Positions 1 through 51,296 of a stretch of DNA of 51,296 bases are shown piece by piece (within the stretch, counting starts at the first letter, position 1; each line of letters opens with the position of its first letter). Made by a program: the position numbers and the translations under genes. The notes below the pieces were generated by a model that saw only the letters and a program-made list of their open reading frames with translations, had not been told where the DNA came from and ran no database searches. Origin of the DNA: Deltaproteobacteria bacterium (GTDB lineage: Bacteria > Desulfobacterota > Desulfarculia > Adiutricales > Adiutricaceae); NCBI GenBank assembly GCA_031288415.1, contig JAITRL010000345.1:1-51296 (forward strand), in the 5' to 3' direction.

Positions 1-352
1 GCGCTGTCCGCAGGAGGCGCGGAGCCGGGGCTTCCGGCCTCGGCCGGCGCGCGGTCCGCATGAGGCGCGGAGCCGGGGCTTCCGGCCTCGGCCGGCGCGC
101 TTTCCGCAGGAGGCGCGGAGCCGGGGCTTCCGGCCTCGGCCGGCGCGCTGTCCGCAGGAGGCGCGGAGCCGGGGCTTCCGGCCTCGGCCGGCGCGCTCTC
201 CGCAGGCGGAGCGGAGCCGGGGATTCCGGCCTCGGCCGGCGCGCTTTCCGCAGGCGGAGCGGAGCCGGGGCTTTCGGCCTCGGCCGGCGCGCTTTCCGCA
301 GGCGGAGCGGAGCCGGGGCTTTCGGCCTCTGCCGGTGCGCTTTCCGCAGGAG
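1..352 (-). repeat. 48-bp in-frame tandem repeat (16 aa, consensus PAEA[GE]SPGSAPPA[DE]SA), about 7 units, continuing past the window edge
   Basis: gcgctNtccgcaggaggcgcggagccggggcttccggcctcggccggc recurs every 48 nt from position 1 to about 336, plus a partial unit. Confidence 0.9.
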
Positions 353-1211
353 GCGCGGAACTTGAGGCTGCTTCCGTGGCGGGAGCTGGCTGGGAAGGTC
401 TTGTGTCACCTGCGTCTACGGGTGGCGCGGCTTGGGTCACGCCTTCATCCTCATCGCCTGCGGAAGGCGGGTACGGCGAGTCTTCGCCGATTCCGGGGCC
501 TGCGGGCGGTGAGGACTGCGTTGTTTCGTCAGCGGCCCCGCCTGCGGGCGGCGAGGATTCGGTAGCTTCGTCAGCGGCCCCGCCTGCGGGCGGCGTGGAT
601 TCGGTAGCTTCGTCAGCGGCCCCGCCTGCGGGCGGCGTGGAGCCGCCAGAGTCGGTTCCGGCGGGAGTCCGGCGTTCGGAATCCCCGCTTTCGCTGGCTG
701 GGGGGGGCGCCGCCCCAGGCGCTTTGTCCGCTGCCCCGTTCGCGGGCGGCGCGGCATCGCTAGGATCGCCTGCGGAAGGTGGCTTGGTCTCGGACGCCTC
801 GTTTTCGCCGTCGGCAGACGGCACGGCTTCAGGGTAGTTGTCCGAGGACCCGTCCGAGGGCGGCAAGGCCGCAGGCGCGTCGGGCGCGGCCGGGGATTCG
901 TCTTCCGCTCCGCCTGTGCCGACGGCGGCGCTCGCCGCCTTGGCGGCGGCCGCATCGGCCGCGCCGGCTTTGGCGCTCTCTTCCAGATAGGCGGAGAGGT
1001 CCGGGGGCACGGGGCCGGAGACTCCTTTCACAGTGAGGATTCCAGCCTCGTAGGCATGGGATTGGGCGGTCCAGGCGCCTTCCCCGAAGGCGCCGTCCAT
1101 CACGGAGGAAAACGAGTCCCAGGCCTGTTCTTCCTGACTCGCGCAGCCGCCGAGGGCGGCGGCGATGACGGCGGCCAGGAGAGGAATTGCCGTAAGGTTT
1201 TGTCGGCGCAT
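1..1211 (-). CDS. Repeat-rich lipoprotein, truncated by the left window edge
   Basis: Minus-strand frame from ATG at 1211 stays open to position 1 (about 403 codons). Starts MRRQNLTAIPLLAAVIAAALGGCASQEEQAWDSF, a lipoprotein signal peptide with lipobox LGGC. Then a globular segment and Pro/Ala/Gly/Ser repeats (PPAGGAADEATEST; PAEAGSPGSAPPADSA). Not in the ORF track because it has no stop inside the window. Confidence 0.8.
   Translation of the reverse strand, partial: MRRQNLTAIPLLAAVIAAALGGCASQEEQAWDSFSSVMDGAFGEGAWTAQSHAYEAGILTVKGVSGPVPPDLSAYLEESAKAGAADAAAAKAASAAVGTGGAEDESPAAPDAPAALPPSDGSSDNYPEAVPSADGENEASETKPPSAGDPSDAAPPANGAADKAPGAAPPPASESGDSERRTPAGTDSGGSTPPAGGAADEATESTPPAGGAADEATESSPPAGGAADETTQSSPPAGPGIGEDSPYPPSAGDEDEGVTQAAPPVDAGDTRPSQPAPATEAASSSAPPAESAPAEAESPGSAPPAESAPAEAESPGSAPPAESAPAEAGIPGSAPPAESAPAEAGSPGSAPPADSAPAEAGSPGSAPPAESAPAEAGSPGSAPHADRAPAEAGSPGSAPPADS
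529..650 (-). repeat. 42-bp in-frame tandem repeat (14 aa, PPAGGAADEATEST), about 3 units
   Basis: gcggccccgcctgcgggcggcgtggattcggtagcttcgtca repeated with few substitutions. Confidence 0.85.
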
Positions 1212-1729
1212 GTTCAAGACGACCTGTCCTGTCTGTGGGCCCGACCCGAATCCGGGGCGGGGCCGGCCGCGGGCGGGGGAGGCGGCGACCGGATAGGCTG
1301 GCGTTAAACGTTAAATCTAGCAGATCGCGCCGCGCGAGGCAAAAATTCAAAGGAGGGCAGGCCCGATGAGGCGGCCGCGGGGAACATCGCGGCGCCTGGC
1401 GGCAGAGGACAGGGGAGTGAGGAGCGGGGATCCCCGCGCCGGGAATCTGGACTGGAGTTCGCTGCCGGCGGGGGAAGCGGGCAGGGAAGGCGCCTGCGGC
1501 AAATCAGGCGCTTGACGCGATGGAGCAAGCGGGATAAGGCCGGGCAGGTCAGACTGAGGCGCCTCCCCTTCGGGCGGCCGCGGGCGGCGCGGGAAGGAGG
1601 CGCGTCGTTTCAGGTTGCGTGAGGCGGCCCCCCCCCGCCTTCACGTCGCGCGGGGCGGAGCGGGAAGGCGGGGGGTGCCGTCCTCAGGCGGCCTTGCGGG
1701 AGCCTCCGGCCGGCGGCCGGTTGACCCGG

Positions 1730-3571
1730 CTAGTCGAAGAGGGCCAGCTTTTGCCCGTCCCCGGCCGTCACGTAGAACCTGGCCAGATCCTTGATGAGGT
1801 CGGGGGAGGAGGCGAGCTGCAGGGCCATGAAGGAGCCCGCCGACAGGGACACGTCCGGGCTGTAGGAGACGGAAAAGGTCCCGGGGTTCCTGATGAGGCC
1901 GGTGAGGGCGGCGGCCCCGTCCGGGTTCACGGACATGCCGATGAGCTGGGCGTAGTACTCGAGCGCTACCGTCGCGGAGTCGGAGCTGTCGGCGAGCTTG
2001 GGGCCGATGTCCCAGGGGCCTGCCAGGAGCCGGCTGAACAGCGACTCTTCCCGATAGGACAGCGTCAGCTCCTTGAGGCCCAGGGCCTGCAGCCCAGGGG
2101 TGCTCATGAGGAAAACCCCCAAGGCCGAGGCGTCGAGGGTGCTTATGGGGACGGCCTTCATGGCGTCTACGGCGGCCTGGTCAATGCCGTCCAGGACGGC
2201 CCGCAGGGAGAGCTCGCCCAGGCCGTCGGCTTTGAGGGAGTCAATGGAGTAGACGAGCTGGCGGGAGGCCGGGTCGGGGCGGACCGACATGGTCATGCCG
2301 CCCGTGATCTCCGGGAGGCCGAGCGAGGAGAAGGCCTCGGCGGCCTTGCGGAGATCGGGATCGACCTCTTCGCCCGAGTCGAACTTCAGGCGGAAGCCCT
2401 GGACCTCGGTCATCATGGGGGTGAGCTCGCCCGCCTTCTCGGAGCCCTGGAAGGCGACGTTCCGGAGTTCCAGCTCCATGCCGGGGACGGCCTTGATGGC
2501 GAGGTCGCGCATGGAGGCCCCCTTCAAGCCGTACGGAAGGGTGAAGGCGTCGGCCAGCGTCGACAGGCCTGCGATCGCGTCGGGGTTTTCCGTCAGGGCG
2601 TAGCTCTCGACGGCGGTTATCATCCTGCGGAGGTACTCCGTCGAATCCATGCCCTCGAGGGAGCTTGATCCCAGGGTCATGACGAAGGCGGGGTCTCCGG
2701 GCCTTAACGTTTTCATGTCGAGCCGCGCCCCGTTCACTGCGGCGGAATCCAAGGCCCCCACGCCCTTGACGCCTTTGGCGGTGAACTCGTCGAGGGTGAA
2801 GACCGCCGCGCCCTTTTGGCCGTCCACGTCAAGCGTGAGGCTGTACTTTTCCCCCTTGAAGCCCTGCGCGGTCTGGCTCAGAAGAACCCCGCGGAGGGTC
2901 CCGTCCGAGCCCAAGGGCCCGCCGAAGCCCAAGCCGCTCGCGGAAAAGGACGCTAGGGCCGCCTGGAAGCCGGAGTCGCCTTCAGACCCCTCGACAGTGA
3001 CGGAGGTGACGGAGAGGCTGCCTGCCGTGAGGTTCCTCAGGTACCCGGCCTGCCCGTCGCCGGTGTCGGGGAGCGGGTCGGTGAGGGCGAGGTCCCGGAT
3101 CGAGGCGCGCTCCACGCCCGCCGAGACGGCGTGATTTTCGGCGGGCTGGGACTTGAAAGTTATGCCCTCGATCTCCACGGAGTCGGCCAGCCGTACGGCC
3201 TTGCCGCCCTTCCAGGAGTCGGCCGCGAGGGCTTTGGGCAGGTCGCCCGCCTTGGAGAGCCCGGTTATGGCCAGCTGCCTGGCCTCTACCGGCGACTTGG
3301 CGAGCTCTTTGAGCTCGTCTGGCAGGGTGGTCAGATCGGCTATGACTGCCTTGAAGCCGACGTAGACGAGCCTGTCCTGGGACTTGTCGTACCTGACCTC
3401 GGAGGCGGACCAGTTCTGGGACCCCAGTGCCCTGTCCAGGAGAGCCTTGCCGGCCCGTTCGACGTCTTCCGGGGTGGAGCCGCAGCCGGCCAGGAATGCG
3501 AGCAGGAGGGCCGCCGCGGCGAAAGCGGAGCCGCGGCCGGGGAAAAGCGAAAAGCTAGGCGGGCGAGTCAT
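1730..3571 (-). CDS. Large putative lipoprotein of unknown function
   Basis: Start re-assigned to the internal MTRPPSFSLFPGRGSAFAAAALLLAFLAGCGSTPEDVERAGK with lipobox LAGC. About 613 aa, no recognisable enzyme motif. Confidence 0.8.
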   Translation of the reverse strand: MTRPPSFSLFPGRGSAFAAAALLLAFLAGCGSTPEDVERAGKALLDRALGSQNWSASEVRYDKSQDRLVYVGFKAVIADLTTLPDELKELAKSPVEARQLAITGLSKAGDLPKALAADSWKGGKAVRLADSVEIEGITFKSQPAENHAVSAGVERASIRDLALTDPLPDTGDGQAGYLRNLTAGSLSVTSVTVEGSEGDSGFQAALASFSASGLGFGGPLGSDGTLRGVLLSQTAQGFKGEKYSLTLDVDGQKGAAVFTLDEFTAKGVKGVGALDSAAVNGARLDMKTLRPGDPAFVMTLGSSSLEGMDSTEYLRRMITAVESYALTENPDAIAGLSTLADAFTLPYGLKGASMRDLAIKAVPGMELELRNVAFQGSEKAGELTPMMTEVQGFRLKFDSGEEVDPDLRKAAEAFSSLGLPEITGGMTMSVRPDPASRQLVYSIDSLKADGLGELSLRAVLDGIDQAAVDAMKAVPISTLDASALGVFLMSTPGLQALGLKELTLSYREESLFSRLLAGPWDIGPKLADSSDSATVALEYYAQLIGMSVNPDGAAALTGLIRNPGTFSVSYSPDVSLSAGSFMALQLASSPDLIKDLARFYVTAGDGQKLALFD

Positions 3572-3963
3572 GGGAACCTCTGAGGCTGTCCCGGCCTGGG
3601 CGCCGGGCAAGGGTTGAAGCGCGCGGCGGCGGGGCCGCGGCGAGCCCTGGCAGGGGCCAGGGAATGGCGAGGGTAATCCCGCAGGGGTCTACGGCAGGCC
3701 GGGGAAGGGGTTTTCGGCGGGGCCGCCGAGGCGAAGGCGAGGGGTAGAAGGCGCGAGGCGGAAGGCCGCCTGGCGGGGCTCCTGCAGGCGGGCCGCGGCC
3801 TTTTCTGTCCGGGGCCGGGAAAGTCCGGGAGCCGGGCCGGGCCGAGCCGGGGCGCGGCATGACTTTAGGCCAGCCCTCAGCAAAGGTCAACCGCCTTGAG
3901 GGGAGGAGTGAGGCAGGGTGCGCGGCGCGGACCGGAAGGCGCGCCGCAGGGAGGGGGCGAGGG

Positions 3964-5946
3964 CTACGGGGCTGACCGGACGGCAACGGCGGGGCGGCCG
4001 TTGGCCGAGACGGAGAGCCGCAGGGCTTCCAGAAAGCCGTAGGCCGCGCCGTCGGCCCCCTCGCCGGCGCGCGGGCCGGAGCCGTCCAGGAGCCCGTATT
4101 CCTGAATGACGGAGGAGGGGAACCCCGGCGCCGGGTTCCAGGCGAGGGCGAGGCGGCCGGGGTTACCCAGGAAGGCCTCGACCTCCGCCTCCAGGGCCGG
4201 GATGTTCAGGATCCTCTCCCGGCTCAGCGATCCCATGGCCTCGCGGGCGGCCTCCAGGAGGGCTTCCTCGGGCGGCGCGCCGTTCAAGAGATCGCGCGAG
4301 ATGACGGGGTATAGCCGCCCGGCCGCCCCGCGGTCGGATACGGCGAAACCGCCCTCGCCCAGTTCCGAGGCCAGAAGCGCCATCACCGCAGGGTACGCGC
4401 CCTGAATCACGACGGACAGGGCCGGGAGCCGCGCCCCCTTCTGGGTGAAGTCGACATCCAGCGAGTTCTCCACTGCGGCGTTCAGCGCGATCCCGGTCAA
4501 GGATCCCGGAGGGCCGCCTTCCTGGGTGAGCGTGAACGAGCCTTCCGGGGCTTCCCCCAGGGCGGCCACGAGGAGGCGGCCCTGGGGGGTGTCCCGGACG
4601 TCCCAGGCGCCGGAGACGAGCGCGGCGCGGGCGCCCTGGACGTTCAGGCTCTTTACCGGGGCGCCGTCAGGGCCGGCGCGGGAGGAGAGCGTCGCCTTGG
4701 GGACGTAGAAGAGCTCGCTTCCGGCGGTCTCCGCCGTGAGGTGTTCCAGCTCCAGGCTCTCCATGGACTCGAAGAGCGCGGCGAGGAAGGACAGGGGGCG
4801 GGAGCCGCCCGACAGGGCGCCTCCCGGGGCCAGGAGCCTGTTGAGGTCAAGGCCGCCTGCGGACAGGCCGGCCAGCGCGGCCGCGGCGCCCGCTCCCGAG
4901 TCGAAGGTGAAGCCGGTGACGGTGACGCTCCCGGCCACCCAGCCCGCGAAGTTCTCCAGCGTGAAGGTGTCCAGTCCCGTTTCCGCTCCCCCGTTCCTGA
5001 CCCGCAGGTCGGCGACTCTCAGGCTCTTGAGGCTGAAGCCGCCCGTGCCCGGGTCTTCGGGCGAGGGCGGCCTGAAGCCGGAGACGTAAAGGGTCCCGAA
5101 GGAGGCCTCGGGAAGGCGGTCCAGGGAGCCGGAAGGAACGAAGCGCGCTCCCCTGGCCGTGACCTGGCCCTCCCCCGCAAGGACGTACAGAGGCTCGGCC
5201 TTGCCCAGGAGGGCCTTCAGGACCGCGGCAGGCCTCAGGCGCCTGCCCGACACCGACTCGACCGAGAGCGCGGGGCCGTCCCCGCCTTTCGGCCAGAGCG
5301 AGAGGCCCTCCACCGTGAAGCCGGTGAGGAGCGGGCTCACCCGCGCCTTGCGGGCCTCGATCCTGGCGAAGTCGGCATCATCCCCGAAGTCCTGGTTGAC
5401 GGCCATGCTCAGAAGCACTGTGGGAACGATGAACAGCGCCAGGAGGGCCGCGGCCAGGAGCGCGCCCAGGGCGATCAGCGCGGCCCGCGCGGGGCGCGCG
5501 GGCCTCTCGTCGGCAGGGTCCGGGCCAGGGCCGGAGGATCCGGTTCCGGCCGGGAGCCCTTCGGGGCCTGCGGCTTTCGCGGCCCCTTCTGAGCCTGGGG
5601 CCGCTTCGGATGCTTCCGGGGCCGCGGTAGCCGGGGACGCTTCGGAACTTGCGGGGCTTCCAGGCGACGCGTATCCTTCCGATCCCGCTGAGCCCGCGGG
5701 CTTGTCAGGGTTTTCAGGACCTGCGGCAGCCGCGGGCTTGTCCGAGCTTTCAGGACCCGCGGCCGCCGCGGGCTCTTCAGATATTTCAGGACCTGCGGCA
5801 GCCTGAAATTCATCAGATCTTTCAGGGCCTGCATGACCCGCAGGTCCTGCGGGCCCTTCCGGCCCTGAGGGCGCCCGCGCCATTTCCGGGCCGCCCTGGC
5901 CGGAAGGCTCCGAAGCGGGCGTATCGTCCTTGGTAAGATTTGTCAA
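3964..5946 (-). CDS. Single-pass membrane protein with Pro/Ala/Gly-rich N-terminal repeats and a large C-terminal domain of unknown function
   Basis: 660 aa. Low-complexity AAGPEISEEPAAAAGPESSDKPAAAAGPENPDKP repeats, one TM segment AALIALGALLAAALLALFIVPTVLLSMAV, then a globular domain. Confidence 0.75.
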   Translation of the reverse strand: MTNLTKDDTPASEPSGQGGPEMARAPSGPEGPAGPAGHAGPERSDEFQAAAGPEISEEPAAAAGPESSDKPAAAAGPENPDKPAGSAGSEGYASPGSPASSEASPATAAPEASEAAPGSEGAAKAAGPEGLPAGTGSSGPGPDPADERPARPARAALIALGALLAAALLALFIVPTVLLSMAVNQDFGDDADFARIEARKARVSPLLTGFTVEGLSLWPKGGDGPALSVESVSGRRLRPAAVLKALLGKAEPLYVLAGEGQVTARGARFVPSGSLDRLPEASFGTLYVSGFRPPSPEDPGTGGFSLKSLRVADLRVRNGGAETGLDTFTLENFAGWVAGSVTVTGFTFDSGAGAAAALAGLSAGGLDLNRLLAPGGALSGGSRPLSFLAALFESMESLELEHLTAETAGSELFYVPKATLSSRAGPDGAPVKSLNVQGARAALVSGAWDVRDTPQGRLLVAALGEAPEGSFTLTQEGGPPGSLTGIALNAAVENSLDVDFTQKGARLPALSVVIQGAYPAVMALLASELGEGGFAVSDRGAAGRLYPVISRDLLNGAPPEEALLEAAREAMGSLSRERILNIPALEAEVEAFLGNPGRLALAWNPAPGFPSSVIQEYGLLDGSGPRAGEGADGAAYGFLEALRLSVSANGRPAVAVRSAP

Positions 5947-6010
5947 GCTCCTTCGGCTCCTTCCATGCTTAACGAGGGACGCCCCCCGCGGCGCGCGGCC
6001 GCGACGGGGG

Positions 6011-8080
6011 TCAGTCCGTGACGAGGCTCCCGCGGAAGTGATCGAGATCCTCCTCGATCTCCCAGAGGTGCTTCCCTATGCCTTCGAGTATGAAGATCGG
6101 CGATCTGGGGTCGCGCAGGATGGCGGTTCCCACCTGCACGGCGGAGGCTCCCGCCAGGATGAACTCCAGGGCATCCTCCGCGGTGAAGATCCCGCCCATG
6201 CCGATGACCGGGATGCCCACGGCGCGGGCGCACAGCCATACCTGGCGCAGGGCCAGCGGCTTGATGGGCGGACCTGACAGGCCGCCCGTCACGTTCCTGA
6301 GCTTGGAGCGCCGGGCGTGGAGGTCTATGGCCATGGCGGGCAGGCTGTTTATGAGCGAGATGGCGGAGGCGCCCGCCTCCTCGCACTTCCTGGCGAGGGC
6401 GGCCACGTCAGAGACCAGCGGCGGGAGCTTGACCACCACGGGCTTGCCCCTGGCCGCGTCCACGGTCTCGCGGGTGATGCGCGCCGCGAGCTCCGGGTCC
6501 GAGCCGAAGGAGAGGCCGCCGCCCCCCTGGAGGTTGGGGCAGCTCACGTTGAGCTCCAGGAAGTCCGCTTCGGAGGCGGCCAGCCTGGAAGCGAGGAAGA
6601 CGTAGTCTTCCGGGCTTCTGCCCAGGATGTTCGCCCCCACGGTCGCGCCCGCGGCCTTGAGGGCCGGGAGGGCCTCGGCCAGGTAGCGCTCGAGGCCCAT
6701 GTTCTCCAGGCCTATGGAGTTCAGGAGCCCTCCCCCGCCCTCGGCCGCCCGGGGCTGCGGGTTGCCGGGCCACGGATCGGGGGAGATCCCTTTGGTGATT
6801 ACCGCGCCCAGGCGCTCGGGCGGGCAGAAGTCCTTGAGCTCGAGCCCGTAGCCGAAGGTGCCGGAGGCCGCGATGACGGGGTTCTTGAGGGCGAGGGGAC
6901 CCAGCTTCACGGTCATGTCCGGGGTGAAGAAGGCCTTGGCCGGCCGCCCGGGGTCGGAGACGTGCACGATGGCCGAGCCGGGGAACACCGGCCCCTCGAC
7001 GCAGACCCGGGCGCGCTTGCCCGTCCTGAGGGGCACCCCGCAGGACAGGCACACCCCGAGCCCGCAGGCCATGAAGGCCTCGGTGGAAACGAAGGCGCTC
7101 ACCCCGAGGGAGCGGGCGATCTCCTCGACGGCCCTCAGCATGCCGGGCGGCCCGCACGCGAAGACCGGAAGCTCCCTCTCCTTGAGGCACTCCAGGAGGC
7201 CGTCGGTCACGGAGCCGCGGCGGCCGTAGCCCGTGCCGTCCTCCGTGTAGGCCACCGTCTGGGGGAAGACCGAGCGCAGGTAGCCCTGGTCCACCTGGCT
7301 GGCCCCCGTCCTCTCGCCGTAAATCAGCACGGCGTCGGGGTTCCAGCGGGCGGCCTGCCCCATGGGGGCGAGGCCCGCCCCCCCGGCCACGAGATAGGCC
7401 GGCCCGTCGCGCAGCTCCGGGGCGGCCTCAGGAAGCCCGGTGCCCATGGGGCCCGTGACCTTGACGTAGGATCCCCTGGGGAGATCCTGCAGGAAATTTG
7501 TGCCCGCCCCCACTGTACGGATAAGGAACTCGACCCTCTCCCGGTCCATGAGGTGGATGGAAAAGGGCCTGTCCAGGAACGGGAAGCCGGGGGAGGGCCC
7601 GGGCTGGTAGGGGGGGTCGGCGCCGCCGGAGGGGTCCGTCGGGGTGCCGGAGGGAGCGCGGCCCGGGGGAGCCTCGCCTGGCGGCGGGCCGCAAGAGGAG
7701 TCCGGCGAGGCGCCGCCGGGGCCGGGGCTCCGGAAGGCCTCGCCCGGCGCCGGGTCCGCGGAGGCGGCAAGGGAGGCGGAAGCGGGGCGGATGGCGCAGG
7801 GAGCCCCAGGGAGGGGGAGGCTTTCCGGCGGCACGGGGGCCGGGGCGGCGATGAGTTCCGGGGATGCCGTGACGGGGGAATGGAAGTCGCGGCCGCTGTC
7901 CCGCAGGCGGAAACCAGGCAGGCCATCCGCAGGGAAAGGCCCGCAGGGGGAGACTTTGGCGAACTGCCCGGGGTCGGCCAGCGGCATCTTGGGGGGGCGG
8001 GCGAGCCGCAGGGCGAAGGTGTCGCGGCTGAGGGGCTCCACCTCGATGACCTTCGCGAGGGTGATCACGGGCTTAGGCAC
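6011..8080 (-). CDS. pyrKD: Fused dihydroorotate dehydrogenase electron-transfer subunit (PyrK) and class 1B catalytic subunit (PyrD)
   Basis: GTG start. N-terminal FAD/NAD and 2Fe-2S part (RPFSIHL, CGPPGMLRAVEEI, CGLGVCLSCGVPL...C) continues in one frame into PyrD (NPVIAASGTFGYG, ELNVSCPN, VIGMGGIFTAEDALEFILAGASAVQVGTA). Confidence 0.92.
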   Translation of the reverse strand: MPKPVITLAKVIEVEPLSRDTFALRLARPPKMPLADPGQFAKVSPCGPFPADGLPGFRLRDSGRDFHSPVTASPELIAAPAPVPPESLPLPGAPCAIRPASASLAASADPAPGEAFRSPGPGGASPDSSCGPPPGEAPPGRAPSGTPTDPSGGADPPYQPGPSPGFPFLDRPFSIHLMDRERVEFLIRTVGAGTNFLQDLPRGSYVKVTGPMGTGLPEAAPELRDGPAYLVAGGAGLAPMGQAARWNPDAVLIYGERTGASQVDQGYLRSVFPQTVAYTEDGTGYGRRGSVTDGLLECLKERELPVFACGPPGMLRAVEEIARSLGVSAFVSTEAFMACGLGVCLSCGVPLRTGKRARVCVEGPVFPGSAIVHVSDPGRPAKAFFTPDMTVKLGPLALKNPVIAASGTFGYGLELKDFCPPERLGAVITKGISPDPWPGNPQPRAAEGGGGLLNSIGLENMGLERYLAEALPALKAAGATVGANILGRSPEDYVFLASRLAASEADFLELNVSCPNLQGGGGLSFGSDPELAARITRETVDAARGKPVVVKLPPLVSDVAALARKCEEAGASAISLINSLPAMAIDLHARRSKLRNVTGGLSGPPIKPLALRQVWLCARAVGIPVIGMGGIFTAEDALEFILAGASAVQVGTAILRDPRSPIFILEGIGKHLWEIEEDLDHFRGSLVTD

Positions 8081-8837
8081 GGCCGAGCCCCGCCATGACC
8101 GCGAACCTGCCGCGGTCGCCGCGCCGGTGGCTGAAGAACTCGCCCGTGCAGCGGGTGCAGATCCCGGCTATCTCGACGTTTTCCGGCGCCAGACCGGCGG
8201 CGAGCAGCTGGTCCCGCGTGAGCGACCAGAAGTCGAAGCGGTCGCCGCGCGGGTCCCTGTATCCCCAGAGGCTTTCGGGGAGCTCCTCGCGCCAGCCCCT
8301 GAACTCCATGCAGCAGGGGCCGATGGAGGGGGATACGCAGGCGAGCATCTTTTCCGGGACCGCCCCCCGGAGCCTCGCCAGCTCGCGGACGGCCTTGCCG
8401 GCGATGTCCAGGCGCGACCCGCGCCAGCCCGAGTGCACGACCGCCAGGGACTCGGAGTCCGGGGCGTAGAGCACGATGCCCTGGCAGTCGGCGAGCTTCA
8501 CCATGAGGGCCTGGCCGCGCCCTCCGATGAGGCCGTCGAAGCCCTCCCGCATCTCCTCCGGGCTTTGGGGGGAGCAGCTCTCGCCGGGCGCGAGCTCCAG
8601 AAGCCCGTCCCCGTGCGCCTGGTTCAGGAAGGAAGCCTGACCCAGGCCCAGCGCGGCCTCGGCGGCCCTGAGGTTCTTCAGGGCCGTCTCGGCGTCACCG
8701 TTCCCGAAGGACAGGTTGAAGTCCCCGGCGCCGTCGGGGCCTTGGCGCGTGAAAACGCCGTGAAGGAGCCCCGGCACGTCCCTCAGGAGATCGAAGGTCC
8801 AGTAGGGCGGCAGGCCCGGGGGGGAGTGTCTCTGCAT
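8073..8837 (-). CDS. pgeF: Laccase-domain (YfiH/PgeF/DUF152) multicopper polyphenol oxidase family protein
   Basis: MQRHSPPGLPPYWTFDLLRDVPGLLHGVFTRQG..., SFLNQAHGDGLLEL, ADCQGIVLYAPDSESLAVVHSGWRGSRLDI, SPSIGPCCMEF. Overlaps the pyrKD start by a few nt. Confidence 0.9.
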   Translation of the reverse strand: MQRHSPPGLPPYWTFDLLRDVPGLLHGVFTRQGPDGAGDFNLSFGNGDAETALKNLRAAEAALGLGQASFLNQAHGDGLLELAPGESCSPQSPEEMREGFDGLIGGRGQALMVKLADCQGIVLYAPDSESLAVVHSGWRGSRLDIAGKAVRELARLRGAVPEKMLACVSPSIGPCCMEFRGWREELPESLWGYRDPRGDRFDFWSLTRDQLLAAGLAPENVEIAGICTRCTGEFFSHRRGDRGRFAVMAGLGRA

Positions 8838-9247
8838 GGTGATAGGTCTCAAGGGAAGCGCCGGGCCGGCCCCGGCCGCGGCGGGAGGCGGCTTCAAGGG
8901 CCATCCGCGCCTGGCGCGGGACTTGGCCGTAGCGGGAAAGCGGGCTTGGGGCGCGCACGGTCCGTAGGCCCAACATATTACCACGTCGATTGGAGCCTTC
9001 ACAAGCTTGATTCCTAAGCGCCTGCGCGGAAAAGCCCGCCGGAAAACAACGGAAGGGCGGAGCTTCGGCAGGCAGGGTTCAGCCAAATTTGAAATCAGCA
9101 TGAATCAGTCGGACAAGGGTCACGGCACGGACGGCTGTCCGGCGGCGCGGCCCTGATTCCGGCCGGATGCCAGGCGTGCCGTCTCTCACGCCGGTATCGG
9201 ACGCGGCGCCGGTAACATTTTCGGCAGAAGTTTTTGTGAGGATTAGC

Positions 9248-9277
9248 TTGACCTTGCCTCGTTTGTAAGATTAATAT
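9248..9277 (+). promoter_or_regulatory. Sigma-70-like promoter candidate
   Basis: TTGACC - 18 nt - TAATAT in an AT-rich island in otherwise GC-rich sequence. Confidence 0.5.
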
Positions 9278-9334
9278 TTATTATCGTCATCCGCATTTGC
9301 CGCGCGGCCCTTTCCCGCGGCTTTCCGGGGGAGA

Positions 9335-9367
9335 ACCGGAGCCATGCCGAACGGCTATGGCGCCGGT
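9335..9367 (+). promoter_or_regulatory. Stable hairpin in the putative 5' leader of the 9453-9929 gene
   Basis: ACCGG-a-GCCATGCC-GAAC-GGC-t-ATGGC-g-CCGGT: nested complementary arms. Confidence 0.5.
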
Positions 9368-9452
9368 GATTTCCCTCCCGCGCCTTGCCCGGCGCGCTTC
9401 CGGCCCTCGCCGGAGCCGCGAGGCGGGCCTTACGTTCAAGGAGGCTAGACAC

Positions 9453-9929
9453 ATGTCAGGCTACCGTTTGGAACATCTCGCGAAGTTAAAGCCCCTGCTC
9501 CCCCTGGACAGGAACTGCCAGCCAAGCCGCGTCGATTCGCGCGGCCGGCCGGGGGAGGCCGAGCCTGCCGGTTTCGGGAACTCCGCGCGCCGGGCCCCGC
9601 AGGCCGCCGGAGAGGCAGGCTCGGCGGCGGCGGGCCCGCCTCTTACAGATGGGCAGATCTTCCTGAACGCCATGCGCGATTCGGGAGTGGTCCCGCTCCC
9701 GCAGGGCAATTTATATGTCCCTCTCCCTCCAGGACCCGGCAAATTCCCGTCTCAGTCGCTCTTGTCGCCTGCCTTTAAGGCCCAACTCACGGCTCAACCA
9801 CAGAAGAGGAGGTTCCGAAGCTCTCTCTCCCAGGTCGCTCACGAGTATCCCGAATGCAGGCTCAAAACCAACCGGCCCAATTGGGACAGGCTTGAATTAT
9901 ATAGGCCTGCTTGGCAGTACCAGAAATAG
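9453..9929 (+). CDS. Small conserved-looking hypothetical protein (about 158 aa)
   Basis: AAGGAGG Shine-Dalgarno 9 nt upstream of ATG 9453. MSGYRLEHLAKLKPLLPLDRNCQPSRV...TDGQIFLNAMRDSGVVPL...; promoter and structured leader upstream. Confidence 0.55.
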   Translation: MSGYRLEHLAKLKPLLPLDRNCQPSRVDSRGRPGEAEPAGFGNSARRAPQAAGEAGSAAAGPPLTDGQIFLNAMRDSGVVPLPQGNLYVPLPPGPGKFPSQSLLSPAFKAQLTAQPQKRRFRSSLSQVAHEYPECRLKTNRPNWDRLELYRPAWQYQK

Positions 9930-11483
9930 CCGCATTTGCGGCCGTATACCGTCTCGGGCCTTGCCGGCGACGGCCCGCTTCCCGCCCCGCCGGGCAGAAG
10001 CGCCGGATCAGACGCCCGGGAAAAGGCCGCGCGGCCCCGGCGCGCCTGGCGGCGAAGCTCCGTTTCCGGGAGGCCGTTGCAGGGCATGGATTCCGCAAAC
10101 GGAGCGGGCCGTATGGCCGGGCCCGGCGCCGCGGCTGACGTGAATGTCAGCGGCGGCGCCGCCGCGGCCGCCGGAGGCAAATGATCGGCCGTCTTCAGGA
10201 TGGCGATGCCGCAGGCCGGCGGTCAGCAGGGAGCGAGGCCTGGACGGCGCCGCTTTTGCCGCGGGGGAACCGCGGGTTCGCCAAGCCGGCGAAAGACCCT
10301 TGGGACCTGTCCGGCTCCTGAAGAAACCGGTCGTTTTCCGCGCATCCTCCGCCTGCGCCATGCAGGCCCCAGGCGCGCCCGGGCGGCTTCCGCTTCCGGG
10401 CCGCCTCGGCCTTAAACGTTATCAGGCTCAGGAGCCTCTTACGCCGCCAGGGGCCGGGAAAACGCCTGAAGACGCCTTCACCCGGTCTCTGCGCCCTGCG
10501 CCCTGTGCGCGAAAGGCTGAGCTGAGGCAAGGACGGGCGTGCCCTGAACGGGCAAGGCGCCTTCAGCCCGCATTTCAGCCGGGCAATGGAAAGCCGTAAA
10601 AGACGCGGCGCGTGACCTGGGGTTCGGGCATCGCCAGACCGGATGCGAAAGGCGGCGAAGAATGCGCGCCAGCGCCCTCTGAACCGGGTTTTGCCGGTAA
10701 AGGCCGCGCTTTCAGCGGCGCCGGGAACGGCCCGCTTGGCGCCGTTTTGCCCGAACCGGAGTCCTTCGGCGCCGAGCTTGCGGGGAAAGCCTGAATTCTT
10801 CCGGATCAAGGACGTTACGGGATTCCGGGGGAAAACGGGCGGGGAGGCCTCTGCCGGGCCTTGCGGCTCGCTCCCGGACAGGCTCACGGGCGCCTGCGGC
10901 GATGCCGGCAAGGACATCGGGACAGTCTCGGCACGCGTTGAATTCAGGCCGCGCGAGCCTGAGCGGGCCTTAAGCGGAATCAGACGGCTCCGGGGCCGGG
11001 AAGCCGGGGATCCCTGCCGTCCATGCGACACATGCCGTCCATGCGGCGCAAGCCGTACATGCGTCGCTTGCGCGTCTCTGACGGCGCTGGAATGACAAGG
11101 GCCGCCGGATGCCCCGGCGCCGCGGGACCAGGGCGGGGCAAGGGGGGCGGCGCGGCGCGGCGCCGCGCCGCGGGCGACGGGCTTGAGGATGCGGGCCTCC
11201 GGCCCGGGCGCCCCGGAAAAGGCCGGGGGAACCGGAACAGGCTGACCGCCCCCCTCTTAGCCTTTTCGCGCGGGGGCTTCCGGGCCGAGCCGCCGGGGCC
11301 TGCCCGGGAAGGCGCGCGGGCAGGCTCCCCGTCGGCAGGCCCTCCCGCCCGGGAGATTCCGCTTCAGCGGGGCGGGGCGGCAGGCCGCAGGGGGATGGCC
11401 CCCTTCCCAAAGCCGGCGGAAGGCCGTAAAATGGCCTTTTCCTGAAGCGCCTGGACCTGTTCCGCGGCGGAAGGGGGCGGACT

Positions 11484-12548
11484 TTGAGCCAGCTGGATGC
11501 CACCGTCGAGGAGGCCGCCGCCGTCCTGGAGGACCGCTGGGGCTTCAGGGCTTCACGCGTGCGCGCCGTGAAGTCCGGGCGCGTGAACCAGACGTTCCTG
11601 GCGGAGCGGGAGGACGGCCCCCCCCTGATCCTGCAGCGCCTCAACCCTATTTTCGGCGCGAGCCCGGCCTTCTCCGAGAACTGGGACGCGGTGGCGGCCG
11701 AGCTTGCCGCCCGCGGCCTCGCCTGCCCCGCGCTCGTGCGGGACCGCGGCGGGGCCCTCCTGGCCGCCGGAAGCCGCTGGGGGGAGTACTGGCGGCTTTC
11801 GACTTTCGTGCCCGGCCGGAGCCCTGCGGCCGACGGCCCCGGGGCCCGCCTCGCGGGGCGTTGCCTGGGGGAGCGCCACTCGGCCCTCAACCGTCCGCGG
11901 CCCTTGCCCCTGAAGGCCCCCTCGCCGTCGCCGTTTGAGGAGTACTCGAACCAGAGGCTCCCCCAGGCCGGGGATTTCGAGGACTTCGCGCGGACCTACC
12001 GCAATCATCCTTCCTTGCCGCGCCTGGAGGAGCCTCTGGCCAGGGGGACAGCCGAGGCCAGGCTGCTCCCCGCCGCCCACGCCTTTCAGCGGATCTTTCT
12101 CATGAAGGATCTGGTGGTCCACCTGGATCCCAAGCGCGACAACTTCCTTGAGGACGGGGAGGGGGCCTGCGCCCTGATCGACTGGGACACCGTCTCTTAC
12201 GGGGACCCCCTCCTGGACCTGGGCGAGCTGTGCAGGTCGTTCGCGGCGCGGCCGGAGCCGCCCTTCTTCGACGCCCTGGTGATGAGCGAGGCCCTCTCCG
12301 GCTACCGCGAGACCGGCCTGGACATGGGGGAGAGGCATTTCTCTCTCCTGCCGTCCGCGGTGCGCGGAATCTGCGTGAACCTCTCCCGCAGGTACCTGGC
12401 GGATGCGCTCATGCAGTCTCATTTCGTCTGGGACTCGGAGCGCTACCCGTCCCTTTTCGAGCAGAACCTCGCCAGGGCGCTCTACCTGCTGGATCTCTCC
12501 CGCGAGCTCAGGGAGCGGGAGTTCGAGCTTATGGGGCTCGCCAGGTGA
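11484..12548 (+). CDS. APH-superfamily small-molecule kinase, NahK (N-acetylhexosamine 1-kinase)-like
   Basis: TTG start. N-lobe GRVNQTFLAE...LILQRLNPIFG; catalytic HLDPKRDN (HxDxxxxN) and ALIDWDTVSYGDPLLDLGEL. Confidence 0.75.
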   Translation: MSQLDATVEEAAAVLEDRWGFRASRVRAVKSGRVNQTFLAEREDGPPLILQRLNPIFGASPAFSENWDAVAAELAARGLACPALVRDRGGALLAAGSRWGEYWRLSTFVPGRSPAADGPGARLAGRCLGERHSALNRPRPLPLKAPSPSPFEEYSNQRLPQAGDFEDFARTYRNHPSLPRLEEPLARGTAEARLLPAAHAFQRIFLMKDLVVHLDPKRDNFLEDGEGACALIDWDTVSYGDPLLDLGELCRSFAARPEPPFFDALVMSEALSGYRETGLDMGERHFSLLPSAVRGICVNLSRRYLADALMQSHFVWDSERYPSLFEQNLARALYLLDLSRELREREFELMGLAR

Positions 12549-12730
12549 GGGCCCGCCGGGGAGGGCGGGAGGCGGCCCCGGGGAGGGCGGGAGGCGTCAG
12601 GGCGCGGCAGGCGCCGCCAAGGAGGTTTGACAAGCCTCCGGGAGGCCGATAATATTCAGGGCAGGGCTGGAGGCCCCCGCGCGGCCGGCGGGCGGGCGGG
12701 CTTTCCCGCGGCCTGAAGAGAAGGTGCCTT

Positions 12731-13678
12731 ATGCTCAGACTCCCTTCCATAGTGTGCGCGACCGACCTCTCCGAGGGTTCCAACAAGGCCCTGCACCTGG
12801 CGGCCTTCATCGCCCGGAAGTGCCGGGCGCGGCTGGTGGCGGCCCACGTGATCGACCTGCCCGCGGTCACCCCTTACGGGGAGACCATGGTCGACCCCCA
12901 GGAGCTCCAGGCCAGGGTGTCACAGTCCGCCAAGGCCCAGATAGGCGACATCCTGACCGAGATCCCCCCGGATTCCTGGGAACTCAAGGTCTCCATCGGC
13001 TACCCCGCCAAGGAGATCTGCGAGATTATCCGCCAGACCGACTCGCGGCTCCTGGTGGCGGCCACCCATATCAGGAGCGGCATCGAGAGGCTCCTGCTGG
13101 GTTCCGTCACCCGCAAGCTGATGTTCACGCTTCCGGTGCCCTTCCTGGTCGTCTCGGGCTCGCTCCCCCTGGAGAGGGTGAGCCTCCACCGGATAGAGAC
13201 CATCCTGATCTCCACGGACTTCTCCAGCGAGTCCAGGGAGGCCGTGCGCTGGGGACTCAACTTCACGCGGGTCTTCGGGGCCAGGGCGACCCTGGCCACC
13301 GTCATCGAGTCCACGCAGCTCGACCAGATCCTCACCATGGATCCCCAGAAGGAGAAGGCCGCGGCCCAAAAGTACACGGACGAGCTCATGCGCATGCTCG
13401 AGGAGATGGTCCCCCGGGACCTGGAGGGGCGGGTGGAGCTCAAGGTCCTGGCCGGCCGGCCGCACGAGGAGCTCAACAAGTTCGCCATCCTCAACCACAT
13501 GGACCTCATCTGCCTGGGGGTCCGCGGCCGCAGCATCATCGAGAACCTCATGGTGGGCTCCACCACCGACCGCCTGGTGCGCCTGGGGCAGTTCCCCATC
13601 CTGGCCGTGCGGGCCGGGCTCGACAAGGACTGGGAGGAGGACGACGAGCCTTTTCCCCTTGCCGGGGAGGGCATTTAG
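12731..13678 (+). CDS. Tandem universal stress protein (two UspA domains)
   Basis: LPSIVCATDLSEGSNKALHLAAFIA...VAATHIRSGIERLLLGSVTRKLM; second copy TILISTDFSSESREAVRWGLNF...CLGVRGRSIIENLMVGSTTDRLVR. Confidence 0.88.
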   Translation: MLRLPSIVCATDLSEGSNKALHLAAFIARKCRARLVAAHVIDLPAVTPYGETMVDPQELQARVSQSAKAQIGDILTEIPPDSWELKVSIGYPAKEICEIIRQTDSRLLVAATHIRSGIERLLLGSVTRKLMFTLPVPFLVVSGSLPLERVSLHRIETILISTDFSSESREAVRWGLNFTRVFGARATLATVIESTQLDQILTMDPQKEKAAAQKYTDELMRMLEEMVPRDLEGRVELKVLAGRPHEELNKFAILNHMDLICLGVRGRSIIENLMVGSTTDRLVRLGQFPILAVRAGLDKDWEEDDEPFPLAGEGI

Positions 13679-14396
13679 GCAGGCCTGCCTCGCCCGCCGC
13701 CGCGCCGGAACCCCGCGGCCTCAGGGCGGTTCCGGCTTCCGCGGCCGCGGCCGGGGCAAAAAAGTTTGCCGAAGTCAAACGGCCGTTGACGGTCCCTTGA
13801 CGGCTCTCGCCGGCGGCTTGACAGGATACGGATTAACGCCTTCGGCGCGAACGTCCGCCGGCCGGCCCGGCGAACCGGCCGCCTGCCTGCAGCCGGGTTT
13901 CCGCGACGGCTTGAGGTTACAGGACTGCCGGCTGCCGGTGTGGCTTGCGCGGTTTCCCGCCCCTTGCCCGCATCCGCTCGGTCATGCTCGGTCATGCGCT
14001 GACAGGCGCGGGCTCTGATTTTTCCGGGAGCCTTCCGGCCGAGGGCTTCGCCCCGGACGGCGCCAGGCATGAATACGCCTTGGGACCCCCCTTCCTCTCC
14101 GGTTTTTCCGGGGAACGCGGCAGGGGCCGCTCTCAGGACCTCTCCGCCGGGCCCGAAGCCCGGGAAGCCGGAAGGCCTGCCGTTGAAATCAGGCATGCGG
14201 CTTGCGGCCTTAAGGCTCTTGCTCGCCGTCGAGGGGCGGGAAGCCTCCCTTGAGAGCGGCCTTACGGCGGGCCCGGCCGCGGATTCATTTCACTCCGCGC
14301 CGGCCGGGCTCGGCGCTGTCGGGCCTTCAGGGCGGGCCTTAAGGAAGGGCGCGGCCCGTCAAGGAAGGGCGCGGCCCGCCCCGTCTCCGGCGGACC

Positions 14397-15356
14397 TCAG
14401 GCCCCTTCGGGGGGTTTGGCCGCCTTGGCCTCGTCGTAGAGCCCCTGGACCTTGACCGCGGCTTCCTTCAGGGCATCCCGTTCCTCGAGGTCGAGCGGGA
14501 TCTCGATCACGGACTCCCACGACCGGCCATCCGCGGCGGGCTTGAGGGGCACGCCCAGGGCCACCTTCTCGAGCCCGTACTCCCCTTCCAGGATGGCTGA
14601 CCCCATGACTGGCCCCGGGCCGTCGCCCCTGAGGGCCTGGATGGTGCGCAGCATGCCCACCGCCGAAGACCACGTGGTGGTGCGCCCGGCGTTGAGGGCC
14701 TGCCAGGCGGGGTACCAGTCGCCCAGCATGAGGGTAGCCTTCCGGAGCTCCTCCTTCTTGAGCCTGTAGGGCTTGCCGTCCACTTGGACCGAGGAGTAGA
14801 CCGGCACCTGGTTCTCCCCGTGCTCCCCCAGGACGTAGCCGCTGGTCCGGGCGGGGTCGATCCCGAGGACCTGGCCCAGCATCCAGCGGAAGCGGTGCGA
14901 GTCGTTGTAGGAGTACCCGAAGATCTTATGGCGCGGCCACAGCAGCTCCTCGGCGTAAATCATGACGTAAACGTCAAGCGGCGCGGTCGCGACGATCAGG
15001 AGGCTGTCCGGGGTGTACTTGTTGATCCTCGCCGCGGTGTCCCGGATGAGCGCGAGGTTCGCGAGCAGGTAGTCGTTGCGCGATTCCACCTGCGCCCCCG
15101 TGCGGGCCGCGCACATGACGACGACGTCGCTCGCGAAGGCGTCTATCCAGGTCCCGGCCCTTACGGCGGTCGGCGACTCGCCCACGAGGCACTCCCGCAG
15201 GTCTGTCTCGTGGGTGGCGAGCAGCTTTTCCGCGGGGTCCAGGAGCACTATCTCGTCGAAGATCCCGGACATGCCGATGAAAAAAGCCATGGTGGATCCG
15301 AGTCCCCCCGCGCCTCCGACTATGGTGAGCTTGGCAGGCTTCTTCCCTTCCGTCAT
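14397..15356 (-). CDS. Lactate/malate dehydrogenase superfamily protein
   Basis: LTIVGGAGGLGSTMAFFI Rossmann motif; NDSHRFRWMLGQVLGID; YVLGEHGENQVPVYSS catalytic His motif. Confidence 0.85.
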   Translation of the reverse strand: MTEGKKPAKLTIVGGAGGLGSTMAFFIGMSGIFDEIVLLDPAEKLLATHETDLRECLVGESPTAVRAGTWIDAFASDVVVMCAARTGAQVESRNDYLLANLALIRDTAARINKYTPDSLLIVATAPLDVYVMIYAEELLWPRHKIFGYSYNDSHRFRWMLGQVLGIDPARTSGYVLGEHGENQVPVYSSVQVDGKPYRLKKEELRKATLMLGDWYPAWQALNAGRTTTWSSAVGMLRTIQALRGDGPGPVMGSAILEGEYGLEKVALGVPLKPAADGRSWESVIEIPLDLEERDALKEAAVKVQGLYDEAKAAKPPEGA

Positions 15357-15833
15357 GATTCCTCCTTCCTAGCGTGACGGGGGTTTCGCGCCGCGCCCGG
15401 ACTCCAGGGGGGCCCGCGCGCGGCCGCGGCGCCCGGCGTCGCGGCGACGGCGCCTCCGGCCGCCGGCCTTCAAGGGCCGCTGCCGCGGGCGGAACCGGAA
15501 GGGGCTTGCCGCCTTCCGGAGATGTGATACAATCGTCCGCGCCGGAGGCATCGGGGTCCGCCGCGGGAAGCCACGCGTCCCCGGCCGCCGGCCGCGGCCT
15601 CATTCTGAACCGGTCCTGCCGGAAAATCCAGTCCTGTTTTTCCCTGCGGGCTCCGGAACGGCCGCGGCCGCTTTGCGTCAACAAATAACCCTGAAGGACA
15701 AGGCGGGCAAAAATTTCCCGGGCCCTTGACACGCAAGGGTTCGAGAGCCCGTGTTGCCCCGGGGCCCGCATGGCCCGCGAGGGGCGATCCGCCGGAAAAT
15801 TCCGCTTCCGCCCCTGTCGGACGGGCCCCGTGG

Positions 15834-15875
15834 CCGCGGGCCTTGGCGCCGGAGTTCCGCCGCCAAGGCCCGCGG
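15834..15875. repeat. 15-bp perfect inverted repeat with 12-nt loop in the intergenic region
   Basis: ccgcgggccttggcg / ccggagttccgc / cgccaaggcccgcgg. Confidence 0.85.
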
Positions 15876-16144
15876 GCATTGCCCCGGAACGCCGCGGCCC
15901 GGCCGTCCCGAGCCCGCGGGCCCCGGGATCCTTGCGCCCCTGAAGCGCTTTCAGGAAAAGGGGAGCGGGTCCCGAACGCCTGCGCGCCCTGGGGCGCCTC
16001 CCGAACCCGTTTCGCTTCCCTGAGGGTTTTCCGGCCCCCTCGCGCCCTGAGCGCTTTCCTGGACCTTGCGGGCCCTAAGGCCGCTTTCAAGAGCGGGGCC
16101 GCTTCCCATCCGCGCAATCACCAGATCTGACGGAGGATCTTCCG

Positions 16145-17074
16145 ATGAGCCATCAGGATGTCACCCACAAGCCCGGCCGCGACGCCCTTTTCATCGTGTA
16201 CGGCCTCAACCGCCCTGACGACATAGACAGCGTGAAGGCCTTGCTCGCCGGGGCGCCGGCCACTGTCAAGAGCCTGCGGGGGAGGTTCCCGCAAGAGTAC
16301 GTCTCCTGCGTGATAGGCTTCGGATCAGACGCCTGGGACCACCTTTTCCCCAAGCGGAAGAAGCCGGCGGAGCTCAAGGCCTTCGCCGGGCTCAAGGGCG
16401 AGAAGTTCACGGCCCCGTCAACCCCCGGCGACGTCTTTCTGCATATACGCGCCTCGCGGATGGATCTCGCCTACGAGGTGGCCAGGGCCGCGGGGGACTT
16501 TCTGGGCGACTCGGTCTACTCCCTGGACGAGACGCACGGCTTCAGGTACCTGGACAGCCGGGCCATCATAGGCTTCGTCGACGGGACCGAGAACCCCGAG
16601 CTCCCCGAGGAGTCCGAGGCGGCCGCGGTGATAGGCGACGCCGAGCCCGACTTCGCGGGCGGCAGCTACGTCTTCGTCCAGAAGTACATCCACGACATGA
16701 AGGCCTGGAACGCCCTGCCCACCTTCGAGCAGGAGAAGGCCGTGGGGCGCCGGAAGTACGATGACCGCGAGCTCGAGGACGGGGTAAAGCCCGAGAACGC
16801 CCACAACGCCGTCACCAACATCAAGGCCGAGGACGGCTCCGAGATAAAGATCGTGCGGGCCAACATGCCTTTCTCCAACCCCTCCAGAAACGAGTTCGGG
16901 ACCTACTTCATCGGCTACGCCTCGACCTTCGCTTCCACGCTCAAGATGCTCGAGAACATGTTCCTGGGGGATCCTCCGGGCAACACCGACCGTCTGCTGG
17001 ACTTCTCCGAGGCCCGCACCGGGACCCTGTTCTTCGTGCCGTCGGCCGAGCTCCTGGAGGAGCTTTCCGAGTAG
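16145..17074 (+). CDS. Dye-decolorizing (DyP-type) heme peroxidase
   Basis: GFVDGTENP (GXXDG motif), SYVFVQKYIHDMKAWNALP, NAHN, IVRANMPFSNPSRNEFGTYFIGYAS, LDFSEARTGTLFFVPS. Confidence 0.92.
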   Translation: MSHQDVTHKPGRDALFIVYGLNRPDDIDSVKALLAGAPATVKSLRGRFPQEYVSCVIGFGSDAWDHLFPKRKKPAELKAFAGLKGEKFTAPSTPGDVFLHIRASRMDLAYEVARAAGDFLGDSVYSLDETHGFRYLDSRAIIGFVDGTENPELPEESEAAAVIGDAEPDFAGGSYVFVQKYIHDMKAWNALPTFEQEKAVGRRKYDDRELEDGVKPENAHNAVTNIKAEDGSEIKIVRANMPFSNPSRNEFGTYFIGYASTFASTLKMLENMFLGDPPGNTDRLLDFSEARTGTLFFVPSAELLEELSE

Positions 17075-17267
17075 CCCGCCTCGGCGCCTGACCCCGCGCC
17101 CCGCCGAGGCGCGCCGCGCCGCCGGCGGCGCGGCCGCTGCACAGGGGCCTGAACCGGCCGCGGAAGCCGCGGCGCGGGCCGATCCTCAGGAAGGCCCCGC
17201 AGGCGGAAAGCCCGGCAGGCCCGGCAGGTCCGACAGGCTCTTGACGCTTTAAGGCCCAGGGAACCGA

Positions 17268-17328
17268 AAGCCCCCCGGAGGCCGCCGCCTGACGCCGGCG
17301 GGGCCCTCCGGGGGGCTTTTTATTTTTC
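17268..17328 (+). terminator. Rho-independent terminator downstream of the DyP gene
   Basis: agccccccggagg ... cctccggggggct followed by TTTTTATTTTT. Confidence 0.85.
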
Positions 17329-17479
17329 CTGAAGCCGTGAAAGGGAGCGGGCGTTCCAGCCTGCCGGCGCCGCTCCGCCGCCCCTGCGCGCGGCCGCCCT
17401 TCCCCCGGAGGGAAAACCGGCCGGCGCCTTCCGCGGCCGCAGGCGCGGAAGGGCCGGCGGCGCCTGCCGCCCTGCCGCC

Positions 17480-18634
17480 TCAGAACCTGTCCAGGGTCTC
17501 CAGCTTCGCGACGACGACTTCCGGGGTGAGGCTGTCCGGGTCGGCCGACGGCAGGAACTCGGGGCCCTCGTCGGAGTCCGGGGAAGCCACGCGCGTGAGC
17601 AGCCCGCAGCGCATGAGGCAGTTGACGGCGCGGCCGGTGTAGGGGACAGGGGACTTCAGGAGCCGGGCCATCTCGTTGAGGCCTAAAGGCTTGGCGCCGA
17701 GGCCCTCCCGGAAGCGCCCCAGCGAGAGTTCCATCACTTTCAGGGCGAGATCCTTGAGCTCCGCGAAGGTGAGGGGCTCCAGGATCCTGGTCAGCGGGAG
17801 GCGGGTCAGGAACCAGTCCGTGAACCTCCTGGTCATCTCGCCGCCGGCGATGACTATGAGCCAGCTGATGTACAGCCAGATGAGGAAGAGCGGCACGGCC
17901 GCGAAGGTGCCGTAAATGGCGTTGTAGCTCGTTACCGCGAAGATGACCTTGAGGTAGAAGCGCTGGAAGAGCTGGAAGACGAGGCCGGCCAGGAACCCCC
18001 CCAGGAGCCTCTCCCTCCAGCGGACTATGCCGCGGCTGAAATAGGCGTAGGTCCAGGTGAGCACCAGCCACCACACCAGGAAGGGAAGGACCCTCATGGC
18101 CGCGGTGGCCAGGGGCTCGAGGCGAAGCAGCATCTGGAAGCGGCCGTAGACCGCGCCCTCCAGGCCGGTCGCGAAGACGTTGCTGCTCCCCGCGGCCACG
18201 AGGAAGATGGGGATCACCAGCATGATCGTCAGGTAGTCGGTGGCCCTCTCCAGGGCCTGGCGGTCGGAGAGGTACCCGAAGATCCTGGAGAAGTTCACCT
18301 CCAGCTGCCAGAGGATCCCGTACACCGACCAGAAGATGAAGGCCAGCGCGGTGAACACCAGGATGCTCCCGGAGAAGTTCCGGATCAGGTTCTCCGCGAA
18401 GCCCGTGAGGATCGCCAGCACCTGCTCCTGCCCCGCGAAGCTGTCCCTGAGCGAGCGGTTGAGGGCCTCCTCGAGCCCCAGCGAGCGGGCCACGGCGAAG
18501 CAGATGGCCAGCACCGGCACCACCGCCAGGGCAGTGTAAAAGGACAGGGCCGCGGCCAGGAGCGGCCAGTTGGTGACCCCGTTCCGGTCCAGGCGGTCGT
18601 AAAGCTCCATGAGCTTGGGAAGGGGGTTCTGCAA
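17480..18634 (-). CDS. YihY/BrkB family inner-membrane protein
   Basis: NWPLLAAALSFYTALAVVPVLAICFAVARSLG...; SYNAIYGTFAAVPLFLIWLYISWLIVIAGGEMTR. Confidence 0.9.
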   Translation of the reverse strand: MQNPLPKLMELYDRLDRNGVTNWPLLAAALSFYTALAVVPVLAICFAVARSLGLEEALNRSLRDSFAGQEQVLAILTGFAENLIRNFSGSILVFTALAFIFWSVYGILWQLEVNFSRIFGYLSDRQALERATDYLTIMLVIPIFLVAAGSSNVFATGLEGAVYGRFQMLLRLEPLATAAMRVLPFLVWWLVLTWTYAYFSRGIVRWRERLLGGFLAGLVFQLFQRFYLKVIFAVTSYNAIYGTFAAVPLFLIWLYISWLIVIAGGEMTRRFTDWFLTRLPLTRILEPLTFAELKDLALKVMELSLGRFREGLGAKPLGLNEMARLLKSPVPYTGRAVNCLMRCGLLTRVASPDSDEGPEFLPSADPDSLTPEVVVAKLETLDRF

Positions 18635-18686
18635 GCGGCTCTCCTCCCGGTCCGGCGCCCGCGCGGCGCCCCGGCCGCAGGTGGGT

Positions 18687-20108
<1,422 letters not shown>

Positions 20109-20129
20109 GGGGATACAGTCCCGCCCTTC

Positions 20130-20771
20130 TCAGCCGGCCTCAGGCCTCAGGTTCAGGGCCATGACCACCGCGTCGGTGCGCCCGCCCTCGTAGTAGCCCT
20201 TTCTTCTCCCGAGCCTCCGGAACCCCTCGGAAGCGTACAGGGCCAAAGCCGCGCGGTTGTTGGCCCGGCACTCCAGCAGCGCGCGGCTCTGGCCCAGGGC
20301 CCGTGACGCTGCCAGCACGGACCGGAGCAGGGCGCGGCCAAGCCCTTCCCGGCGCCGCTCGGGGGCCACGGCGAAATTGAGGAGGTGGGCCTCGCCGTAG
20401 AGGAGCCAGAAGACCGCGTAGGCCGACACCGGAGCGGCGGCGAAGGCGGCCGCTCCGGCGGGCCGCGCCGGAGGGCCGCAAGGCGCGCCTGCCGGCGGCC
20501 AGGGGAGCGATCTTTTGGCGCGGCCCGGCTCCGGCAGGGCCTTGAGACTCTTCAGGAAGGAAGGCGCGGCCCGGGCCCGGCCCGGGCGGCCTTTTCCGCC
20601 GGAGAGTGGCAGGGCGGGCGTGAAAAGGCCTATGACGTTGGAGCAGGGCCGCTCCATCTCGTCCAGGAAGTCCTCGAGGCTCCAGGGATCGTGCGGGAAG
20701 GAGGCCTTCTCTATGGAGAGCGTCGCCGAAAGATCGTCCGGGGTTAAGGGCCGGAGCAGAATGTCCGTCAT
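20130..20771 (-). CDS. rimI: GNAT N-acetyltransferase, RimI-like, with a low-complexity insert
   Basis: SIEKASFPHDPWSLEDFLDEM...YGEAHLLNFAVAPERRREGLGRALLRSVL...LLECRANNRAALALYASEGFRRLGRRKGYY. Confidence 0.82.
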   Translation of the reverse strand: MTDILLRPLTPDDLSATLSIEKASFPHDPWSLEDFLDEMERPCSNVIGLFTPALPLSGGKGRPGRARAAPSFLKSLKALPEPGRAKRSLPWPPAGAPCGPPARPAGAAAFAAAPVSAYAVFWLLYGEAHLLNFAVAPERRREGLGRALLRSVLAASRALGQSRALLECRANNRAALALYASEGFRRLGRRKGYYEGGRTDAVVMALNLRPEAG

Positions 20772-20975
20772 GATATCAAATGGCGCAAGGATTTTGAAGG
20801 CAAAGAAGGGCGCTTAAGGGGAGCCGGAGGGCCTTTCAAGGCCTGCGGGCGGGCTCATGGCGGCCTGGCGGGGCCCCTGGCCGGGCGGGAACGGCCCGGG
20901 GGCCCGGGGGGAAGGCGGCGGCGGGGAGGGCGGCCCCCGGCCCGCAAGCCGGCCGGGGGAGCGCAAGCCCGGAGG

Positions 20976-21911
20976 CTAAAGGAGCATCGCCGCGACCGCC
21001 CGGCACAGGGCCAGGGCCAGCAGGGCGCTGGCGGCCCCCATGAGGAAAGGCGAAAGGGACGGGCGCGAGAGGGATGCGGCTATGCCCAGGAGGCCCGCCG
21101 CCGGGGCGTAAGGAGCGAACGCCGACAGGGGAGCCCAGAAAGAGGCGGGGGCAAAGTCAGCGGCCAGGCGGGCGAGGAGCCGCACCAGGGGCACGGCGAC
21201 GGCGAGAAATGCCAGGGAGGCGAGGAAGGTTTCGGGGAGGCCCGCCAGCGCCGCCCTCCGGAAAGCCCCGGGGGCCAGGGAGCGGGCCGTCGGCCAAGGG
21301 CCTGCGGCTTTCGCCGCGCGGGGGGGCTCCGCGGCCGCCGTCTCTCCGGCCGGGCCCTGGGCGCCTGGGGCTCCTCTCTTCTCGGCGGCGGGCGGGGTCC
21401 CGGGGAGAGGGGAGCCGGGAAGGGGTTCCCCGGAGGCCGCGGCAAGGGCCTCTCCGGCGTTCCGGGGCCCGGCGCGGGCGGCCTCGGCGTCGCCGGCCTC
21501 GGCCTCCTCCAGGAGCCTCCTGAGCCTGCGGGACCGGGCCCCGGAGAGCTTCCGGAGCAGCTTGTCCAGGGGGATCAGGGCCTGAGCCAGGACAGGGATA
21601 AGGGCAAAGCCCAGGACCGCCCGCGCCCAGTAGTCCTCAGGGGCTTCGGCCCCGGCCCCGAAGAGGGCGATGAGCACGGCGGAGAGGGCCAGGGGGGCGT
21701 TGGGGGTGTGATAGCCTCCGGAGGTGAGCCTCCAGAGCCACAGGAGCTCGGTCCAGAGGCCGAGGGAGAGGCCGGCCGCCGGTTCCCCCAGGCAGGCCCC
21801 GACCAGGGCGCCGGTCACGAGCGGCCTGCCCAGCATGGTCTGCATGAAGGCCCGGCGGTCTAAACTCAACAGGGCCGCGGCCACCATAGGAATGGCGAGT
21901 GAGGCGAGCAT
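20976..21911 (-). CDS. PTS mannose/sorbose-family IIC component with a low-complexity central insert
   Basis: LLSLDRRAFMQTMLGRPLVTGALVGACLGEPAAGLSLGLWTELLWL, multiple TM segments, position next to IIB. Confidence 0.8.
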   Translation of the reverse strand: MLASLAIPMVAAALLSLDRRAFMQTMLGRPLVTGALVGACLGEPAAGLSLGLWTELLWLWRLTSGGYHTPNAPLALSAVLIALFGAGAEAPEDYWARAVLGFALIPVLAQALIPLDKLLRKLSGARSRRLRRLLEEAEAGDAEAARAGPRNAGEALAAASGEPLPGSPLPGTPPAAEKRGAPGAQGPAGETAAAEPPRAAKAAGPWPTARSLAPGAFRRAALAGLPETFLASLAFLAVAVPLVRLLARLAADFAPASFWAPLSAFAPYAPAAGLLGIAASLSRPSLSPFLMGAASALLALALCRAVAAMLL

Positions 21912-21924
21912 CCGCGCGGTCCCC

Positions 21925-22443
21925 TCACTGGCTTTCCGGGCGGGGAGGGCGGGGACCGGGCCGGGGGGTGTAGGCCTTGCGGGACTCGTCCAGGGGCCCG
22001 AAATAGATACGGGAGACCCTCCCGGCGATCTCGTCTAGCTCGCGGATCTCGGAGGGTCCCAGGCGGAAGCCCTGGTAGAGCTCCACCGGATCCTCGGAGC
22101 GCGTGCAGTAGTTGCCCAGGTTCAGGCTCTCGATGGGGACCCCGTCGGAGAGGGCCTGGAGGACCCCGCCCACGTCCCCGAAAATCAGCAGGAACCTTTT
22201 GCCTTTGGAGTCACGTTCCCGCAGGAGTTCCGCGAGGCGCGCGGGGTCCACGTAATGGGCCCCGCCCAGGGGCGGGTCCGCCGCCGAGAGCGCCCCGTCG
22301 AAGATGCCCTGCCTGAGGCCGTCCCCGCTCAGGGCGGTGTCCGCCACTATGACCCCGTTCACCTTGCGCTTGGCCAGGGCCGCGGAGGCGAGGATCTGGC
22401 CGTGGATGAAACGCTGGTCTATGCGGGCGAGGACGATGGGCAT
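21925..22443 (-). CDS. PTS mannose-family IIB component
   Basis: MPIVLARIDQRFIHGQILASAALAKRKVNGVIVAD...LNLGNYCTRSEDPVELY, with phosphorylatable His in RxDxRFIHGQ. Confidence 0.92.
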   Translation of the reverse strand: MPIVLARIDQRFIHGQILASAALAKRKVNGVIVADTALSGDGLRQGIFDGALSAADPPLGGAHYVDPARLAELLRERDSKGKRFLLIFGDVGGVLQALSDGVPIESLNLGNYCTRSEDPVELYQGFRLGPSEIRELDEIAGRVSRIYFGPLDESRKAYTPRPGPRPPRPESQ

Positions 22444-22657
22444 CGCTTACGCCCTCCCGGAGGGCTTTCGCCGGGAGGCCGCCGGGAGGGCGGGCCCGGG
22501 TTTCCGGGAACATCGGCTCGCCGGAAGCGGGCTCTGCGGGAGCTGCCGGGCGCGGCCGCGGCGCGCCCGCGCGGGCCGGGGCCAGGCGGCCGGCCGCGGG
22601 CCGCCGGAGAGGCCAGGGGCGGCGGGAATGCCGCCGCCTGCGGCCTTTCTGGCGGAG

Positions 22658-23146
22658 TCAGGATCCGGAGACATTCTTCCTGGCTTTCCTGCCGGCCTCT
22701 TCGGCCTTCTTGCCGGCCTCCTCGAGGTTCAGGTTGCGCACCCGGATGTCGGCCGAGCAGATCCTGATGCCCTCGGAGGCGTACTTGGCGCACTCGTAGG
22801 CCAGCTCGGCGAGAGTCATCTCGGGCTCGCGGCGCCTCCGCTGGAAGGCCCGCAGGAGCATCGCGAGGTTGATGCCCGAGAGCACCTCGACCTTGTCCTG
22901 TTGGAGGTAAGGGAGGCTCACGTTGCAGGCCGTGCCCCCGAAAAGGTCCGTGAGGACCAGGACGGGGCCCCCGCCCTCGCCGGCCTCTTGGATGGCCTTC
23001 TCGACCAGCGTCTTGTGGGTATCCGGATGAACGCCCTCGCTGATGGCCACCGGCCAGCACTTCTCCTTTCGCCGGAACAGGCGTTCCGCGACTTCCAGGA
23101 GTTTGAAGGCCAGGTCCTCATGGCATACCATAACGACTTCGATCAT
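22658..23146 (-). CDS. PTS mannose-family IIA component
   Basis: MIEVVMVCHEDLAFKLLEVAERLF...GGPVLVLTDLFGGTACNVSLPYL...VLSGINLAMLLRAF. Confidence 0.9.
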   Translation of the reverse strand: MIEVVMVCHEDLAFKLLEVAERLFRRKEKCWPVAISEGVHPDTHKTLVEKAIQEAGEGGGPVLVLTDLFGGTACNVSLPYLQQDKVEVLSGINLAMLLRAFQRRRREPEMTLAELAYECAKYASEGIRICSADIRVRNLNLEEAGKKAEEAGRKARKNVSGS

Positions 23147-23410
23147 CAGAACACCTTTGCCCGGAAGGCCTGTTACAGGAAGGCCTTCCGGCTCGCCGGC
23201 CCCCCTGCGGGGGGCGGCCGGAAAAGGAGACGCGCAGGCCGCGGCCCCTCGCCGCCCGCCTGGGAAGCCCGCGCGCCGCCCTGTAACGGCGGGCGGGGAA
23301 GCCGGCCCGCCGCGGACGGGGGGCCGGGGCGGCTTTCGGCCGCTCAGGCGCGGCGGCCGGAGGAGACCGGACGGCGGGAGCGCCGCGGCAAAGAGCGGGG
23401 CGGCGGGCCT

Positions 23411-24289
23411 TCAGGAGATGTCGCGGTGCCGCAGCACCAGGGGGCCCTGGAAAGACTCCCGCAGGTTTTCCCAGATATGGACCGCGAGGGCCACGCTCCG
23501 GTGCTGGCCGCCGGTGCATCCCACGGCGATGGTGAGGTAGGATTTGCCCTCCCTCTGGTAGAGGGGAAGGAGGAACTGGAGCATGCCCAGGAGCTTTTCC
23601 AGGAACTCCTGGGTCTCCGGGAAGGAAAGCACGTAGCCGCGCACCTCCTCGTCGCGGCCGTCCATGGCCCTGAGCCTGTCGATGTAAAACGGGTTCGGGA
23701 GGAAACGCACGTCGAACATGAGGTCGGCTTCGGGCGGAAGGCCGTTCTTGAAGCCGAAGGAAAGCACCTCCACTGACAGGTGGCGGTGGCCCTCGGGGTT
23801 CACGAAGCGCCGGACCACCACGTCCCTGAGCTTTGAGGCCTGGAGGTTGGTGGTGTCCAGGACCAGGCCGGCTATGGCCTTGAGGGGAGAGAGCTCCCGG
23901 CGCTCCAGCTCTATCGCCGCGCCCAGGTTGCCGGCGGCGGCGGACAGGGGGTGGGTGCGCCGCGTCTCGGAGAAGCGCTTGACCAGCGCGTCGTCGTCGG
24001 CCTCGAGGAAGAGGAGCCTCAGATCGTAGCCCATCTCCCTGGCCTCCTCGAAGGCCTTCTCGTGCTCCGCCACGAGATCCGGGTCCCTCCCGTCCATGCC
24101 CACCGCCAGCCGGATGAAGTCCCCGCGGCTCTCCTTGCGGATGGCCAGGAGCTTCGGGAGCAGGAGGACCGGAAGGTTGTCGATGGCGAGAAAGCCGTTG
24201 TCCTCCAGGATCTTGAGCGCGCTGGACTTCCCGGAGCCCGAGAGGCCCGTCACGATGATGATCAGCCCTGATTTGGTGGGATCGTTCAT
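23411..24289 (-). CDS. rapZ: RNase adapter protein RapZ
   Basis: VTGLSGSGKSSALKILEDNGFLAIDNLPV; FGFKNGLPPEADLMFDVRFLPNPFYI; IAVGCTGGQHRSVALAVHI. Confidence 0.95.
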   Translation of the reverse strand: MNDPTKSGLIIIVTGLSGSGKSSALKILEDNGFLAIDNLPVLLLPKLLAIRKESRGDFIRLAVGMDGRDPDLVAEHEKAFEEAREMGYDLRLLFLEADDDALVKRFSETRRTHPLSAAAGNLGAAIELERRELSPLKAIAGLVLDTTNLQASKLRDVVVRRFVNPEGHRHLSVEVLSFGFKNGLPPEADLMFDVRFLPNPFYIDRLRAMDGRDEEVRGYVLSFPETQEFLEKLLGMLQFLLPLYQREGKSYLTIAVGCTGGQHRSVALAVHIWENLRESFQGPLVLRHRDIS

Positions 24290-24498
24290 GACGGCCTCGG
24301 GCCATGGACGGGGTCAGGGGAGGCCGGCCGCAGGGCCGGCCCGCCCCGGCGCCGTGCCGGCGTGCGGGGAGGCGGGTTCAGGGTTCCCCGGAAGGCGCCC
24401 GGCCCCGTGCCGGGCGCGGCAAGGGGCCGGGCGGGAGGAAGGGCCGGCCTGCGGCCGGGAGGCCGGCCGGGACCGTGGGCCGGCCCGCGGCCGGCAGG

Positions 24499-25098
24499 TC
24501 AGTCGGCCTGGCGGTGGAAGCGCGCGAGTTCCAGGGCCCCGGAGCCGGAGTGCCTGATGAGCCTCACGCCCCCGTCCTCGGCATCCAGGTAGACCAGGAA
24601 GGGCAAGGAGGAGCCTGACAGCCTGAAGGCCGCCTCCTCCTGGCTCATCCTCGTCAGGGGAAGGTCCAGCACCCTGGAGATTGGGGCGCTGTCGGCATGG
24701 CCGTTGCCTCCGGAGGAGAAGGCGGGGCGGCCCTCCGGCTCGTCAAGGGGAGGCTCTTCGTCATCGAAGTCGGAGTCCTGCGGGAAGTCCCTGAGGCCGG
24801 CCCCCCCCGCCTTGTGATCCTTAAGCTTCTCGCGATGGCGCTTGATCTGCTTCTCGAGCTTGTCGACCACCAGGTCGACGGAGGAGTACATGTCCTCGGA
24901 CTCCTGCTCGGCCTTGATCTTGAGGCCGTCGGCAGAGAGGACCACGGCGGTCCTGTGCCGGAATTTCTCGATGGTGAAGGTTATCTCGGCGTCCATGACC
25001 CCGTCGAGATACTTCTCGAGTTTGGAGATCTTGTCGATGCCGTAATCCTTGAGCGGTTGGCTGTGTTCCATGTGACGGAAGGTCACAGTATGCTGCAT
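24499..25098 (-). CDS. hpf: Ribosome hibernation promoting factor, long form
   Basis: Start re-assigned to MQHTVTFRHMEHSQPLKDYGIDKISKLEKYL with GGAGG upstream. C-terminal SRVLDLPLTRMSQEEAAFRLSGSSLPFLVYLDAEDGGVRLIRH matches the long-HPF dimerisation domain. Confidence 0.9.
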   Translation of the reverse strand: MQHTVTFRHMEHSQPLKDYGIDKISKLEKYLDGVMDAEITFTIEKFRHRTAVVLSADGLKIKAEQESEDMYSSVDLVVDKLEKQIKRHREKLKDHKAGGAGLRDFPQDSDFDDEEPPLDEPEGRPAFSSGGNGHADSAPISRVLDLPLTRMSQEEAAFRLSGSSLPFLVYLDAEDGGVRLIRHSGSGALELARFHRQAD

Positions 25099-25220
25099 AG
25101 AAACCTCCAGAGCAGTCTGCCGGTCGATCCAGGGCCGGCGGGAGCCGGAGAGGGCCGCCCGTCGGCCGGGGGTGGGCCTCCGGCTTGGGAGGGGTCCGGA
25201 GGGGGCCTCCGGAGGGTGTC

Positions 25221-25288
25221 GGGGCGGGTGCGGCGGAGGGCGGGAGGGGCCGCCGGGGCGGGTGCGGCTGCAGGCGGGAGGGGCCGCC
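25221..25288 (+). repeat. Two near-identical 34-bp G-rich direct repeats upstream of hpf
   Basis: ggggcgggtgcggcggagggcgggaggggccgcc / ggggcgggtgcggctgcaggcgggaggggccgcc. Confidence 0.9.
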
Positions 25289-26137
25289 GGGGCGGCGCCA
25301 GGCGCCGAAGGCCTGGGCACGGGCCCGCCCGGGGTCTGGCGGGGGACCGCCGAAGGCGCCGCCGCGAGGGTACTGGCGGCCGCCGCAGGTCAACGGGACT
25401 GAAGCTCCGCAGGGCGGCGGGCCTGCGGGGGCGGAAAGTGCGCGCCGGGCAAGGCCGGAACCTTGAGGCCCCTATGGGGCGCGGGAGGGCTCAGGACGGC
25501 GGCGGAGCCGACTTCAGGAAGGCCGGGCCGCAAAGATCGGCGCTCAAGACGCCGCAGGCGCCGCCTGCGGGAAGCCCGGACGGCCGGGCCCGGACGGGCG
25601 GCCGCCCGGGCCGGGCCGGAACAGAGGTTTAGTCTCTGTTACGTGCAAGTTACGCAACCGGTCGCGTTACCTGTTGGCATTTGTGCGGAAGAAAGACCGT
25701 GCCGCAACCAGGGAAATGCCTGAAATCGCCGGGAAACCTGAGGCTTCCATACTCTGGGCCGATGGGCTGCCTGAACGGTTTTCATGGGAACATATTACCA
25801 GAACCGCCTGCGGAAGAAAAGCCGCGGCCCTGCGCGCGGGGCCTTGCGGCGGCCAGGCGCGCAAAGCCATGCCTCTGGCCTCAGGCGGGCCGGCGCGGGC
25901 CGCGGGGGGGCGGAAAGGCTTCGTGCCCGGGGCCTTGCCCGCAGGGCGCGCGCGGCGGGCGCGCAGGCCTGCGGAGTAAGGCCGTCCCCTGCTTGCCGAA
26001 GATGCCTTTCCGCGCGGGATGCTCCGCTCGGGCAGGGGCCGGTTCCCGGCCTCCGCAAAAGACAAGAGGGCGGGGGCTTTGGCCTGAAAGCCGGAGGACC
26101 GGTTCTTGTCCTGAGGGTTCCCGGCCAGCCGAAGCCT

Positions 26138-26322
26138 TTGCTCCCTTTTTCCAGCCTCTCTCAGACTCTGTCTGTACCTCGCGTCTCTCGGGTTCTGTTC
26201 TCTCTCGCTCTCTTTCTGCATTTATTTTTTTCTCTCTCTCTCTCATTCTCATCATAAACACGCTTTAGTTGATGTATTTCTCTCCCTCTCTCTTTATCCT
26301 CGCTCTCACCCTCATCACCGCT
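26138..26322. repeat. Polypyrimidine (CT/T-rich) low-complexity tract
   Basis: ...ctctctcgctctctttctgcatttatttttttctctctctctctcattctc...tttctctccctctctctttatcctcgctctc..., strong strand asymmetry in a G+C-rich window. Confidence 0.9.
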
Positions 26323-26921
26323 CAGGAGGCGTGTCCGGAATGGCCGTGCAGGGACAGTCAGATTGCAGGGACAAGGAAAGCCGCGCGGGACCTGACGGGA
26401 GTCCTCCGCCCGGGGGCCTCGCGGGACCTTCCGGAAGTCCTCAGCCTGGCGGCCCTCAGGAAGATCGGGAGCGGCAAGGAGGGGAGGGGGGAGCGGCGAG
26501 GCGACGGGCCGTTTCCCTCGGCAGGCGGGAGGAAGGCCGCCAAGCCGGCCGGGGGGGCTTCAGGAGGCTCAAGTTGACAGGATCAGCCTTCTGGCTTATC
26601 ATAAAGGCGTCCAGGGCCGCCCTTGGGAACCCGTGAAAAAATTGGGGACCTGCGGAAAACGGCGGCCGGACGGATCATTCGCGTTTGAGCCGTTCCGGCC
26701 GAGGCGGCCAAGCCTCTGAGGGTCTCGCGGGACCGTGACGCCTTCTCTGATTCTGATCGCCGTCGCGGACGGCCGCGCCGGCAGGCGGCGGCTCTCCGGA
26801 TGCCGACATGCGGGGGGAGCGCTGAATTCCCAGGCGGCGGAGGCGGGCGGCGGCCGGGAAAACCTTCACTCAGCTCTCCGGGAGCGATGTTTCCGGGATG
26901 ACATCCTCGCCGTTCCCGTTG

Positions 26922-26937
26922 CCGGGATTAATCCCGG
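26922..26937. repeat. 16-bp perfect palindrome, possible operator
   Basis: CCGGGATTAATCCCGG in the region upstream of the DUF1178 gene. Confidence 0.8.
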
Positions 26938-27011
26938 TTTCGCCTTGACGGGCCCTGACGGCCTTGAGGAGGCGAGTGCCCGACGCGGGCGGCCGGCAAG
27001 GACGGGCGCCT

Positions 27012-27052
27012 GAACCGTAGGCGGGGCCGGGCGCCTGGGAGGCGCCCGGTTC
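27012..27052 (+). promoter_or_regulatory. Hairpin directly upstream of the DUF1178 start, with an alternative GAACCG/CGGTTC pairing
   Basis: CCGGGCGCC-TGGGA-GGCGCCCGG perfect 9-bp stem ending about 12 nt before ATG 27064. Confidence 0.6.
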
Positions 27053-27063
27053 AGGTGGCGGTC

Positions 27064-27510
27064 ATGGTTATATTCGACTTGATATGCCAAAACGGACACC
27101 GCTTCGAGGGGTGGTTCGCGGACCTGGCCGATCTTGACGGCCAGATCTCCGGGGGTCTCCTCAACTGCCCTGTCTGCGGGGACACTCATATCCAGCGCCG
27201 GCCTTCCACCTTTGGCCTGGTCAAGTCCCGCCATTCCGAGGCCGCAAGCCGCGAGGCCGGCGATCCCCTGGAACAGAAGAAGGCCGAGCTCATGCGCCAG
27301 CTGGAGCAGCTCTCGGACCGGCTTCAGGAGGACTTCGCCGACGTAGGGGCGGGCTTTTCCGACGAGGCCCTCAAGATGCACTACGGGGCCGCTCCCCGCC
27401 GCAACATCAGAGGGCTTTCCACCAGCGACGAGGAAGAGCGCCTCCGCAAGGAGGGGGTGGAGTTCTTCAAGGCCCCCATGCTAGTCCGCAAGCGCCCCTC
27501 CCCCAACTGA
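27064..27510 (+). CDS. DUF1178 family protein
   Basis: MVIFDLICQNGHRFEGWFADLADLDGQISGGLLNCPVCGDTHIQRRPS: typical DUF1178 N-terminus with Cys pairs. Confidence 0.9.
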   Translation: MVIFDLICQNGHRFEGWFADLADLDGQISGGLLNCPVCGDTHIQRRPSTFGLVKSRHSEAASREAGDPLEQKKAELMRQLEQLSDRLQEDFADVGAGFSDEALKMHYGAAPRRNIRGLSTSDEEERLRKEGVEFFKAPMLVRKRPSPN

Positions 27511-27832
27511 CGCCAGCCGCCGGCCCCGCGCCCAGGCGGCGCGCCTCTCCCTGTCCCGGCCGCCGCCCGGCTCCAGGCCCTGGCTTTGGAGCCGCTCATG
27601 AAGCCCCGCGCGGGAGCCGCGGCCGCCTCAGGTTCTTTCCCCCCCTTATCGACCCCCGCCTTTAACGCCAGGCCCTTTCATTGCCGCCGGAGCCTTCCCG
27701 GGAAGAGGCTCCCCCCGCCGCATTTCCTTGGGCGGGCCGCCGTTCACTTTCCCCTTCAAGGCCTTGAGCGGCGCCCTGTGCCAAGGCTTCAAGCCATGCG
27801 CCGGGCGCCGCGCAGGAGCCGGAAACCGCTTC

Positions 27833-29344
27833 ATGGTTGACACGAAAAGAGAGGGCGACCCCGGGCTCACGCCGCGCGCGCCCGAGAGGCGAGGGGAGGC
27901 GGACCGGGAATTCCGCCGCCTGGAGGGGGACAAAGAGGCCCTTCTGCGCGCCGTACGGCCCCTCCTGCACGTGGCCGCGGTGGCCCTGGCCAGGGAGCGG
28001 CGGGAAGGGGAGGATCCGCCCTACGGGACGGGCGAGCTTTCCTGCGAGGTGGAGGAGTCCGTCAGGGCCATCAGGCGCGGCGAGCCCGACCCGGAAGCCC
28101 TGGCCGGGCTTTCGGAACGTCTCGGGAGCCATTTCCGCGTGAAGCCCGATGCGCGCCCAGGGCGCGGCAGGGGGGAGGCCGCCCGCCCGTCTGCGCCGCC
28201 CCTGCGGGAGGAGGGCGCCGCCCCCCCCGCCTCGGCCTATTTCGACATCGGGCCTTTCGCCAAGTTCCTGGAGCTCGCGGGCGAGCTGCGGGGCGGGCGC
28301 TACCTCGATCAGGTCAGGGTCCTGCGCGCGGCGGTGTCGGCCGGGGAAGGCCTTGACGGCTTCGCGGCCACGCTCTCGGCCTTCCTCCTGAAGCTGGCGG
28401 GCGAGCTGAGCTCGGAGAGGCGGGACATAGCGGCCAGGCTGTCGACCATCATCCGCACCCTCGTGAACCTGGAAAACGAGTTCCGGAGCTTTCTGGAGAA
28501 GTCCATCACCTACCTGGACGAGAACGAGGCCTCCTTCATCGGCGGGGTGAGCCAGAGGGTGGAGAGCATCCAGGAGCGCCTCGCCGAGGCCAAGGACAAC
28601 GACGTCAACGGGCTCATCAGCCTCATCGCCGAAGAGATGGAGCTCATCTCGTCCGCGATCCGCCGGAAGACCGAGGACGACGAGTCCAGGCTGGCCATGC
28701 TCCGGGACGAGAAGGTTGTCCTGGAGTCGAGCCTGGACACGGTGCGCCGGGACTACGACTCCTTCGTCCAGCAGAGCAAGCGCATGCTCAGGGAGATCGA
28801 GGAGATGCGCGCGATAGCCCTCCGGGACGGCCTGACCAAGGTCTTCAACCGCCGGGCGTACGACGAGCAGCTGCTCCTGACCCTCCTGAACTTCAAGACC
28901 GGCAAGCTCGCCGCCTTCTCCCTGGTGATCTTCGACATCGACCATTTCCGCGACGTCAACAACCGCTACGGCCACCAGGCGGGGGACAGGATCCTGGTGC
29001 ACATGGCGGGTTCAGTCACCGCGGCGGTCAGGTCCGACGACTTCGTGTTCCGCTACGGCGGGGACGAGTTCGTGATCCTCCTGCCCGGAGCCTCGCTTTC
29101 CGACGCCTGCATGGTGGCCGAGAAGATCCGCCGCTCGGTGGACAACGTGGAGTTCGTCATCGGCAAGGGCGGGACCGAGTCCCTGCGGGTCACCATCAGC
29201 ATGGGCGTGGCCGAGGCTCGCCCCGGCGACACGCCCGGCTCCATCCTCGCCCGCGCCGACAAGGCGCTGTACGCCTCCAAGAGGGCCGGCCGGAACCGCG
29301 TGACGGCCGCGGACGACGAGTTCCAGGGGCAGGGCACGGCCTGA
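27833..29344 (+). CDS. GGDEF diguanylate cyclase with N-terminal helical sensor region
   Basis: RDGLTKVFNRRAYDEQ; RYGGDEFVILLPG; RSDD at the RxxD I-site position five residues before GGDEF; MGVAEARPGDTPGSILARADKALYASKRAGRNRV. Confidence 0.93.
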   Translation: MVDTKREGDPGLTPRAPERRGEADREFRRLEGDKEALLRAVRPLLHVAAVALARERREGEDPPYGTGELSCEVEESVRAIRRGEPDPEALAGLSERLGSHFRVKPDARPGRGRGEAARPSAPPLREEGAAPPASAYFDIGPFAKFLELAGELRGGRYLDQVRVLRAAVSAGEGLDGFAATLSAFLLKLAGELSSERRDIAARLSTIIRTLVNLENEFRSFLEKSITYLDENEASFIGGVSQRVESIQERLAEAKDNDVNGLISLIAEEMELISSAIRRKTEDDESRLAMLRDEKVVLESSLDTVRRDYDSFVQQSKRMLREIEEMRAIALRDGLTKVFNRRAYDEQLLLTLLNFKTGKLAAFSLVIFDIDHFRDVNNRYGHQAGDRILVHMAGSVTAAVRSDDFVFRYGGDEFVILLPGASLSDACMVAEKIRRSVDNVEFVIGKGGTESLRVTISMGVAEARPGDTPGSILARADKALYASKRAGRNRVTAADDEFQGQGTA

Positions 29345-29537
29345 AGCCGGGAGGCGCCCGGAAAATGAAGGGAGCGGGCCTGCGCCCCGCGGCGCGCCGG
29401 GCCCATCGGCAACGGACGGGCAGGTGGCCGCCTCGGGGGGCGGGAAAAGGCGGCCGGCATCCCTTGGCGGAAAGCGGACGGCGATCCTGAGCGGGGAACG
29501 CGCCGCCTCGCGAGGGGCTGCGGCCTTGCCTGCGCCG

Positions 29538-31235
29538 TCAGGGCGCCGGAGTTCCGCCGTCCGGATCTTCCGGCGGGCATGCGGCTCCCTCCTTAGGGCC
29601 CGCGATCTCCCCGCGGCCCTTCCATGCGGCGATCGCCCTTGTCTCTTCGGATACGGCTATGCCTAAAAGGATCGGATCCGGGTAAGGGCCGGCGTAATTC
29701 CTCTTGAGTATCTGGTTCAGGGCCTCGTCCGCCGCCCGCTCCCCTGTTTCGCTTCCGCCGAAGACCTTCAGTTCCAGGATCCAGGCGCGCCGGCCCCGTC
29801 TGACGACGATGTCGGCCCTTCCCAGGTTCCCGTGGACCTCGGGCAAGGCGTCGGCGCCGATCCCGTACAGGTACGACAGCAAGTTCGAGCGGCACGGCCG
29901 TTCGCCGAGCCTGGCGCGGGGTTGCGGCCCTGCCGGCTTCCCGCCCCCGGCCGGGTCATGATCATCGCAGGCGATGCGGGCCAGGAGACGGTCAAGCTCC
30001 GCGATCACCTCGGCCGCGCAGGCTTTGTCCAAAGCCTCGAGAAAGCCGCGCCTGGATTTCTCGTATTCGGCGGAGTCGCCGAACAGGTTCGCCATCAGCA
30101 GCTTGGACATGGACTCGTGCACTTCCTCGTTGGGATAATCCAGCGTGAACCTGTCAGCCGAATCGCCGGGCCTCAGGCTTAAGTAGCCAGCCTGGTAAAG
30201 GCAGCTCCAGGGCGGGGCCGTGTCGGGCTCGCCGGGGTTTTCGGCGGAATTCCTGTCGACGGGGAACCCGCGGAACTCCTCGACGGTCAGCCTGCGATTT
30301 TTCAGGTACTCCGCCAGGTATGAGGGGGTCCCGGAAGAGAACCAGTAATTCGTGAATATTCCGCCGAACTCCGAAAAGAACTGCAGGGTCGAATAAGGGT
30401 TGTACACCTTTGTCACGCCGTCGAAGCAGAAGCCGTCGTAGTACGCCCGGAGCTTTTCCAAAAAGGCCTCTTCGCTCATGCCCAGGGTTCCGGCCGTCTC
30501 CCGTATGTGCGGGCCGAACCGGCGCTTAAGCTCGTCATGCGTGAAGCCCAGGAAGGACCCGAACCCGGGCTTGACTGAGATGTCCGTGAGATGGTTGAAC
30601 GACGAGAAGACGCCCATGCGCGAGAATTTGCTGATGCCGGTGACGAAAAGGAAAGAGATGCGCTTGTAGGAGTTTTTCAGCTGCGTGTAGTATCCGCGCA
30701 GTATCCTGCGCGCCTTTTCGGCCTCTTCCGGGCTGTCGAGGAAATCCAAGAGCGGCCTGTCGTACTCGTCGACGAGCACCGCGGCCGGGCGCCCGTGTTT
30801 TCGGGAGCATTCCGAGACAAGACTTTGCAGGATCTCCCCGGCAGGGTAGTCCTGAGGAACCTCGACCTCCAGGCCAGCTGCCGCCGCGAGGGTCATGCGC
30901 CTCAGGGAGCCGACGAGCTCTTCAGGCCCCATATCCGTGGCGGCTTTGCTCATGTCCAGCCGGATGACCGGGCGCGGGGCGAAGCGCGCCTCGCCGAGCC
31001 TGCTTTCGATCGCCAGCCCCGCGAACAGCTCCCTGTCGCCGGAAAACACCGCTTCGATGGTGTCCACCGTCAGCGTCTTGCCGAAGCGCCTCGGGCGGGA
31101 AAGAAACCATACGTTGGTCGGGCTTGCGATCAGATCGGCGATACGGCCCGTCTTGTCCACGTAAACCCAGCCGTTTACGATGATTCTCTCGAAGCTCTGC
31201 TCGCCGACGGCTACGCCTTGAAGGGGTCCCGTCAT
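29538..31235 (-). CDS. AAA-ATPase-like / PD-(D/E)XK nuclease family protein (DUF1703 type)
   Basis: ERIIVNGWVYVDKTGRIADLI...NVWFLSRPRRFGKTLTVDTIEAVF (P-loop); AAVLVDEYDRPLLDFL; GNLGRADIVVRRGRRAWILELKVFG (GxxD...ExK nuclease core). Confidence 0.92.
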   Translation of the reverse strand: MTGPLQGVAVGEQSFERIIVNGWVYVDKTGRIADLIASPTNVWFLSRPRRFGKTLTVDTIEAVFSGDRELFAGLAIESRLGEARFAPRPVIRLDMSKAATDMGPEELVGSLRRMTLAAAAGLEVEVPQDYPAGEILQSLVSECSRKHGRPAAVLVDEYDRPLLDFLDSPEEAEKARRILRGYYTQLKNSYKRISFLFVTGISKFSRMGVFSSFNHLTDISVKPGFGSFLGFTHDELKRRFGPHIRETAGTLGMSEEAFLEKLRAYYDGFCFDGVTKVYNPYSTLQFFSEFGGIFTNYWFSSGTPSYLAEYLKNRRLTVEEFRGFPVDRNSAENPGEPDTAPPWSCLYQAGYLSLRPGDSADRFTLDYPNEEVHESMSKLLMANLFGDSAEYEKSRRGFLEALDKACAAEVIAELDRLLARIACDDHDPAGGGKPAGPQPRARLGERPCRSNLLSYLYGIGADALPEVHGNLGRADIVVRRGRRAWILELKVFGGSETGERAADEALNQILKRNYAGPYPDPILLGIAVSEETRAIAAWKGRGEIAGPKEGAACPPEDPDGGTPAP

Positions 31236-31392
31236 TTTTTCCTCCCGGGCTCGCGCGGGCTCATGCGCCCCTGAACGTCCATGCGGTCGCGGTTCCCGGC
31301 CGGACCGGCATGGGGCCCGCCAACCGTCTGGCGCCGGGGGGCGGGGAACGGCAGGCGTTCCGCGGCCGCGCCCTAAGGCCCTTGCCGCCCCG

Positions 31393-32163
31393 CTAGCGGT
31401 CCCGGCCGTCCTTTCCCTCGCGGCGGTCCCGGCGGGTCTGGGTCTTCCAGTCGGGGGAGTCGCTGAAGCGGCCCTTCTTCTTCCCGCGGAGGGCCTGACC
31501 CCGCGGGTCGGGCAACGGGAAGCCCAGGGCCGCCATGGGCGTCTCGGGTGCCTTGGCCGCGGGCTTTTTTGGCTCCTGCTCCTCGAGGGGCCTCACCGGG
31601 GGCCCCGCGAGGAACTCCGCGGGGATCTCGTCCGCGAGCCACAGGGTTTCCGCGAAAGGCGAAAAGATCACGCCCTTGTCCCGCGCCCTGGCGGCGAAGA
31701 CCTTGACGGCCACCGGGTCCGGGCAGAACCTTTTCGCGACCTTGAGGGCCTGCTCCCTGTCAGCGAAGAGCGGCAGGCGGGTTTCCCGCGGCCTTCTGGG
31801 CCTCAGGCCGTTCTCCCAGGCGAAACGCCAGCCCTGGGGCTTCAGGGCGCACCAGAGCTCCTTGGGGAGGGCCAGATCCGGCGGAAGCGGCGGCGGGCCG
31901 CTCTGGAGGGCGGGCTTGAGGCGGAACTGCCCCCCCTCGGCCTCGAAGGGCGAGGAGCCGCCGGGCTGGTTGACCAGTTCCATTATCCGGGTCTCGTTCA
32001 CGGACCGGTAGCCGTCCTCGTCGCGCAGGGCGGCGACGAGCTCCTTGAGGGGCACGTAGCCGCCGTCCCCCGGGACCAGGCCGTACTCGTGCGGGGCCGT
32101 GTCCAGAGCGTAACGGATAAGTTTCTCCAGGGCGGAGCGGCCCTGGCTTGTCTTGCTGGGCAT
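31393..32163 (-). CDS. Divergent RNA 2'-phosphotransferase (KptA/Tpt1)-like protein, apparently degenerate catalytic residues
   Basis: Start re-assigned to MPSKTSQGRSALEKLIRYALDTAPHEYGLVPGDGGYVPLKELVAAL; C-terminal part NGLRPRRPRETRLPLFADREQALKVAKRF...GVIFSPFAETLWLADEIPAEFL follows the Tpt1/KptA layout. Assigned from motif memory only. Confidence 0.6.
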   Translation of the reverse strand: MPSKTSQGRSALEKLIRYALDTAPHEYGLVPGDGGYVPLKELVAALRDEDGYRSVNETRIMELVNQPGGSSPFEAEGGQFRLKPALQSGPPPLPPDLALPKELWCALKPQGWRFAWENGLRPRRPRETRLPLFADREQALKVAKRFCPDPVAVKVFAARARDKGVIFSPFAETLWLADEIPAEFLAGPPVRPLEEQEPKKPAAKAPETPMAALGFPLPDPRGQALRGKKKGRFSDSPDWKTQTRRDRREGKDGRDR

Positions 32164-33137
32164 GGCGGGAAAACTCCTGAGGCGCCTCGCGGGCCGCGGC
32201 GCTCCTCCCTTCCGCGCCGCTTCTCCGGCTCGCGCCCTCCGGGCCTTCCGCAGGGGCAGGCCTGCCTGGCGTAGCCGCGCCTTTAAGCCGGGCCGCAGGC
32301 AGGGGGGCCGGAAGGGCCGAAAACCCCAGGTTCCCGGATAAAGGGCCTTCGGCCCTGAGGCATCCTCGGCCGCTTCCGGCGGGAGAGCCTTGCCGAAAAG
32401 GGGCTGGTCAAGAGAGGGCGGAAGAGCGCGCCGGACATCGCTTGGACTTGTCCTGGCCTGTCCGCCTGAGTGAGGATGCGGGTTCGGCCTTCGGGGGGAA
32501 GCGGACCTCGGGAGGCGAGTCCCCGCGCGGGCGGCCTCCGCAGGCACGGCGGAAACCGGCAGGAAGCCGGCCTGGCGATGCGGCCATTTTAACATCAGTC
32601 CCGCGGCCGGGCCAGGATTTTCGCGGCTCGGGCTCTCGGTTTCCTGACGGGGGGGGGCGGCGCCCGTTCGGGTCTTTCAGAGAAACGGCCGTCTTTCCTT
32701 AAACAGTAAGGCCTGCGGTCATATTCGCATTCAGGCCGCACGGCCTTCCGGCGGCCTGCCGGGCGGCAAGGCGCCCCGGGGAGCATGGCCCGGAGCGCCC
32801 ATGCCGCGAAGACGCGAAGTTCCGGGGAGCGGCGGGGGCGCTTCCGCAGGGATTTTCGAGGGGCCGCGATCCCCGCAAGCGGCGGCGCCGCTTCGGCCCC
32901 TCCCGGCCTTCCTTTAGGCATGGCTCGGCGCCGCGCGGAGGGCGGCCTGAACTTTTGCGGGAACGGCGGCAGGGATTCCGGAGAGGGGGGAGCCGGGGAG
33001 GGCCTGTCAGCCGGCTTGAAGGGCCAGAGGACGGCGAGCCGTAAGCGCCGGCCCTGGGCGCCTTGGCGCCCTCGCCCGGCCCCAGGGCTCATCGCGCACA
33101 CTTTGCCTTGCCCCGGACCCCTTTCCGTCTTAGGCCC

Positions 33138-33200
33138 TGCCGCGCGCTTTCCCGCTTCATGGGGCCATGCCGCGCGCTTTTCCGCTTCATGGGGCCATGC
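33138..33200. repeat. Two 30-bp direct repeats in a long intergenic region
   Basis: tgccgcgcgctttcccgcttcatggggcca / tgccgcgcgcttttccgcttcatggggcca. Confidence 0.85.
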
Positions 33201-33702
33201 CCTTGGGCTTTCCCGCGGCCTTGCCCCGGCCCCCTGCGGCCGGGGCTTCGCCGCCTCTGCCCGTAGCCTCATGAAGACCGGCTGGCCGAGGGGGCCGCAT
33301 GAAGCCTCATTGCCCGCCGGGAGGGGCCTTCCGTCTCCAAAGCGCCGCTCCCGCCCGCCTGCCCGCAGGGCGGGCGGGGCTTGCCGAAGGCCGCGGCGCG
33401 GCGGGCGGGTTTCCGGTCGCCCCGTCAATGACTCCGTCCTCCTGCCGCAGCCTTTCGGGCCTTCCCGGTCCGCCGGAAAGGCGCGCACGGCGATTCATGG
33501 GCCGGTCGCGCGACGTTTGCGGCTGTTCTCGCCGGCGCGCCTCGGCGAAAGTCCGGCCGGCCGGGCTTGAGCGGTCCTTGCCGCGGCGGCGGCTTTTCCG
33601 CGAGGGGGCCTCAAGCGGGAGGCCGCAAGGGGCGGGTGAGAGGGAAGGCGGACCGGCAGCCGGAATAAGCGGCTTTCTTTTCCTGCGTTACCCCTCAATG
33701 TT

Positions 33703-33731
33703 TTGACAAAGTATAACTTTTGCGCTAGAAA
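33703..33731 (+). promoter_or_regulatory. Sigma-70-like promoter candidate for the 2-oxoacid oxidoreductase operon
   Basis: TTGACA - 17 nt - TAGAAA in an AT-rich island about 450 nt upstream of 34183. Confidence 0.5.
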
Positions 33732-34182
33732 TTGGTGGAGGCGCCCGCCCGGGGGCCCCGCGCAATTGCAGCAGCCGCTGTTTTCCGTTAAGATCCGCTT
33801 AAGGCGTCTCAGGACCGCCCCGGGGAACCCGGCGAAGTTTGGGGACAGGGCGAAAAGGAGCCCAAGCGGGTCAAGCGGTTTTGAGCCGTACGGCAATCAG
33901 GCGGCCAAACCCTTCCCGTTCAGCCCGGCCGGGCCGCTGTCCCGGATTCTGACGTTTTTCGCGCCCGGCCCAGGTGGCAGGGGCGGCCCTCCCGGGGCCC
34001 CCCGCCGGGCGGGGAGGCCCGCCGGGCCGTCTCCCGCCGGGAGCCCGCCGGACCTGCGGCCGACCGCCCGAGCACCCGCCCCCCCCCCCGCCTGAGGGCC
34101 GGGGCCCCCCGGCAAACCCCGCCGGGGCCGCCGGCCCTCTTGAAGGGGGCCCCGCAAACACGAAAGACCAGGAGAACCATTC

Positions 34183-34737
34183 ATGATCGAAATCAGGTTC
34201 CACGGCCGCGGAGGGCAGGGCGCCGTCACCTCCGCGGAGCTAATGGCCCAGACGGCGATAGCGAGGGGCCGCTACGCGCAGGCCTTCCCGAGCTTCGGGC
34301 CGGAGAGGCGCGGCGCCCCTGTGACCGCCTTCCTGCGGATCTCCGACGCGCCGATCCGGGTGCGGGAGAAGGTATACAGCCCCGACGTGGTGGTGGTCCT
34401 GGACCCCACGGTCATGAGCGTCACCCGCGTGGACTCAGGGCTCAAGCCCGACGGGTGGCTCCTGGTCAACACCCACAAGAGCCCCGCCGACGTGAAGCGG
34501 GAGTTCGGCTACTCCCAGAAGGTGGTGACGCTGGATGCCATGGGCATCGCCCTCGAGATACTCAAGGTCCCCATCACCAACACGGTGATGCTGGGGGTAT
34601 TCGCCAAGGTCCTGGGGGAGGCCACCCCGGAGGACGTGAAGGGGCCTTTCGTCAGCCGCTTCGGCGAGGCCCTCGCCGCCAAGAACCAGGCCGCTTTCGA
34701 GAAGGCCTACGCCGAGACCCGGACGGAGGTGCAGTGA
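34183..34737 (+). CDS. porC: 2-oxoacid:ferredoxin oxidoreductase gamma subunit
   Basis: [47 protein letters not shown]. Confidence 0.92.
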
Positions 34738-34738
34738 C

Positions 34739-35038
34739 ATGGCCAAGGAGATCGACGCCCTCATGAAGGTCCGGGACCTTCCCGCGGGCTTCACGGCCGA
34801 GCCGGGGAGCACCCTGGCCTTCAAGACCGGGGACTGGCGCAGCATGCGCCCCAAGCTGGACCGCGAGAAGTGCATCTACTGCGGGTTCTGTTACATCTAC
34901 TGCCCTGACGGGGTTTACCAGGACATGGGAAAGGACGAGAAGTGGTACAAGCCGGACTTCGACTACTGCAAGGGTTGCGGGGTCTGCGCCCACGAGTGCC
35001 CCAAGGACTGCATCGAGATGGTGCTGGAGGAGGTCTGA
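34739..35038 (+). CDS. porD: 2-oxoacid:ferredoxin oxidoreductase delta subunit (2[4Fe-4S] ferredoxin)
   Basis: CIYCGFCYIYCP and CKGCGVCAHECP cluster motifs, between gamma and alpha. Confidence 0.93.
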   Translation: MAKEIDALMKVRDLPAGFTAEPGSTLAFKTGDWRSMRPKLDREKCIYCGFCYIYCPDGVYQDMGKDEKWYKPDFDYCKGCGVCAHECPKDCIEMVLEEV

Positions 35039-35042
35039 AGCC

Positions 35043-36218
35043 ATGGCAGGCAAACCCATAGGACTGGAAGTCTCCCTGGCGGTGGCCGAGGCGGTGAGGC
35101 TCTGCGACGCCGACGTCGTGGCGGCCTACCCCATCACCCCCCAGACCCACATAGTCGAGCATCTCTCGGAGCTTGTGGCCGACGGCAAACTCGACGCGGC
35201 GTACATCCCCGTCGAGTCCGAGCAGTCGGCCATGAGCTCCTGCATCGGGAGCGCGGCCGCCGGCGCGAGGACGTTCACGGCCACGAGCTCCCAGGGCCTG
35301 GCCCTCATGAACGAGATGCTCTACATCGCGCCGGTCCTGCGGACCCCCGTAGTGATGGCCATCGTCAACCGCGCGCTTTCCGCCCCCATCAACATCTGGA
35401 ACGACCACTCCGACATCATGAGCGTAAGGGACGCGGGCTGGGTGGCCGTCTTCGCCGAGAACGGCCAGGAGTCCCTGGATCTCACCGTCATGGCCTTCCG
35501 CATCGCGGAGGACCCCAGGGTGTCGCTCCCGGTGAGCGTGAACATCGACGGCTTCACCCTCTCCCACTTCATCGAGCCCGTGGTCCTGCCCGAGCCCGGG
35601 GAGGTCGCGGGGTACCTGCCCCCCTTCAGGCCGCTGGTGAAGCTGGACATAGCGAAACCCGTCTCCATCGGCCTGCTGGGGACCCCCGAGAGCTACACCG
35701 AGGCGCGCAAGGCCACCGACGACGTGCTGCTCGCCTCCAAGGCCGTGGTGTCCGAGGCCTTCGCGGACTTCAGGAAGCATTTCGGCCGCGAGTACAATCT
35801 CGTCGAGACCTACCTGACCGAGGACGCCGAAACTATCCTGGTCACCATGGGGTCCATCTCCGAGACCGCCATGACCGCGGTGGACGAGATGCGCGCGGAG
35901 GGCGTCAAGGTCGGCGTCGTGCGTATCCGCCTCTGGCGCCCCTTCCCGGTCGAGGAGTTCAAGGCGGCGATCCGCCCCGCCAAGAACCTTGCCGTCATCG
36001 ACCGCCACATGGTCCTGGGAGTGCCCGACGGGCCCGTGGCCCTGGAAGTCAAGTCGCTCCTGTACGCTGACCCTGTCCGCCCCGCGATATCCAATTACGT
36101 CCTGGGCCTGGGCGGCCGCGACGTGACCCGGGACGATTTCAAGCACATCACAAAGAGGGCCCAGGAACCGGAAGCGCCGGGCCGGCCCCGTTTCGAGCTG
36201 GTGGGGGTATGGGAATGA
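35043..36218 (+). CDS. porA: 2-oxoacid:ferredoxin oxidoreductase alpha subunit (probably pyruvate)
   Basis: GLEVSLAVAEAVRLCDADVVAAYPITPQTHIVEHLSEL; ESEQSAMSSCIGSAAAGARTFTATSSQGLALMNEML. Confidence 0.93.
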   Translation: MAGKPIGLEVSLAVAEAVRLCDADVVAAYPITPQTHIVEHLSELVADGKLDAAYIPVESEQSAMSSCIGSAAAGARTFTATSSQGLALMNEMLYIAPVLRTPVVMAIVNRALSAPINIWNDHSDIMSVRDAGWVAVFAENGQESLDLTVMAFRIAEDPRVSLPVSVNIDGFTLSHFIEPVVLPEPGEVAGYLPPFRPLVKLDIAKPVSIGLLGTPESYTEARKATDDVLLASKAVVSEAFADFRKHFGREYNLVETYLTEDAETILVTMGSISETAMTAVDEMRAEGVKVGVVRIRLWRPFPVEEFKAAIRPAKNLAVIDRHMVLGVPDGPVALEVKSLLYADPVRPAISNYVLGLGGRDVTRDDFKHITKRAQEPEAPGRPRFELVGVWE

Positions 36219-37186
36219 CGAACGCCGCCAAGACTCCTTACGAGAAAGTCACCGCCAAGACCTTCCCCAAGGGCCCGGATGCCCTGGCTCCCGGCCACCG
36301 CGCCTGCCAGGGCTGCGGGGAGGTGCTGGCCCTGCGGCTCCTCCTCAAGGCCCTCGGCACCGACATGATCGCGGTGAGCGCCACCGGGTGCATGGAGGTC
36401 TGCACCGCCCCCTTCCCCCAGTCCTCCTGGCGCATGCCGTGGATCCACGTGGCTTTCGAGAACGCCGCCGCAGTGGCCTCCGGCGTGGAGGCCGCGGTGG
36501 ATATCCTGCGCCGCAAGGGCCGGGGCCCCGACAGGCGTATCCCCGTGGTGGCCGTGGCCGGGGACGGCGGAACCGCCGACATCGGCATCCAGGCCCTCTC
36601 CGGCGCCCTGGAGCGCGGCCACAAGGACTTCATCTACGTGTGCCTCGACAACGAGGCCTACATGAACACGGGCATCCAGCGCTCCTCCGAGACGCCCTTC
36701 GGCGCCAGCACCACCACCTCGCCCTCGGGAGCGAAGTCCAAGGGGCAGTCCACCTGGAAGAAGGACATGCCGGCCATCGCCGCGGCCCACGGGATCCCTT
36801 ACGTCGCGACCGCCAACCCCGCCTTCCACCTGGACCTCATGAGCAAGATCCGCAGGGCGGCCGCCATCGAGGGGCCCGCCTACATCCACGTCTACGCCTC
36901 GTGCCCCACGGGCTGGAGGATCAAGCCCGAGCTCGCCGTGGCCATCGGCAAGCTCGCCGTGAACACCAGGATCTTCCCGCTTTACGAGGTCCTGGACGGC
37001 CGCTACGTGCTCAACAGGCGCGTGGACAAGCCCGTGCCCGTGGCCGATTACATCAAGCAGCAGGGGCGCTTCCGCCACCTCAAGGATGATGACATCGCGA
37101 TCATCCAGGCCCGCGTGGACGAGGAGTACGAGCGCATCGTGAAGCTGGCCGATGTCTTCCCGGTGGAGGCGCAGGAGGCGAGCTGA
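36209..37186 (+). CDS. porB: 2-oxoacid:ferredoxin oxidoreductase beta subunit (TPP-binding)
   Basis: HRACQGCGEVLALRLLLKAL; AVAGDGGTADIGIQALSGAL...NEAYMNTGIQRSSETPFGASTTTSP. Start overlaps the alpha stop. Confidence 0.93.
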   Translation: MGMTNAAKTPYEKVTAKTFPKGPDALAPGHRACQGCGEVLALRLLLKALGTDMIAVSATGCMEVCTAPFPQSSWRMPWIHVAFENAAAVASGVEAAVDILRRKGRGPDRRIPVVAVAGDGGTADIGIQALSGALERGHKDFIYVCLDNEAYMNTGIQRSSETPFGASTTTSPSGAKSKGQSTWKKDMPAIAAAHGIPYVATANPAFHLDLMSKIRRAAAIEGPAYIHVYASCPTGWRIKPELAVAIGKLAVNTRIFPLYEVLDGRYVLNRRVDKPVPVADYIKQQGRFRHLKDDDIAIIQARVDEEYERIVKLADVFPVEAQEAS

Positions 37187-37255
37187 CCGCCTGTCCTCCC
37201 CGCGCCGGCCGTGGGCCGCCGCGCGGGCGCGCATGACCGGGCCCTTCCCCTTTGC

Positions 37256-37290
37256 AAAGCCCCCCTGCCCAGGCAGGGGGGCTTTTTTTC
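37256..37290 (+). terminator. Rho-independent terminator of the por operon
   Basis: agcccccctgcc-ca-ggcaggggggct followed by TTTTTT. Confidence 0.9.
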
Positions 37291-37324
37291 GCCCTCGCCG
37301 ACTCGACCGTCCTTCGGTCACCCT

Positions 37325-37412
37325 GCGGCAGCCCGTTGGCCATCCTGCGGCAGTCCGTTGGCCATCCAGCGGCGGTCCGTTGGCCATCCAGCGGCAGTCC
37401 GTTGGCCTCTTA
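37325..37412. repeat. Four 22-bp tandem repeats, noncoding
   Basis: gcggcagtccgttggccatcca repeated at 37325, 37347, 37369 and 37391 (the last diverging at its 3' end). Confidence 0.9.
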
Positions 37413-37589
37413 GCCACTCAGGCCCGCGGCCTGAGGGGCGGCAACCCGGCCTGGGCCTGCCTGGAAGCGCCCGCAACCCGGCGCGGAAGACCGGAATCGC
37501 CTTGCGCGGCCGTCGGCCCGGCGCGGCAGGCCATGACCGGCTTTCATGCCTCGCCCTGGCGGCCTGAGTCCTCCGCGGCGCGGGGGAGC

Positions 37590-37638
37590 GGAAAAAGCGG
37601 AAGCCGCCCTCCAGCCAAGCGGCAAGAGGGCGGCTTCC
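37590..37638 (-). terminator. Terminator-like hairpin downstream of ppdK
   Basis: On the minus strand GGAAGCCGCCCTC ... GAGGGCGGCTTCC followed by GCTTTTTCC. Confidence 0.65.
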
Positions 37639-37799
37639 GTCTCAGGGGAAGGTTTCAAGGCCCGCCTTCGGTTGCCCGGGGGGCCGTTCTTTTTGGGATA
37701 CGTACGGCACAGGGGGGCAGGGGCCTTTACAGGCCCCTGCAGGCCCTTGCAGGCCCTTGGCGAGCCTTTGCCGTCCTTTGGGGGACCCTTCGACCGGTC

Positions 37800-40793
37800 C
37801 TACTTCGCGGTGCGCCTCGGGGCGGGCTTCCTGGCCGCAGGCTTCCTCGGGGCGGGCTTCCGGGCGGAGGAGGCGGGCTTCCTGGCCGCAGGCTTCCTGG
37901 CGGAGGAGGCCGTCCGCGCGGCAGGCTTCCTGGCGGTCGAGGCCCTCCTGGCGGCGGGCTTCCTGGCGGAGGCTGTCCGCTTCGCGGCAGGCTTCCTGGC
38001 GGAGGCCGCCCGTTTCGCCGCAGGCTTCCTGGCGGAGGCCGCCCGCCTGGCCGCAGGCTTGCGGGGGGCGGCCGCGCCCGACTCCTCTATGGCGTACTGG
38101 GCCGCGGCCAGGAGGGCCACGGGCACGCGGGGGGGGGAGCAGGAGACGTAGTTGAAGCCGCGCGAGCAGCAGAAGCGCACGGAGGAGGGGTCGCCGCCGT
38201 GCTCGCCGCAGATGCCGACCTTAAGCTTCCTGTCGGCGGAGCGGCCCTTCTGGACCCCGATGTCCACCAGCTGGCCCACCCCGTCCTGGTCCAGGCTGAC
38301 GAAGGGGTCCTCCGTCCAGATGTGAAGCTCAGAGTAGCGGTTGAGGAAGGAGCCGGAGTCGTCCCGGGAGAGCCCGTAGGTGGTCTGGGTGAGGTCATTG
38401 GTGCCGAAGGAGAAGAACTGGGCGCCTGCCTTGACGATGCGGTCGGCCTCCAGGGCGGCGCGGGGAAGCTCGATCATGGTGCCGACCAGGTACTTGACCT
38501 GCTGGCCGGTCTGCTCCTGGACCTCCGCGGCCACGCGGTCGACGATCTCCTTCTGGAGGGCGAACTCCTTCTCGTGGCCCACCAGGGGGATCATGATCTC
38601 GGGCTGGACGTCGATGCCCTCCCCCAGGGCCTGGGCGGCCGCCTCGATGATGGCCTTCACCTGCATCTCGGTTATCTCGGGGAAGAGGATGCCCAGCCGG
38701 CATCCGCGCAGGCCCAGCATGGGGTTCTGCTCGCGGAGGCCCGCGATGCGCGTCTTGACCTTGGCGGCGGGGAGCTTGAGGCGGGAGGCGAGGTCCTCGA
38801 TCTCATGGTCGGCGTGCGGCAGGAACTCGTGGAGGGGCGGGTCCAGGGTCCGGATGGTCACGGGGAGCCCGTCCATGGCCTTGAAGATGCCGTAGAAGTC
38901 CCCGCGCTGCATGGGGAGAAGCTTGGCCAGGCACTCCTTGCGGCCGGCCAGGTCGTCGGAGAGGATCATCCGGCGCACGTGGTCGATCCTGTCGGCCTCG
39001 AAGAACATGTGCTCGGTGCGGCACAGCCCGATGCCCTCGGCCCCGTAGTCGCGGGCGATCTGGGAGTCGCGCGGGGTGTCGGAGTTGGTGCGGACGTTTA
39101 TCTTCTTGAACTTGTCCACGAACCCCATGAACTCCGCGAACTCCCCGGTGAGCTCGACCGCCCGGGTGGGGAGCTTGCCCTTGATGATCTCGCCGCGGGA
39201 GCCGTCCAGGGAGATCCAGTCGCCCGCCCGGATCGTGTCGCCGTTCGCGGCGGTGAAGAAGCCGCCCTCATAGTCCACCGTGATGTCGGAGGAGCCCGCC
39301 ACGCAGGGCCTGCCCATGCCGCGGGCGACCACGGCCGCGTGGCTGGTCATGCCGCCCCTGGCCGTGAGGATGCCCTGGGCGGCGTACATGCCCTTGATGT
39401 CCTCGGGGCTGGTCTCGATGCGGACCAGGATAACGCGGTTGGGCGCGCCGTCCGGGCCCGTCTTCTTGGCCAGGTCCTCGGCGGCGGAGGCCGAGAAGAC
39501 CACGGTGCCCACCGCGGCCCCCGGGGATGCGGCCAGGCCCTTGCCGATGACCCGGCGGGACTTGTGGGCGGGGTCCTGGATGTCGAAGGACGGCAGGAGC
39601 ACCTGGGTCAGGAGATCGGGCTGGAGCCGCATCACCGCCTCCTGGGGGGTGATGAGCTTCTCGCGGACGAGGTCCACCGCGATGCGCAGGGCGGCCGTGC
39701 CGGTCCGCTTGCCGTTGCGGCACTGGAGCATCCAGAGCTTTCCCTCCTGGATGGTGAATTCGATGTCCTGCATGTCGCGGTAGTGCTTCTCGAGGATCTC
39801 GCGGATGCCGGCCAGTTCCCCGTAGAGCCCGGGCATGCCGTCCTCGAGGGTGGAGCCGCCGCCCGGCGGGACCTGCCCGCTCCGCGAGTTGATGGGGACC
39901 GGGGTGCGGATGCCCGCCACCACGTCCTCGCCCTGGGCGTTGATCAGGTACTCGCCGTAGAAGTAGTCGTCGCCGGTGGAGGGGTCCCTGGTGAAGGCCA
40001 CGCCGGTGGCGGAGTTCTCTCCCATGTTGCCGAAGACCATGGCCTGGACGTTGACGGCCGTGCCCCAGTCCTCGGGGTAATGGTTGAGCTGGCGGTAGGC
40101 CACGGCCCGGGGGATCATCCAGGAGTTGAAGACGGCGGAGATGGCCCCCCAGAGCTGATCGATGGGGTCCTCGGGGAAGTCCTTGTGCAGGCGCTTCCGG
40201 ATCAGCTCCTTGTAGAGGCGCACTAGGCCCTTGAGGTCGTCCGCGTCGAGTTCGGTGTCCAGGGTGACGCCCTTATCCTTCTTGACCTTGGACATGACGA
40301 GGTCGAAGGGGTCTTCGTCGTGTTCGGTCTCGGCCTTGACCCCCATCACCACGTCGCCGTACATGTTGACGAAGCGGCGGTAGGAGTCGTAGGCGAAGCG
40401 GGGGTTGCCGGTCTTGGCGATCAGGCCCTGGATGGTAGTGTCGTTGAGGCCGATGTTCAGGACCGTGTCCATCATGCCGGGCATGGAGACCCGGGCGCCG
40501 GAGCGGCAGGAGACCAAGAGGGGGTCCCCGGAGTCCCCGAACCGCGCCCCGGCCTCCTTTTCCATCTTGGCCAGAGCCTTCTCCACCTGGGCCCGGAGGC
40601 CCGGCGGGTTGTGCCTGTTGTTGGAGTAGTACTCCGAACACACATCGGTGGTGATGGTGAAACCGGGCGGCACCGGGAGGCCCAGCCTGGCCATCTCGGC
40701 CAGGTTGGCCCCCTTCCCGCCCAGCAGGTTCTTGAGCCCGCCGTGGCCGTCGGCCTTTCCTCCCCCGAAAGAGTAAACAAGTTTCTTAGCCAT
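37800..40793 (-). CDS. ppdK: Pyruvate, phosphate dikinase with about 95-aa Lys/Arg/Ala/Pro-rich C-terminal tail
   Basis: LVYSFGGGKADGHGGLKNLLGGKGANLAEMARLGLPVPPGFTITTD; GGMTSHAAVVARGMGRPCVAGSS (catalytic His); GEHGGDPSSVRFCCSRGFNYVSCSPPRVPVALLAAAQYAI; then APRKPAARRAASARKPAAKRAASARKPAAKRTASARKPAARR... Confidence 0.95.
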   Translation of the reverse strand: MAKKLVYSFGGGKADGHGGLKNLLGGKGANLAEMARLGLPVPPGFTITTDVCSEYYSNNRHNPPGLRAQVEKALAKMEKEAGARFGDSGDPLLVSCRSGARVSMPGMMDTVLNIGLNDTTIQGLIAKTGNPRFAYDSYRRFVNMYGDVVMGVKAETEHDEDPFDLVMSKVKKDKGVTLDTELDADDLKGLVRLYKELIRKRLHKDFPEDPIDQLWGAISAVFNSWMIPRAVAYRQLNHYPEDWGTAVNVQAMVFGNMGENSATGVAFTRDPSTGDDYFYGEYLINAQGEDVVAGIRTPVPINSRSGQVPPGGGSTLEDGMPGLYGELAGIREILEKHYRDMQDIEFTIQEGKLWMLQCRNGKRTGTAALRIAVDLVREKLITPQEAVMRLQPDLLTQVLLPSFDIQDPAHKSRRVIGKGLAASPGAAVGTVVFSASAAEDLAKKTGPDGAPNRVILVRIETSPEDIKGMYAAQGILTARGGMTSHAAVVARGMGRPCVAGSSDITVDYEGGFFTAANGDTIRAGDWISLDGSRGEIIKGKLPTRAVELTGEFAEFMGFVDKFKKINVRTNSDTPRDSQIARDYGAEGIGLCRTEHMFFEADRIDHVRRMILSDDLAGRKECLAKLLPMQRGDFYGIFKAMDGLPVTIRTLDPPLHEFLPHADHEIEDLASRLKLPAAKVKTRIAGLREQNPMLGLRGCRLGILFPEITEMQVKAIIEAAAQALGEGIDVQPEIMIPLVGHEKEFALQKEIVDRVAAEVQEQTGQQVKYLVGTMIELPRAALEADRIVKAGAQFFSFGTNDLTQTTYGLSRDDSGSFLNRYSELHIWTEDPFVSLDQDGVGQLVDIGVQKGRSADRKLKVGICGEHGGDPSSVRFCCSRGFNYVSCSPPRVPVALLAAAQYAIEESGAAAPRKPAARRAASARKPAAKRAASARKPAAKRTASARKPAARRASTARKPAARTASSARKPAARKPASSARKPAPRKPAARKPAPRRTAK

Positions 40794-41025
40794 AGATCGG
40801 AACCCCCCGGCATCTGTGTGAAGGTTGGGTATGGGGCAGCGAGCCCTCGCCGGGCGCGCGGCCTTCCGGCGCGCGCCGCCGGTCCGGAAAGCGCCTGTGC
40901 GGGGCTTTCGCGCCTCCCCGGCAGGCGGGGCCCTGCGGCCCCTGCTGGCGGTCCGGCGCGCCGGACCCTGATGGCCCTCCGTTTCCGGCGGAAGCTCGCG
41001 TCTCTAGTGCGGTGGCATGTTTAAT

Positions 41026-41054
41026 TTTATAGCAGAAACAAGGGCCGCGTTCAA
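41026..41054 (-). promoter_or_regulatory. Sigma-70-like promoter candidate for ppdK
   Basis: Minus strand TTGAAC - 17 nt - TATAAA, in a short AT-rich island upstream of 40793. Confidence 0.6.
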
Positions 41055-41571
41055 TGCGAACGGGGAAAACCCGCGGCCGGCGCGGCCGGCGGCGCGCCGG
41101 ATACTCTTGCGGCGTTTGGGGTTACGGCGCGCGAAAGCCTGAGCGAAGCGGAAATTTTTTCTGGCGGGGCTTAAGGGAAATGCCGGAATTCCAACGATCC
41201 GGAGCCCGTTCCCTGTCGGCGGCGCCGGATCCCGCAAGAGGAGGCGTTCCATGAAAGGGCCCGCCCCGGCTGTCCGCGGCCGCGGCGCGAAGCGGCGCGG
41301 GACTGCGGCGCTTCATGGGCGGCTTGCCCCGACCGCCGCCGCTGCCGCGGCCGGGGCAAGCCGCGGCCCGCCGGGGCGGGGGAACGGGCCCGCGCGGTTT
41401 AACGCGGGATTCGGATGCGGGCCCCGTCGGGCGCGCCCGGATCCCGCGCGGGCGGAGCGAAGCGGGAATCTTCCGGGATGTGCTATACTTGCGGGGCTTC
41501 CCGGAAAGTGACGAGCGGGATCGCCCGCTTGCGGGCGGCGGCCCCGGGAGGCGCCTGGAGGCTTGCGGGAC

Positions 41572-42504
41572 ATGGACGACGGCCAAGGCGCCGGAGAGGC
41601 GCGGGAACGCTGGGAGGCCCTGGCGGATCTTTACCTGGGGCACCTGAGGGTGGAGCGGGGCCTTTCCCCGAACACCGTCTCTTCCTACGCGAAGGATCTC
41701 AGGGATCTCGCGGAATATTTCGCCGGGTCGGGCGTGGCCGGGCCCGAGCGGGCCGGCCGCGGCGAGATCCAGGGTTTTCTGCTGCACCTGTCGGAGGACC
41801 GGTCCCTGGGGGCCCGGAGCCGCGCCCGCAAGCTTTCGGCGGTCAAGGGCTTCTTCTCGTTCCTGGAGGACGAGGGGCTCGCCCCCCGCAGCCGCGCCGG
41901 AGGCATCGAGGGGCCCAGGCTTCCCCGGCCGCTCCCTAAGGCCCTCACCCGCGAGGAGGCCGCCCGCCTCGTGGCCTCCCCGGACCTGTCGCGGCGCGGG
42001 GGCCTGAGGAACCGCGCGATGTTCGAGCTCCTGTACGCCGGGGGCCTCAGGGTCTCGGAGCTCTCCGGGCTCGCCCTGGGCCAGCTCAACCTGCCCGAGT
42101 CCTTCGTGAGGGTCCGCGGCAAGGGCTCCAAGGACCGACTCGTGCCCGTGGGCGACGAGGCGGCCTTCTGGCTCGCGAGGTACCTGGCCGAGGAGCGGCC
42201 GCTGCTCGACGTGACCGGCAGGGCCGCCGCACTTTTCCTCAACGCCAGGGGAAAGCCCCTGAGCCGCCAGTACCTCTGGCGGCTAATAACCGAGCACGCG
42301 GCCCTCTCCGGCATCCCTCACGCCAGCCCCCACGTGCTGAGGCACTCGTTCGCCACCCACCTGGTGGAAGGCGGGGCCGACCTGCGCGCCGTCCAGACCA
42401 TGCTGGGCCACGCGGGCCTCGGAACCACCGAGATCTACCTCAGGACAGCCGACGCGAGGCTCAAGCAGGTCCACACCAGCCGCCACCCCCGCTCCGGCCG
42501 CTGA
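41572..42504 (+). CDS. xerC: Tyrosine recombinase XerC/XerD
   Basis: GLRVSELSGL (R), HVLRHSFATHL (HxxR), MLGHAGLGTTEIY (H...Y); N-terminal SAM-like core-binding domain. Subtype C versus D uncertain. A TTG at 41563 is an alternative start. Confidence 0.88.
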   Translation: MDDGQGAGEARERWEALADLYLGHLRVERGLSPNTVSSYAKDLRDLAEYFAGSGVAGPERAGRGEIQGFLLHLSEDRSLGARSRARKLSAVKGFFSFLEDEGLAPRSRAGGIEGPRLPRPLPKALTREEAARLVASPDLSRRGGLRNRAMFELLYAGGLRVSELSGLALGQLNLPESFVRVRGKGSKDRLVPVGDEAAFWLARYLAEERPLLDVTGRAAALFLNARGKPLSRQYLWRLITEHAALSGIPHASPHVLRHSFATHLVEGGADLRAVQTMLGHAGLGTTEIYLRTADARLKQVHTSRHPRSGR

Positions 42505-43151
42505 CGGCCTCCGCCTCGTCTCCTCCGCAGGGCCAGGGGCGGCGGGCTTCCCGCGCCCGGCCCCGACCGGAGCCACTGGCCCTTGCGCTTGCGTTAACCC
42601 TTGTCCCGGGGCCGCTGGCCCTTGTCCCGGAAAGCCCGGAAGCCGCCGCAGCCCGCCAAGCGGGATTTCAGTCCGGCCTTCAGGCAAGCCGGTTTCCTTA
42701 AGTCCCTCCCGCGGGGATCTCAGGCTTTCCGCAGCCCGGGCCTCCGCTGCTGAAAGGCGCGCCGCAGGCCCGCTTTCGGCTCCCGGCACGGGGCCGTTTT
42801 CGGAGGAAGCCTAAGGGGCCGCTCCGCCGCCGGGGCCCCAGGAACGCGTTCCGGGGCTTTATCTCAGCTGGAAAAGCCCCGGAACGGCCGGCCCCCCGGC
42901 CGGAACCGGAACGCCTCAGCTTCCCGAGACCTGAATGCCGCGCCCCGCGGGACTGAGGGCCGGCGGCGCGCGCGCCCCTTCCCGGCCCTGCCGCCGCCCC
43001 CGGTATCCTTGTCTCCCGCCTTCCCGGCCCTTGCCGCCGTAACCCTTGACTTGCGCCTCCCGACCTCCGGGCCCTTGCCCCCCGCGCCCCATGGCCGCGG
43101 CGGGAGGGCCTCCGGAGCGGGCCTCCCGCCCTCCGGGCCGGAAACCGTTTC

Positions 43152-46052
43152 ATGAGATCAAGCCGCCAGGCCTACAAGACGGTCATCACCTCCCACGTCA
43201 ACCCGGACTTTGACGCCGTGGCCTCCATGGTGGGGGCCCTGTCCCTCTACCCCGAGGCCGCGCTCCTGTTTCCGGGCGGCACGGGAAGGAGGCTTTCCGG
43301 GCCCTTCGTGAAGGGGGCGCTTGCCTCCCGGGCCGTCGTCCGCCCCAAGGAGCTTGACTTCGCCGCAGTGGAGCGGCTGGTGGTGGTGGACACCCGGAGG
43401 CCCGACCGCATAGGCTTCGCGAGGCCGATACTCCAGAACCCCGGCCTGGACATCCACCTTTTCGACCACCATCCCGACAGCCCCGGCGACCTGGAAGGCT
43501 CGCTCCTGCGCTGCGAGCCGGTGGGGGCGACGGTCACCGTCCTGTCGGAGGCCATGCGGGAACGCGGCATCTCCCCTGATCCTGACGAGGCCACCATGCT
43601 CGCCCTGGGCCTGTGGGAGGACACCGGGTCCTTCACTTTCGGGTCCACCACGGCCAGGGATCTCGCGGCGGGGTCCTGGCTCCTGAGCCGGGGCGCGGAT
43701 TTGGAGACCGTGACCCAGCTCACCTCCACGGAACTCTCCACCGAGCAGGTGTCCCTCCTTAACGAGCTCATCGGCGCGGCGGAGACCCGCGAGGTGCGCG
43801 GCATGACCCTGGCCGTCTCCATGGCGAGGCGGGAAGGCCACGTCGAGGACGTGGCTGTCCTGGCCCCCAGGCTCATGGAGATGCTCGACCTGGACACGGT
43901 CTTCCTGCTCGTGCAGATGGAGGCCCTGGTCCAGGTGACGGGCCGGAGCCGCGCCGGGGGCTTCAGCGTGGGGGAGATCCTCAAGCCCCTGGGCGGCGGC
44001 GGCCACCACGGGGCCGCCGCCGCGGCCGTCAAGGGAGAGCCGCTCGAGAAGGTGCGGCAGGCCCTGGAGGAGAGCATCCGGGAGTACGAGGGGAGGCTTT
44101 TCCGGGCCGGGAGCATCATGGTGCACCCCGCCATCAGCCTCTCCGAGACCCGGCCGCTGTCCGAGGCGGCGGACATGATGGCCCGCTACGGCCTCCACGT
44201 GATTCTGGCCGAGGACGCCCAGGGCAGGGTCTCGGGCATCATCCGCGAGCAGAGCGTCGCCAGGGCCATGTACCACGGCCTGACCGCGTACCCGGTCAGG
44301 GACTTCATGACGACGGACTTCGAGACGGCCTCGCCGGAAGCCTCCTTCCACGACGTCAAGCGCGTCATCGTCGACCAGAGGCAGCGCATCCTTCCCGTGA
44401 CCGATCCTGAAGGCAAGGCGCTGGGGGTGGTGACCCGCACGGATCTCCTGCATCTCCTGGCGGCGGAGGCCGGCGGGGACGAGGGGGCGGAGAGCCCGCG
44501 CGCCCCCTTCGACCGGAACCTGGCCGGCCCCATGCAGGAGCGGCTCCCTAAGGGAATCCTGGAGATCCTGCGGGGGCTGGGCGACGAGGCCAGCAGCTTC
44601 GGGGTCAGCCTGTACCTCGTGGGCGGCACCGTGCGGGATCTCATCATGTCGAGGCCCATCAGGGACCTGGACATGACCGTCACGGGGGAGCTCACGGCCT
44701 TCATCAAGGCCCAGGCCGCGCGCCTGGGGGGGGAACTCAGGACCCATCCGCGCTTCAAGACGGCCACCTTGAACCTTCCCGACGGCACGAGGCTGGACTT
44801 CTCCAGCGCCCGGGTGGAGTATTACGAGTACCCGGGGGCCTACCCGGTGGTGCGGCACGCCTCCATCCAGCTTGACCTCCAGAGGCGGGACTTCACCGTG
44901 AACACCCTGGCCGTGAGCCTCGCCCCGGAGGACTTCGGCAGGCTCCTGGACTATTACCGCGGCTACCAGGACATCAAGGAAGGGCTCATCCGCGTGCTCC
45001 ACAGCCTGAGCTTCGTGGAGGACCCCACGCGGGCGTTCCGGGCCTGCCGCTTCGAGCGGCGGCTGGGCTTCCGCATCAGCCGCATGACGGGCCGCCTGAT
45101 CGCCTCCGCCGTCTCCGGGGGCTTCATGAAGACCCTGTCCCTCCGGCGCCTCATGGGGGAGCTGCGGATCATCTGCGAGGAAGAGGATCCGGGGGCCGTC
45201 TTCGAGCGCATGGGGGGATTGGGCCTGCTCAGGTGCATATCCCCCGACCTGCGGGTCACCCGCAGGCACCTGGATCTCTTCAGGAACGTGCTCCGGGTCC
45301 GGGACTGGTATCGCCTCACCTTCGCCTCGCGCTTCTCGCCCATGTGGCTCGTGTGGTTCGCCGCCCTCACCTTCGAGCTGGGGCGCGGCGAGTCCTTCCG
45401 CCTCGCGGACGGACTGGAGGACGGCCGCAGGATGCTCCGGGCCTTCGTCATCGAGCGGCCCGCCCTGGAGCGGGTCCTGGCCTCCGCGTCCAAGCTCCCC
45501 CAGGACGGGCCGGTCAAGCCGAGCCTGGCCGACTCCCTCTTCGGGAACATTTCCTGGCCGGGCATCCTCTACGTGATGGCCAGGGCCGGCACGGGGCCGC
45601 TGGCCCGCGCGGGGGCGGCCTTCCTCACGAGCTACCGCCACGTGCGCCCTGAGGTGACCGGGGACGATCTCATCAGGCTGGGTTTCCGGCCCGGCCCAGG
45701 CCTCCACAAGGCCCTGGAAGTGCTGCGCCGGGCTCGCCTGGACGGCTTGGTGGGGAACCGCGAGGAGGAGAAGGGGTACGTGCGGCTGTTCCTGAACGGC
45801 GAAGGCGACGAAGGCCAGAATGACTTGGACCCTGCCGCGGGCCAGCATCCCGGAGCAGACGGAAGGCACGGGACAGAAGGCGGGCCGGAGGCCGGGGCAG
45901 GGCTTGAGGCGGAAGGCGGGCCGGAGGCCGGGGCAGGGCTTGAGGCGGAAGGCGGGCCGGAGGACGGGGCAGGGCTTGAGGCGGAAGGCGGGCCGGAGGA
46001 CGTGGGCGAACCCGGGGATGCGTCAGCAGCCGGGCCTGGCGGGGGTTCCTGA
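43152..46052 (+). CDS. DHH/DHHA1 - tandem CBS - CCA/poly(A) tRNA nucleotidyltransferase fusion with repeat tail
   Basis: TSHVNPDFDAVASMVGAL; DHHPD; GGGGHHGAAAAAVKG (DHHA1); CBS region AGSIMVHPAISLSETRPLSEAADMM...VRDFMTTDFETASPEASFHDVKRV; YLVGGTVRDLIMSRPIRDLDMTVTGE; RRDFTVNTLAVSL; EDPTRAFRACRFERRLGF. Confidence 0.93.
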   Translation: MRSSRQAYKTVITSHVNPDFDAVASMVGALSLYPEAALLFPGGTGRRLSGPFVKGALASRAVVRPKELDFAAVERLVVVDTRRPDRIGFARPILQNPGLDIHLFDHHPDSPGDLEGSLLRCEPVGATVTVLSEAMRERGISPDPDEATMLALGLWEDTGSFTFGSTTARDLAAGSWLLSRGADLETVTQLTSTELSTEQVSLLNELIGAAETREVRGMTLAVSMARREGHVEDVAVLAPRLMEMLDLDTVFLLVQMEALVQVTGRSRAGGFSVGEILKPLGGGGHHGAAAAAVKGEPLEKVRQALEESIREYEGRLFRAGSIMVHPAISLSETRPLSEAADMMARYGLHVILAEDAQGRVSGIIREQSVARAMYHGLTAYPVRDFMTTDFETASPEASFHDVKRVIVDQRQRILPVTDPEGKALGVVTRTDLLHLLAAEAGGDEGAESPRAPFDRNLAGPMQERLPKGILEILRGLGDEASSFGVSLYLVGGTVRDLIMSRPIRDLDMTVTGELTAFIKAQAARLGGELRTHPRFKTATLNLPDGTRLDFSSARVEYYEYPGAYPVVRHASIQLDLQRRDFTVNTLAVSLAPEDFGRLLDYYRGYQDIKEGLIRVLHSLSFVEDPTRAFRACRFERRLGFRISRMTGRLIASAVSGGFMKTLSLRRLMGELRIICEEEDPGAVFERMGGLGLLRCISPDLRVTRRHLDLFRNVLRVRDWYRLTFASRFSPMWLVWFAALTFELGRGESFRLADGLEDGRRMLRAFVIERPALERVLASASKLPQDGPVKPSLADSLFGNISWPGILYVMARAGTGPLARAGAAFLTSYRHVRPEVTGDDLIRLGFRPGPGLHKALEVLRRARLDGLVGNREEEKGYVRLFLNGEGDEGQNDLDPAAGQHPGADGRHGTEGGPEAGAGLEAEGGPEAGAGLEAEGGPEDGAGLEAEGGPEDVGEPGDASAAGPGGGS
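45877..46008 (+). repeat. 36-bp in-frame tandem repeat (12 aa, EAEGGPE[AD]GAGL), about 4 units, at the C-terminus of the CCA fusion
   Basis: gcggaaggcgggccggaggccggggcagggcttgag repeated. Confidence 0.9.
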
Positions 46053-46249
46053 CCTGATGGCGGCCTTGGAACGGAATACGGCTTCCGGAAAGCCTGGAGA
46101 GCGGGGGCATCCGGCGCGGCAAACGGCAGATGAAGCCTTCCGGCGCCGGCGGAAGGCCGCCGTTGCCGTCAAGGGCCCTAGCCCGCCCGAGAAAACCCGC
46201 TGAGATGCAGCCGGCGCCGGAGTCCATGGCCCGCGATTTTTTTTCCTCG

Positions 46250-47219
46250 TCGTGCTGTTCAGCGGCGACGAAAGGGTCGCCGCCTTGGAGTCATGCCGCT
46301 CCCTGAAGAAGGATACTGAAGGGGCAGCGCGAGGCGCCGCCCGCTTCAGGCGAAAGCCCGGAGGCCACGGTCAGGCTCAAGGCTCCCAAGGAGATCCCCT
46401 CGGATTCCCTCCGGAACCCTTCCGAGCCAGACTCCGGTTACGACGGCCTTAAAGGCAAGGGCTGCCGGGCCCGGCCGGTCGAGACCCGAGACCGCTGCGG
46501 GGGGAAAGACGGGAAGAGAAGCCTTTCCCTGCCCCTGTGCTCCAGGGCGGAAGGGGCGCATAACCATGACGGAGGCTCCCTGCTCCCCGCCGTAAAAGAG
46601 CCGAAGGACAAAGGGCTCTCGGCCCCTTGACGATGATCGCCGACGCTTCCTGCGGCAGCGACGGGAACGCCCAGGGCTTGAAAAGACGGGCGTCAAGCTA
46701 GTCTCGCCCACGCCCGGAAGCGTGAAGAAGGCCGACGGCGGATCAGGGGGGGGCCTGAGGCGGGGGATGCCCCCGCGAAACTGGCGCTTTCGGACTTTGA
46801 CTCCGGCGAGTCGGGCGCGGTGACGTCCTGTCCTGCGTGGCAGAAGGCGGAGACGCCGGAAAACGAGGACGGAAGCGGGTTCCGCGCCGCTTTTGACCCT
46901 GCCGTCCGCAAGGCCCGCCCCAAAAAGGGACTCTGCCCGGTGAAGGAGGGAAAGTCCAAGGCCAGCCTCGGCTGCGGCAGGAAGCAGATGAGAACGGCCC
47001 GGCGGCGGTCCGGGGAGCAATCGCCGGGTTTTTAGGCGGCGTACGGGATACGGAGCGGCATAGAGGGCGCGAACACCCAGCGGCCGGACAGTTGGGATAA
47101 AGCGGCTGAGGGTCAGGTGGCTGCGGAAGGTTGACCTGAAAGTCAGGCTTAAGGCGCTGGCCCTCAACATATGGAGTGTCGCGCGGTTCATCAGGCAAAA
47201 CGCGAGGGTTGTCAAGTGA
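46250..47219 (+). pseudogene. Degraded DDE transposase (IS4/IS1182-like) with frameshifts and in-frame stops
   Basis: Plus-strand fragments in successive frames: LFSGDERVAALESCRSLKK; PSDSLRNPSEPDSGYDGLKGKG; LLPAVKEPKDKGLSAP; MIADASCGSDGNAQGL; KTGVKLVSPTPGSVKKADGG; DAPAKLALSDFDSGESGAVTSCPAWQKAETPENEDGSGFRAAFD...KKGLCPVKEGKSKASLGCGRKQMRTARRRSGEQSPGF*AAYGIRSGIEGANTQR; TVGIKRLRVRWLRKVDLKVRLKALALNIWSVARFIRQNARVVK*. Confidence 0.85.
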
Positions 47220-47736
47220 AAATGAGGCTGGCCGCAAGGGTTTCGGGAAAAAGGGGGCTAAAATGTCTGACGGGCCGTAAAAGTCAAGTTTCGCTGCGAA
47301 TTTTTTCCTGCCTGTTGAGAAAAGTTCGCAACAGGCTGGAAATCGTCAGATTGTGATCGCCGCGGCAGCCTCGCCCTGGTTTCAGCCCCTGTTTTTCAGA
47401 TGCGGCTTTTTGCACCTTCATCAATATTGCGGGCGGCTCTAAAAAAAATTACCTGGAGCTTTCCGCGGCGGAGAGCCGGCCAGGCCCAGGGAACGCCTCT
47501 GTTCCCGCGCGGCCGGCCGCAGGAAAGCCCGTCGTCCATTGCGAGGAAAACGGCTCTCCCGCAGGGGGGTTGTCTGGATGTATGCCGAAAAACGTTTAAT
47601 TTAGCATGTTTTAGCGGCACCAGTTCCGGGATGCAGGTTCCGCAGGGGGGAGGGGAGAGGCCGGCGCTATTCCACAGCAAGGGGCCTGAGGTTCCCTGCG
47701 GAGGGTTCCCGGCCTGCCGCAAGTGCGCGCAGCAAA

Positions 47737-47765
47737 TTGATTTTTGGCCGGAAAAGTCCTAACAT
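47737..47765 (+). promoter_or_regulatory. Sigma-70-like promoter candidate for serC
   Basis: TTGATT - 17 nt - TAACAT about 110 nt upstream of 47874. Confidence 0.45.
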
Positions 47766-47873
47766 GATAGGCCCGCTTAGGATGAGGGGCCCCCGGAGCC
47801 TAGCCTGTCAGGCCAGGGCCGGGGCGATTCCGCGAGCCGGAAGGGCAGGACCCTTCCGCGAAAGGTCTTTGTT

Positions 47874-49004
47874 ATGGCATTACCGGAACCAAGCCGGATC
47901 CCCGGCGGGCTGGCCCAGCCCGCCGGGCGCGTCTACAATTTCAACGGCGGCCCCGCCGCGCTGCCCCTCCCCGTGCTCGAGGAGGCGGCGGCCGAGCTTC
48001 TCAACTGGAGAGGCACGGGCATGTCCATACTCGAGAACAGCCACCGCGACAAAAAGGTCGTCGCCATGGCCCTGGAGGCCGAGGACGATCTCAAGTCGCT
48101 TCTCAGGCTGGGCGAGGATTGGAAGGTCCTCTTCCTCCAGGGCGGGGCGAGCCTCCAGTTCGCGATGATCCCCATGAACTTCGCCCCCGACGGGCTCCCC
48201 TGCGACTACGTGAACACCGGCATGTGGTCCGACAAGGCTTACAAGGAGGCCAGGCTGGTGGGCGCCGACGCGCGGCTGGCCGCCAGCTCGGAGGACGACG
48301 GCTTCACCTATATACCTGACTCCTTTTCCTTCAGGCTCGCCTCGCGCTACGTGTACCTCACCAGCAACAACACCGTGCGCGGCACCCAGTGGAAAGCCTT
48401 CCCGTCCAGGCCGCCCGCGCCGCTGGTGGCCGACATGTCCTCGGACTTCCTGTCGCGCCCCCTGGACCTGACGGATTTCGCCCTGGTGCACGCGGGCGCC
48501 CAGAAGAACGTGGCCCCCGCCGGGCTCACCATAGTTCTCGTCAGGAAGGACTTCGCCCTGAACGGCAAAAAGGGCCTCCCGCACCTGCTGGACTACAGGA
48601 CCTACATCGACTCCGACAGCATGTACAACACCCCCCCCGTGTTCTGCATCTACGTGGCCGGCCTGGTCTTCAAGTGGCTCAAGGCGCAGGGCGGGCTCGA
48701 CCGCGTGTGCCTGCGCAACGAGGCCAAGGCCAAACGGCTTTACGACGCCATCGACTCTTCCGGGGGCTTTTACAGGGGCACGGCCCGCGAGGACTCGAGG
48801 TCCCTCATGAACGTCACTTACCGGCTTCCCTCCCCCGAGCTCGAGAAGAAGTTCCTGGAGGAGGGCAAGGCGCAGGGGCTCTGCGGCCTGGGCGGCCACC
48901 GCTCCGTCGGCGGGGTGAGGGCCTCCATCTACAACGCGGTGCCCGATGCCGGAGTGGACGCCCTCATCGCCTTCATGAAGGATTTCCAGGCCGCGAACGG
49001 CTGA
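47874..49004 (+). CDS. serC: Phosphoserine aminotransferase
   Basis: YNFNGGPAALPLPVLEEAAAELLNWRGTGMSILENSHRDKK; LFLQGGASLQFAMIPMNF; VHAGAQKNVAPAGLTIVLVRKD; GHRSVGGVRASIYNAVP. Confidence 0.95.
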   Translation: MALPEPSRIPGGLAQPAGRVYNFNGGPAALPLPVLEEAAAELLNWRGTGMSILENSHRDKKVVAMALEAEDDLKSLLRLGEDWKVLFLQGGASLQFAMIPMNFAPDGLPCDYVNTGMWSDKAYKEARLVGADARLAASSEDDGFTYIPDSFSFRLASRYVYLTSNNTVRGTQWKAFPSRPPAPLVADMSSDFLSRPLDLTDFALVHAGAQKNVAPAGLTIVLVRKDFALNGKKGLPHLLDYRTYIDSDSMYNTPPVFCIYVAGLVFKWLKAQGGLDRVCLRNEAKAKRLYDAIDSSGGFYRGTAREDSRSLMNVTYRLPSPELEKKFLEEGKAQGLCGLGGHRSVGGVRASIYNAVPDAGVDALIAFMKDFQAANG

Positions 49005-49016
49005 AAGGCTCTCGAC

Positions 49017-49946
49017 ATGGCGCGCAAGGTGCTCATCAGCGACAAGATTGAGGAAGTCTGCCCCGCCGCGCTCAGGGAAGCGGGCATAGCCTGCGACCTT
49101 AAGCCCGGCCTTCCCCCCGAGGAGCTTCTGGCGGCCATCCCGGAATACGACGGGCTCATCGTCCGGAGCGCCACCAAGGTGACGGCCCAGGTCCTGGAGA
49201 AGGGCCGGGCTGGCAAGCTCAGGATAGTGGGCCGGGCGGGCGCGGGTGTCGACAACATCGACGTCGAGGCGGCCGGGCGCCTGGGCGTCAAGGTGGTCAA
49301 CACCCCTGGCCTGAACTCCAACGCGGTGGCCGAGCTTACGGTGGCCTTCGCCTTCATGCTGGCCCGGAACCTTGCCCTCGCTGACTCGACCCTCAAGGCC
49401 GGCCGCTGGGAAAAGAAGTCCCTCTCCGGCTTCGAGCTCTCCGGCAAGACCTTCGGGCTTGTGGGCTTCGGGCATGTGGGGAGGCTGGTCTGCGCCAAGG
49501 CCAAGGGCCTGGGCATGCGGGTCCTGGCCTGCGATCCCCTGGTCCCTGCGGAGGAGGCGAGGGCGGCGGGCGCCGAGCCCGTCTCCCTGGAGGAACTCTG
49601 GAAAGAGGCGGACTTTATCTCCCTCCACCTCCCCAAGAACAAGGACACCCTCAACCTCGTGGACGCCAGGGTCCTCGCCTCCTTCAAGCCGACCGCCTGC
49701 CTCATCAACTGCGCGCGTGGCGGGCTCGTGGACGAGGCCGCCCTTTTCGAGGCCCTCTCCAGAAAGAGCATAGCCGGGGCGGCCTTTGACGTGTTCGCCG
49801 CTGAGCCCCCCCTCGGCAGCCCGCTTCTGGACCTCCCCAACTTCATCGCCGCCCCGCACCTGGGGGCCTCCACCCTGGAGGCCCAGCTGGGGGTCGCCAG
49901 GAAGTCGGCGGAGCTGCTGGCGGAATTCTTCAGGGCCCAGGGCTAG
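49017..49946 (+). CDS. serA: D-3-phosphoglycerate dehydrogenase, short form without ACT/ASB domains
   Basis: VGRAGAGVDNIDVEAAGRLGVKVVNTPG; FGLVGFGHVGRLVCAKAKGLGM; LINCARGGLVDEAAL; APHLGASTLEAQLGVA. Confidence 0.92.
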   Translation: MARKVLISDKIEEVCPAALREAGIACDLKPGLPPEELLAAIPEYDGLIVRSATKVTAQVLEKGRAGKLRIVGRAGAGVDNIDVEAAGRLGVKVVNTPGLNSNAVAELTVAFAFMLARNLALADSTLKAGRWEKKSLSGFELSGKTFGLVGFGHVGRLVCAKAKGLGMRVLACDPLVPAEEARAAGAEPVSLEELWKEADFISLHLPKNKDTLNLVDARVLASFKPTACLINCARGGLVDEAALFEALSRKSIAGAAFDVFAAEPPLGSPLLDLPNFIAAPHLGASTLEAQLGVARKSAELLAEFFRAQG

Positions 49947-49961
49947 GCGCCGGAGGTTCCG

Positions 49962-51296
49962 GTGAAGGCGGCCGTGCCCGCATATCGAGTGCCTGCCCCT
50001 GCGGCGCCCGGGTCTTCTTTCTCCTGCGGCCGCCTTCGCCCCCCCGCCTTTCCCGGCCCCCTTAAGCCTGTCGCGCCTGAGGGCCTCTGCGATCCGCCCG
50101 ATCGCCGCGCTCTTTCAGTTTTTCCGGATCCTGCCGGCCTTTCGGGGATTTACGCCCTCCCCGCTCCTTCCGGCCGCTCCGGCGCGGCCGCTTTTTCCGC
50201 TTCTTCCTGCCTTTCCGATGCCTCCAGGGCCCCTGCGGCCGCGGCGAATGCCGGGGCCGCGCCGGGGCCCTTTTCTTTCGCCCGCTTCCGTGACCCGGCG
50301 CCGTCGGCGGCCGCGTTCCTTACGGCCGCGCTGGCCGTGCTGCTGGCTTCCGCCTCCCCGCTGGCCGCCCAAAGAGGGCCCCTTGAGGAGGAGGCCCCCT
50401 CTTTGGCCGGGCCAGGGCCCGCCGCGCAAGGCGCGCCGGGAGAGGCGGGATCCGCTGAGGAAGAGGCTGGAACCGGCGCGGAAAGGGACGGCGCCGCAGG
50501 CCTCTCCGGAGCGGCCGGGCGTGTTGCTGCGGGAAGGGAGGCCTCCCGGAGGGGCGCGGGAGGCTTTGCGGGCATCAGGGAGCAGGACCTGCCGCCGCCA
50601 GGCGAGCCTGAGCCGTTTTCCCGGCGGCTCCCGGAGGCCGGGGCGGAGGGCTTCTCCGGAACCCCGGCACAGGCTTTGCCGCAGGAAGCGTCCCCGGCCC
50701 CCCCGCAAGGAGCCGTGTCGGCCCCGCCGCAGGGCTCCGGGACTGCCGCGTCTCAGGATTCCGGTACGGGCTATCCTTCCGGCTTGGCATCGGAAGCTCC
50801 TTCAGGCCAGGGCCCCCTGCCCCCTCCGGGCCAGGGGCCTCCGGCTTTTCCGGGCCCTGGAGCGGCCGCGCCCCTGAGCCCGGAACCGGCCGCCCCCCCT
50901 TCCCCGGCAAGGCAGTCTCCGTCAGGTCAGGCGCCGGCGTCTTCTTTGGGCCAGGCCTTCCCGCCCGGCGCGGCGACTCCGGGGTCGCAAGATCAGGGCC
51001 AGGCCCTCCCGCCCGGCGCGGCGACTCCGGGGCCGCAAGATCAGGGCCAGGCCCTCCCGCCCGGCGCGGCGGCCCCGCCGCCAAGCCAGGGCCAAGCCTT
51101 CCCGCCCGGCGCGGCGGTTCCGCCGCCAAGCCAGGGCCTCCCGTTCGGCGCGCCGACTCCGGGGCCGCAAGATCAGAGCCAGGCCCTCCCGTTCGGCCAG
51201 GCTCCTCCGTCCCCGCCTGAGGCGCCTCCCGTTGCCGGGCCCGCGCCGCTTGCGCCCCGGACCCTGACGTCCCCTCCGCCGGGATCCCCTGGCGCG
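49962..51296 (+). CDS. Exported or membrane-anchored Pro/Ala/Gln-rich repeat protein, truncated by the right window edge
   Basis: GTG at 49962 with GGAGG 5 nt upstream; the frame is open to the end of the window. Contains a signal-like segment AAAFLTAALAVLLASASPLAAQ (about 50310-50375), then low-complexity GQALPPGAATPGPQDQ repeats. Missing from the ORF track because it has no stop in the window. The start site is uncertain. Confidence 0.6.
   Translation, partial: MKAAVPAYRVPAPAAPGSSFSCGRLRPPAFPGPLKPVAPEGLCDPPDRRALSVFPDPAGLSGIYALPAPSGRSGAAAFSASSCLSDASRAPAAAANAGAAPGPFSFARFRDPAPSAAAFLTAALAVLLASASPLAAQRGPLEEEAPSLAGPGPAAQGAPGEAGSAEEEAGTGAERDGAAGLSGAAGRVAAGREASRRGAGGFAGIREQDLPPPGEPEPFSRRLPEAGAEGFSGTPAQALPQEASPAPPQGAVSAPPQGSGTAASQDSGTGYPSGLASEAPSGQGPLPPPGQGPPAFPGPGAAAPLSPEPAAPPSPARQSPSGQAPASSLGQAFPPGAATPGSQDQGQALPPGAATPGPQDQGQALPPGAAAPPPSQGQAFPPGAAVPPPSQGLPFGAPTPGPQDQSQALPFGQAPPSPPEAPPVAGPAPLAPRTLTSPPPGSPGA
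50949..51200 (+). repeat. 48/45-bp in-frame tandem repeats (GQALPPGAATPGPQDQ), about 5 units
   Basis: ggccaggccctcccgcccggcgcggcgactccggggtcgcaagatcag at 50949 and 50997, shortened variants at 51045, 51090 and 51135. Confidence 0.9.

Follow-up and report, generated by a model that had tools for sequence, protein, structure and literature searches.

Why would a bacterium keep, under purifying selection, a protein built like an RNA 2′-phosphotransferase from which the catalytic residues have gone? The question is raised by a gene on the minus strand (31393..32163) of a 51,296-nucleotide contig from a Deltaproteobacteria bacterium, the whole of which is referred to here as the window. To our knowledge RNA 2′-phosphate is not known in most bacteria, and for this reason the role of KptA in bacteria has long been puzzling. 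Tpt1/KptA has been described as catalytically active, with an unclear substrate in bacteria (PMC6333775), and as an eraser of tRNA 2′-phosphate (PMC9095486). An inactive, tailed KptA family was not found described in the open-access papers searched, which is no proof of absence.

A diverged KptA/Tpt1

The reading frame bears out the preliminary description of a 256-residue protein starting at 32163: on the minus strand the gene opens with ATG at 32163, closes with TAG at 31395-31393, and carries an AGGAG about 10 nt 5′ of its start. Its G+C contents at the three codon positions (0.70/0.51/0.91) mark a coding frame of the kind usual in a high-GC genome. The roughly 2 kb that separate it from an oxidoreductase operon (32164-34180) contain long mechanical ORFs on both strands; the two compared with Pfam had no match, Rfam returned no match anywhere in the window, and the interval is probably non-coding or unrecognised.

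The protein is a real, diverged KptA/Tpt1. Among proteins of solved structure it resembles Clostridium thermocellum (Cth) Tpt1, matched over residues 10-185 at 5.9e-13 (phmmer against PDB sequences), and the NCBIfam PRK00819 RNA 2′-phosphotransferase models match it at 1.4e-11, its 44.3 bits falling short of the curated equivalog cut-off of 231. Pfam yields nothing significant, so that PF01885 misses this particular protein; among 26 diverse family members, PF01885 matches 23 (best 5.9e-39) and PRK00819 all 26 (best 2.1e-57). A plasmid search with the protein as query brought up one remote KptA only. The order of KptA/Tpt1 elements had initially been recognized in the C-terminal half; that homology lies far above chance, and its reach is wider than first proposed, since the similarity spans both lobes.

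Structure prediction, named beforehand as a test that could overturn the assignment, agrees. A full-length AF2 run left the C lobe unfolded; a model of residues 1-192, without the tail, did fold (pLDDT 79.8, pTM 0.74, from an alignment of seven sequences). Its top 21 Foldseek matches in the PDB are all Tpt1/KptA, at E-values of 4e-11 to 2e-4, followed by La-motif and ART-fold proteins at non-significant values. Over the whole chain the TM-scores against Tpt1 reach no more than about 0.45-0.5, and the rmsd is large; the cause may be that the model orients its lobes differently, and its lobe packing is not to be trusted. The two predicted lobes are an N-terminal winged-helix "RNA lobe" (residues 10-86, 31906..32136, minus strand), confidently folded and retaining the Cth Lys11 equivalent as K14, and a C-terminal ART-fold "NAD lobe" (residues 100-185, 31609..31866, minus strand), recognized by phmmer, AF2 and Foldseek alike.

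An emptied active site

In C. thermocellum Tpt1 the essential residues are Arg18, His19, Arg68 and Arg121; His101-Gly102-Thr103 sit at the adenosine ribose, the pyrophosphate is caged by Arg121, Arg139 and Arg140, and Lys11 lies near an RNA phosphate (PMC6333775). Sequence alignments place D21-T22 (32098..32103, minus strand, as are all positions in this paragraph) where the Arg18-His19 of the LRH motif should be, P72 (31948..31950) at the Arg68 of K-x-R-F/Y, and C105-A106-L107 (31843..31851) at the NAD-binding HGT. The strand R-x-(H/Y)-V-H-L-S reads R126-ETRLPLF-133 (31765..31788). The catalytic signatures have thus changed from LRH to LDT, from the RF arginine to P, from HGT to CAL and from HVH to RLP, as the preliminary description had read them. 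The fourth tetrad column is R in one alignment and E in another, an ambiguity that arises because a two-residue insertion places arginines beside it. A search for an intact tetrad at other positions of the protein found none. What does survive is the phosphate-cage arginine, R145 (31729..31731), the equivalent of Cth Arg139.

This loss is the rule across the family. When 166 copies were extracted and aligned, all four tetrad residues were found in 8, three in 1 and two or fewer in 157, the consistent loss for which a survey of homologues had been suggested. Together with the match to the Tpt1/KptA fold, it makes it very probable, on the strength of the sequences, that the window protein and its degenerate relatives are pseudoenzymes, one of the two options first put forward. 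The annotation "RNA 2′-phosphotransferase" is then probably wrong for most copies in the phylum Desulfobacterota.

Retention across the phylum

The family is widespread. Exactly one match was found in each of 135 of the 396 well-assembled genomes drawn from the phylum, and a second draw, weighted toward relatives, agreed with this (146 of 396). A homologue is encoded in 70 of 119 genomes related to that of the window; every PF01885 match in the 119 coincides with this gene, so PF01885 detects no separate canonical KptA in them. Such a distribution bears on the possibility that these genes are functionless remnants in decay, for which the disappearance of catalytic residues from 157 of 166 copies might speak. 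Against this, the frames are single-copy and open at about 240-260 residues throughout the phylum, core and tail are conserved, and pairwise dN/dS is 0.26-0.54 among sequences of the window's genus and between them and a second genus in the same family, synonymous distances being near saturation in the longer pairs. Decay is therefore extremely improbable and already largely refuted.

The conservation that remains is unevenly distributed. Within the degenerate copies, and among columns that are invariant in active enzymes, those contacting ligand have a median of 1.73 bits versus 3.35 for the others (Mann-Whitney p = 0.01); with K11, G115 and R139 set aside, a choice made after seeing the data, p is 6e-4. 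The exceptions to this drift of the pocket are Arg139, kept in 141 of 158 degenerate members, Lys11, a column where 155 of 158 have K or R, and Gly115. Both R139 and K11, like W239 and K240 of the tail, stand at 3.3-3.9 bits, and either of the first two may be conserved on structural grounds.

These numbers weigh on the other option originally raised, an ART-fold enzyme whose old site would support new chemistry. Retention of the fold and purifying selection on the gene are what it would lead one to expect. However, the columns that replace His82, Arg68 and His101 carry just 0.4-1.0 bits in degenerate copies, which argues against a rebuilt active site. A new set of conserved polar residues filling the old pocket was sought across the family alignment and not found; the clear newly conserved polar positions, K40, E49 and those of the tail, make no such set. 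With pocket columns drifting freely, new chemistry is very unlikely, and a weak, unusual activity of the window protein is possible.

The same columns bear on a different proposal, a nucleotide sensor in which the ART lobe, though emptied, would use its Arg139/Arg140 cage to hold a small phosphate-bearing molecule (NAD, ADP-ribose, CoA or another nucleotide) and would pass the signal on by way of winged helix or tail. The persistence of Arg139, and of Arg140 in 83 of the 158 degenerate members, is in keeping with it, as is the behavior of R137A in RslTpt1, the equivalent of Arg139, which cost activity only at low NAD and so marks a binding residue (PMC6333775). Yet the adenosine-gripping residues have gone: the HGT, Ser110, Gln117 and Gln119 positions vary, H101 and the YGH stretch hold 0.4-1.2 bits, and within the window's own family Phe or some other residue replaces Arg140. 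Nucleotide sensing is accordingly doubtful. What the retained residues do share is an association with ligand: Lys11 lies near an RNA phosphate and the Arg139 equivalent matters most at low NAD, so that the remnant resembles binding rather than chemistry.

A basic tail older than the loss

The most distinctive family feature lies beyond the canonical fold. A basic C-terminal tail had been noted before, and it proves to be real and conserved: residues 186-256 (31396..31608, minus strand) form a family-specific extension, basic at its end, that canonical KptA lacks. Canonical KptA ends shortly beyond its final strand: after the Cth 179 position, ten untailed KptA have a median of 4 residues versus 71 in degenerate members, and the median net charge is 0 versus +10. 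The layout is a GPP junction, a Pro/Lys-rich stretch, often PGSF, and then W-K..RK.RR. Its best conserved motif, W239-K240 (31444..31449, minus strand), is found in 139 and 148 of 158 degenerate members at the respective columns and as a pair in 137 of 158. Searched with a tail profile, the window's genome (83% complete) gave no second significant match. Kinship of the tail with ribosomal protein L39e was considered and not used, its sole PDB match being non-significant (E 0.07).

Seven of the eight tetrad-intact copies (L046, L058, L151, L065, L068, L149 and L157) also bear the tail, W-K being missing from it in L068, L149 and L157. The eighth, L177 (genome G235), is a tailless canonical KptA that groups with the canonical enzymes; its genome has no other match to the family profile, and a replacement or a horizontal gain is possible there.

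Trees were built without active-site columns, so that residue loss itself could not shape them. Canonical and tailed proteins split with support of 100/99, the canonical enzymes lying outside; the tailed intact copies are basal on short branches, and the degenerate copies form one group that needs a single change on both the quick tree (121 rows) and the careful one (58 rows). The single-loss branch is only modestly supported (56/7; 63% of bootstrap trees), since one sequence, L063, sits near the intact copies, and two losses are possible. The order of events follows from the existence of tailed copies with an intact tetrad: gain of the tail preceded an early loss of catalysis, which occurred either once or twice. 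By orthology, W-K tail and tetrad loss, the window protein falls within what we define here as the tailed KptA pseudoenzyme clade.

The gene neighborhood

The surroundings were set aside as a functional clue, as they consist of ordinary metabolic neighbors that differ between families. In the window, the next gene downstream on the same strand (29538-31235, minus) encodes a predicted AAA-ATPase/PD-(D/E)XK protein (PF09820 4.9e-47, PF08011), beyond which lies a GGDEF diguanylate cyclase (27728-29344, plus; PF00990 5.9e-41). On the other side, divergent subunits of a 2-oxoacid:ferredoxin oxidoreductase (gamma, ferredoxin-like, alpha) occupy 34183-36218 (plus), and this opposite-strand upstream block turns up again near the KptA-like gene elsewhere in the window's family. 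A defense link was rejected, PADLOC giving no match. Elsewhere, L046 (7975-9532) has its tailed intact KptA flanked on one side by a small protein that Pfam does not match and on the other by a DUF1844 protein, an order repeated in L058, and both have panB-panC-panD upstream (panC identified by Pfam, panB and panD recognized from their sequences). The neighbor in L068 is a glycine-cleavage P protein, and those in L055 are an OTCase-type carbamoyltransferase and an amidohydrolase/dihydroorotase. In L065 a gene for a DSHCT-domain DEAD-box helicase (5183-7258) lies directly downstream of the tailed, tetrad-intact KptA, possibly as an RNA-processing pair.

That last arrangement is relevant to the idea of a protein-protein adaptor, in which tail and scaffold would dock, for example, the ribosome, RNA polymerase or a helicase and the KptA fold would do without direct recognition of RNA. 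The tail does show the clearest family-specific conservation, and the helicase is indeed the next gene in L065. No partner gene, however, was found conserved across families when neighborhoods were compared, and the adaptor reading is rather unlikely.

A proposed non-catalytic role

We favor, at a probability of roughly 0.55, reuse of the pseudoenzyme as a non-catalytic RNA-binding protein, RNA being the ligand we infer. An active KptA/Tpt1 of the Deltaproteobacteria/Desulfobacterota would first have gained the basic C-terminal tail and then, early, have lost its NAD and 2′-phosphate chemistry once or twice, after which an ancient pseudoenzyme family would have been retained vertically. The remnant would be a La-like winged helix and an emptied ART lobe as scaffold, ending in the W-K..RK.RR tail; it would bind RNA through the winged-helix lobe, the phosphate-contacting Lys11/Arg139 and the tail, and may act in the cell as an RNA chaperone, protector or adaptor. 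That the basic tail fits nucleic-acid binding, as was suggested at the outset, is supported by its conservation, which falls short of proof, and the tail could serve another acidic partner instead. A bolder combination, in which an ancient, phylum-wide ART-fold pseudoenzyme would sense a nucleotide with what is left of its phosphate cage and regulate RNA by means of winged helix and tail, is unlikely; if true, it would be a new non-catalytic RNA regulator derived from an RNA-repair enzyme.

Much of the phylum has kept this protein long after its chemistry would have gone, and the relatives that branch at the base are tailed and apparently active. This natural series separates what KptA does by catalysis from a second role that needs none, and both roles can be tested by setting a tailed active copy beside an inactive one that also has the tail.

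Comparison with known systems

The N lobe recalls the winged-helix RNA-binding domains of La/LARP proteins, a resemblance already noted for Tpt1 (PMC6333775) and echoed here by weak Foldseek matches to the LARP1 La-motif (E 0.5-1.2); the likeness is one of fold only, sequence similarity being non-significant. With KptA/Tpt1 (PF01885, PRK00819, C. thermocellum Tpt1 6E3A/6EDE), the window protein has in common the two-lobe architecture, core length, order of secondary elements, many structural motifs and the phosphate-cage Arg139, at about 25% identity; it differs in having lost the Arg-His-Arg-Arg tetrad, HGT and HVH, and in carrying about 70 further C-terminal residues that form a conserved basic tail. 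The seven tailed intact KptA, from the same phylum, belong to the same orthologous family and have the basic tail and GPP junction; unlike the window protein, they preserve the tetrad and the HVH region in full and the HGT motif almost completely (as HGT or HAT), sit on short branches and are probably still active. A catalytically inactive ART fold within an RNA-binding protein is also known from PARP13, which is eukaryotic, multi-domain and of a different ART clade. The KptA-like pseudoenzyme would resemble PARP13 in its working at most, the two being related by fold only.
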